NCBI GenBank assembly: GCA_011046395.1
Contig: DSAQ01000031.1
Coordinates: 1-42,802 of the forward strand
Direction of reading: 5' to 3'
Origin: Pseudomonadota bacterium
GTDB lineage: Bacteria > Desulfobacterota > QYQD01
Length of the DNA: 42,802 bases
In this document: positions 1 through 42,802 of the stretch, piece after piece
How positions within the stretch are numbered: the first letter of the stretch is position 1
Layout: each line of letters begins with the position of its first letter
The notes under the pieces: model-generated
The model's input: the letters and a program-made list of their open reading frames with translations, nothing else
Databases searched by the model: none
What the model was told of the DNA's origin: nothing
Program-made: the position numbers and the translations under genes

Positions 1-90
1 GATTTTCTCAAGCTGACAATGAACTTCGTACCCAAAGACACGATTAAGGACACCAAGGTCCCGGGAAATCACCCCGGACCTGAGGCGTAA
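1..90 (+). CDS. C-terminal end of an upstream gene (partial)
   Basis: Frame 1 is open from the window edge to a TAA at 88-90 and encodes a 29-residue hydrophilic tail ending in GPEA. The stop is one base before the ATG of the VWA-domain gene, so the two are probably co-transcribed. VWA proteins of this kind are commonly preceded by a MoxR/RavA-type AAA ATPase. That identity is inference from context only, because the visible tail has no diagnostic motif. Confidence 0.55.
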   Translation, partial: DFLKLTMNFVPKDTIKDTKVPGNHPGPEA

Positions 91-91
91 C

Positions 92-1612
92 ATGAGCTTA
101 CTCGACTTGAAATTACAAAAGCACTGCATCATCCAGGACAGGTTCGACCAGGCCGCATACAGGGAAGTCCTGGATCAGGCCGATAACCTCAGATCCCTGG
201 TCGAAAACGGAGAGCAGCAGCTCGCCACCTTTTTCGACCTGGGCATGGACATCTTCGCGGCCCTCTACAAGGTGTCCCCGGAGCTCCGGGACGCGCGTGA
301 CGTTCACCGCTCGCACATCTACCACCACGGCCTTATCGAACGCATGATGGGCCTTAAGGAGTATGAAGAACTAAGAAGCTACACCAGGATGGATGAAGTC
401 GGGTCAGCCCTTGGATGCTGCTGTCTCGGACAAACCATACTCCAGGAAATCGACCAGGAGACCAGGGACGCCGTGAACCAGGCACATAACGCCCTGGAGC
501 AATCTGAAAAACTCCAGGAACAGGCCGCGTCCCTGGAAGAGCTGCAAAAACTGGCCGAAAACCAGGGACAGAATGACCTTGCCGGCGATCTTTCAAGGCA
601 GCTTCGAGAGGCGCACAAAGACCTTCAAAAAGCCCGGCAACGGGCCCGGATTTCCCTCCAGGCTATCGAAGACAAACTCCAGTCCCAGGGAAACCAGATG
701 CGGCAGTCCATACGCCGGGGCATGAAAAAGGCACTCGACGAAGCCCGGGAAACCGCAGGCTGTCTCTCCGGCTGGGGGGTCGAACCCGGCCAGGTGCAAA
801 AAATGGATTTCAGGGAACGACTCTGGCTGGCCCAGAAAATCAAGGAAAGCCCCAAGCTGAAAAGACTTGCCGAACTTGCCGGACGATTCAAGCGCCTGGC
901 TGTCACCAGACAAAAGACAAAGTTCAGGCCGTCAAGAGATGAGATATACGACGTTGAACTAAGCAGCGACCTGAACCGGATCCTTCCTTCCGAGCTGGCC
1001 CTTCTATGCAGAGCAAACACCAGGAAAATATTTTACCGTAACTTCCTGGAAGGAAAACTCCTGTCCTACAAGCTGAGAGGCAAAGAAAAGCTCGGCAGAG
1101 GCCCCATCATCGTGTGCGAGGATCAGAGCGGAACCATGAAGGGAGAAAGGGAGATCTGGGCCAAGGCCCTTTCCCTGGGACTGCTGGACATCGCCCACCT
1201 GCAAAAAAGGCACTTCGCGCACATCGCCTTCAGCTCCGAATCGGAATGCATAACCACCGTATGCCCGAAAGGGCAGGCCCACCCGGGCACGGTCATAGCC
1301 CTGGCCGAGCACTTCTTCAGCGGCGGGACGGACTTCGAGACGCCCCTGGCCGAGGCCATGAGGATCCTGCAGCAGGACGAATTCAAGAACGGCGACGTCA
1401 TCTTCGTCACAGACGGCCAGTGCTCCGTAAGCGAAGACTTCCTGGAAAACTTCCTGGAAGTGAAAAAGAGAAAAGAAACCTCCATCTACGGCATCCTCAT
1501 AGGCTCGGCAGAGGATGCCGCCCTCAGAGAGTTCTCCGACCAGGTGACCACCATCACCGACCTCTTACAGCAAGGCTATAACACAGCGGAAAACATCTTC
1601 AGCACCGTCTGA
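92..1612 (+). CDS. VWA-domain protein (ViaA/CoxE-like)
   Basis: 506 residues. The N-terminal two thirds is helical and rich in Gln, Glu and Lys, with probable coiled coil around residues 130-230. The last ~165 residues form a von Willebrand factor A domain. The metal-ion-dependent adhesion site is visible: DQSGT from D344, T413/D414 in a GGTD motif, and D441 in TDGQ. Such proteins usually act with a MoxR-type AAA ATPase as a chaperone or metal-insertion pair, and the gene upstream may be that partner. It starts one base after the previous stop with GAGG upstream. The VWA domain is clear; the substrate is unknown. Confidence 0.88.
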   Translation: MSLLDLKLQKHCIIQDRFDQAAYREVLDQADNLRSLVENGEQQLATFFDLGMDIFAALYKVSPELRDARDVHRSHIYHHGLIERMMGLKEYEELRSYTRMDEVGSALGCCCLGQTILQEIDQETRDAVNQAHNALEQSEKLQEQAASLEELQKLAENQGQNDLAGDLSRQLREAHKDLQKARQRARISLQAIEDKLQSQGNQMRQSIRRGMKKALDEARETAGCLSGWGVEPGQVQKMDFRERLWLAQKIKESPKLKRLAELAGRFKRLAVTRQKTKFRPSRDEIYDVELSSDLNRILPSELALLCRANTRKIFYRNFLEGKLLSYKLRGKEKLGRGPIIVCEDQSGTMKGEREIWAKALSLGLLDIAHLQKRHFAHIAFSSESECITTVCPKGQAHPGTVIALAEHFFSGGTDFETPLAEAMRILQQDEFKNGDVIFVTDGQCSVSEDFLENFLEVKKRKETSIYGILIGSAEDAALREFSDQVTTITDLLQQGYNTAENIFSTV

Positions 1613-1655
1613 CCTCGTTCAATTCCAAAAACACACCAACATGAAAGGAGATGCC

Positions 1656-1826
1656 ATGCCCTTGATCTCAACAACGAGAATACGCCCCTGCAGCGGCCTA
1701 ACGAAAGCGCAACGATCCAGCATGCGAAGGGAAATCGGCAAGCGGCTGCTATACGGAGCCGTAGCATTCGCGATGGCCTCAGCATTCACGGCAGGAATCA
1801 TATACGCCATTCTAAATACAAACTAA
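1656..1826 (+). CDS. Small single-pass membrane protein
   Basis: 56 residues from the ATG at 1656, chosen because AAAGGAG lies at 1644-1650 with five-base spacing; an in-frame ATG at 1641 overlaps that site. The first half is basic and hydrophilic. The second half has one hydrophobic stretch (LLYGAVAFAMASAFTAGIIY), a likely transmembrane helix with an Arg/Lys-rich cytoplasmic N-terminus. No family recognised. It sits between the VWA gene and the RNase H-fold-like gene in the same direction. Confidence 0.6.
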   Translation: MPLISTTRIRPCSGLTKAQRSSMRREIGKRLLYGAVAFAMASAFTAGIIYAILNTN

Positions 1827-1837
1827 GGAATGTACCT

Positions 1838-2440
1838 ATGGGAATCCAAATCGACGACGCGGGCTGGGGCTGCCTGATCGGCCCGGTGTTCCTGGGAATC
1901 TACCGGGAAGAAACCCGGGAATACAGCTTCAAGGAAATCCCGGTGCAGGTTTTCCAGGGAGGGAGCATGGCACGCAAGGAGTACCTCCAGGCAGCTTACG
2001 GGGTTACCGGGCAACTCCTCGAAAAACTGAAAGTAGGCAAAGAAGAGCATATCACCGTATGTACCGGGGAAGTGCTCCAGGGGGTACGCCAGCACCTTGC
2101 CGACTACAGGTTCAAGTGGACGGCAGGAAAGATCACCGGACCGCTTCAGGTACTCGTGGAGACGACTCTTCTACAGAAACTGAACGGTCTCGGCCTGAAG
2201 GTGGACTATAAGACGCTCACCGAACAGCAGGGACTCCTTTTCTGGCACTGCGTCCGCTGGCTAAAAGGCGGGAACCTGAAAGGCAAAGCCCTGCCCGGAC
2301 GCGAAAGGCTTTGCAAGACGGGGTGGAAGACGTTCCGCGTCTGGGCGGACCTGCCCTACGAAGAGGCCAAGGCCGCCTCAAAAAGACTCAAAGCCGAACA
2401 AAGAAAAGAACGTCTTCTGCAGTTGAAATACGGGTATTAG
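1838..2440 (+). CDS. RNase H-fold-like conserved protein
   Basis: 200 residues. The N-terminus IQIDDAGWGCLIGPVFLG resembles the first strand of RNase HII (GIDEAGRGxxxGPV), with D6/D7 in the place of the catalytic Asp-Glu and the conserved G-P-V turn. The rest does not resemble RNase HII closely. From memory, proteins with this N-terminus and a late LCKTGWK motif (present here near residue 160) form a conserved uncharacterised family in Firmicutes and their phages. An RNase H-type nuclease or RNA:DNA-binding role is inferred from the N-terminal motif only. AAGGA precedes the ATG by about nine bases. Neighbours do not fix the role. Confidence 0.75.
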   Translation: MGIQIDDAGWGCLIGPVFLGIYREETREYSFKEIPVQVFQGGSMARKEYLQAAYGVTGQLLEKLKVGKEEHITVCTGEVLQGVRQHLADYRFKWTAGKITGPLQVLVETTLLQKLNGLGLKVDYKTLTEQQGLLFWHCVRWLKGGNLKGKALPGRERLCKTGWKTFRVWADLPYEEAKAASKRLKAEQRKERLLQLKYGY

Positions 2441-2469
2441 GACAACATACCAAGGGAGGCTACCAGACC

Positions 2470-3442
2470 ATGACCGAAAAAGAATACATCCTTAAACAGA
2501 AAGCCGCCGCCGAAAGCAGCGAGGCCGTCATCGGCGCCCTGTGCTGGTGGACGATCAGAAACCAGGTGATCGAGCACACCACGCTTGAAGAAATAGTCAG
2601 GGAGGAGGGCCTTGAAGAATACCTTCCAAACCCCATCAGGCCCTCGGGAGCCTTCCGGCGGGCCACCAGGATGCTGCAAAAAGATACGCAGCCGACCGGC
2701 GACGCTGACAGCGTGAAGAACGAGGAATGCGTGCTCGTGCGGGAAGTGGACTGCACGAATTCCCATATCTACCGCAAGCTCGTTAAAGAGATCCGCGACA
2801 GGGACAACAAGGAACTCTGCTACGAGCAGGATACAAACGTCATCTTCGACAAGGCAAGGCAGGCTATTGAAATTACAGGGGCGGACCAGCAAAGGAAGGA
2901 GCTTATACTCAATAACTATACACTCCTGAACGGCCGGTACAACGGGGAAAGACTCCGGGTCCTGGTAAAAAAACGTGATCGACTCGACTCACCCTACCCT
3001 TATCCGCCCGTCCGGGTCCGTTTATTTCATTCCATCAGCCCATCAGCACAAGATGGAAAAACTGGAACGGGTCATCCGGCAGATAAACGAAAAAGGACTG
3101 CTGCCCGGCCGGGACTCGACATTTGAGTACATCTACGTAGTCGACTCGGAAAGACACCGGCAGATGGTCTGGGAACGCTTCGAACATCAGACCATAGGCT
3201 AGGTAAACGCCTTCATGCAGGAGGCGGCCGAAGCGCTGAAAAAGAGCGCCATCAAGGCCAGCACCGCCGCGTCCTACATGCAAAGGATTAACCACGTGAA
3301 AGAAGCGATAAAAGAATACGAGCAGTTCCTGGAAAGAGACCTCGTTCTCTGCAAGGAAAAACTGCGCCTGGCGGAAAGGCAGGCGGTAGAAATACTGACA
3401 AGAGTCCACGAATCCGGGCCGTATGCCGCAAAGTGCGCCTGA
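2470..3442 (+). pseudogene. Broken ~323-residue gene (frameshift plus in-frame TAG)
   Basis: The ATG at 2470 follows GGGAGG. The first 168 residues read cleanly (including RPSGAFRRATRML). At the seven-A run 2967-2973 coding shifts by +1: reading on one base later gives VIDSTHPTLIRPSG and a sensible continuation, interrupted by TAG at 3200-3202 and then running to TGA at 3442 through a Lys/Glu-rich helical segment. Restored, the protein would be ~323 residues and might belong to a phage/plasmid family such as DUF6744 (from memory, weak). An extra A in the sequence, real decay, or transcript slippage on A7 would each explain the shift, but the separate TAG favours decay or several sequence errors. 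The former function is not recognised. Confidence 0.7.
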
Positions 3443-3704
3443 ACCGCCGGGAAAAAGGATCTTGAGGGTGAAAAGTTGCACGGCCTTCAAGGATAGCCGG
3501 GAGATAGAAAGGGCGTTCAGGATATACGGATACCGCTATGGACGGAAGCTGGAAATACTGCTCAATCCTGATGGGCTGAGGTCTGAGAAAATTATTCTTG
3601 ATTTCGGATGGTGGATTCCGAAGGAAGGATACACCGAAGCCGCTAGGAAGATTCTCGAAAGCCTCGATAAGAAACAACCTGTTTCTTCCAGTACTACCCT
3701 ATAA
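3423..3704 (+). CDS. Small conserved-looking hypothetical protein
   Basis: 93 residues if begun at ATG 3423, inside the end of the broken gene. A GTG at 3468, eight bases after AAAGGA, is an equally plausible start and gives ~78 residues (VKSCTAFKDSREIERAF...). The sequence is mixed alpha/beta with an aromatic FGWWIPKEGY segment near residue 60 and a Ser/Thr-rich tail. No family recognised. It is the last gene before the structured leader. Confidence 0.5.
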   Translation: MPQSAPEPPGKRILRVKSCTAFKDSREIERAFRIYGYRYGRKLEILLNPDGLRSEKIILDFGWWIPKEGYTEAARKILESLDKKQPVSSSTTL

Positions 3705-3742
3705 CTTCCTCCACCTCCTCAACTCCTCCTCACCCCTGTAAA

Positions 3743-3900
3743 GGTCTGTCAGACGGGTGCTTGCAGGCTGAACTGAAACCTGTGCTGATGCAGTCGTTAA
3801 GGGGCTGCTACAGAACAGCGGGGAACTCGCCCGCGTGAAATATCGGGTACAACCCGACGGATGCCCCTGACCGGGTGCAATTCCCGGCACCGCCTGACAT
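3743..3900 (+). ncRNA. Structured 5' leader RNA, riboswitch-like
   Basis: A multi-stem structure can be drawn by hand. A closing helix pairs 3747-3760 with 3887-3899 (12 pairs, one A-C mismatch, one bulge). Inside are CAGG 3764-3767/CCTG 3779-3782; AGGGGC 3800-3805/GCCCCT 3863-3868, enclosing GCGGG 3818-3822/CCCGC 3830-3834 and TCGGGT 3843-3848/ACCCGA 3852-3857; then CCGGG 3871-3875/CCCGG 3883-3887 around a seven-base T-loop-like TGCAATT. The T-loop hairpin, GGGGAA at 3820s, GTGAAAT at 3835-3841 and GCCTGA...CCTGCC at 3892-3909 recall the cobalamin riboswitch, but the conserved order is not complete, so no class is assigned. It lies just before a two-hairpin switch and the ykgJ-like gene. Confidence 0.45.
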
Positions 3901-3945
3901 GGCCTGCCAACCAGGCCGCCTTTCCTCCCCCCGGGAAGGGCGGCC
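3901..3945 (+). promoter_or_regulatory. Two mutually exclusive hairpins (expression-platform-like)
   Basis: GGCCTG 3901-3906 pairs with CAGGCC 3912-3917. A stronger 12-bp stem pairs 3914-3925 (GGCCGCCTTTCC) with 3934-3945, with one G-T pair. The hairpins share 3914-3917 and cannot coexist. The strong one is followed by CTCCTTCCC, not a T run, so it is either an atypical attenuator or a translational control element 50 bases before the start codon. Together with the upstream folded RNA this is the arrangement expected of a riboswitch expression platform (inference). Confidence 0.45.
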
Positions 3946-3995
3946 TCCTTCCCTTCCAAGACACGAAGAAAAGATAACGATCATGGGAGATCGAC

Positions 3996-4775
3996 ATGCA
4001 GCCGGAACACATAAAGCATATCAGCGAAAAATTTGGACGGGATATAACTCCGCTTGGACCACAGGACAGATTTCCATTCGACCACTCAGCGTGCCTGGAC
4101 TGCTCAAGCGCATGCTGTTATAGCACAGACGTGCTTCTTTCCATGCACGACATCCACCGCATGAAGGAGGCGCCGGCCCTGACGCAAACGGGAACTACCA
4201 TTGCAAGGCTTTTCGCGCTCGGTATCCTTAGATGTTATGTGGGACCGGAAAGCAACGCCCCGCTGTGTATCATCGAGACCGGAAAAACGAACGGTCGCTG
4301 CTCGTTTATCGCCGCCGTATGCGATCCGTGCACGAACGAGGTGCAAAGAACACCGGACGGAAAACCGAAAACCCTCTGTGCCCTGGGAGAGCATAAGCCA
4401 CTTCGCTGCAAACTATACCCGCTCGGCAGAGTGACCTCCCTCGGAAAGGCAGACAAAACGCCGGAACAGCAGATGGTGCTGCAAAACATAATGTGCCGGG
4501 CAACAGAGACCGCAAAGACCGTAACCCTGGAAGAATTTTACAAGAGCAACCATATCAGCCAGGAAATACTGCAAGCAAACCTCGAGTGCATGGAAGCGCT
4601 GACGGCATTCCATGGCAAAGCCATAGCCAGAAGCCGGTTCTACTTCTACATGGGCCTGATGTACGACCCTGACTTTATAACAAACGTCCTGGGCATGGAA
4701 GCAGGCTTTTCAATCGCACTGGCGCTTACAAAAAAATTCCTGAGCAAAGAACCATTCGAATCCACGGTGCACTGA
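3996..4775 (+). CDS. YkgJ-family Fe/Zn-binding cysteine-cluster protein
   Basis: 259 residues. CLDCSSACC at 33-41 gives the CxxCxxxCC signature of the YkgJ (zinc/iron-chelating) family; later GRCSFIAAVCDPC and LRCKLYPLG supply the usual remaining ligands. The family is thought to bind metal, possibly Fe-S, but its biochemical role is unsettled. At 259 residues it is longer than minimal YkgJ domains (~100) and has a helical C-terminal extension. GGGAG precedes the ATG at 3996. Its stop overlaps the next start (TGATG), so translation is probably coupled to the helicase gene, and the upstream RNA leader may control both. Confidence 0.88.
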   Translation: MQPEHIKHISEKFGRDITPLGPQDRFPFDHSACLDCSSACCYSTDVLLSMHDIHRMKEAPALTQTGTTIARLFALGILRCYVGPESNAPLCIIETGKTNGRCSFIAAVCDPCTNEVQRTPDGKPKTLCALGEHKPLRCKLYPLGRVTSLGKADKTPEQQMVLQNIMCRATETAKTVTLEEFYKSNHISQEILQANLECMEALTAFHGKAIARSRFYFYMGLMYDPDFITNVLGMEAGFSIALALTKKFLSKEPFESTVH

Positions 4776-6220
4776 TGGATCACCTCGAATACCTTGACAA
4801 CGGCCAGATAGCAGCGGTCAGGGGCGGTGACGGGATCGTCAAAGTCATAGCCGGGCCCGGTTCGGGCAAGACCCGGATAATCACGCACAGGATCGCCTAC
4901 CTGCTTACCGAGAAAAAAGCCGCCCCCGGCGCGGTGCTGGCCATGACCTACACACGCAAGGCAACCCAGACCATGCAGGCCAGGCTCAACAAACTCTCAG
5001 GCGCCGCCGCCAGCGAAGTGGGGGTCAAAACCATCCATTCCCTGTGCCTGAAAATCGCCCGGGAAGAAGGCCTCGTACCTGGCTACAGGGTCCTCTCCGA
5101 CTACGAAGCAAACTCCATCCTTAAGGATATCCTGAAAGAGCAAAAACCGGGTATCGATCTCGAGAACGCCCGGCAGAGCATCCGGGGCATGAAAAACTGC
5201 CTCATCACGGCGGAGGAAGCCCGGGTACTGAATCCCGAAGTGGCCAGGATTTATACCGCCTACGAAAGAAAGAAAAGACAGGCGAACGGCATAGACTATG
5301 AAGACATGCTGCTTACTGTCTTCAACCTGTTCAGCACAAGGCACACGGCCAGAGAAAAATACGCCGAACGCTACCAATACATCCTCATTGACGAGGCCCA
5401 GGACATATCCAAGGCGCAGTTCGAGATTATAAAGCTCCTTATCGCACCGCATTATAACCTCTTTGTGGTATGCGACCCCAACCAGGCCATATACGGCTGG
5501 AGGGGAGCAAACGGCAGCATCGCACGGCTGCAAAACGATTACCCGGAAATGAAGGAGTTCGCGCTGACAACAAACTACCGGCATGGAGAAAACATAATAA
5601 GGGCTTCGAATAACCTTATCCGGCACAACTACGATGCCCTATCCATCCAACCCGTGCCGGCACCGGGCACAGTTCCCGGAGAAGTCCTGGTTATCGAGGC
5701 CAAGACCCCGGAACAGGAAGCATACACGACGGCCAAACAAATCATGCGCCTTAAACGTAAGGGAGCAAGGCTCAAAGACTGCGCCATCCTCGTTCGCGCC
5801 AACCGGCAAATCCCGATCTATGCCAGGGCCTGCGCTGAAGTCGGCATACCATGCGATTGCAGGGCAAACCAGAAGCCAGCCTCAAGCTTCCAGGAAAAAT
5901 CCCTGCTCAAGACCATCATGGACGGCATATACAGGATGTTTAAACCAAGAGAATCCTCTCTATCCTGGGAAAACAGCCCCAGGCCGTCCGCAAGGGACAG
6001 GCTCAATATCCTTACCATGCACAAGGCCAAGGGACTCGAGTTCGACCACGTATTCGTCGGAGGTCTGACGGAGGGAACCTTCCCGGACACCAGGAAAGAC
6101 CCGGATATCGAAGAAGAAAGACGCATCTGCTATGTGGCCATGACCAGGGCCAAAAAAAGCCTTTACCTCGGCACGGCTACGCCAAGCTCAAGATTTGCCT
6201 ACGAAGCCTTTTCAGCCTGA
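4775..6220 (+). CDS. Compact UvrD/PcrA-type SF1 helicase
   Basis: 481 residues, well short of PcrA/UvrD (~720). Motif I GPGSGKT at 27-33, Ia AMTYTRKA near 57, motif II DEAQD at 206-210, motif III DPNQAIYGWRG, motif IV TNYRHGENI, motif V TMHKAKGLEFDHVF and motif VI AMTRAKK are all present. The reduced length comes mainly from the region that forms the 2B subdomain and from the absent C-terminal tail. It should be an active 3'-5' ssDNA translocase for replication or repair. The start overlaps the ykgJ-like stop by one base, so the two are translationally coupled. Confidence 0.93.
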   Translation: MDHLEYLDNGQIAAVRGGDGIVKVIAGPGSGKTRIITHRIAYLLTEKKAAPGAVLAMTYTRKATQTMQARLNKLSGAAASEVGVKTIHSLCLKIAREEGLVPGYRVLSDYEANSILKDILKEQKPGIDLENARQSIRGMKNCLITAEEARVLNPEVARIYTAYERKKRQANGIDYEDMLLTVFNLFSTRHTAREKYAERYQYILIDEAQDISKAQFEIIKLLIAPHYNLFVVCDPNQAIYGWRGANGSIARLQNDYPEMKEFALTTNYRHGENIIRASNNLIRHNYDALSIQPVPAPGTVPGEVLVIEAKTPEQEAYTTAKQIMRLKRKGARLKDCAILVRANRQIPIYARACAEVGIPCDCRANQKPASSFQEKSLLKTIMDGIYRMFKPRESSLSWENSPRPSARDRLNILTMHKAKGLEFDHVFVGGLTEGTFPDTRKDPDIEEERRICYVAMTRAKKSLYLGTATPSSRFAYEAFSA

Positions 6221-6232
6221 ACAAAGCGAACG

Positions 6233-6246
6233 TTCGGCGCGCCGAA
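6233..6246. promoter_or_regulatory. 14-bp palindrome upstream of dnaN
   Basis: TTCGGCGCGCCGAA is a perfect palindrome 47 bases before the clamp start. A near-identical copy (TTCGGCGTGCCGAA) lies at 7701-7714, before the next small gene, so the two flank dnaN. It is a candidate operator for a dimeric regulator. Confidence 0.45.
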
Positions 6247-6293
6247 ACTCGGCCTAACACGCATATTACATTGTATTCAGAAGGGAGAAACTT

Positions 6294-7532
6294 ATGTCCA
6301 TAATTCAAGTTCCCAGACAAAACCTCATACGCTGTCTCACCGCAGCCAACACATTGAAAAGCACGTACGACGCGGTTCTCCTCAAAGTATCGAACAATAA
6401 ACTGGCAATAGCAACGCCTGCCCTGAACTCCTGGTTGTGGCAGGAAATAGACCTTGCCATAAAAAACCCGGGTCTCCTTCCGGATACCAAGGAAATCACC
6501 CGGACAGCCCCTCTTAAATCGCTCCTTTCAATAGCCAAAACAGGTCAAACAGACTTGCTGCAAATGGACTTCTCCAGCCCAAATGCGACCAGAATAACGG
6601 CCGGAGCCAAATACAGCCTTTCAGCACGGGGATACAGCGCTGAACACTTTCCTCAAAAAGAAACCAAGGCCGAAACACTCTGCTCAATAGAAACCAGAAA
6701 ACTCGCCCAGGCAATATCCAAGATACACTTTACCCCTGATAATCAGCGAGCCTTCAGCACGCTGTGGCGCCTGAAAATCGACCCGGAAGAAAGCAAAATA
6801 ACCATCACGTATACCAATGGCTACCTGATGTTTCACATACAGGAAACCGCAGAAATACATACGGACGCCCCGGTGGAAATCATACTGGACACGGACTGCG
6901 CCCCGGCCATAAGGCATACCCTTCAGCAATGCCAGTTGGAGCAAAGCCCCAAAATACACATCAGTGTCGCACCGGACAAAGAGACAAAACAGGCCATCGT
7001 ATTCCGGTCGGACAGTAAACTGCTTTATTCGGTCACCGCAAATACCGCTTTTCCAGACCTCGATCACTATATTGACAGATACAGCGCAGACGCCGAGATA
7101 CAAACCCGCCTGACAATGGACAAAGCAGACCTCGAAGCCATAATAAAACGCGTCCTCGTAACCGAGGCGCCGCACATGTCCATAAAGCTCGATCCTCCAG
7201 ATACCCTTATCATCACAGCAAAAAACCGGGACATTGGCGACCTTACCCTCCAGGACTACAGCGCATTTGTCAAAGGGAAACCGCTCACAATCGGCCTAAA
7301 CCCACACTTTCTTCTGTACGGAGCAAGACAAATCGACGCCGCAAAAGTCACAATCGACTTCATCAACCAAAATAGCCCCTTCAGAATAAAAGACGCAAAT
7401 GTCCTCTTCGTAGCCATGCCCATGGCAGTGACATACGAAGCTCAAGAAAAAGCCAATCCAGAACAAGAGGAAAACACCGGCTATGCAAGCGAACACTGTG
7501 AAGTGCCCAAAGAATACTGTGAAGCAGTCTGA
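6294..7532 (+). CDS. dnaN: DNA polymerase III beta sliding clamp (element-borne copy)
   Basis: 412 residues in the three-domain DnaN pattern. The N-terminal IQVPRQNLIRCLTAANTL, the SARGYSAEHFP stretch closing domain 1, FPDLDHYI in domain 2, and the C-terminal NSPFRIKDANVLFVAMPM closing domain 3 all match clamp landmarks. The clamp forms a ring that tethers polymerase and repair proteins to DNA. It is odd in having about 33 extra residues after MPMAV (rich in Glu, ending EYCEAV), since canonical clamps end at about MPM. GAAGGGAGA precedes the ATG. It is diverged enough to be an accessory copy for this element's own replication (inference). Confidence 0.9.
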   Translation: MSIIQVPRQNLIRCLTAANTLKSTYDAVLLKVSNNKLAIATPALNSWLWQEIDLAIKNPGLLPDTKEITRTAPLKSLLSIAKTGQTDLLQMDFSSPNATRITAGAKYSLSARGYSAEHFPQKETKAETLCSIETRKLAQAISKIHFTPDNQRAFSTLWRLKIDPEESKITITYTNGYLMFHIQETAEIHTDAPVEIILDTDCAPAIRHTLQQCQLEQSPKIHISVAPDKETKQAIVFRSDSKLLYSVTANTAFPDLDHYIDRYSADAEIQTRLTMDKADLEAIIKRVLVTEAPHMSIKLDPPDTLIITAKNRDIGDLTLQDYSAFVKGKPLTIGLNPHFLLYGARQIDAAKVTIDFINQNSPFRIKDANVLFVAMPMAVTYEAQEKANPEQEENTGYASEHCEVPKEYCEAV

Positions 7533-7545
7533 CAACACACCTGAG

Positions 7546-7671
7546 ATGGTCTGTCTCAAAAGCAAACACCGGCGTCCAACGACCCTGGCAATATGCAACG
7601 TCTGTATGCGCAACTGCGATCTTGCAGGAAAACGCCAGAGACACAAAAAACATCCAAGCACTACCTATTAA
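7546..7671 (+). CDS. Possible small zinc-finger protein
   Basis: 41 residues from ATG 7546, just after dnaN; the frame is also open to an ATG at 7483 inside dnaN. It holds C3, C17, C20 and C24 (CNVCMRNC) with His and many Arg/Lys, a pattern like small treble-clef or ribbon proteins. There is no strong ribosome binding site, and no family is recognised. It may be a real micro-protein translated by coupling to dnaN, or a chance frame. Confidence 0.35.
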   Translation: MVCLKSKHRRPTTLAICNVCMRNCDLAGKRQRHKKHPSTTY

Positions 7672-7700
7672 GAACACCATATCAACGTCTTGCGCCAACT

Positions 7701-7714
7701 TTCGGCGTGCCGAA
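7701..7714. promoter_or_regulatory. Second copy of the dnaN-flanking palindrome
   Basis: TTCGGCGTGCCGAA differs from the perfect palindrome at 6233-6246 by one central base and lies 22 bases before the next gene. The conserved pair suggests one regulator acting before and after dnaN. Confidence 0.4.
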
Positions 7715-7736
7715 GTCTGTGCAGAAGGGGGCCAAA

Positions 7737-7916
7737 ATGCCAAAATATACGGTAATATTAATGACGCCGTACTGTATATGGGAAGATGTCGAAGCCAACA
7801 CTCCAGAAGAAGCGGAAGCACAATGCGGCTTCCCGCCCGAGTTTGATCTCAATCAAGCATATAAGTGGGCGGTCATAGAACAGGACGAGGACTTAAACGG
7901 AGAAGAAACAAGGTGA
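7737..7916 (+). CDS. Small acidic hypothetical protein
   Basis: 59 residues from ATG 7737, chosen because AGAAGGGGG ends six bases upstream; the frame is open further upstream but without a site. It starts MPKYTVILMTPYCIWEDVEA, then an acidic helix (NTPEEAEAQCG) and a Glu/Asp-rich C-terminus. No family recognised. The stop overlaps the GTG of the next gene. Confidence 0.6.
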   Translation: MPKYTVILMTPYCIWEDVEANTPEEAEAQCGFPPEFDLNQAYKWAVIEQDEDLNGEETR

Positions 7917-8218
7917 AAGTTCACATCCGATTCTTGATACCAGGTCTCATAGAAGCACAAGCCCCGGACAACTTTGCCGAAATGTCGCCGCAGGAGAAAC
8001 TGGACTGGGCCCAGGAAGCCCTTAACCGGAAAACCGACCGGGAACTACTCAACGCCGTAGCCCAATACGAAGAGACTGAAACATACGGCTGGTTTGACGA
8101 AGCCCCAGCCGTTTCCGCCATAGAAGCAGCCGGGGGAAACATCGGAGAAATCATAGTCGAGACCGACGAGTGGCGTTTATTCGCAAGTGGAGAAGGACTG
8201 AAGACGGCGGATATGTGA
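7913..8218 (+). CDS. Hypothetical protein
   Basis: 101 residues from GTG 7913, which overlaps the previous stop (GTGA) and follows an AGAAG stretch. The start VKVHIRFLIPG is strand-like; the middle is helical and acidic (EKLDWAQEALN, DRELLNAVAQYEE), and the end is mixed alpha/beta. No family recognised. The tight overlap with its neighbour supports a real gene in the dnaN cluster. Confidence 0.6.
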   Translation: MKVHIRFLIPGLIEAQAPDNFAEMSPQEKLDWAQEALNRKTDRELLNAVAQYEETETYGWFDEAPAVSAIEAAGGNIGEIIVETDEWRLFASGEGLKTADM

Positions 8219-8241
8219 AATTCCAATAGTGGAGACAGCCC

Positions 8242-8637
8242 ATGCGCACCCGAAGAACAAACCCCAAAGAGCTCGTTGATACCCATGTCCTACCAGAGCG
8301 GGACCTGAAAAAAGCAAACGAGCTCCGGGAAAAGCTCAACAAAAACCACGCTTGGTTTCCAGGTCTCCAAACCTTCAAGCTAAAGAGGAAAGACGAATAT
8401 CTGCTGGTGGACCTCTCATCCGGAAACGGCTACGCGCAGGCACTCGGGAGGATCTTATTCGACTGCTGCTCGGCGGTGGGTCTGCACAGCACGAAAAAAG
8501 GCCCTCAATGGGGCCTCGCATACAGCGCCTGTTCGTTAACCTTCCTGGAAGGCTGCTACCCGGTTTCCTGGAAAAAAGTGCCGCCGGGATGGCAGATGGC
8601 TTTTCTGGAACGACTTACACCGATTACCAAAGAGTGA
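8242..8637 (+). CDS. Hypothetical protein
   Basis: 131 residues. A basic N-terminus (MRTRRTNPKEL) with a charged helix (RDLKKANELREKLNKNH) is followed by a mixed segment containing YLLVDLSSGNGYAQALGRILFDCCSAV and several Trp. The product is unknown. GTGGAGA lies 13 bases before the ATG. It is spaced 16 bases from the ComM-like gene and probably co-transcribed with it. Confidence 0.6.
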   Translation: MRTRRTNPKELVDTHVLPERDLKKANELREKLNKNHAWFPGLQTFKLKRKDEYLLVDLSSGNGYAQALGRILFDCCSAVGLHSTKKGPQWGLAYSACSLTFLEGCYPVSWKKVPPGWQMAFLERLTPITKE

Positions 8638-8653
8638 GCTAAGGAGTTTCTAT

Positions 8654-9265
8654 ATGGCGTTCAGCAACTCTGCTATTAAAACATTGACTAGTAACGATTT
8701 GTGGCAAAGGGTCCCCGGGAACGAACACGTTAAACGGGCCCTGGAGGTAGCCCTGGCCGGTTCGCATTCGGTGATGATTCTTGGTTATCCTGAAACCCAA
8801 AGACCCATGGTGAATCTGGTTCAGGCGTTGTACGAGCGGTCGCCGGAGAAAGTCGCCATCAAGTTGGCTATCGTTTGTCCTTGCGGGTACTTCCAACACC
8901 CGCACAAAAGCTGTAGCTGCACTCCCAGGGAAATAAGGCACCATTACAAGCGACTGAAGCTCCACAGGTATCAAATAATAATTGAATCGAGCATTCCCAG
9001 GTTGACCGACTTCCTGAAACCAGGGGAACCGTTCCCCGATGTCGAGCCGAGAATAATCCGGGCCGCCCAATTCAAGAAAGACAGTACGGAATTATGTGCG
9101 ACTTCCGAGGCCTTATCGCTGATCGAGGCTGCCTGTTCAAAGTTAGCTATCAATCTGGAAAATGCGCTACAGATAGCTGGTACTATAGCGGCTTTAGATC
9201 AAAAAACTATTATCGACCCTATACACTTGGCCGAAGCAATTCAATATAGCCGTATCAAGGTTTAG
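8654..9265 (+). CDS. Truncated ComM/YifB-like protein lacking Walker motifs
   Basis: 203 residues against ~500 for ComM. Residues 15-44 (DLWQRVPGNEHVKRALEVAL...ILG) match the start of the ComM/Mg-chelatase-type AAA domain, but GYPETQRPMV stands where GPPGSGKT belongs, and the Walker B region is deleted. The ComM four-Cys segment CPCGYF...KSCSC is kept (C75, C77, C87, C89), followed by TPREIRHHYKRL and a ComM-like C-terminus ending HLAEAIQYSRI. ComM is a branch-migration helicase in natural transformation; this form should not hydrolyse ATP. It may bind DNA or partners as an accessory or decoy. The frame is intact with AAGGAG before the ATG, arguing against simple decay. Confidence 0.78.
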   Translation: MAFSNSAIKTLTSNDLWQRVPGNEHVKRALEVALAGSHSVMILGYPETQRPMVNLVQALYERSPEKVAIKLAIVCPCGYFQHPHKSCSCTPREIRHHYKRLKLHRYQIIIESSIPRLTDFLKPGEPFPDVEPRIIRAAQFKKDSTELCATSEALSLIEAACSKLAINLENALQIAGTIAALDQKTIIDPIHLAEAIQYSRIKV

Positions 9266-9303
9266 CCCTGTTAAATTCCCAAAGGGAACCCTATTAAACA
9301 GGG
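9266..9303 (+). promoter_or_regulatory. Nested hairpin in the primase leader
   Basis: CCCTGTT 9266-9272 pairs with AACAGGG 9297-9303, and TTCCC 9276-9280 pairs with GGGAA 9284-9288 inside it. There is no T run, so it is either a weak terminator after the ComM-like gene or a control hairpin/operator for the primase gene. Confidence 0.35.
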
Positions 9304-9353
9304 TAAACCCATATTCTTCCTGGCAGGAGGCTGTAACCACACTGGATAACCAC

Positions 9354-10316
9354 ATGACCCAACTTCAGTTTTTCAGGCACCTCTTCCCTGCAATCCCGGG
9401 AAAAATAGAAGTCCGCAGGATTTCCCCGGATAAAACCCTCGCCAAACGTGGTTATTTCAGCGACATTTCGCTGGATCTACTGCGATTTTCCCGGAAAGAC
9501 CCGGCCGTGAACATCTACTTCGGGCCGGCCCTGCGTGACGGAAGGGGCGGGAAAAAAGAAAACATCATTGGCACAGGATGCCTCTGGGTGGATATAGACA
9601 AGCCGTGCCTGGACCTCCCCAAAGACCTGCCAGGTCCATCCATAATTGTCTCTTCAGGCCATGGCTTTCACGTGTACTGGCTCCTGACAAAGTTCTACAG
9701 GACCGACACCAGAACTTCCCGGCATCTGATCGAGGGACTTCTCAGGGGCCTCGCGGAAAAATGCAGCGCAGACGCAAGCAGCACGGACATCAGCCGTCTG
9801 CTCAGGGCGCCGGAAACCCTTAATCTGAAAGGGGATGTCCCCGTGGAATCAAAGGTTCTGTCCTGGAATGGCACAAGGTATCCCCTGGATGCGTTCCTGC
9901 CGTTCAAAGCAAGAGTCACCATGCCGGTACGAACAGAACTTGATCCGCAGACAAGCCACGGCCTCGAAACCCTGATCCGGGAGTGCGGCTTTCTACAGCA
10001 CTGCCGGGACAACGCAGAGACGCTTTCCGAACCTCTCTGGTACGCCATGATCTCAAACATGGCTGTGTTCGAAGGAGGCCGGGAAGCCATACACCGGTTC
10101 AGCATGGGACACCCAAAATACTCCGGGCGGGAAACCGAGTACAAAATACGGCGTGCCCTGAACAATACCAGGCCGCACACTTGCGATTACGTAAAGCGCA
10201 TGGGATTTTTCTGCCGGAACTGCCCCTGGCAGGGCGTAATAAAATCACCGGCGGGGATACCTTACAAAATCAAGAAGGGAGACGCTGCATGGAGTACTTC
10301 AAAGATCAAGACCTAG
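9354..10316 (+). CDS. Archaeo-eukaryotic-type primase (RepB/Prim-Pol-like)
   Basis: 320 residues. Landmarks of AEP primases on plasmids are present in order: NIYFGPALR near 53, the metal-binding pair D80/D82 (WVDID), SGHGFHVYW at 101-109, and DISRLLRAPETLNLK at 145-159. The C-terminal third (SEPLWYAMISNMA, then TCDYVKRMGFFCRNCP) looks like a PriCT-type helical domain with a terminal Cys cluster. It should make primers or short DNA for replication of this element. AGGAGG lies 23 bases before the ATG; a CTG at 9342 is better spaced and may be the true start. Confidence 0.85.
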   Translation: MTQLQFFRHLFPAIPGKIEVRRISPDKTLAKRGYFSDISLDLLRFSRKDPAVNIYFGPALRDGRGGKKENIIGTGCLWVDIDKPCLDLPKDLPGPSIIVSSGHGFHVYWLLTKFYRTDTRTSRHLIEGLLRGLAEKCSADASSTDISRLLRAPETLNLKGDVPVESKVLSWNGTRYPLDAFLPFKARVTMPVRTELDPQTSHGLETLIRECGFLQHCRDNAETLSEPLWYAMISNMAVFEGGREAIHRFSMGHPKYSGRETEYKIRRALNNTRPHTCDYVKRMGFFCRNCPWQGVIKSPAGIPYKIKKGDAAWSTSKIKT

Positions 10317-10714
10317 TTGTAATGGATTTAGTTGACCTGGACCACTGCGGGTTTGACCACGAGGACTTCGATTTCGAGCTGCGGCTTCAAGGAATCACCG
10401 ACCCGATGGCCAAATGCCCGGTCGCACTGGTAGTCAATTTTGCAGGAGGCCATATCCTGACCCCCGACTCCAAACCGGAAACCATTGCCAAAAGGAAGCA
10501 GGCCGAGGGCGCCTTCCATAAGCTTCTGGCAAAACTCACCGATGAGCCGCTGGTCGAAGTCGAAGTTAGGGGAGGCATGGCTGAGATCGTCACAAAGTCG
10601 CCGGGGGTTAAAGTCGTGCTCCGGGATTACGATGTGTACGCGTCTGAGGAAGAGCCTGTCGAGTTGGAATTTGAAAGTCATGGCGTGATCCCAGAAGGCA
10701 AAACCCAACCCTGA
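10289..10714 (+). CDS. Hypothetical acidic protein downstream of primase
   Basis: 141 residues from ATG 10289, eight bases after AAGAAGGGA and overlapping the primase end by 28 bases. The N-terminus is strikingly acidic (VMDLVDLDHCGFDHEDFDFEL), followed by a mixed alpha/beta domain with TDPMAKCPVALVVNFAGG and a basic helix (ETIAKRKQAEGAFHKLL). No family recognised. Coupling to the primase suggests a replication accessory role (inference). Confidence 0.65.
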   Translation: MEYFKDQDLVVMDLVDLDHCGFDHEDFDFELRLQGITDPMAKCPVALVVNFAGGHILTPDSKPETIAKRKQAEGAFHKLLAKLTDEPLVEVEVRGGMAEIVTKSPGVKVVLRDYDVYASEEEPVELEFESHGVIPEGKTQP

Positions 10715-10770
10715 TGTTGTCCTGCCCGGGGTAACGGCGCAGTCCGTTTAAAAGACGTGCCACAGAAGTA

Positions 10771-10800
10771 TTGGACAAGGAGAGTTAAAAAGGATATAAG
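10771..10800 (+). promoter_or_regulatory. Candidate sigma-70-type promoter for the HEPN/MNT pair
   Basis: TTGGAC at 10771-10776 and TATAAG at 10795-10800 are 18 bases apart, 38 bases before the MNT start, in the only substantial gap between the primase operon and this pair. Confidence 0.35.
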
Positions 10801-10837
10801 GGAAATGTAAATGTATAGCCAAGCCTGAAAGAAAAAA

Positions 10838-11161
10838 ATGTATCCTAGGGAAAAACAGACACTAAAGAAGATCGCCGCCAGACTCAAGAAACACCTGCCT
10901 GACCGAATCGTTTCTGTACATGCTTTCGGCTCAAGAGTAAGAGGAAACCACAATGCCTGGTCCGACTTCGACGTGCTTGTTGTAGTACACAACAAAAATC
11001 CCGAGATTGAAGCAAGGATCATCGAAATATTTGTCGAGGAAGAAACAAAAAGCGATCTGTCTTTCACCCCGGTAATAAAAGACGCCAAGGCGTTTGAACT
11101 TGAAAGAAGGTTCCATACGCCGTTCTTTGACAACATCGTGAGAGAGGGAATAGCCCTATGA
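10838..11161 (+). CDS. mntA: MNT-type nucleotidyltransferase (antitoxin of HEPN/MNT pair)
   Basis: 107 residues. GSRVRGNHNAWSDFD is the GSxxxG...SDxD signature of minimal nucleotidyltransferases, giving the metal-binding Asp pair. In known HEPN/MNT systems this protein silences the HEPN ribonuclease, in characterised cases by adenylylating it. The length is typical. Its stop overlaps the HEPN start (ATGA), normal for this module. The ribosome binding site is weak. The pair is an autonomous stabilisation or defence module. Confidence 0.88.
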   Translation: MYPREKQTLKKIAARLKKHLPDRIVSVHAFGSRVRGNHNAWSDFDVLVVVHNKNPEIEARIIEIFVEEETKSDLSFTPVIKDAKAFELERRFHTPFFDNIVREGIAL

Positions 11162-11622
11162 GCCTGGAAGCCCAAGACAAAAAAGCGCTAAGCGACATTA
11201 GGATGTCCAGGGCGTACGAATTTCTAGACGACAGCAAAGCCAACTATAAAGACAAGAGATACAAAACGTCCGTAAACAGAAGTTATTATGCGGTCCTTAA
11301 CGCGGCAAGAGCAATCCTTATCCTGCAAGGCGCAAACCCCGAAACCCACGAAGGCGCCATAACAATGCTTAACTTGAGATTTGTAAGGCCCGGGTTGCTT
11401 CCGCTTGAAATAATCAAGAAATTCAAGACCCTTCTTTCAAGAAGAACAGATGTGGACTACGGCGACTTCGAGACCATCGACGCGACTGAGGCCAGAGACT
11501 CCCTTCGCCTCGCGGAGGAAGCAATAAAGGCTATTGATGCCGCCCGGCAAAAGATGATAAAAACCACGCTTGTCCAGGAAATAGTAAAAGCAACTTCAAA
11601 GAAAAGCAAAAAACGCCAATAA
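11158..11622 (+). CDS. hepT: HEPN-domain toxin of HEPN/MNT pair
   Basis: 154 residues, all-helical HEPN pattern. KTSVNRSYYAVLNAARAILI is the characteristic second helix, followed by NPETHEGAI, the FVRPGLLPLE loop, and RRTDVDYGDF before the last long helix; the tail is Lys-rich (KKSKKRQ). HEPN proteins of this group are usually RNases. The start overlaps the MNT stop by four bases. Confidence 0.85.
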   Translation: MSLEAQDKKALSDIRMSRAYEFLDDSKANYKDKRYKTSVNRSYYAVLNAARAILILQGANPETHEGAITMLNLRFVRPGLLPLEIIKKFKTLLSRRTDVDYGDFETIDATEARDSLRLAEEAIKAIDAARQKMIKTTLVQEIVKATSKKSKKRQ

Positions 11623-11652
11623 GAATAATACACAAGCCTCAAGGCACGACCA

Positions 11653-11720
11653 GATACTTTGCCCCTCCAAAAGTATCAGTAAAAACATTACCTTTCTATT
11701 CAGTAAAAACGGGCGTTTTT
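11653..11720. promoter_or_regulatory. Candidate recombination (res-like) site with terminator hairpin
   Basis: GATACTTT 11653-11660 and AAAGTATC 11670-11677 form a 25-base inverted repeat. CAGTAAAAAC occurs directly at 11677-11686 and 11701-11710. AAAAAC 11705-11710 pairs with GTTTTT 11715-11720 and could end HEPN/MNT transcription. Repeats of this size immediately upstream of a serine resolvase gene are where its binding site would be expected. Confidence 0.35.
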
Positions 11721-11758
11721 CTCCTACAAAATTAACCAGCTAAAGCCCCCATTTTTTA

Positions 11759-11787
11759 TTGACAACATCTGTTCAATCTAATACCTA
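11759..11787 (+). promoter_or_regulatory. Weak candidate promoter for the serine recombinase
   Basis: TTGACA at 11759-11764 is a perfect -35 hexamer. TACCTA at 11782-11787 is 17 bases downstream but is a poor -10; TAATAC at 11779-11784 is better but only 14 bases away. Confidence 0.3.
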
Positions 11788-11827
11788 AAAAGCGGTTTTT
11801 TTCGACACCACCTAAAAGAGGATATCA

Positions 11828-12571
11828 ATGGCCACTATCGCATACCTTAGAGTCAGTACTGACCAACAAGACCTGGAAAGTCAACGCTATCACGTTTTGA
11901 AATACGGTCACGAACATAAAATCAGGATCGACGAATTTATCGAGGTGGAAATGTCCAGCCGCAAAGATGCTTCCAAGCGGCGTATCAACGAACTGCTAAG
12001 TCGTCTCGCCCGCGGGGACTGCTTAATAATAAGCGAACTGTCAAGGCTTGGCAGGAGTACCGCCGAAGTCATCAATACTGTAAACGTGGTCATCGCCCGG
12101 GGAGCACGATTTATCTCCGTCAAACAGAACCTCGATATCGTGGGTAAGAACAGCATCACCTCCAAGGTAATGATCACGATGTTCAGCCTCTTTGCGGAGC
12201 TGGAACGGGACCTGATAAGCGAGCGGACAAAACAGGCGCTGGCGGCCAAGAAGCAATCAGGTGTGAAGCTGGGCAGGCCGAAAGGCAGTCTCGGGAAAAG
12301 CAAGCTCGATGACAAAAAAGACCAGATCGCCGAGCTGCTCAAGTACAAAGTATCAAAAAGCGCCATCGCCAGAATATGCGGGGCATCGAGGGGAACGCTG
12401 TACAGCTTCCTTAAGACCCGCGACATGAGAAAAGCGGTGGCAGCCAGAGTGCGGGAAGATCGCAAGAACCTCCGGGAAATAAAGAGAAAAGAGGGCATGG
12501 AAATGTTGGGCGCCACGGCATACCGCAACGTCTTCGAGTCAACAGAAGGAGACGATTTTGAAGGCCGGTGA
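11828..12571 (+). CDS. Serine recombinase, resolvase/invertase type
   Basis: 247 residues. YLRVSTDQQDLESQR gives the catalytic Ser10; the R and D residues of the catalytic domain are in LSRLARGDCLIISELSRLGRS, and ELERDLISERTKQAL is the typical E-helix entry. A C-terminal helix-turn-helix (VSKSAIARICGASRGTLYSFLKTR) binds DNA. The C-terminal tail is ~50 residues longer than Tn3 resolvase. It probably resolves or inverts DNA at the repeats upstream. AGAGGA lies seven bases before the ATG. Its 3' end overlaps a MazF/PemK remnant. Confidence 0.92.
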   Translation: MATIAYLRVSTDQQDLESQRYHVLKYGHEHKIRIDEFIEVEMSSRKDASKRRINELLSRLARGDCLIISELSRLGRSTAEVINTVNVVIARGARFISVKQNLDIVGKNSITSKVMITMFSLFAELERDLISERTKQALAAKKQSGVKLGRPKGSLGKSKLDDKKDQIAELLKYKVSKSAIARICGASRGTLYSFLKTRDMRKAVAARVREDRKNLREIKRKEGMEMLGATAYRNVFESTEGDDFEGR

Positions 12572-12632
12572 TATCTACTGGGTGAATCTTGATCCCACAG
12601 TCGGAAGTGAAATTAAAACGAAGCGGCCATGA
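12558..12632 (+). pseudogene. N-terminal remnant of a MazF/PemK toxin gene
   Basis: From TTG 12558, seven bases after AAGGAGA, the frame reads KAGDIYWVNLDPTVGSEIK, the highly typical first strand-loop of MazF/PemK RNases, then stops at TGA after 24 codons where CVIVS would follow. No further MazF sequence is visible. It overlaps the recombinase end by 14 bases, suggesting that an insertion or deletion cut an old toxin gene. Confidence 0.7.
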
Positions 12633-12683
12633 TTTCCATAAAACTTGCCTTCTTCCCCAAGATACTCAAAAACGCCTTGCATT

Positions 12684-12725
12684 TTACTCAGGATATTGAG
12701 TAATATTACTCAACATATTGAGTAA
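12684..12725. promoter_or_regulatory. Tandem palindromic operators (TTACTCA-n6-TGAGTAA x2)
   Basis: TTACTCA-GGATAT-TGAGTAA (12684-12703) and TTACTCA-ACATAT-TGAGTAA (12706-12725) are two 20-bp palindromes with a 22-bp period, about two helical turns. They end 17 bases before the DUF4143 ATPase start and look like paired binding sites for a dimeric repressor. Confidence 0.55.
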
Positions 12726-12742
12726 TAGCGGGGTGCCTAATT

Positions 12743-13939
12743 ATGTACAAACGGCCTGCTTTTAATGTTCTTTCCAATAGAATCGCCGAGCGAAGACAGT
12801 TCATTCAGGTTCTTGCCGGCCCGCGACAAACCGGAAAAACCACCCTGGCCCGGCAGATTCTGGAAGCGATAGTCATTCCCGGCCATTATGCCTCGGCCGA
12901 TGAACCCATGTTAAAAGACCGGATATGGATCGAACAGCAGTGGGAGGCTGCACGTTTCCGGGCCAGATCCGCAGGTGAAGCAAAAAAGGCCATGTTGGTT
13001 TTAGATGAAATCCAAAAGATCCCCGGCTGGTCAGAAACCGTGAAGCGCTTGTGGGATGAGGACACCGCCGCCGGCGTCAACCTTCACGTGATAGTTCTGG
13101 GTTCCTCGCCGCTGCTTGTCCAGCGCGGACTCACCGAGAGCCTTGCTGGCCGGTTTGAAGTCGTGCATATAACCCATTGGTCGTTCGAAGAGTTGCATCA
13201 GGCATTCGGCTGGGACCTGGATAAGTATCTATTTTATGGCGGCTACCCGGGGGCAGCCGGTTTGATCGACGATCAGGAGCGATGGTCTCGCTATATTATA
13301 GACTCTCTTATCGAAACTACACTGTCCCGTGATATCCTGCTGATGACGCGGGTAGACAAGCCCTCCCTTCTACGCCGCTTGTTTGAACTGGGCTGTAGCT
13401 ATTCCGGTCAGGTTCTTTCCTATCAGAAAATGCTTGGTCAACTTCAGGATGCCGGCAACACCACGACGCTTGCTCATTATCTTGACCTGCTGAGTGGGGC
13501 TGGATTGTTAACGGGGTTGTCGAAATATGCTGGCCAGCGGGTCCGTCAAAGAGCTTCCAGCCCCAAGCTGGTCGTGTTGAATACGGCTCTCATGACTGCG
13601 CAGTGTCAGCTCAGCTTGACCCAAGCGAAGCAAGATACCCAGTTATGGGGGCGTCTAGTGGAGTCGGCTGTTGGTGCCACGCTGGCTAATGCAATCAAAG
13701 GGAAAAACATGGAATTGTATTACTGGGCAAGTCGTAACGTGGAAGTGGACTATGTACTATGTCGGGGCAAGGAGTTGATTGCTATAGAGGTGAAAAGCAC
13801 ACGGGAAAAAACCGGTCTGCCCGGCCTTGAGGCCTTTTCCAGAGAGTTCACCGTCAAAAAAAAGCTATTGGTTGGAGGCACAGGGATCCCACTCAAAGAC
13901 TTCCTGTTGACGCCTCCGGAGGTTTGGTACAAGTCGTAG
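12743..13939 (+). CDS. AAA_14/DUF4143 family ATPase
   Basis: 398 residues, normal length. Walker A GPRQTGKTT at 26-34, Walker B-like AMLVLDEIQKIPGWSE near 84, the Arg-containing GSSPLLVQRGLTESLAGR segment, then the YLFYGGYPGA motif typical of this family. The C-terminal DUF4143 part carries EVDYVL...IAIEVKS, a PD-(D/E)XK-like nuclease arrangement. The cellular role of these common, frequently transferred ATPases is not established. The gene is flanked by tandem palindromes and looks less codon-biased than its neighbours, consistent with transfer. Confidence 0.9.
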   Translation: MYKRPAFNVLSNRIAERRQFIQVLAGPRQTGKTTLARQILEAIVIPGHYASADEPMLKDRIWIEQQWEAARFRARSAGEAKKAMLVLDEIQKIPGWSETVKRLWDEDTAAGVNLHVIVLGSSPLLVQRGLTESLAGRFEVVHITHWSFEELHQAFGWDLDKYLFYGGYPGAAGLIDDQERWSRYIIDSLIETTLSRDILLMTRVDKPSLLRRLFELGCSYSGQVLSYQKMLGQLQDAGNTTTLAHYLDLLSGAGLLTGLSKYAGQRVRQRASSPKLVVLNTALMTAQCQLSLTQAKQDTQLWGRLVESAVGATLANAIKGKNMELYYWASRNVEVDYVLCRGKELIAIEVKSTREKTGLPGLEAFSREFTVKKKLLVGGTGIPLKDFLLTPPEVWYKS

Positions 13940-14059
13940 CCTGCCCCGCCTGGAAAGCCAAGCCAAGAACAAGGCGTCTTGTCCCCCCTGAAGGCATTGC
14001 CAAAAAAGGAAAAATTTTCTATTTTCTCCACATAACAACTCAAATCAAAAGGAACCCAA

Positions 14060-16103
14060 ATGTTCGAAACAATAATCAAGAGAAACGGGACCGTTGTCCC
14101 CTTCGACCCCCAGAAGATCGCTAACGCCATCCTGAAAGCAGGCCAGGCCACAGGCGGGTTCGACGAAGGAACAGCCCGAAGACTTTGCCGGATAGTCGTG
14201 GCCAAGGCCGTAAAAAGCCTCGATCAGGCCAGCGTGGAAGCCATTCAGGACATCGTCGAAGTTACTCTAATGGAAAACGGCTACCACAAGACGGCCAAGG
14301 CGTACATCCTCTACCGGGAGCAGCACGCCAAGATAAGAAAAGTAAACGAACTCCTGGGCCTGAACCTGGTGAACGACTACCTGGGCAAGAGCGACTGGAG
14401 GGTAAAAGAAAACAGCAACATGGACTATTCTCTCCAGGGTCTCAACAACTACCTGGCCGGCCACATCGTCTCCACGTACTGGTTGAACCAGATATACCCG
14501 CCTGAAGTACGGGAGGCGCATACGAGCGGCGACATACATATCCACGACCTCAACTCCCTCAGTCCATACTGCGTGGGATGGGACCTCGCAGACCTCCTGA
14601 CCAAGGGTTTCCGTGGAGTTTCCCAGAAGGTAGAGTCGGGACCGCCAAAACATTTCCGGTCTGTCCTGGGACAAATCTACAATTTCCTATACACGCTCCA
14701 GGGGGAGGCAGCCGGGGCAATGGCCCTGTCCCACTTCGACACCCTTCTGGCTCCGTTCGTCAGGTTTGACAACCTTGCCTACAAGCAAGTCAAACAGGGC
14801 ATCCAGGAGTTCATCTTCAACCTTAACACACCGACCCGGGTAGGGTTTCAAACCCCTTTTTCGAATCTGACCCTGGACCTCCGGCCGCCGGAATTCATGA
14901 GCAAGGAAAAAGTAGTTCACGGAGGCGGGTACCTGGATACGACTTACGGCGAGTTCGCCGAAGAGATGCTCATGATCAACCGGGCCTTTGCCGAAGTCAT
15001 GGCCGAAGGCGATGCCGCCGGTAAGATCTTCACATTTCCCATACCTACATACCAAGTCACCGAAGACTTCCCCTGGGACGACCCCGATTTTCAGGGAATA
15101 TGGGATATCACGGCAAAGTTCGGCCTCCCGTACTTCGCGAATTACCTCAATTCCGACATGAAGCCGGAAGACGCCCGGAGCATGTGCTGCCGGCTGAACC
15201 TGAACCTGAAAGAACTGCAAAAGAGAAACGGCGGCCTTTTCAGTTCAAGCCCGCTCACGGGATCCATCGGCGTGGTTACAATCAATCTGCCCCGCCTGGC
15301 CCTGCTTTCTAGCAACTCCAAAGGCTTTTTAAACCAGCTTTGCGAGAAAATCAGAATAGCCGTCACCTCCCTTGAAACCAAACGCAAGGTGCTCGAACGC
15401 TTCACCGAGGAGGGTCTCTACCCCTACTCAAGGTTCTACCTGACCGAAGTGAAAAAACGATTCGGAAGATACTGGGCCAACCACTTCAGCACCATCGGTA
15501 TCATCGGGATGCACGAGGCCCTCAGGTACCTGGGACTGGACGGAATCCACACGGACAAAGGCAAAGACTTTGCCCTGGAAACGCTGAGGTTCATCAAAGG
15601 AGAAATCGCTGAATACCAGGAAGAGACCGGAAACCTTTACAACCTCGAGGCAACGCCCGCCGAGGGAGCAAGCTACAGGCTGGCACAAAGAGACCGGAAG
15701 CTGTTCAACACCGAGGCAGACATATACACCAACTCGACCAATCTTCCCGTGGACTTTACCGATGATCTGGCCTTCAGCCTTGACCACCAGGAGCCCTTGC
15801 AAAAAGAGTACACCGGGGGGCACGGTATTCCACGTTTATTTAGGGGAGAAGCTTCAGGCGGAGCATGCAAAGACCCTCGTCAAAAAGGTGATCACTACGT
15901 ACAGCCTGCCCTATGTCACCCTTACGCCCACCTTCAGCATCTGCCCCAGGGACGGATATCTACCCGGTGAAGAGCCTGTTTGCCCGAAGTGCGGAGGCGA
16001 AGCCGACGTCTACTCCCGCATTGTAGGATACTACCGTCCGGTAAACCAGTGGAACGAAGGGAAACAGCAGGAATTTGCCAGAAGAAAAGCCTATGCCGCC
16101 TGA
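14060..16103 (+). pseudogene. nrdD: Anaerobic ribonucleotide reductase NrdD, interrupted by a +1 frameshift
   Basis: Class III RNR reduces NTPs to dNTPs using a glycyl radical. The N-terminal ATP cone (TIIKRNGTVVPFDPQKIANAI), SPYCVGWDL, SMCCRLNLN and GSIGVVTINLPR match NrdD. The frame breaks at the six-G run 15815-15820: reading one base later gives GGTVFHVYLGEKL, then the Cys cluster (ICPRDG, VCPKCGG) and the radical loop SRIVGYYRP (Gly codon 16026-16028). Corrected length is ~681 residues, normal. A single extra G would explain it, and everything on both sides is well conserved, so a sequencing error or very recent mutation is likely. AAAGGAACCC precedes the ATG. Confidence 0.9.
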
Positions 16104-17022
16104 AAGTCCGAACATCCCGATCGCCGGAATGCATCCGGTAACGGCCATTAACTACCCAGGCAAAATCGCCGCCTGCATTTTTACGCAGGGATGCAACCTC
16201 CGCTGCCCGTACTGTCATAACCAGGAGCTACTCCCGATAAAACCGGGAAAGGTTTCGTTGGAAGAAACCATGGCCTTCCTTCGCCGCAGCAAAAAACTCA
16301 TTGAAGGGGTGGTAATCACCGGGGGAGAGCCGACGATTCACCCGGACCTGCCTCAAGTTATAGCCGGGATAAAAAAAGAAGGGTTAATGGTCAAGCTTGA
16401 TACCAACGGAACCAACCCGGACATGCTTCAGTGTCTTATTGAGGAAAAACTTATTGATGCGGTAAGTATGGATATTAAAACGACCCCGGATAAGTACGGG
16501 ATGCTTGGAGTGGATATGGCCACGATTCTACGTAGTATATCCCTGATCGGGCACTCGGGAGTTGAGTACGAGTTCCGTACAACGGTTGACGGTCAGATAT
16601 GTACGGACGAAGATGTGGCTGAGATCGAGAAACTCACATACCAAAGGCCAGAAAATACAGGGTTCAGAAAGCCATTTGAAAACAAAAACATATTTGCCAT
16701 CGTTGGCATATTGGCTTCGTTGGTCTGGTTCCTGGTTTCCAAGCGTAAATTATACTGGCAAACATATTGGGAACAACGACTGTTTGATTTCGAAAGAGAA
16801 CACCTGCCCGGCCTTGATTTCTTCGGCGCCAGCCAGCAGCGGATTCAAAACGATGTTGAGAAAAACTTGATCCTCCATAAGGAGATGGGGTGGTTACAAG
16901 CGATCGTGTACAAGCTGGTTCTTAAAAGGCCTAGCATCAACAACTCAATGCTCTGTGTTCCAGCCCTTTTTGTGCTGGGCTGGGTTGGACTCCTTTTCAG
17001 TAGTGTAAAACCTTTGATGTGA
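16093..17022 (+). CDS. nrdG: Chimeric NrdG: radical-SAM activase fused to an unrelated membrane segment
   Basis: 309 residues from ATG 16093 (a TTG at 16075 is also possible), overlapping the NrdD stop. The first ~185 residues are a good NrdG: CNLRCPYC cluster for the Fe-S, TGGEPTIHPD, KLDTNGTNPD, SMDIKTTPDKYG and EYEFRTTVDG. After about 16640 NrdG similarity stops and the protein continues with FENKNIFAIVGILASLVWF (TM1), an amphipathic WQTYWEQRLFDFEREHLPG region, and a second TM helix (CVPALFVLGWVGLLFSS). The latter half resembles small two-helix membrane proteins. It looks like a recombination junction. Whether the truncated activase still generates the glycyl radical is unknown. Confidence 0.82.
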   Translation: MPPESPNIPIAGMHPVTAINYPGKIAACIFTQGCNLRCPYCHNQELLPIKPGKVSLEETMAFLRRSKKLIEGVVITGGEPTIHPDLPQVIAGIKKEGLMVKLDTNGTNPDMLQCLIEEKLIDAVSMDIKTTPDKYGMLGVDMATILRSISLIGHSGVEYEFRTTVDGQICTDEDVAEIEKLTYQRPENTGFRKPFENKNIFAIVGILASLVWFLVSKRKLYWQTYWEQRLFDFEREHLPGLDFFGASQQRIQNDVEKNLILHKEMGWLQAIVYKLVLKRPSINNSMLCVPALFVLGWVGLLFSSVKPLM

Positions 17023-17152
17023 ATTCTGGAATCGGGTCCGCCTCAGACATGATAATTTATCTTACCTCCACGCCGACATTTCCCCTTAACTAAGAAAATC
17101 CTTTTGTTCTTGTAAGATTTCCTCTAATCCAGGACAAAGGAGGTTTCCTGCC

Positions 17153-18322
17153 TTGAAAATCATCCACATGGCAGACATCCACATCGACCAGCGAAAAACG
17201 GTAAATGGAAGAATTATAGAAGACCCGGCAACCAGTCTGAACATCCGCATGAAAGACTTGGCTGACTGCATGGACAAGGTCGCCTCTTTTGCAGCTCAAA
17301 ACGGATGCGATCTTTTTCTCATCGCGGGGGACATCTTCGAACGACCCATACCGCTGCCCATTGAATACCTCTGGGCCATGCGGCTTCTGACAAAGCTGAC
17401 CGGCACGGCCCCCGTCGTAGCCGTAGCGGGAAACCACGACGGCGAAAAGGCAGCAAGGATACTTTCGTTCCTCAGAAACGTGACCGTGCTCGATCCCTTC
17501 GAGGAGTTCACGATGGGCGACCTGAGAGTCATAGGTATCCCTTACCCTGACCCCAAGGTATATCAATCCTTTTTCCCGGGTCCGAATACGAAGTCCATGG
17601 AAGAATGTCTGCGGGAAAGGCTCAAGACCGTTTCCAGGGACGGACGCTTTACCATCGCCCTCGGCCATACCAACATAGCCACCGCCCGGACACCGAGCGG
17701 CAGGGAAGTCGTGGGCGAAACTACTTTAACGCCGAAGGACCTGTCAGGATTCGACTACGCTGCCTGGGGCCACATACACAGAGCCCAGGTGATAGGCAAA
17801 GTTCACTACCCGGGCAGCCTGGACATCCAGAACTACGACGAAAAAGACGAGAAAAAGGGATTCTTCTACCTGGATACGGCTACAGGCAAAGCGGACTTTA
17901 TCGAAATACACACCCGGCCGGTAAAGACCTTCCACTTCACATACCCCAATCTTCCCACAGTATCCAGACCGGATGTCAGAGACGCCATCTGCAAGGTGAC
18001 GGTCGAAATCAGCGAAAGCGACTTCCCGGCACTGAACCAGGAAGACCTCACAAAATACTTCCCGGATGCCCTGGATGTAGATGTATGCCCCCAGGTAGTC
18101 CACCACCAGCGGATCAGGGCGGAAAGCGCCAAAGGAGCCACGGGCATAATGGACTACCTCAATGTATATCTCGAAGCCCACCCCGAAGAAGACTTGGACA
18201 TAGATAGAATCAAAAAGCGCATCCGTGAGCTCTGCACGGAAGCCGGCATCGCCTGCACCGAATCCCGGGACATAGATATTCCAGGAGACGAACACCCGGA
18301 AAAAGAACCCAAGGCCGCATAG
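17153..18322 (+). CDS. sbcD: SbcD/Mre11-type nuclease
   Basis: 389 residues from TTG 17153 (AAGGAGG at 17137-17143, nine-base spacing). Metallophosphoesterase motifs are in order: MADIH (D8, H10), GDIFE (D60), GNHD (N94-H95-D96), LGHTN and WGHIH. These bind two Mn ions for dsDNA exonuclease and ssDNA endonuclease activity. The C-terminal part has a capping and helix region for Rad50/SbcC docking, then an acidic-basic tail. It pairs with the SbcC gene eight bases downstream to process hairpins and blocked ends, probably during element replication. Confidence 0.93.
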   Translation: MKIIHMADIHIDQRKTVNGRIIEDPATSLNIRMKDLADCMDKVASFAAQNGCDLFLIAGDIFERPIPLPIEYLWAMRLLTKLTGTAPVVAVAGNHDGEKAARILSFLRNVTVLDPFEEFTMGDLRVIGIPYPDPKVYQSFFPGPNTKSMEECLRERLKTVSRDGRFTIALGHTNIATARTPSGREVVGETTLTPKDLSGFDYAAWGHIHRAQVIGKVHYPGSLDIQNYDEKDEKKGFFYLDTATGKADFIEIHTRPVKTFHFTYPNLPTVSRPDVRDAICKVTVEISESDFPALNQEDLTKYFPDALDVDVCPQVVHHQRIRAESAKGATGIMDYLNVYLEAHPEEDLDIDRIKKRIRELCTEAGIACTESRDIDIPGDEHPEKEPKAA

Positions 18323-18330
18323 GAGGGAAA

Positions 18331-20457
18331 ATGCTACTCAAATCCATACATATAGAAGGCTTCGGCCCATACCATGAAGCACAAACAGTACAGTTCGGAG
18401 CCGAGCAGATTATCGGCATATACGGACCAAACGGCAGCGGAAAAACCTTTCTTCTGGAGGCAGCGCTGGCCTGCCTCTATGAATCCTTTCCCAGCCGGAA
18501 AGGAACCATATACAGCCACTTGGGCAGCCCGAAAGGAACCATTGAAGTCTCCTTCGAGTTGGACGGACAGGGATATAGAGCGATGCGAACCGTACAGAGC
18601 AAACCGCAAAAGCAGGAAGCACATCTGTACTGCGATAATCAGCTTATCGCCGGTCCGAAGACGACCGAGTTCGCAGCCGAAATCGAAAAACTGCTTGGTC
18701 CGGCCGGGTCCGCCCTGGCCTGCATCTTTTCGGCCCAGGATAGCGCCGGGGATATGATCAACCTTTCCCCATCGGAGCGAAAGGAACTCCTGGCCAGCTG
18801 GCTGGGCCTCGAGGCGTGCAGCCGCCTCGCGCAAGGCGCCGCGGACAAGTCCAAACACCACAACATGCGCCTGGAGGATATCGACGCCCACATAAAGGCC
18901 ATGGAGAAAGAAGAACTGCGCATGCCCGAATACGTGGCGGCATTGAAGGAAAAAGAAGAGCAGCTCAAGGAAAATGCACAAACAACCTGCGAGACTAATA
19001 AACAGCTTCAAGCCCTTTACCAGGAAAAAGCCGGTATTGAGGAAGCAGTAAGGCGAATTAAAGAATTACGCAGCCGGCTTGAAGCGCTTTCGCGGGAACG
19101 CGAAGAACTCAAAAACAGCTATACCAGGACTTCCAACCGTCTCGAGGAGCTGGAAAAGATCATCCGGCAAAAGGCGGAAATAGAAAGCAAAGCCCGAAAG
19201 CACACGGAGATCGTCCAGGAAATAACGGCGACATCGGACGTGATGCAAAAACTTCAAAAGGAATACCAGGCATACCAAGGCACAAAAAGCAGGCTGGAAG
19301 AGAAAATCCATGCAACGACCAAAAACATCGCAGTCCTGAAAAGCCGCCTCGACTCATGCCGGAAGCAGGCATCCACTATCCAGGAAGTGCATTGCTCGCG
19401 GCGGGACTGCAAGTTCCTCACTGAGGCCTGGAAGGCCAAAGACGCCATCACCATAATCTCACAGAAACTGACCGAGGAAGAACAGCGCCTGGCACACGAA
19501 ACCTTGCAACTCAAAAACCTCGGCCAACCGCCTGCCATCGAGCCGGTTCTCTCAAAGATGAAACAAATGCAGACGGCCGCGAAAGAGCTTGAAGCCTATG
19601 TCAGGCTGGCCGCCCAGCTGGAGGCTGCCGAAAAAAACAAGCAGCATCTGGCAGAAGAACTTGACCGGTTCATCATAAAGGGCAGAGAAAAGGCGGCAGA
19701 AATCGAAAAGATCAGCGCCTCCCTTAAAGAACACGCGAAAGTCACCGAGACGTCCGCACTCATCGAAAAACAGGTATCGCTCTTAGAAGAACGCAGCCGC
19801 AAACTCTCAGCCGCCTCCCTTGCCATGAGCCAGGAGCTGGGGGAGATAAAAGCCAGGATCCAGGCCACCCTGAAAATCCAGCAGGAAATCGCAATGCAGA
19901 AGGAGCGCCGGGGAAAAATCACGACGGAAATATCGGAATACGAGGCCATAGCCCGCATCTACGGCAAAAACGGCGTACAACCGCTCATCATAGACGCTGC
20001 CACCCCGGAGCTCGAAGCCCTGACAAGGCAGTTCCTGACCTCCATCTGTCAGAAGAATTTCGATGTCTCTTTCATGACCCAGAGGGAGACAAACAAGGGC
20101 AAGGCCTTGAGGGAGACCCTGGACATAATCATCACCGACCTTGCCACCGGGCAGAAAAGGGACATCGCCAACTTCTCGGGCGGAGAAAAGGTGCTCCTCA
20201 GTCAGGCCATCCGCATGGCCATGAGCGTCTTTCAGGCCCAGAAAAGCAGGAAACCCTGGCAGACCTTCTTTCTCGATGAAAGCCTGGGCGAACTGGACGA
20301 GGTAAACGCGGAAAACTTCCTGAGAGCCGTCGCCGACCTGACGACGTGGTTCCGGCGGATCCTTTATATATCGCACACGCCGAACCTCACCTTGCAGGCG
20401 CAAAAACAAGTCAAGGTCGAAAACGGGACCCTGAGTCATACGGCTGCCCTGAATTAA
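18331..20457 (+). CDS. sbcC: SbcC/Rad50-type SMC-like ATPase
   Basis: 708 residues, shorter than chromosomal SbcC (~1,000). Walker A GPNGSGKT at 32-39, a Q-loop region FSAQDSAGDM, long heptad-rich arms at about 190-340 and 380-560, an apex with CSRRDC (C355, C360; CX4C in place of the usual CXXC zinc hook), the signature FSGGEK at 615-620, and Walker B FFLDESLGELD near 650. The ATPase head gates SbcD. The short arms and the altered hook resemble phage-type SbcC. AGGAGGG precedes the ATG. Confidence 0.93.
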   Translation: MLLKSIHIEGFGPYHEAQTVQFGAEQIIGIYGPNGSGKTFLLEAALACLYESFPSRKGTIYSHLGSPKGTIEVSFELDGQGYRAMRTVQSKPQKQEAHLYCDNQLIAGPKTTEFAAEIEKLLGPAGSALACIFSAQDSAGDMINLSPSERKELLASWLGLEACSRLAQGAADKSKHHNMRLEDIDAHIKAMEKEELRMPEYVAALKEKEEQLKENAQTTCETNKQLQALYQEKAGIEEAVRRIKELRSRLEALSREREELKNSYTRTSNRLEELEKIIRQKAEIESKARKHTEIVQEITATSDVMQKLQKEYQAYQGTKSRLEEKIHATTKNIAVLKSRLDSCRKQASTIQEVHCSRRDCKFLTEAWKAKDAITIISQKLTEEEQRLAHETLQLKNLGQPPAIEPVLSKMKQMQTAAKELEAYVRLAAQLEAAEKNKQHLAEELDRFIIKGREKAAEIEKISASLKEHAKVTETSALIEKQVSLLEERSRKLSAASLAMSQELGEIKARIQATLKIQQEIAMQKERRGKITTEISEYEAIARIYGKNGVQPLIIDAATPELEALTRQFLTSICQKNFDVSFMTQRETNKGKALRETLDIIITDLATGQKRDIANFSGGEKVLLSQAIRMAMSVFQAQKSRKPWQTFFLDESLGELDEVNAENFLRAVADLTTWFRRILYISHTPNLTLQAQKQVKVENGTLSHTAALN

Positions 20458-20556
20458 ATGGGACATCAATGACGACTATGGCCCACACTGCATATTTAAA
20501 GGCAAACGAACAACGTGTAGGATTCGGCAGATTATCCAAAAAAAGGATATCAAAAT

Positions 20557-21732
20557 ATGCCATTGACCATCCCCCGCCTGAAAATCCACGGAATCCCCAT
20601 AATCATCCACTACAGCTGGCTCCCGGCCTGCGCAGCCATAACGTACATCATCAGCCAGGGGTATTACATGCTGCTTCCCGGGAATACCCTGGTTTCCTCG
20701 TGGGGCAAAGGCCTCTTTACTTGTATGGCCCTCTTCGCCTCGGTAGTTATCCATGAGGTCGCTCACTGCATCATGGCCAGGCGCCAGAAAATACCCATCG
20801 CCTCCATCACCCTGCACGTCTTCGGGGGGATAGCGGACATCCAGAAAGAGCCGGAAAGCCCCTCAAATGAGATCAAGATGGCCTTGGCCGGACCAGCGGC
20901 AAGCCTGGCGCTGGCCCTCATCTTCTTTGGACTGAACATGGCCCTCCTGGCCGTCTACCGCCGCAGTCCGCTTCACGAAATACCGGTAGGATTCACCAGC
21001 TACCTCATGGGGAGTAACCTTATGCTGGCAGGTTTCAACCTTGTGCCCGCCCTCCCCCTTGACGGCGGCAGAATCCTGCGGGCCGTTATCTGGAAGGTGA
21101 GCGGCGACCACCTGAAGGCCACGAAAATCGCCGTCGGCCTGAGCCAGGCTATGGCGGCGGCTCTGGTGGCCACAGGCGGGTTCAAACTCATAACAGAATG
21201 CAGCCTGACCGCGGCATACCTTACCACCGGCGGCCTCATCCTTGCCATGGCCTCGCGGATCAACTTAGAGCACATCCAGTTCCTGCATAGCCTGGGCAGG
21301 ACCAAGGTCCGGGACATCATGATCCCGAATCCGGTCAGCGTGGAAGCAAGTACACCCGTATCCGGACTGGTAGGCGATTACTTCCTCAAGTATTTCTACG
21401 GCGGGTTTCCCGTGGTTAAAGAAGGAAAAGCCATCGGCATTGTAACGGTCGGCTCGCTCGCAAAGATACCGGAGGAGAAAAGACCTGAAACCACTACGGG
21501 AGAAATTGCCGCCACCGTTCAAAACAACGTGACCATACCAGAATCCGAAAACGCATCCACGGCGCTCACGCAAATGCTTAAAAACCAGACCAGCCGCCTG
21601 CTGGTCACCGACGAGGACGGAAACCTGACCGGCCTTATTACCAAGAACAGCCTGCTTAATTACATTGAGGTCAAACTCCAGGTCAAACCCGGAAAATCCT
21701 TGATGCTTCGTGAATTGAAAAGGAGGCAATAA
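20557..21732 (+). CDS. Site-2-protease-type (M50) membrane metalloprotease with CBS pair
   Basis: 391 residues. HEVAH at 66-70 and PALPLDGG (D169) are the zinc ligands of M50 proteases, within about six hydrophobic helices. A C-terminal cytosolic part (~250-391) contains two CBS-like motifs (VRDIMIPNPVSVEAST... and LLVTDEDGNLTGLIT), which usually sense adenylate nucleotides. Close relatives are SpoIVFB-like proteases that release transcription factors. Its position between sbcC and replication genes is unexpected, and its substrate cannot be read from sequence. AAAGGAT is upstream. Confidence 0.9.
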   Translation: MPLTIPRLKIHGIPIIIHYSWLPACAAITYIISQGYYMLLPGNTLVSSWGKGLFTCMALFASVVIHEVAHCIMARRQKIPIASITLHVFGGIADIQKEPESPSNEIKMALAGPAASLALALIFFGLNMALLAVYRRSPLHEIPVGFTSYLMGSNLMLAGFNLVPALPLDGGRILRAVIWKVSGDHLKATKIAVGLSQAMAAALVATGGFKLITECSLTAAYLTTGGLILAMASRINLEHIQFLHSLGRTKVRDIMIPNPVSVEASTPVSGLVGDYFLKYFYGGFPVVKEGKAIGIVTVGSLAKIPEEKRPETTTGEIAATVQNNVTIPESENASTALTQMLKNQTSRLLVTDEDGNLTGLITKNSLLNYIEVKLQVKPGKSLMLRELKRRQ

Positions 21733-21735
21733 AAA

Positions 21736-22371
21736 ATGCCCGACAGCCAAAAAGTCGAGCTGTTTCCCGTCCGGCTTCTGGGATACCGGGTGGCAGCCTC
21801 AAACATCTCCCTTCACATAAAAAGCCCTACTACGAGACCGGAAGCCGTAGAACTTCTCAACCAGATACAGCACGTCGAGAACCGCAGCAAGGGCCTCAAG
21901 GCCCATGTCGTGACAAAGATCGAAGACGCCGACACCAACACCATGACCAGGTTCGCGGCCGAACTGGCCTCCCTCTCATCCAAGAGAAGCAATGTCAATC
22001 TCCTGCTCCATATCCCAAAAAGCAGGCATGTAGCCAAGGTCCTTTTCGACCTTGTCGGAGGAAAAGACCTTTTTCTCACTATATTCCCGACTTGGAAAAC
22101 AGACAACCCGGACAACCATGACAGGGAGAAAAACGTCCAGGAAGTCGATAACATGCTGACCATACTCAGTGACCTCACGCATAGATATAAAGAAGAAATA
22201 CTCTACGAACTCACCACGTTCAAAAACGAAGCAGGCGCTACCGTGGAAGGAAAACGAACCCTCAGCGAAGTCTCCGACCGGCAGCTCGAAGTGGTCCTCG
22301 CCAAACTGAGAAAATCCCTTTCTGCAGTTGAAACCAATCAAATTCTCGAAAAGACGGAGGACATTCTATGA
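21736..22371 (+). CDS. Hypothetical protein upstream of the Whirly SSB
   Basis: 211 residues. The first half is mixed alpha/beta (VELFPVRLLGYRVAASNISLHI), the second half helical and charged. No catalytic motif or family recognised. It follows the protease gene by three bases, with AAAAGGAGG upstream, and its last four bases overlap the Whirly SSB start (ATGA), so the two are translationally coupled and may work together. Confidence 0.7.
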   Translation: MPDSQKVELFPVRLLGYRVAASNISLHIKSPTTRPEAVELLNQIQHVENRSKGLKAHVVTKIEDADTNTMTRFAAELASLSSKRSNVNLLLHIPKSRHVAKVLFDLVGGKDLFLTIFPTWKTDNPDNHDREKNVQEVDNMLTILSDLTHRYKEEILYELTTFKNEAGATVEGKRTLSEVSDRQLEVVLAKLRKSLSAVETNQILEKTEDIL

Positions 22372-22916
22372 ACCCGCTAAAGCTTTATCGCTCCTCGGCA
22401 GGAGTGAGACTCTCTCCGAACGCGGAGAGAAAGGTCGTCTTCGTGGAAGGCGCGCCGGTAGTGCCCGGCATGGAAAAGACCATGCCCGAAAAGGGGCAGA
22501 ACAAGTACCAATGGAAGGAAGGAAAAATCAGCATAGCCCTGAAACCGGAAGAGCTGATGAACCTGGCCGCCAAATGCGAAGAAATACGCCTGGGAAACGG
22601 GGAGGTTAAAGAACTGAGCATGGTCCACGATCCCAGCAAGGGCGGCTTCCAGGGGGATAAAAAAGCCCTGACGCTACGACGGACAAACGGGTCAACCTTT
22701 CTGACGGTTGGAGAGTTCAAAGACAAAAACAACGTCAAAAAGGTAAACGTACCATTGTCACGGGAGGATCTCTATCGCCTGGAAAAATTCGCAGCCCAGA
22801 CGGCGATGGTGCTTGACGGCTGGGCTATCGGCGGAAGCCCAACGACAAACAGCAACCGCCCCGGCGATTCCGGCGATAGTACGAACGGCACCCCCGGAGA
22901 ACGCTTTCCGTTCTAA
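22368..22916 (+). CDS. Whirly-domain ssDNA-binding protein with SSB-like C-terminal tip
   Basis: 182 residues. Residues ~44-152 follow the plant Whirly pattern closely: KYQW (46-49, Whirly KYDW), KISIALKPEEL (Whirly FALSxxE), a VHDPSKGG segment (86-93, Whirly FFHDPS), KALTLRRTNGSTFLTV (Whirly KSLSIKP...FISLSV), VNVPLSREDLYRL (Whirly VPVTTAEF) and a closing DGW (Whirly MGWD). The two halves repeat beta-strands then helix. A ~30-residue disordered Gly/Ser/Asn/Pro tail ends GERFPF, like the conserved PF tip of bacterial SSB that recruits partners. It probably coats ssDNA in this element's replication. Its start overlaps the upstream stop. Confidence 0.82.
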   Translation: MNPLKLYRSSAGVRLSPNAERKVVFVEGAPVVPGMEKTMPEKGQNKYQWKEGKISIALKPEELMNLAAKCEEIRLGNGEVKELSMVHDPSKGGFQGDKKALTLRRTNGSTFLTVGEFKDKNNVKKVNVPLSREDLYRLEKFAAQTAMVLDGWAIGGSPTTNSNRPGDSGDSTNGTPGERFPF

Positions 22917-22973
22917 CACACGCCCATAGTTTCACGGCGTCAAACATACCGATACATATAGGGAGGGAAAGAG

Positions 22974-23333
22974 ATGCTTTACACAAAACCAATGTTGACC
23001 ATCCTAGCATTGGGTATCCTGTTTGCCATACTCGGCTGCGGGGTAAAAACCATCAAGCATGGAACGGAAATCACCCAAGAACAGATGGCAAGAATCAAAG
23101 ACGGGGCAACCACGAAGGACGATGTAATCCTCATGTTCGGGGCGCCGACCAAGACTCTGAACAATGAAAAGACGTACGTCTACAGCTGGGTGCGCGGCAC
23201 CAAAGCTCAAGTTCTCGGGCTCGGAACCGGCACCGCCTACGGACATGCCCTGGTTATCCTTTTCGACGCTAATGATGTGGTAAAAGCCCACAAGGTTATA
23301 CGGGACGCCGTAGACCAGAGAATTTACGACTGA
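22974..23333 (+). CDS. SmpA/BamE-like lipoprotein
   Basis: 119 residues. The signal peptide and lipobox LFAILGC put the lipidated Cys at residue 22. The mature part carries the SmpA/OmlA (BamE) fold signature: EQMARIKDGATTKDDVILMFGAPT, then KTYVYSW. In Gram-negatives BamE serves outer-membrane assembly; in Firmicutes and on mobile elements the domain's role is unknown. GGGAGGGAAAG precedes the ATG. It is an envelope protein among replication genes, like the site-2 protease upstream. Confidence 0.82.
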   Translation: MLYTKPMLTILALGILFAILGCGVKTIKHGTEITQEQMARIKDGATTKDDVILMFGAPTKTLNNEKTYVYSWVRGTKAQVLGLGTGTAYGHALVILFDANDVVKAHKVIRDAVDQRIYD

Positions 23334-23360
23334 TACAAAGGTATACTCAGTAATACCCAA

Positions 23361-24149
23361 ATGTTCACGTTCACCATCAACAATGTATATACCTCAGTCC
23401 TTTTCTCCCAGGGATGGGAACATAACATTATTCTGAACGCGCTGACATTTGAAAGGCCAGCCTCAACATTCGGAACACGTCCAGGCACATGGCACGGAAG
23501 CCATTGCTTTCTTAAGAGAAATCCCAAAGGCCGTTATTTCTTTCCGACCGGCCTCCTGGCCCTGGTGGTAGAAAAACTTCCCACCGGGCTGGAAACGAAG
23601 TTCACAGACAACCGTAAGAGACCTGCCACTGTGCGAAAAATTAACCCCTCGAAGCAGCCGTCCACGGATCCACAAAAAGGCCGCATCGAGGCAGCCATCG
23701 CCAGGGAACGGGGCATTATCCAGGTCCTGCCCGGGAAAGAAAGGCTCGAGGTCGCAGCGGGCATCGTAAAAACGCTGGGTATTCCCAAAACGCTCTATAT
23801 TGCCAAAAATGTCGCCCTTCTCCGTCAGGCGGCCACGTTCTTTAAGGACGAGTTAGATCTATGCCCGGGCATAATCGCTGACGGCGAGCAACAACCGGGC
23901 CGCCTGACCGTCGCATCCATTCTGGCTCTTGTCAAGCGAAGGGATGAGCCGGGTATTAAGGCCTTTCTGGACTCGGTCCATGTCCTTTTTATTGACTGCC
24001 AAAACAGGCCGGAAACATGGTATAGGGTGGGCCTGAGTTGCCCGGCTTACTATCGCTTTGCGTTCACCGGCATAGAATCAAATCCCGGCACCGCGTCCGA
24101 CGTTCGTCTCACCGCCATAACGGGCAAACCAATATACCCCGTTCAATAG
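23361..24149 (+). CDS. UvsW-like SF2 helicase half with destroyed ATPase motifs
   Basis: 262 residues, about half of UvsW-type helicases. The N-terminal DNA-binding piece ends in the family-typical RYFFPTGLL (59-66). Residues 117-238 follow helicase domain 1 almost throughout (RGIIQV, EVAAGIVKTLG, LLRQAATFF, RLTVASILALVKR, VHVLFID, WYRVGLSCPAYYRFAFTG). However, motif I reads VLPGKERL in place of TGGGKT, motif II reads DCQNR in place of DEAHH, and GTP is GIE. Domain 2 is absent. It cannot be a normal helicase but remains an open frame. It could be a DNA-binding accessory or inhibitor, or an early relic. Confidence 0.75.
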   Translation: MFTFTINNVYTSVLFSQGWEHNIILNALTFERPASTFGTRPGTWHGSHCFLKRNPKGRYFFPTGLLALVVEKLPTGLETKFTDNRKRPATVRKINPSKQPSTDPQKGRIEAAIARERGIIQVLPGKERLEVAAGIVKTLGIPKTLYIAKNVALLRQAATFFKDELDLCPGIIADGEQQPGRLTVASILALVKRRDEPGIKAFLDSVHVLFIDCQNRPETWYRVGLSCPAYYRFAFTGIESNPGTASDVRLTAITGKPIYPVQ

Positions 24150-24154
24150 AACCC

Positions 24155-24176
24155 GAACGCTGTCGATAGCGTTTTT
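24155..24176 (+). terminator. Rho-independent terminator after the UvsW-like gene
   Basis: AACGCT 24156-24161 pairs with AGCGTT 24168-24173 around a six-base loop, followed by TTT. It lies seven bases after the stop codon. Confidence 0.6.
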
Positions 24177-24232
24177 GGTGTCAATAACTGCAATCTTGTC
24201 ACCATGAGTGCTGTTGCAAGGATTTACATTAT

Positions 24233-25153
24233 TTGCTACAAGATGTCACGATTCTATATGAAGTAACACGTTCACAGTATATGGACGCCGAAGAACTCAG
24301 CAAACTGAAACTGCATCCCTGTTTCGAGTATCTGGAAAAGAAGAGCAGGGATGGATTCCCGCCGATTCCCGGGCTCAGGGAAAGAATAAAACCGGGCCCC
24401 TGTCCCGTGACAGTGGCTACGGATAACGTTGTAGTCGCCGGCGTCGGCCTCTTCAATCTTACAAGACGGAGAAACCAAAAGAGAGTTCCCGTAAGAAGGG
24501 TTTCTTTCAGTTCAGAAGCCCCCGATGCCCTCATCGTATGCCTGCGGGAGATAGCCGCAAACGCCCCGCTCTTGGTCAAAGAGGCAGAACGCATAATCCA
24601 TAACTACAAAAAGATAGGAGCGGAGACCAGAGAAGCTCCTGAGCCCCTGACCGTCCAAGGACTTGTCGACGAACTCTTCGAGCTTTACCGGACAGGCAAT
24701 CCAAACGGGAAAATACCTCACTTCCAGGCCCTGGAATTGAGCCGAAACATCCCATACGAAATCCAGGAAAGAATCATAGAGGACGCCAGGGCAACTCCCT
24801 TGAAGGCCCTGGATTACGCAAGGCTGGTGAAAAAGAAAGAACAACAGTCCGAAAAAGACATGGATAGAAATATACTGGTAGAAAATGTCCTCAAAGATCC
24901 CGCAACAAGAAAGCTCCTTTTTGACAAACTGGCCTCGATAACCAGTGACCCGCTGGAGTCCCTCGAACTGAGAGAACTCCTGTCCAATGTGTGGAACCAT
25001 CATACTGAGAGAGAGAAAGGAGAAATTGATAGTGAAAAAGCTGGCGAACCTTCCATTCGGTCCCGAACGCACCACCCTGATCCTGAACCAGGCAAACAAA
25101 TACCTGCCCGCCACAGTCGACGAAATCAAACAGCACCTCAACGGCCAAGGTAA
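24233..25153 (+). CDS. Degenerate ParB-like protein
   Basis: 306 residues if begun at TTG 24233 (AAGGA upstream); ATG 24281 is an alternative. LSKLKLHPCFEYLEKK, then PVTVATDNVVVAGVGLFNLTRRRNQKRVPV resembles the ParB N-domain (Pv.V..d..vvaGe.R..Aar..g...vPV), but the GxxR nucleotide-binding motif is lost (AGVGLFNL). Helical segments follow (IPYEIQERIIEDARATPLKAL). The last ~40 residues overlap the next gene in another frame and look like an out-of-frame read. One base missing in the GA repeat 25006-25015 would instead give a stop at 25027, just before the next start. Confidence 0.65.
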   Translation: MLQDVTILYEVTRSQYMDAEELSKLKLHPCFEYLEKKSRDGFPPIPGLRERIKPGPCPVTVATDNVVVAGVGLFNLTRRRNQKRVPVRRVSFSSEAPDALIVCLREIAANAPLLVKEAERIIHNYKKIGAETREAPEPLTVQGLVDELFELYRTGNPNGKIPHFQALELSRNIPYEIQERIIEDARATPLKALDYARLVKKKEQQSEKDMDRNILVENVLKDPATRKLLFDKLASITSDPLESLELRELLSNVWNHHTEREKGEIDSEKAGEPSIRSRTHHPDPEPGKQIPARHSRRNQTAPQRPR

Positions 25154-25472
25154 CATCATGGGCGAGGTCAAGGCCCTCTTCTGGATCGCCAAGGCAAAGG
25201 AACGAAGCCCTGTGGAGACGGCCACGTTGCTGGCGCAACTTCATGTTGCCCTGGTTGTCCAGGCATACGCCATGGATTTGGCGGGAAGCGTCCTGCTGAA
25301 ATTAGAAGAAAAACGGGCTTGCGACAAAACCGCGGAAGAGGTGATCGCGGAGCTTGCGGACCTCTCCAGCAGCCAAACGCTTGCCCGCCTTGTGGAGTTT
25401 CACAAAGATTTCCCGAAATACAACGATAACCTGGAAGATCTCTGGGGTCTGCTCAGTAGCTATGTATCCTGA
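25032..25472 (+). CDS. Hypothetical helical protein
   Basis: 146 residues from GTG 25032, nine bases after AAAGGAG (25016-25022); TTG 25026 is too close to that site. It begins VKKLANLPFGPERTTLIL and is nearly all helical, with Leu/Ala-rich repeats (TATLLAQLHVALVVQAYAMDLAG; SSSQTLARLVEFHKDF). No family recognised. It probably forms a unit with the ParB-like gene upstream. Confidence 0.65.
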   Translation: MKKLANLPFGPERTTLILNQANKYLPATVDEIKQHLNGQGNIMGEVKALFWIAKAKERSPVETATLLAQLHVALVVQAYAMDLAGSVLLKLEEKRACDKTAEEVIAELADLSSSQTLARLVEFHKDFPKYNDNLEDLWGLLSSYVS

Positions 25473-25509
25473 CAAGTTCACATTCAGCAAAGCTTGAAAA
25501 GGTAGACTT

Positions 25510-26118
25510 ATGCGAGACAAGAGATCATATAGAAAAAACCTGACGTCTTTTATTCTCGTTGCGTGCTACAAACGATACGGCGTTCTTTCCCTGCCCCGAT
25601 TACTTTCCGAAATGCAAGACGCTTACCCCGATCATCAGTATATATACCGTGTAACGTTACAAGCCCTCAAGTCCCTGTTCCGTCAGGGTCTGATCGACTT
25701 CTCGTTCTTATACAACAACGTTCAAGGTGAACGGCGGGCAACATCGCGGTCACTCATGGCCGAGCTACAGGAACTGGTGGACGATCCTGAAAAGTTCACA
25801 AAATACCGAAGACAGGCAGTATCGACAGCAATCATGGCTTTCCATGCACAAATAAATACGATGAACGAGCTCAAAGAACTCCGCAGGCTGCGAAACAGAG
25901 TTCTAAAGTCCCGACTGACGACCAAGGATGCGTTCAGGTCCGCCAAGGAGGAAGAACTCGACCGGCTAAAAAACACAGGACTTCCCCATAAGTATACAAG
26001 AATACAAACGATAACACTGACCGACGAGGGAATTGCAGCAGCTCGTAAGATAATACCAATAAAGGAGACGGAATCATGTCAGACGGCCTCTACATGCGCG
26101 ATACACAAGTCATTCTGA
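25510..26118 (+). CDS. Hypothetical winged-helix-like protein
   Basis: 202 residues. The N-terminal ~80 residues (FILVACYKRYGVLSLPRLLSEM... ALKSLFRQGLIDFSFLY) have the shape of a winged-helix DNA-binding domain, and a long Arg/Glu-rich coiled-coil-like helix follows (NTMNELKELRRLRNRVLKSR). Basic overall. Its 3' end overlaps the ParB-like gene start by 43 bases; that start has its own AAAGGAG. A DNA-binding role is inferred only. Confidence 0.62.
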   Translation: MRDKRSYRKNLTSFILVACYKRYGVLSLPRLLSEMQDAYPDHQYIYRVTLQALKSLFRQGLIDFSFLYNNVQGERRATSRSLMAELQELVDDPEKFTKYRRQAVSTAIMAFHAQINTMNELKELRRLRNRVLKSRLTTKDAFRSAKEEELDRLKNTGLPHKYTRIQTITLTDEGIAAARKIIPIKETESCQTASTCAIHKSF

Positions 26119-27470
26119 AGGCCTTGCGCTCCGGGCAGGAAGTTCCCCTACCCGCAGACCGCCAGATAGCTGTTATTTCAAAAGTACTCGAAAATTCAAA
26201 AGAATACACCGCAACTAATACCCTCCAGCAAGGCTGCAACATCCTGAAGCGACAGCTAAAAAAACTCCAGGAGAAACTCCAACAACAAGAACCCACGGAC
26301 AGCACTGCTCCCGCAGGCCAAATACAAATTATTATGGTAGATCCGCGGGAAATCAAGGACAAAAACCTTAACGAAGGTATTTTCAAAGACCTCCCGGAGG
26401 ACGAACTGCAAGAACTGGCATCAAACATAAAAAACCCAGCAATCGGCCTAATCAATGCGGTAATCATAACGCCCAGAAAAGAACTAATCGCTGGAAAGCA
26501 AAGGCTCAGGGCTGCCTTGTTGGCGGATCTGGACAAAATACCGGCCATAGTGCGGGATGCCGACGAAGACCTACAGCTCGAGATATGCTTAAGCGAGAAT
26601 CTGTTCCGAAGGGATCTTACCCCGAAAGAAGCATATACGGGGCGTAGTACACTGGAAGCCCTCAAGAAACCCAAATCACAAAAGCTGCTTCCACAGAATG
26701 CCGTAGACGACCCGGAGCTGCAAAATGTCCTTGAAAATCTTCCTCCAGACATACAGAACAAACTCGGCCATGCCCTCGGAACCAAAATAGCCCAGCTTCA
26801 AAATGCCATGACCAAAGATGACGCGCTCCACATCGTCAAGGTAAAACAGCAACTGGCGGCTGAACACAAGGAAAAAGAAAAGCTCACGGAACAAATAGGC
26901 CATTTAGTCGAGGAACTGAAAACCAGGGAAGAGGAAAAAGACGAAATTGAACGTGAACTTGCGCAGGTGAAGGGACAAAGCACAAAAGAGGTAAGCGACC
27001 TCACCTGGGAAATCAATAACCTCAGAGCGACTTTAAAAAGGCTTCAGGAAGAAAACGAACACGCCACCGACAAAATTGTCCAACTTCGGGCCAAGTATGA
27101 AAGCGTCACGCTCACAAAAATTGAAAAAGAAGTCAAAGTCCTGGTCCAAACGCCGGAGGACTACGAGGGACTGAAGCGGGATCTGCAGGAAATGAAGCAA
27201 AGATCCAGGGTCCGGGAGACCTTTATGGCGCACAAAATAGCTTCCATGAACATTCTGAAGGATCTGAAAGAGCTGCTGGCTCAAAAGACGGTCACCAAAT
27301 ACTGGCAAGAAGTCTCGGAAGATGCCGGGCAGCTTTCCGGGCTGCTCATCGAAGTGAACACAATATTGGCCGATATTACGCAGAAACACACGCTGGCTTA
27401 CAGCCCGGCAAACGAGCGCAAGGTAATCTCTCTCACTGGCTCCGAGACCCCAAGCCAGGTAAAGACATAG
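26076..27470 (+). CDS. ParB/Srx-domain protein with long coiled coil
   Basis: 464 residues. The ParB-type core is LIAGKQRLRAALLADL (138-153, GxxR box) followed by IPAIVRDADED and ENLFRRDLTPKEAY (174-187). The N-terminal extension is helical, and residues ~250-370 are strongly heptad, a predicted coiled coil not found in classical ParB, whose C-terminal dimer domain and obvious HTH are not evident. Probably a partition or DNA-clamp protein. No ParA is in this window. AAAGGAG precedes the ATG by seven bases. Confidence 0.82.
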   Translation: MSDGLYMRDTQVILKALRSGQEVPLPADRQIAVISKVLENSKEYTATNTLQQGCNILKRQLKKLQEKLQQQEPTDSTAPAGQIQIIMVDPREIKDKNLNEGIFKDLPEDELQELASNIKNPAIGLINAVIITPRKELIAGKQRLRAALLADLDKIPAIVRDADEDLQLEICLSENLFRRDLTPKEAYTGRSTLEALKKPKSQKLLPQNAVDDPELQNVLENLPPDIQNKLGHALGTKIAQLQNAMTKDDALHIVKVKQQLAAEHKEKEKLTEQIGHLVEELKTREEEKDEIERELAQVKGQSTKEVSDLTWEINNLRATLKRLQEENEHATDKIVQLRAKYESVTLTKIEKEVKVLVQTPEDYEGLKRDLQEMKQRSRVRETFMAHKIASMNILKDLKELLAQKTVTKYWQEVSEDAGQLSGLLIEVNTILADITQKHTLAYSPANERKVISLTGSETPSQVKT

Positions 27471-27495
27471 TTTTTTGACCTGGAGGCTATAAGCC

Positions 27496-27891
27496 ATGAT
27501 GCGCAAAATTTCCGAGGAAACCAAAAACATGGTGGAGTCCCTGGCGAAGTTGAATTTGACCTCACGCGACATCGCCTTTTTTACGGGGATATCCGAACGA
27601 ACCATAAAGAGACATTATAAGAGGAAAAATACGGGAGACCTTAAGACCAAGAGCATCCGACTGAACGACCACCAGAAGGCTCTGATAGTTGGTTTGCACC
27701 ATGCAGGCAAGGATTTCCTGGCAATCAGCCTGGCGACCAAGCTGTCTCCCAAGGGGGTCTTGAACTTTCTTAAGAATATGTTCGAAGAGGGGTGGACGGT
27801 AAAACGCTGCCCGGTCTGTGGCCGATATACTCCAATGAAACAAAACCGGCTCAGTATATGCCAGGAGTGTAAGGGACGATCAAATCCTTAA
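27496..27891 (+). CDS. HTH protein with C-terminal zinc ribbon
   Basis: 131 residues. LTSRDIAFFTGISERTIKRHYKRK (~23-46) is a helix-turn-helix; a middle helical region (LVVGLHHAGKDFLAISLATKL-like) follows, and the end carries CPVCGRY...ICQECKG, a four-Cys zinc ribbon. A likely DNA-binding regulator. It lies immediately before the 40-bp inverted-repeat array, which is a natural candidate target. GGAGG precedes the ATG. Confidence 0.72.
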   Translation: MMRKISEETKNMVESLAKLNLTSRDIAFFTGISERTIKRHYKRKNTGDLKTKSIRLNDHQKALIVGLHHAGKDFLAISLATKLSPKGVLNFLKNMFEEGWTVKRCPVCGRYTPMKQNRLSICQECKGRSNP

Positions 27892-27898
27892 TTGTACC

Positions 27899-27974
27899 AA
27901 TATCACTTTTGTCAGTTTTTCAAAAAGTGATATTTGAAAATATCACTTTCGAAGAATTTCTCAAAAGTGATATT
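27899..27974. repeat. Array of four 12-bp half-sites, 40-bp period
   Basis: AATATCACTTTT (27899-27910) and its exact complement AAAAGTGATATT (27923-27934) form an inverted repeat with a 12-base spacer. The unit recurs 40 bases later as AATATCACTTTC (27939-27950) and AAAAGTGATATT (27963-27974). Half-sites start 24, 16 and 24 bases apart. It lies between the HTH/zinc gene and rha, so an operator cluster, iteron set or centromere-like site is likely. Confidence 0.75.
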
Positions 27975-28035
27975 AAAGCTGTCTATTGGTAAATCGGATA
28001 CAGCGTATATCACATATCTATAAAAGGAGAAGCAC

Positions 28036-29163
28036 ATGATGACAAACGCAGTAGTAATCAACAACCGGGAAGTGCAGATGATTATGTACAAAAATCAACC
28101 AGTTGTGACCCTTGAGATGGTGGATAAGTTACATGAAAGACCGGAGGGGACGGCAAGAAGAAACTTCAATGAAAATAGATCGCGTTTCATACAAGCAGAA
28201 GATTATTTCAACTTGCCGTATCGGGAATGGCAATCTATGGTCGTACGAAATTCGTACGACGGTCACGATAAGCGTGGACACTATGGCAAACGGGTCTTCC
28301 TCGCCGAGTCCGGCTACCTGATGCTCGTCAAATCCTTCAACGACGACCTGGCCTGGAAGGTCCAGAGAGAGCTGGTCAACCGCTATTTCCGGTCTAAAGT
28401 AATAGGCAATATCCAGGAACACCTCCAAGAATACGTCGATGTCTGCGTAAAAGCCTCCGTCGAGGCCTCGCTCAAAGTCTGCCAGGCCATGTTTGCCGGG
28501 GTCAGCCCGCAAATGCCCGGGGTCTTTTCTCAACCTGAAGGCAAAGACACCAGCCCAAGAAATTCTGTTTCTAACTGCTACGGGCTGAAAGACTTTGAAT
28601 TTCTCCCCGGCATAGACAGCTACAAACACCCGGCCGCCGACAGCATAGTCCTTCACACGAGTCTTCCCATCGGCGTCTTCGTGGGAAAGAGATTCTTTGT
28701 CCCTGAGAAAGTAGAATACACGCCGTCAACCCTCACCAAAATTCTCAAAGCGTTGATACGCACCAACGACCCCTCTCTCGCCGACTTCGTTTTCAACCGG
28801 CTCCATATCTATAAAGAGGAAGAAGACTTCCATACCTGGGCGCTCACGTATTTGTTGTCAACGCATATATATGACTCAGTGCCCAGGATGCCCGGTCTTC
28901 GTGAGTTTGCCGACGCATACGCGCGGCTTGAAAACAAAAGCCAGCCGCCGGCCAGAAAAGCCAAGGAAGTGCCCCTGGAACAGATCCTTCCGCCAAGGCT
29001 TGTGGCTACGCAAATGCTGTTTCCGGCCGAGGATCACCCGGAAATCGCCCGGTGTCTCCTCGCCGAAGAAGACCCCAAACAAGCAGCGGTAAATTTCCTG
29101 GCAAAGACCGGAACAGACCCAAAAGACTTGTATATCTGGATTGCAGGTAATTTCGCAGCATGA
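28036..29163 (+). CDS. Phage Rha/ORF6N-domain regulator
   Basis: 375 residues. Residues ~17-120 are an ORF6N/Rha-type domain: VVTLEMVDKLHERPEGTARRNF, FIQAEDYFNLPY, LAESGYLMLVKSFNDDLAWKVQRELVNRYF. Such domains are seen in phage regulators and are probably DNA-binding. The remaining ~240 residues are helical, with no family recognised. AAAAGGAG precedes the ATG, and the inverted-repeat array is 60 bases upstream, consistent with autoregulation (inference). Its stop overlaps the dnaB start (ATGA). Confidence 0.82.
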   Translation: MMTNAVVINNREVQMIMYKNQPVVTLEMVDKLHERPEGTARRNFNENRSRFIQAEDYFNLPYREWQSMVVRNSYDGHDKRGHYGKRVFLAESGYLMLVKSFNDDLAWKVQRELVNRYFRSKVIGNIQEHLQEYVDVCVKASVEASLKVCQAMFAGVSPQMPGVFSQPEGKDTSPRNSVSNCYGLKDFEFLPGIDSYKHPAADSIVLHTSLPIGVFVGKRFFVPEKVEYTPSTLTKILKALIRTNDPSLADFVFNRLHIYKEEEDFHTWALTYLLSTHIYDSVPRMPGLREFADAYARLENKSQPPARKAKEVPLEQILPPRLVATQMLFPAEDHPEIARCLLAEEDPKQAAVNFLAKTGTDPKDLYIWIAGNFAA

Positions 29164-30395
29164 ACATCAACGAAGTCCAGGCGGAAATACTCGGCCTCAT
29201 CCTGACCAACCCGGACCTGCTCATCCAGGCCCAGGACCAGCTCACCCTTGACAGCTTCGCCGGCGATTACGCGGATGTCTGGAAGGCGATCCTAACCGTA
29301 AGCAAAAGCGGCCGGCCCGTGGACATCCTCACCGTGCATGAACAGCTTAAGGATAAAATTCCATTGAGCCATCTGGCGTCACTGACCGACTATGGGTTCA
29401 GCCCGACGAGGCTGCCGGTCATGGTAGGCTTCCTCAAAGAAAATACATTGAAACGCCGGGTCACCAACATTCTCCACGGGGCGATAAAAGACATCCAGCA
29501 GGATGCAGACATTGAAAAGAGAATAAACGACCTAACCCTTTCCTTGATGAAAGCCACGGCATCACCACAGGCCAGAGACAAGGCTGGCGGGAATGACCTT
29601 ATTGCCCTAGTCGAAAGACATATCGGTCGCGGCTCCCAGCTCGTCGGCCTTCCCACCGGCATTCCGTCCCTGGACAGGGTGACCTCGGGCCTCATCCCCA
29701 GTATGCTCTGGATACTGGGCGGTCCGGAAAGCTCGGGGAAATCCACACTCGCCGCCCAGGTCGAGGTCAAAGCGCTCCTCGATGGGGCCGGAGTCATCCA
29801 TTTCTCGACGGAGGACGCCACTCATCTGGTCACGATGCGCATGGTCGCCAGTCTCACCGGAATAACCATCATGAAAATGCTCCGCGGAAATCTCAGCCCG
29901 GAAGAACGCATGGCAGTGGATGACGCCATGGACACGCTGGCCCATGCCCGGCTGCAGGTATATGATTCGGTGTATGGACTCTCCCATCTGCGTATCAAAG
30001 CGAAGCGTATGGCCATGGAGCAGGGTCTGGATCTCATAGTATTGGATTATCTTCAGAACGTGAGAGGACACGGCACCATTTATGAACGGATGAGCGAGGC
30101 CGCCATATTTCTGCAGGACCTCCCAAAGGAACTCGACTGCACGGTTTTCGTCCTGTCCCAGCTTTCCAACGAAGCCATACGCAGCCAGGACGCCATAGCC
30201 GGATATAAAGGAGCCGGGGAACTGGCCGCGGCCTGCCACGTAGGGCTCAAGATAATCCCCAACAAGGAGCAGAGAGACTGTTTCACGCTGCAAATCCGCA
30301 AGAACAAGTACGGCCCGGTAGGGTCTATCGAGATGGAGTTCACGGACGAGTTTACCAGGGTAGCGGAAACAAAAAACATACCGCCGTTTGTATAG
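29160..30395 (+). CDS. dnaB: DnaB-like replicative helicase
   Basis: 411 residues, slightly shorter than chromosomal DnaB (~450). The N-terminal domain (AEILGLILTNPDLL, VDILTVHEQL) mediates hexamer and primase contacts. The RecA-like domain has Walker A GGPESSGKST (187-196), FSTEDA, Walker B LIVLDYLQNV (D296) and the VLSQLSNEA motif. It should unwind the element's origin with the AEP primase and clamp. Translation is coupled to rha by a four-base overlap. Confidence 0.92.
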   Translation: MNINEVQAEILGLILTNPDLLIQAQDQLTLDSFAGDYADVWKAILTVSKSGRPVDILTVHEQLKDKIPLSHLASLTDYGFSPTRLPVMVGFLKENTLKRRVTNILHGAIKDIQQDADIEKRINDLTLSLMKATASPQARDKAGGNDLIALVERHIGRGSQLVGLPTGIPSLDRVTSGLIPSMLWILGGPESSGKSTLAAQVEVKALLDGAGVIHFSTEDATHLVTMRMVASLTGITIMKMLRGNLSPEERMAVDDAMDTLAHARLQVYDSVYGLSHLRIKAKRMAMEQGLDLIVLDYLQNVRGHGTIYERMSEAAIFLQDLPKELDCTVFVLSQLSNEAIRSQDAIAGYKGAGELAAACHVGLKIIPNKEQRDCFTLQIRKNKYGPVGSIEMEFTDEFTRVAETKNIPPFV

Positions 30396-30424
30396 TTAGT
30401 TTTTCTGCCTTCCGGACAAAAGAT

Positions 30425-30685
30425 ATGGCCGACGATCAAGTCTTGACAGAGATGTTTCTGAAAGCCGCAAGAGCCCTCGAGCTTCAGCCGGGTGTTCTGG
30501 AAGCCGCCAGGAAACATAGCCCTTCTTTAGCAAACGAGTTGGAGATGACGGTTGACGCCCTGGATAGCGTGTGGCGGAAGGCCATTGCGGGACAAGCGAC
30601 CGAAGAAGACTTCCGGCCGGTTTTAACCGATTGGTATCGCATACACAAGAAAGCCGTTGCTCTGGGAGCCAGCCTTGAAAAGTAG
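30425..30685 (+). CDS. Small helical hypothetical protein
   Basis: 86 residues, almost entirely helical and amphipathic (VLTEMFLKAARALELQPGVLEAARKH...). No cysteines and no known motif. It lies 29 bases after dnaB with a weak site (GACAAAAG) before the ATG, and its stop lies inside the next gene. It could be a helicase loader or accessory by position, but nothing in the sequence shows this. Confidence 0.55.
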   Translation: MADDQVLTEMFLKAARALELQPGVLEAARKHSPSLANELEMTVDALDSVWRKAIAGQATEEDFRPVLTDWYRIHKKAVALGASLEK

Positions 30686-30956
30686 GCTTGCCAGAAGCCA
30701 GAAACGCTACTATAAGGAGAAAAACGCCATCGAAGCAGCGGAAACAATGGACCTCGAAAAAGAAAAGGAGCGTCTTCTCAGCGAAAATGCAGTATATTGC
30801 CACGCCCTGCGCGGTCGCTGGCCTGTCAACGTATGCCTGCAACGCCTGGAAAGGGCGAAGGAAGACCCGGATTCGGATTACAGCATGTGTCTCAACTGCT
30901 TGACAATCCGGCGCATAGTACGAGACCATAAACATAAGATACAGGAAAGGGGGTGA
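30675..30956 (+). CDS. Small basic Cys-containing hypothetical protein
   Basis: 93 residues from TTG 30675, seven bases after GGAG, overlapping the previous gene. A basic helical N-terminus (KSRLARSQKRYYKEK), a Glu/Lys-rich helix, then a C-terminal CLNCLTIRR with an earlier Cys pair (VYC, VNVC) that could bind zinc. No family recognised. It ends four bases before HU. Confidence 0.55.
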   Translation: MKSRLARSQKRYYKEKNAIEAAETMDLEKEKERLLSENAVYCHALRGRWPVNVCLQRLERAKEDPDSDYSMCLNCLTIRRIVRDHKHKIQERG

Positions 30957-30960
30957 CAAC

Positions 30961-31224
30961 GTGACTAAAACCGAACTCATCGAAAAAATGGCCGAGGCTG
31001 CCGAGATTTCCAAGGCAGCAGCGGGAAGAGCCCTGGACGCGCTTATGGAGAACGTCATCGCGGCCGCCAGGAGCAACGACAAGGTGACCATGGTCGGTTT
31101 CGGAACCTTCTCCGCGGCAAAGAGGGAGGCCCGAACGGGCAGAAACCCTCAGACCGGCGAAGAGATCAAGATACCGGCAAAGAAGGTGCTGAAGTTCAAG
31201 GCAAGTTCGACGGTAAATATCTAG
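30961..31224 (+). CDS. hup: HU-family DNA-binding protein
   Basis: 87 residues from GTG 30961 with AAAGGGGG upstream. TKTELIEKMAEAAEISK, VGFGTFSAAKREARTGRNPQTGEEIKIPAKKVLKFK is the complete HU/IHF pattern, including the arm residues RNPQTG with the intercalating Pro. It bends and compacts DNA and would help initiation and recombination on the element. It closes the replication block and is followed by a strong hairpin. Confidence 0.95.
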   Translation: MTKTELIEKMAEAAEISKAAAGRALDALMENVIAAARSNDKVTMVGFGTFSAAKREARTGRNPQTGEEIKIPAKKVLKFKASSTVNI

Positions 31225-31243
31225 GGTATTCACAAAGACCATG

Positions 31244-31273
31244 CTCCCTCCCGCGCAGGTCGGCGGGAGGGAG
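31244..31273 (+). terminator. Strong GC hairpin after HU
   Basis: CTCCCTCCCGC 31244-31254 pairs perfectly with GCGGGAGGGAG 31263-31273 (11 bp, eight-base loop), 19 bases after the HU stop. There is no T tract, so efficiency as an intrinsic terminator is uncertain. Confidence 0.5.
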
Positions 31274-31332
31274 ACCTCGCCCCTCCGGGCAAAAATAACC
31301 GTCCGGTAAATTAACCGGCGTCTTTTAACTTC

Positions 31333-31361
31333 TTGTCTTTTTCACTAGATTCTCGTATGAT
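31333..31361 (+). promoter_or_regulatory. Candidate sigma-70/A promoter
   Basis: TTGTCT 31333-31338, a 17-base spacer, TATGAT 31356-31361. It lies between the HU terminator and the accessory pair at 31417. Confidence 0.5.
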
Positions 31362-31416
31362 CCTTAGGAAAGAAGATCGAATGTGTCACTTTCTGTCTCC
31401 AGAAAAGGAGGCCCAG

Positions 31417-31695
31417 ATGGAATGGTCCGAAATACGCAGGCTCTATCCTGACCAATGGCTTGTCGTTGAAGCCTTGGAGGCACGCACAACACCTGACAAT
31501 AGACGTCAACTTGACCAAATGGCCGTCATTGAGCGTTGTCCGAACGGTATTGCCGCAATGCAGACGTATCGTCGCCTTCATCAACAACACCCTGCCCGCG
31601 AGTTTTATTTTGTACACACCAGCCGTAAAGAGCTGGATATCCGCGAACAGCACTGGTTAGGTATCCGGTACAATGCGGCTATCGCTAAAGCATAA
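31417..31695 (+). CDS. Hypothetical partner of the retropepsin-like protein
   Basis: 92 residues from ATG 31417, six bases after AAAAGGAG. Starts MEWSEIRRLYPDQWLVVEAL; mixed alpha/beta with conserved-looking CPNGIAAMQTYRRLHQQHP and EFYFVHTSRKEL segments. Family not named here. Its end overlaps the protease-like gene by 23 bases; the pair is a recurring two-gene unit in bacteria (from memory), perhaps a toxin-antitoxin-like or maturation module. Confidence 0.65.
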   Translation: MEWSEIRRLYPDQWLVVEALEARTTPDNRRQLDQMAVIERCPNGIAAMQTYRRLHQQHPAREFYFVHTSRKELDIREQHWLGIRYNAAIAKA

Positions 31696-32056
31696 TCTGC
31701 CTTTCGTCACCATAACCGTTGCCTACAAGGGGTCGGCGATTGATATCCCGAATGTTCTTGTTGATACAGGATCCGGTACTACGATAGTTTCCTCTGACGT
31801 TCTGGCTTCCATCAAAATTATGCCCGCACCTGAAGACACACTCTACACAATACGTGGTGTAGGTGGAAGCGAAGCGGTTTTTGCACGGCTAATCGACTAT
31901 GTAAGGATTGGTGAGCGCAGTATAGCCGACTTTGAAATTCAGGTTGGTGGCATGGATTATGGCTTCGAGATTAATGGCATACTGGGCATGGATTTTCTCA
32001 CCCGTGCCGGAGCCATTATCAACTTGCAGCAGATGATAATCGAGTTTGCCAACTGA
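31673..32056 (+). CDS. Retropepsin-like aspartic protease
   Basis: 127 residues. VLVDTGSGTTIVS (catalytic D31-T-G) and the later GILGMDFL flap/second motif define a clan AA aspartic protease domain. A retroviral-type protomer this short should act as a homodimer. Overlap with the upstream partner points to co-translation. The substrate is unknown. Confidence 0.82.
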   Translation: MRLSLKHNLPFVTITVAYKGSAIDIPNVLVDTGSGTTIVSSDVLASIKIMPAPEDTLYTIRGVGGSEAVFARLIDYVRIGERSIADFEIQVGGMDYGFEINGILGMDFLTRAGAIINLQQMIIEFAN

Positions 32057-32150
32057 TAGAAAACATACCGGCGCAAAGTCCCCGTTTTTAAATGGAGTAA
32101 CGTATCAGGACCGAGTACCCCGGTCTCTTGAGTTTTCACAAATCACGTTG

Positions 32151-32185
32151 CTGGAGGGAGGCGCCTCCAGAGATGAAACAAAATG
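32151..32185. repeat. Hairpin and first copy of a 12-base repeat
   Basis: CTGGAGG 32151-32157 pairs with CCTCCAG 32164-32170. TGAAACAAAATG follows at 32174-32185 and recurs exactly at 32895-32906, on the other side of the DUF433/PIN-like gene pair. It may mark the module's insertion boundaries. Confidence 0.45.
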
Positions 32186-32271
32186 GGCTTGGGCTGGAAA
32201 AAACTTGCAGTAACAGGCGCGAAAAAGTATAGATACATGAGAGTGATGCACATTCATCCGGGAGGTCTAAA

Positions 32272-32508
32272 ATGATACCTTTGACCAGAATCACCTTCGA
32301 TCCTGGCATCATGGGAGGGAAGCCCTGCATTCGTGGCATGCGTGTAACTGTAGGAATGATCGTAGGGCTTGTCGCATCGGGCCACACCAAAGAGGACATT
32401 TTGAAATTGTATCCCTACCTGGAAGCGGAAGACATTGACGAGGCACTCGCTTACGCCGCATGGCGTGTTGAAGAAATCGAGGTTCCCATCGCTTCGGGAT
32501 CGGCATGA
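32272..32508 (+). CDS. DUF433 antitoxin
   Basis: 78 residues: FDPGIMGGKPCIRGMRVTVGMIV and LKLYPYLEAEDIDEALAYA are the DUF433 pattern, a helix-turn-helix antitoxin usually paired with a PIN-like DUF5615 toxin. GGGAGG is seven bases before the ATG. It overlaps the toxin start by four bases (ATGA). Confidence 0.9.
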   Translation: MIPLTRITFDPGIMGGKPCIRGMRVTVGMIVGLVASGHTKEDILKLYPYLEAEDIDEALAYAAWRVEEIEVPIASGSA

Positions 32509-32873
32509 AAGTGTTGATAGATATGAATCTTTCTCCCCAGTGGGTGCCCGTATTGGAGGAGGCAGGCTGGGAAGCGGTTCATTGGTCGCGCACCGGCAGG
32601 CCAGACGCTCCAGACCATGAGGTTCTGGACTATGCCAGATCTAACGGATATGTCATTTTCACGCATGATCTGGACTTTGGAACCGTACTTGCCGCCACAA
32701 AAGCGGATTTCCCAAGTGTAATTCAAATTCGCACGCAAGACGTAACTCCCGCACACCTCGGCCAGCTCGTAATTTCAGCGCTTCGTCAGTTCAAGCAGCA
32801 CCTCGGAGCCGGCGCCCTGATCACTGTTGACGAAAAAAAGTTGCGAGCCCGTATTCTTCCTCTCCAATCGTGA
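32505..32873 (+). CDS. DUF5615 PIN-like toxin
   Basis: 122 residues. MKVLIDMNLSPQWVPVLEEAG (D6), DHEVLDYARSNGYVIFTHDLDFG and TVDEKKLRARILPL match the DUF5615/Mut7-C-like PIN-fold family, predicted metal-dependent RNases. Translation is coupled to the DUF433 antitoxin. Addiction or defence module at the element's right end. Confidence 0.9.
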   Translation: MKVLIDMNLSPQWVPVLEEAGWEAVHWSRTGRPDAPDHEVLDYARSNGYVIFTHDLDFGTVLAATKADFPSVIQIRTQDVTPAHLGQLVISALRQFKQHLGAGALITVDEKKLRARILPLQS

Positions 32874-32894
32874 TCAAGACTTCCATGCTGCACC

Positions 32895-33008
32895 TGAAAC
32901 AAAATGTATCATTTTGTTTCACACCAGCAGGAGAAAGGCAGGAAGTCACCCCTCTTCAATTATCCCCCTGGAAAGCCAAAAATGAAACACTTTTCAAAAT
33001 CTGTTTCA
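32895..33008. promoter_or_regulatory. Inverted repeats before the tyrosine recombinase
   Basis: TGAAACAAAATG 32895-32906 and its exact complement 32910-32921 form a 27-base palindrome with a three-base centre. A weaker relative, TGAAACA 32983-32989 with TGTTTCA 33002-33008, follows. Both lie in the gap before the integrase gene and are candidate operator, arm or recombination sites. Confidence 0.5.
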
Positions 33009-33030
33009 CGCCTGAGAAAGAGGTAACCGA

Positions 33031-33690
33031 GTGCTTCCTACCATCTTCAGACGCCAGAATATCCAAAAGCTTAACCTTGCTCTCCCAGACCACTTTAACA
33101 TCGACGAGGCCTGGAAGATAATCTCGGCGGCCGGATCCATCCGGGACAGGATTTTCCTCATGTTCCTCCTGGGGACCGGTGCCAGGATATCCGAGGCCAT
33201 TTCGGTTCGGGTAAGGGACTTCACACCGATGGACTCCAGCGTACGTATTCCCAACCTCAAACGCAACTGCGGACCGAAAAAGAGAAGGCCTGGACCCAGG
33301 CCAAAGCAGAAACCCGAACCGGAATACAGGACGTTGCCGGTGAAACCAGGACTGGCCGGGGCGCTGTCGCAGTTCATACGGGATAACAGCCTCGCTCTCG
33401 ATGATCTGATCTTTCCTTTCTCCCGGATCACCGGCTGGCGCATCGTGCAGAAAGCCGCAAAGACTGCCGGTATCAACGACAGCCGGTGCCACCCGCACAC
33501 TTTCAGGCATACTTTTGCTATCCAGGCGGTACGTTCGGGGATCTCGCCGATAGTCATCCAGCAATGGCTGGGCCAGAGCAACCTCTTCAATACGCTTATC
33601 TATGCGAAGGCAACAGCACTCGATACCAGACCCTTCATGGGAGAGATGAAGCTGTTCCCGGAGGACTTCAGGGAAGGAGCGGGTGGATAA
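33031..33690 (+). CDS. Short tyrosine recombinase/integrase
   Basis: 219 residues from GTG 33031 (AAAGAGG seven bases upstream). The catalytic domain is complete: R52 (GTGARISEA), HTFRH with H156 and R159, W179 in QQWLGQS, and the nucleophile Y191 (LIYAKA). The usual N-terminal SAM-like core-binding domain is reduced to ~25 residues, and the insertion KKRRPGPRPKQKPEPEYR is basic and Pro-rich. It sits at the right end of the + strand block, as an integrase adjacent to an attachment site would. No attachment duplication was identified. Confidence 0.88.
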   Translation: MLPTIFRRQNIQKLNLALPDHFNIDEAWKIISAAGSIRDRIFLMFLLGTGARISEAISVRVRDFTPMDSSVRIPNLKRNCGPKKRRPGPRPKQKPEPEYRTLPVKPGLAGALSQFIRDNSLALDDLIFPFSRITGWRIVQKAAKTAGINDSRCHPHTFRHTFAIQAVRSGISPIVIQQWLGQSNLFNTLIYAKATALDTRPFMGEMKLFPEDFREGAGG

Positions 33691-33858
33691 ACACGAATGC
33701 GTATAACCGACAGCTCAAGAAGCGAATAGTTTTTATGAGCAGCCCGAAGGTCCCATACAGAAAAAATATACCTCTCTGCACCAGGAAAAGAGTTGCACTT
33801 GTGCTCACTGAGCCGGCGACGTGGCTTTTATCAAAAAGTAATTGAGATTTTGATATTC

Positions 33859-33872
33859 TTACGATATCGTAA
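33859..33872. promoter_or_regulatory. Perfect 14-bp palindrome at the AT-rich boundary
   Basis: TTACGATATCGTAA lies 40 bases before the membrane-protein gene, in the gap following the integrase. It could be an operator or part of a recombination site. Confidence 0.35.
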
Positions 33873-33912
33873 CTTTCTAAAGAGTTAAGGTATTGGCAAG
33901 AAACCGAGAATT

Positions 33913-35313
33913 ATGAATACAGAAGGTTATGTCAAGATATCCCCTTTTTGGAAAATACAGCTTTATTTTGCTGGCTCCATTCTTATTGCTCTCTGTACGT
34001 TCCTTTATTACTTAATTAACTGGGTATCGTTGTCTTGTTCAGTCATTAGAATACGTTACGATTGGCTTGAGGAGCTTAATTGGTCATTGAATTATTTCAA
34101 GGCTCCACAAGTTCCTTGGCACGATGAAATTTATCTTGCGATACATTATCAATTAATTCCCTTTGTGATTTGTTTGACCGTCTTCCTCTCATTTTTATTT
34201 TTTTTACATATAGTAGCACGAACCCTCTCATTCTACTTTATCCATGCTGCGCAGGAAGATGGTAGAGAGGTGGTGTATGTGAGTGGATTTACAGAAAAAT
34301 GGAGCTCAGAAACATTTAGGCTAGCAAGTACCGTTACCGCTTATTCCATAGTAGCTTTGGCATTAGCCTGTATATATACCTTAGTCCCGTATAATGGCCT
34401 TTCTTTAGCGATCTTAAAGTTCTTTATAGAACTTCTGTGGAAGTCCTTACAGCTACTGCCTGACACCTTTAGAAACGTCTTTACGCGCGATTTTGCCAAG
34501 TATGTGATCGGCGGTGTCTTAGGGTTTCTATCCTATTTTATAGTCTTTTTCCCTTATCAGGTTTCACTATATGGGATGTCCAGATTAATAAGAGCCAAAT
34601 TTCCAGGTCTTTCAAATATCTTTAGACACTTACCGCATAAGCACGTTAACAAGAACAGAGGGGAATTCCTCTCACGGATATATTTCTATTTCAAAGACTT
34701 CGTCCTGCGTTTTTCTATCATGCATATATTATACGTTTTCCTGATAGCCAGTTGCTTATTGTTATTGAGTGACGTGTTTACCATCCATTCCGTAAAGTTG
34801 AACCTCGATAAACCTATTTATGTGACGTCAGCCCCTTCCGAAGTCAGTTCAAAAGGCCATTTTGATGACATGGGTGTTTTAACTATTTATCTGGCCGGAC
34901 TTGTCAATGGCGACGTACGTGTAAAAATAATTCCAGAATATCGATACAGTCATTACCAACCTATATATCCCGATACCTACATAAAGCTAAACAAAACTCA
35001 TTCCTTCTTCGGTAGTAATATATTCGGTTATAGATTTTGCTTTCCGCTGAGGAACCTATTGTTAAAATACAATGATAGTAATTACATAATCGATATTCTC
35101 GTTGGGAGAGGAATAATTAAACGAAATTATTTGCGTTTTCAGGAATCCTTCACGCTTATCGATCATAAATTGGCGTTCAATCTTGGTGAAAAAGACGCAG
35201 CTGCAGAGGCCGTTGAAAGGGGCTTTGACAAACTTGACTATCTCATTAACAGATCCGACAGCGAAAAGGTCCAAGATTTAATAGAGGAATTTAAGAGTAG
35301 CCCCCCTAACTGA
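33913..35313 (+). CDS. Multi-pass membrane protein of unknown function
   Basis: 466 residues with about five hydrophobic helices: ~15-40, ~80-105, ~140-160, ~195-220 and ~270-290. The C-terminal ~170 residues are soluble and mixed alpha/beta, ending in a charged helix. No family recognised. The gene and its surroundings are visibly AT-richer than the element to the left, with many TTT/AAT codons, indicating a separate origin. The start has no good ribosome binding site. Confidence 0.75.
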   Translation: MNTEGYVKISPFWKIQLYFAGSILIALCTFLYYLINWVSLSCSVIRIRYDWLEELNWSLNYFKAPQVPWHDEIYLAIHYQLIPFVICLTVFLSFLFFLHIVARTLSFYFIHAAQEDGREVVYVSGFTEKWSSETFRLASTVTAYSIVALALACIYTLVPYNGLSLAILKFFIELLWKSLQLLPDTFRNVFTRDFAKYVIGGVLGFLSYFIVFFPYQVSLYGMSRLIRAKFPGLSNIFRHLPHKHVNKNRGEFLSRIYFYFKDFVLRFSIMHILYVFLIASCLLLLSDVFTIHSVKLNLDKPIYVTSAPSEVSSKGHFDDMGVLTIYLAGLVNGDVRVKIIPEYRYSHYQPIYPDTYIKLNKTHSFFGSNIFGYRFCFPLRNLLLKYNDSNYIIDILVGRGIIKRNYLRFQESFTLIDHKLAFNLGEKDAAAEAVERGFDKLDYLINRSDSEKVQDLIEEFKSSPPN

Positions 35314-36635
35314 TTCTTGGTTCAATTCAGGCTCGTCTTCTTATAAACGTTTCCGAATCGCTATGTACCTAGTGTAGTGTCTCATAAGTAAGTGTAGTTA
35401 TATTAATTTATCACCGATTTTCGCAGAAGCAAATTGACATAAGAAAAACCACTTCGGCGGAAGGGCAAATCGCCTAATGATGCGGCTTTCCATACAGCTT
35501 TCCCGATCAAATCCTTATGCGATATGACGGTTATAAACTACAATGAACGAGATCAAAAAATCCCTTTGCTCCAAGTGTGGAATCCTAAGCCTCATTTAGC
35601 CCTGTTATTTCAGTCTATTGTGAGACAGACTGTACTTATTCCGCCATGCTTGCAAATGTTTTAATCACCTTCTTGTTGGATCTCAACCGTCATTATCTAA
35701 ATTGGCAACAAGAGCGAGCATGCAGTTTGCTCCAAGCGAATTATGACGAATAATGCTGTTGTGCCCTGTCTTTCGTGCTTCCTTTTCCATCGTAAACAAG
35801 GAAACCGCATCAGACAGAACCTTATATTCATGTGACGGTTAACAGTCCGCGAAAATCGGTGTTTATGATAAACTATTTACACGAGAAGCCATGCAAGTTA
35901 CATTGAGTAAAACAGATCGTCAAGAGTTAGAGGGGATCAGCAACAGGAGTGAATAAATTCATAATATTGTTACTGCCGACATTAAACTTGATTATTCCCT
36001 CTAGTAAGCTGCAGGATGGTTCATTATTATATCGACTCTACTTTTTGGGTGTGCAACTCCATATTGTAAAATTATATAGGAATCCGCTGCAAAGCACAAC
36101 CAGCTAAGATTTTATTAAATATTAGGCAGATAAGGCCGGTTAATATAAGAAATAGCAGTCCTGCTTTTGTTTAAAATATGAATATCATCCAGAGTCGCTA
36201 TGACTGTGATAACTTGTCATTCGGGTTTCTTCCTGAAACCTCGAATTTGGCGACAGTTGAGATGTCTGCTATAAGCCTTTTAAATTGCAATCCTCAAAAA
36301 CCTATGATATCCATTCCATATCTGTAATGGACTTGTCTAACTGGCAGAGCTAGGCACTGGCAAGCTATGGTGAATCTCCGCTAACCAGAACAATATTTTG
36401 GATAACGTTTGAGCGTGCTTGCTTTCTCTGCGAAAAAGTTTGATGACGATTGATGCCCTCTTTTTCGATCAGAATGAGCAAGCAACAGATCCTCACCACC
36501 TAGAAAGGAATTTACAAGGGACCAAGATCATCGAAAAGGCGAGTTCCCTACATTAACTGCCCGAGCGATCCATCCAACCCTACGGAGTTCTTTCGGTGGT
36601 CAGTCATCGGCAAGGGTTGTGTGAGGGAGGAGCAA
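35314..36635. other. 1.3-kb AT-rich region without intact genes
   Basis: No plausible full-length gene on either strand. It contains a 13-bp inverted repeat, CACCGATTTTCGC (35412-35424) and its complement (35849-35861), and a short transposase-like start at 35891. The rest is frequently interrupted by stops and shows no repeat family I recognise; it looks like decayed mobile or foreign DNA. Confidence 0.6.
35891..35956 (+). pseudogene. Possible IS630-type transposase N-terminal remnant
   Basis: 21 codons beginning MQVTLSKTDRQELEGIS, similar to the start of IS630-family transposases, then TAA. The inverted-repeat element ends 30 bases upstream, where an insertion-sequence end would lie. No catalytic DDE part is visible. 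Confidence 0.35.
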
Positions 36636-37544
36636 ATGACAAATTCAAAAAATACGAGGCCAGAATCATCTGAGGGAAAAAAAGAAAATACCATTGGAAG
36701 GGGACTCAGTACATTATCCGATGAAGAGAAATTGAGTATTATAGAAAAAGTTCGTTTCGAAAATGAAATCAGGCAGGAATTGAGTGGACAGTCTAAATCT
36801 AACAGGCCTTCTTTGTGGCGTAATCCGCTGATCATTTCTCTGATATGTCTGATTATGGGTTCATTATTAACGGCATTGGGTGCAATAGTTACTGGCTACA
36901 TAACACCGCTAAGTCAATATAAGTGGAAAACGGAAGAATGGAAACGACAGAATCAGTTAGATACTACAACTTTTCGTCTAAAGATGAGCAGGGATTGTCT
37001 GAAAGAATTTAATCAACTATCTTCATACACATTAGAAGCGTACGGACTAGCAAAAATCTTTATAGATGATACTGTATTCGGAAAGGAAAAAGACCAACTA
37101 ACATCTGGTTACCAGGTATTATTTATTGATTTTCAAAAGAGACGTTCCCAGCAAATCGCCTTGGTAAAATCATTGATGACTCACTTTTCTGACCAAGTTG
37201 AGATCAATCAGTCCGTGAAGGACTATTTAAGAAATGCTGATAATTATATACGGGATACCCAGCAGATACTAGAGATAAAAGCATGTCTTTTAGATCCAAC
37301 CGATCCCGATTTGAGGAATACTATCTACCGAGTGCTATCGAAAAAAGAAATAGATAGATTATATTCCCCGGGCACATCAAAAAGTGAAGCGCTTGATTTC
37401 CTAAGAAATAAAATGAATAAATTGAAAAATAAGATAGAACATCCTACACAACTAAATCAGTCCTATGATCGAGCTGTGGACAAAATAAAGAAAGACATAC
37501 AGAAACTTGAAAGTGATCTGGAAAAGAGAATCGCGGGTCAGTGA
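36636..37544 (+). CDS. Single-pass membrane protein with helical C-terminus
   Basis: 302 residues from ATG 36636 (GGGAGGAG just upstream; a GTG at 36621 is less likely). A charged N-terminus precedes one hydrophobic helix (LIISLICLIMGSLLTALGAIVTGYI, ~65-90), then ~210 helical, Lys/Glu/Gln-rich residues. No family recognised. AT-rich, with a short AT-rich gene following. Confidence 0.68.
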   Translation: MTNSKNTRPESSEGKKENTIGRGLSTLSDEEKLSIIEKVRFENEIRQELSGQSKSNRPSLWRNPLIISLICLIMGSLLTALGAIVTGYITPLSQYKWKTEEWKRQNQLDTTTFRLKMSRDCLKEFNQLSSYTLEAYGLAKIFIDDTVFGKEKDQLTSGYQVLFIDFQKRRSQQIALVKSLMTHFSDQVEINQSVKDYLRNADNYIRDTQQILEIKACLLDPTDPDLRNTIYRVLSKKEIDRLYSPGTSKSEALDFLRNKMNKLKNKIEHPTQLNQSYDRAVDKIKKDIQKLESDLEKRIAGQ

Positions 37545-37580
37545 CTGCATAGCAACTTATAATTGCCAAAAAAATTAACC

Positions 37581-37928
37581 ATGGATGCTAAACCGAGCCC
37601 ACAGTCTATGCAAATGGTGATCTATGTATTATTCTTTTTCCTAATTCTGACCGGTTTTACCTTTCCTTTGCGCATCGAAAATTTGGGTTCTTATAAAATT
37701 ATTCACAGTAAAACCGGAAAATATTTAATACCATCCAATGAAACTGGCGAAATGGATACCATAATCCTTCCTCTTCGATATAAAAGCAAATCAGATAATG
37801 GAGAAGTCGAAGAATTCAGTGAATTTATATTGCTAATCAGAATGGGTGACAAATATATCTGGGCATATAAGTGGAAAGAACTGTCCACACCCATTTGGAA
37901 GGAACATGAGTCAATCGAATTAAAATAG
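37581..37928 (+). CDS. Small membrane-anchored hypothetical protein
   Basis: 115 residues from ATG 37581 (TTG 37563 possible). One N-terminal hydrophobic helix (MVIYVLFFFLILTGFTF) and a beta-rich extracytoplasmic domain (SYKIIHSKTGKYLIPSNETG; IWAYKWKEL). No family recognised. It probably forms a pair with the preceding gene. Confidence 0.55.
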   Translation: MDAKPSPQSMQMVIYVLFFFLILTGFTFPLRIENLGSYKIIHSKTGKYLIPSNETGEMDTIILPLRYKSKSDNGEVEEFSEFILLIRMGDKYIWAYKWKELSTPIWKEHESIELK

Positions 37929-38147
37929 TCAGATGGTAGTTTCGAATTCATATTGATACGGCGGCGATCAAGATATCTGCTATGTATCTGAGATTCCGCC
38001 CGCCCCAAAATCTTTTGATATGCATTTGATACCTCCAAAATAGGGGCTGAGCAGAAACCGATAAAACATGGCAACTGGAATATTTTTCACTTCTTGATCT
38101 AACTTCTTGCCCTTGACTGCTGGCCGGCATCTGGATAGCTTAGCCCA
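37929..38147. other. Intergenic boundary between AT-rich and chromosome-like DNA
   Basis: No supported gene on the + strand. On the minus strand an ATG at 38024 with GGAGG upstream opens a 25-codon frame (MHIKRFWGGRNLRYIAD...), too short to call. The AT-rich block ends here and the minus-strand genes begin. Confidence 0.4.
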
Positions 38148-39047
38148 CTAATCGCTGTCATTTCTCGTCGAAAACTCCGCCCATATTAAGCGGTGGTCGC
38201 TCACGTCTTCCGGCACGTCCGTGCGGATTCCCCACCTTCCCGTGAAGTCCTCCCTAGTGGGCTCCGTGAATATGAACCTATCATAGGCACAGTCCGTAGC
38301 GCCCACGGTGGTGTCGGCACCGTCATCCACGACCCAGATATACTCCCGGCCTTTCAAGCTCATAACGTCGGCTTCTCTTAGATAATCGCAGTCCGCGTTC
38401 AGGTCGCCGAGGATTATGACGTCGGGCTCGCTTTCTCTTTGCGCTTCCCTGTAGAAGTACTCCAGCCCTTCAAGCTCCTTCAGGTTTACCGACGGGCTTG
38501 TGTGGACGGTGAGCAGGACAAAGTCGAACTTCCCGGCTCTGAACTTTGCCTTGAACGGTTGCCTGACCATCTTGCCTGTGTTTTTGGGCCTGGCGGTCCA
38601 TACCGGCTCAGTGTCCTCCGGATCCTCCACAAGGCTTGCGCCCTCAAAGCTCACCTTATCCGGGTCGTAAATTAGCAAATACCTCTCATCCTTTATTTGC
38701 GGGCTGAACACGAACCTGTAATTCTGGCCGTATGCCTGGTTAAGATAGCGCTCGAGCGCGTTCTTTATCAGGCTGTAATCCCTGTGGCCGGGACCGGCGT
38801 CAGCGTTCCTCGGGCAGCCCGGGTCGCTCATCTCCCTGAGGTTGCTTACCTCCTGGATGGCTATGATGTCGTAATCCCTGAGTACGCGCGCTATGGCCTC
38901 CATCCTGTGCGGGTCCGTGGCCTTAGTCCTCCCGAAGTTCTCTATATTCCACGAGGCAATGAGAAGAGTGCCGGCCTTGTCAGGCGGAGCGGCGCAGCCT
39001 AAGAGAACGAAGACCAAAAGCACAACCGACAATATCCTGTATTTCAT
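38148..39047 (-). CDS. Lipoprotein of the endonuclease/exonuclease/phosphatase superfamily
   Basis: 299 residues. Lipobox VFVLLGC places the lipidated Cys at 18. The mature domain has SWNIENFG near 32, DIIAIQEV (catalytic Glu), VHTSPS, ILGDLNADCDY and the terminal SDHRLIWAEF, the DNase I-like core motifs. An extracellular nuclease or phosphatase anchored to the membrane; the substrate is not readable. Higher GC than the block to its right on the map. No operon partner on the same strand other than the remnant upstream. Confidence 0.9.
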   Translation of the reverse strand: MKYRILSVVLLVFVLLGCAAPPDKAGTLLIASWNIENFGRTKATDPHRMEAIARVLRDYDIIAIQEVSNLREMSDPGCPRNADAGPGHRDYSLIKNALERYLNQAYGQNYRFVFSPQIKDERYLLIYDPDKVSFEGASLVEDPEDTEPVWTARPKNTGKMVRQPFKAKFRAGKFDFVLLTVHTSPSVNLKELEGLEYFYREAQRESEPDVIILGDLNADCDYLREADVMSLKGREYIWVVDDGADTTVGATDCAYDRFIFTEPTREDFTGRWGIRTDVPEDVSDHRLIWAEFSTRNDSD

Positions 39048-39157
39048 GATCCTTTTACCCCGTGAGTATGTACTGTTCTGTCCCCTTCTCGCGAGGTTAT
39101 AGCAGAACTGGCCGCGAAAGGGAAGTGCTCGCAGTTATACATTATTTTTGTCGTCAA

Positions 39158-39316
39158 TCTCTTTAGCCCGAGAAATTCATCTGCAATAAAGGCAACCCTG
39201 TTGTGGTCGCCGACGATGATAATATTTTCTGCCAGGTCTTCCGGCCTCTAGTCCAAGTGATAAGTCCTGCCATCTACTATTGGCAGGTCCGAAGATTTGA
39301 ATTGACTCTTCGCCAT
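39158..39316 (-). pseudogene. Nucleoside phosphorylase N-terminal remnant
   Basis: From the minus-strand ATG ending at 39316: FKSSDLPIVDGRTYHLD, a TAG codon, then RPEDLAENIIIVGD, RVAFIADEFLGLK. This is the start of a uridine/purine nucleoside phosphorylase, including the phosphate-binding GDP motif altered to GDH. Similarity ends after ~53 codons. A dead gene fragment filling the gap between recD2 and the lipoprotein gene. Confidence 0.7.
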
Positions 39317-39361
39317 AACATCTCCCGCCATCCTGGATTCACGTCCTGCAAAAAAGGATAA

Positions 39362-41590
39362 TCACCTATCGAGAGAAGCGCCCTGCATTACGCATGGGCG
39401 TTCTGATACACATCCTAATCTCTCTGCCAGCCTCGAATACCGCTTCTGCACTTTATCGTTCTTGACGGCAATGGCCATGGCCTTTGGCGTGCCGATCAGG
39501 ACGACCAGTTTTTTGGCCCGGGTCACGGCGGTATAAACAAGGTTCCTCTGAAGAAGCATATAGTGTTGCGTCATGACCGGGATGATCACGGCCGGATATT
39601 CGCTCCCCTGTGACTTGTGCACGGAGACGGCATAGGCCAGGACCATTTCATCCAGCTCCGGGAAATCATAGGGGACTTCCCGGCCGTCGAAGTTGACCAC
39701 CATTTCCTGCTCTTCCAGGTCTATAGAGACGATCCTTCCTATGTCGCCGTTAAAGACCTCCTTGTCATAATTGTTCCGAATCTGCATCACCTTGTCATGC
39801 AGCTTGAAGACCCGGCCTCCCCTGACCACTTCCTTCTGGCTGTGGTTAAGTTCCTTCTGTAGCTCTTGGTTCAGATTCGTGGCCCCTATTATGCCCTTGT
39901 ACATGGGGGTAAGCACCTGCACGTCAGATACGGGGTCAAAACCGAAACGCCGAGGTATCCGCGTTCTTACAAGTTCCAGGATGTGGGCCAGGACCTTTTC
40001 AGGATCCTCTTCCCGGATAAAGTAGAAATCGGCCCGGGTCTTCTCCGCCACCTCCGCCGATACGGGCATCTCTCCCCTGTTTATGCGGTGGGCGTTTACT
40101 ATGATCAGGCTTTCTTTGGCCTGCCTGAATATCTCATTGAGTTCCACCACCTTGAAGGCGGCGGAGGCGATGATATCCTTAAGCACATTGCCCGGCCCAA
40201 CCGAGGGGAGCTGGTGCACATCTCCGACCAGGATCAAGGTCGCAGACGGGGGAATGGCCTTCAGCAGATGGTACATCAGCGCCGTATCGATCATGGATGC
40301 CTCGTCCACTATGACCACGTCCGCTTCCAGGGGATCATCCTCGTTTTTCTTGAACGAGCCATATTGGGGCTGAAATTCGAGAAGCCTGTGTATGGTCCTG
40401 GCCTCATGCCCGGTCATCTCGGAAAGGCGCTTAGCCGCCCGGCCGGTGGGAGCAGCCAGCAGTACCCTGCCGCCGATCCGCTCATATATCCTGATGATGG
40501 CCCGGGTAATGGTGGTCTTTCCGGTGCCCGGCCCTCCGGTTAAGACCATCACCTTTTCTTCGATGGCTGCCTTGACCGCCTCAACCTGTCCTTTCGCCAG
40601 CGTGAGATTCAACTCTTTCTGTACCCAGGCGGTGGCCTTCCCCGTGTCGATGGCCCTAAGGACCCGCCCGGTCCGGGCCAAGAGCTGCATGCGCCTGGCA
40701 ATGCCTGTTTCACATACGTGGAATTGCATGAGATACACGGCCTTGTGGTTTTCCCGGAAATCCTCGATGTCTCTGTTCAGGTCTTCCATAACTATTTTTT
40801 TCTCGGATGCAAGCCCGGCCATGGCCTGGGTGACAATATCCCGTTCTATACCGAGCACTTCCTGGCATCTTCCGATCAGCGGTTCATAGCGAAAATAGAC
40901 GTGCCCTTCGTCCGCAAGTTCGTTCAGGATGTACAGGATACCAGCCTCGGCACGCCGGGGTGAGTCCTTGGGTATGCCCATCTTTTCCGCTATGCGGTCG
41001 GCGGTGAGGAACCCTATGCCGAAGATATCATGCGCCAGGCGGTAGGGATTATCCTTGACCACTTCTATGGACTCCTTGCCGTACCGCTTGAATATCTTTG
41101 TGGCATAGGTGGCGCTTACTCCGTGGTCTTGCAGGAAGATCATCACCTCCCGTATCTCCCTTTGATCCTGCCAGGCCTTGCCGATCATATCGATGCGGCC
41201 GGGACCAATCCCGGGGACGTCGTGAAGTCTTCCGATATCCGTCTCGATGATGTTAAGCGTCTCCACCCCGAACTTTTCCACCATACGCTTGGCCATAACC
41301 GGGCCTATACCCTTGATCAGCCCGGAGCCCAGGTACTTCTCGATGCCCCGGGCCGTGGCCGGAGTGACCGTCTCGTATCTGACCACCTTGAACTGCTCTC
41401 CGAATTTCGGGTGATTCGTCCATTCGCCGAGGAGCTTCAGCACTTCGCCTGGATTTAACGAGGGGAAGTTTCCGAGCACGGTCACGAGGTCGCGCCTGCC
41501 GGCCACCTGGAGTCTGGCCACGGTGTAATTGTTCTCTTCGTGGACGTAGGTGATGCGCTCGACCTGACCCTGAATCTCGACAAGTGCCAT
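39362..41590 (-). CDS. recD2: RecD2-type SF1B DNA helicase
   Basis: 742 residues, normal length. N-terminal OB-like and helix-hairpin-helix segments (GIGPVMAKRMVEKFG, VPGIGPGRIDMIG), then Walker A TGGPGTGKTT (351-360), motif II VDEASMID, GDVHQLPSVGPG, ELNEIFRQ, the SH3-like insertion and VHKSQGSEYPAVI...VTRAKK. A 5'-3' helicase in repair, found in bacteria without RecBC. AGGAAAG precedes the start. It follows the DUF72 gene by eight bases in a three-gene minus-strand operon. Confidence 0.96.
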   Translation of the reverse strand: MALVEIQGQVERITYVHEENNYTVARLQVAGRRDLVTVLGNFPSLNPGEVLKLLGEWTNHPKFGEQFKVVRYETVTPATARGIEKYLGSGLIKGIGPVMAKRMVEKFGVETLNIIETDIGRLHDVPGIGPGRIDMIGKAWQDQREIREVMIFLQDHGVSATYATKIFKRYGKESIEVVKDNPYRLAHDIFGIGFLTADRIAEKMGIPKDSPRRAEAGILYILNELADEGHVYFRYEPLIGRCQEVLGIERDIVTQAMAGLASEKKIVMEDLNRDIEDFRENHKAVYLMQFHVCETGIARRMQLLARTGRVLRAIDTGKATAWVQKELNLTLAKGQVEAVKAAIEEKVMVLTGGPGTGKTTITRAIIRIYERIGGRVLLAAPTGRAAKRLSEMTGHEARTIHRLLEFQPQYGSFKKNEDDPLEADVVIVDEASMIDTALMYHLLKAIPPSATLILVGDVHQLPSVGPGNVLKDIIASAAFKVVELNEIFRQAKESLIIVNAHRINRGEMPVSAEVAEKTRADFYFIREEDPEKVLAHILELVRTRIPRRFGFDPVSDVQVLTPMYKGIIGATNLNQELQKELNHSQKEVVRGGRVFKLHDKVMQIRNNYDKEVFNGDIGRIVSIDLEEQEMVVNFDGREVPYDFPELDEMVLAYAVSVHKSQGSEYPAVIIPVMTQHYMLLQRNLVYTAVTRAKKLVVLIGTPKAMAIAVKNDKVQKRYSRLAERLGCVSERPCVMQGASLDR

Positions 41591-41598
41591 GATCTTTC

Positions 41599-42513
41599 CT
41601 AACCCGTTCGCCTCGGCGAATCTGCCTGTGGCACGACCAGTAACCCTTTCATCATCCCAGCATTTGTTACGGCATAGTCCTGGTAACAGTTATTGAAGAT
41701 AACAAAGACTATGTTGGCCGGTTCAGATACCGCTTTTATCCGGCCTGCCCAGGCTTTGAGTTCCTTCTGTGTGTAAGCATATCTGTATTTTTCTTCGGTC
41801 GGTATGCCCTTCTTAAACCAGCTTTCCCGGTTGCGACCGTGGAAGCGCATGTATGCGATGTCGGTGGTAAGGTCAAGGGGACCTTCCCAGTTATTTATCC
41901 ACGGGGCATCCACGGCAACCGAGGACATTCCGTTGGCCTTCAGGAAGTCCGCCGCCTTTTTTCTTTCGCTCGTTACGAGCCACTTTCGATTCCGGAATTC
42001 TACAGCCACGCACGTGGAAGGAAATTTTTCCCTTACAAGTTCAAGCCACTTATACCCTTCCGGTGAGGGTAAGAACCAGGGCGGAAACTGGAAGAGGACA
42101 CAGCCCAGTTTTGTTGCGTCCTTGAGAGGACTCAACGCCGAGTGGAACATATCAAAGGCCGATTCCACGATTTCCTTGGGAAAATCGGTAGACTTAGGTT
42201 GTTCCGCGTATTTATGCGGGAGGCTGCCTCGAAGCACTTTGGGGATACTTTTTATGAGGGTCGGGTGTTTGGTCAGCATGGAGTATGCCTTGATGTTGAA
42301 AAGGAATCCGGGAGGGGTACGCTCGGCCCAGAGCACGGCGTTGCGTTCGGCGGGCGGCGAGTAGTAGGTTGAGTCTACTTCAACAGTGTCAAAGTGTTCG
42401 GCATAGAACTTTAGCCGGGCTTCGGCGGTGGCCACATCCTTGGGATAGAAGAGGCCGCTTTCAACCAAGGTGCGTTCTGTCCAGGAAGCGGTGCCTATGC
42501 GGATTTCGGGCAT
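41599..42513 (-). CDS. DUF72 (YecE-like) protein
   Basis: 304 residues. IRIGTASWTERTLVESGLFYP, LKFYAEHFDTVEVDSTYY, FLFNIKAYSMLTKHP, CVAVEFRNRKWL, MRFHGRN and VFVIFNNCYQDYAVTNA are successive DUF72 signatures of a TIM-barrel fold of unknown biochemical function, frequently beside DNA-repair genes, as here with recD2. It starts three bases after the upstream stop. Confidence 0.95.
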   Translation of the reverse strand: MPEIRIGTASWTERTLVESGLFYPKDVATAEARLKFYAEHFDTVEVDSTYYSPPAERNAVLWAERTPPGFLFNIKAYSMLTKHPTLIKSIPKVLRGSLPHKYAEQPKSTDFPKEIVESAFDMFHSALSPLKDATKLGCVLFQFPPWFLPSPEGYKWLELVREKFPSTCVAVEFRNRKWLVTSERKKAADFLKANGMSSVAVDAPWINNWEGPLDLTTDIAYMRFHGRNRESWFKKGIPTEEKYRYAYTQKELKAWAGRIKAVSEPANIVFVIFNNCYQDYAVTNAGMMKGLLVVPQADSPRRTG

Positions 42514-42516
42514 AGG

Positions 42517-42802
42517 CTACTCCCTCAGAAGCGTTGGCCGGTTCGTCCGTTTTCTTGCTTCCGGCCAGTCCTTCCATGTCTCCAAAAGGGACCTCCGGAC
42601 TCCCCCCTTCTCCACGAGTGCGTGCAGAAGCAGACGGTAAGCCTCCCGGTCTTTTCCATTCGCACCGGTAGGCATCTTCTGGTATTTAAGGCCGTAGTTT
42701 AGAAAAAAGAAAAGACGATTTACCCTATCCTTTTCTGCCCGCAATTCCTGGCGTTCTTCCAGGCTCAGCCCTGTGCCCGGGAAAAGCCTGCGGTAGATGA
42801 GC
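42517..42802 (-). CDS. Hypothetical protein, C-terminal part (runs off the window)
   Basis: The minus-strand frame is open from the right window edge to its stop at 42517, giving at least 94 residues. It is basic and helical (LSLEERQELRAEKDRVNRLFFFLNYG, DREAYRLLLHALVEKGG). No family recognised. It is the first visible gene of the operon leading to DUF72 and recD2. Confidence 0.6.
   Translation of the reverse strand, partial: LIYRRLFPGTGLSLEERQELRAEKDRVNRLFFFLNYGLKYQKMPTGANGKDREAYRLLLHALVEKGGVRRSLLETWKDWPEARKRTNRPTLLRE

Follow-up and report, generated by a model that had tools for sequence, protein, structure and literature searches.

The gene described in this study encodes a protein (P0001) composed of a UvsW-type N-terminal domain and helicase domain 1, in which the ATPase motifs have been replaced and domain 2 is missing. 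On balance we take P0001 to be a pseudo-helicase, i.e. a protein that lost its motor parts while its scaffold would have stayed under continuing selection, and that would act as a DNA-binding component of the recombination-replication module of its element. The coordinates of all relevant features (Table 1) refer to the window, i.e. the whole stretch of 42,802 nucleotides that was analysed.

Table 1. Features of the half-helicase gene and its surroundings in the window
Feature	Position	Strand	Remarks
Upstream neighbour, conserved	22368..22916	+	182 aa; syntenic with G041 L002:899-1498 (28% identity, E 5e-27)
BamE/phrog_3135-like small lipoprotein gene	22974..23333	+	between upstream neighbour and helicase; not at the same place in G041
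Half-helicase ORF (P0001)	23361-24149	+	262 aa; ATG to TAG, frame open
UvsW-type N-terminal domain (residues 1-100)	23361..23660	+	alignment with P0002 and with N-domains of phage UvsW; net charge +9, pI 10.5; modelled as UvsW N-domain
RecA-like helicase domain 1 without working ATPase motifs (residues 101-262)	23661..24146	+	
Motif I (Walker A) position	23724..23747	+	VLPGKERL for APAGSGKT; sequence, alignment with P0002
Motif II (Walker B/DExH) position	23994..24005	+	D-CQN for DECHH, one codon (E) deleted in frame; sequence, alignment
Motif III position	24060..24077	+	AFTGIE for GLSATP; sequence, alignment with P0002
Intergenic remainder at the expected place of domain 2 (about 200 codons)	24150..24232	+	no remnant
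Downstream neighbour, conserved	24233..25153	+	start TTG 24233 or ATG 24281; syntenic with G041 L002:2980-3660 (25% identity, E 9e-16)

The nearest relative of P0001, only about 34% identical to it, is P0002, a 458-aa protein from a second genome of this phylum (G041), where its gene belongs to a syntenic, prophage-like element. P0002 has the make-up of an ordinary UvsW-like helicase, with UvsW_N, ResIII and Helicase_C domains and with intact APAGSGKT, DECHH and GLSATP motifs; P0001 aligns with it over residues 1-262 (33-36% identity, E 9.6e-37 to 9e-39). The similarity to helicase domain 1 reported in the first-pass annotation is therefore real, and it is also visible in a phmmer search against the PDB, in which P0001 alone matched domain 1 of archaeal XPBII (E 4e-4), while none of the Pfam and PHROG helicase models was reached by P0001 itself. 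The N-terminal domain, which had escaped that annotation, is present and well conserved. The coding score of the frame, which is open as previously described, is positive, though lower than that of the adjacent genes (0.17 versus 0.27-0.37 bits per codon). The lipoprotein gene upstream is in frame with the helicase ORF, and between them (23334-23360) lie one TGA and nine codons. Downstream of the helicase stop, a hairpin spotted by eye was not called by a terminator scan.

Over about 40 kb, the window and G041 have a set of genes in common, comprising NrdD, a RepB-primase-like protein, SbcD, SbcC, the upstream neighbour at 22368, the helicase, a ParB-like protein, the gene at 27496 and a DnaB-like helicase. 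The window additionally encodes an ORF6N antirepressor and an integrase, and the G041 element a protein that weakly matches a terminase-like family (phrog_2666, E 1.3e-5); both are therefore probably integrated phage-like elements. The element was absent from all four congeners searched. Several other genes of the window (all on the + strand) deserve mention. A VWA-domain protein (92-1612) matches a phage family of unknown function (phrog_24053, E 4e-85), a nucleotidyltransferase gene and a HEPN gene (together 10838-11622) adjoin each other in the arrangement typical of MNT/HEPN toxin-antitoxin systems, and an AAA_14/DUF4143 protein (12743-13939) matches the PADLOC candidate defence family PDC-S01 (E 2.7e-176). 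The class III ribonucleotide reductase NrdD (14060-15970 and 15762-16103) leaves its frame near 15790, its C-terminal part lying in another frame, and an NrdG-type radical SAM protein (16075-17022) is fused in frame to an 8xMP membrane protein segment (PF24838), which resembles a deletion fusion. A 203-aa ComM/Mg-chelatase-like ORF (8654-9265) matches only through residues 17-53 and 72-200, the blocks that flank the ATPase core, and carries ILGYPETQRPM at the expected Walker A position, and is thus a second ATPase without its ATPase core in the element. In a further genome (G011, L055 1477-3461) comM is apparently interrupted by a recombinase-like gene, which suggests that comM is an integration site there.

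Read against the intact, full-length P0002, all motif changes claimed in the first-pass annotation are borne out. The GxGK[ST] signature of Walker A is absent (GKERL at the aligned position), although K[ST] occurs in 94 of the 96 other family members and the lysine in all 96; likewise, P0001 has neither a DExH box nor the SAT/SGT of motif III, in whose place TGIE is seen. The Q-motif has also changed (LRPYQ to TDP-Q), as has motif Ia (LVHQSDLMYQ to IAKNVALLRQ), in which two conserved residues, L and Q, are retained. Every gap in the alignment comprises whole codons, and some of the motif changes arose through single-codon in-frame gaps. Local compensating frameshifts were rejected as the cause of the loss of motif I: the alternative frames, read by eye, did not restore GxGK.

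The absence of domain 2, and with it of motifs IV-VI, was confirmed as well. The ORF stops after domain 1, the next conserved gene begins 84-131 bp past the stop, and no remnant was detected anywhere in the window, where the best match to domain 2 of P0002 was at chance level (23.5 bits); relocation of the domain within the window was ruled out on the same grounds. When domain 2 of P0002 was searched for in the genome of the window, it matched only other, longer helicase-like frames. By the established mechanism of SF2 helicases, a working motor requires Walker A, the DExH glutamate and domain 2. Because all three are missing, P0001 is predicted to be unable to bind or hydrolyse ATP, or to translocate, and so could not work as a motor.

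Is this loss selective? No relatives were retrieved when viral_contigs and genome_contigs were scanned directly for peptide patterns of P0001 and P0002; profile scans (A2/A3) yielded 101 homologues. These viral-contig helicases are each at least 333 aa long and contain both domains. In an alignment of domain 1 from 97 members including P0001, on which our conclusion about selectivity is based, P0001 retains 9/26 conserved residues in motif columns, the lowest value of all 97 (the next lowest being 13/25); in non-motif columns it retains 24/30 and ranks 73rd from the bottom, above the median. It has thus lost 65% of the motif columns versus 20% of the conserved non-motif columns (Fisher P=0.0009; P=0.025 with the non-motif columns restricted to domain 1), a contrast that would not be expected from uniform decay. 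The GxGK lysine of Walker A and [DE]E are present in 96/96 other members. The view put forward in the first-pass annotation, that catalysis was lost selectively while its surroundings were kept, is supported by these values and by the open frame, unexpected under neutral decay.

A first retention test, performed against XPB-like bacterial helicases, revealed no difference between motif and non-motif positions, because this set represents a different subfamily and because the alignment of long sequences misplaced the C-terminal end of P0001. When this set was realigned over domain 1 only, 7/27 motif versus 21/43 non-motif residues were retained (P=0.08); the significance differs between the sets because in our analysis the proper subfamily was chosen and the sequences were cut to domain 1. 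Outside the motifs, P0001 has lost 19 family residues versus 6 in P0002 (P=0.015), and therefore its scaffold is somewhat relaxed. A second motif-less form, the search for which had been proposed earlier, was found nowhere in the material searched: all collected homologues are full-length proteins with motifs, and P0001 is a singleton. Apparent domain-1-only matches in two genomes (G118 and G200) were discarded, since they are helicases severed by contig ends.

The main rival to the pseudo-helicase is a decaying pseudogene: the element would be the remnant of a defective prophage, domain 2 would have been deleted and the ATPase would be dead, with a frame that stays open by chance or because the decay began only recently. 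We consider this a serious explanation, albeit one with less than an even chance. It is consistent with the singleton status of P0001, with the lack of a recognisable Shine-Dalgarno sequence before 23361 (whereas most genes of the element have one), with the damaged appearance of other genes of the element (the frame loss in NrdD, the NrdG fusion and the ComM-like ORF) and with the lack of a match, in the genome of the window, to two proteins predicted for the head module of the G041 element, which is a weak negative. Further points that weigh against the pseudo-helicase are the lower coding score, the absence of the element from the four congeners, the somewhat relaxed scaffold, the weaker contrast within domain 1 and the bias of the fold model described below. 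Decay, however, strikes all positions alike and should be accompanied by stops or frameshifts; P0001 contains neither, and its losses centre on the motifs. Recent decay, in turn, is not expected to replace about 20/29 motif positions without generating stops elsewhere.

Unconstrained substitution was simulated, with 69% of codons replaced, which equals the loss at family-typical motif residues (20/29). Such drift produced a mean of 7.5-8.6 stops and left 0/150 frames open; even with 39% of codons replaced, at most about 1% of frames stayed open. The divergence of the helicase from its G041 counterpart (amino acids 0.34; codon positions 0.50/0.58/0.29) resembles that of sbcC (0.37; 0.50/0.59/0.32) and dnaB (0.33; 0.45/0.60/0.31), so that the P0001/P0002 pair is as diverged as these and other pairs, with a similar codon-position pattern. 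These results give no hint that the helicase ORF was free of constraint for long. The first-pass annotation had staked its reading against a family of uniformly active homologues combined with neutral evolution of this copy; the former is what we found, the latter is not.

It is highly improbable that the ORF is an assembly or sequencing artefact. The genome is admittedly fragmented (261 contigs, 4% contamination), but the ORF is flanked by two conserved neighbours in the middle of its contig, and changes spread across all motifs without frameshifts are unlike random errors.

As suggested in the first-pass annotation, the fold was also modelled. The AlphaFold2 model of P0001 (pLDDT 88) most closely matches the N-terminal half of T4 UvsW (1rif, residues 1-282; Z 23.3, 2.9 A over 243 residues), followed by full UvsW (2oca). 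The UvsW N-domain and RecA-like fold is thus predicted to be kept, in a model built with an alignment of viral, active homologues that biases it towards their fold. The 1rif fragment was crystallised, which shows that the N-domain and domain 1 form a stable, foldable unit. The N-domain has remained strongly basic (+9 versus +11 in P0002), while the charge of domain 1 is +4 (+12 in P0002). In T4 UvsW, substrate recognition has been attributed to the electropositive N-terminal domain (PMC3016280). Taken together with the selective loss and the missing motor parts, this leads us to favour a DNA-binding pseudo-helicase and suggests that P0001 may be kept as a DNA-binding protein rather than as a motor; it is the basic N-domain that points to DNA binding without ATPase activity.

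We propose that a phage-type UvsW-like branch-migration helicase, residing in an integrated phage-like element, would have lost domain 2 and all its ATPase motifs, while selection would have retained the scaffold of domain 1 together with the electropositive N-domain. If expressed, P0001 may bind branched or single-stranded DNA via its N-domain, and its role in the SbcCD/DnaB/ParB-like module might be that of a passive binder or of a loader. Alternatively, it might compete with active helicases, as the "decoy" imagined originally. The further-reaching proposal, that a member of the UvsW/XPB lineage (N-domain and domain 1 only) has become a DNA-binding protein that has no motor, is under selection and perhaps antagonises or guides active branch-migration helicases, has a nearly even chance of being correct. 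Repurposing, as first proposed, is the likelier reading of the selective loss and the open frame, though it is not proven.

A subtype of the pseudo-helicase explanation would make P0001 a subunit that gives DNA specificity to a separate motor, as RecC and AddB do for RecB and AddA. Intact ATPases with visible motifs do exist in the same element (a UvrD-like protein, 4775-6220, and the DnaB-like helicase, 29160-30395), a host helicase being a further candidate partner, and there is a precedent in AddB and RecC, whose inactivated helicase domains recognise DNA (PMC4824097). Neither gene adjacency nor co-occurrence in the single known case supports such a partnership, and we regard it as unlikely.

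If expressed, P0001 would be a natural protein in which the DNA-recognising half of a fork-remodelling helicase stands apart from the motor, and substrate recognition by the UvsW-type N-domain could therefore be tested without an engineered mutant. If the pseudo-helicase explanation is true, the UvsW/XPB branch of SF2 would join the helicases that have been converted to DNA-binding scaffolds. In our partial coverage of the literature, no paper on UvsW-type pseudoenzymes in phages was found.

By descent, P0001 belongs to the UvsW/XPB lineage, as evidenced by sequence homology of both its N-domain and domain 1. It shares with UvsW of phage T4 and the UvsW-like phage SF2 helicases (PF21241 N-domain, phrog_16; 1rif, 2oca) the order of N-domain and RecA-like domain 1 and the predicted fold, but lacks Walker A, DExH, motif III and domain 2, and is considerably shorter (262 aa versus about 460-500). 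Archaeal XPB/XPBII, whose domain 1 is homologous to that of P0001, differ in being active two-domain ATPases with another N-terminal region. In some phages, UvsW-like matches are likewise confined to part of the helicase (e.g. residues 200-449 in Enterococcus phage records); these partial ORFs break before motif II, in contrast to P0001, which breaks between domains 1 and 2. RecC and AddB likewise use a helicase fold without motifs for DNA binding (PMC4824097), yet they belong to SF1 rather than SF2, are parts of large nuclease complexes and are not close homologues, so that their likeness to P0001, whose DNA binding is predicted from its sequence, is one of mode of action only.
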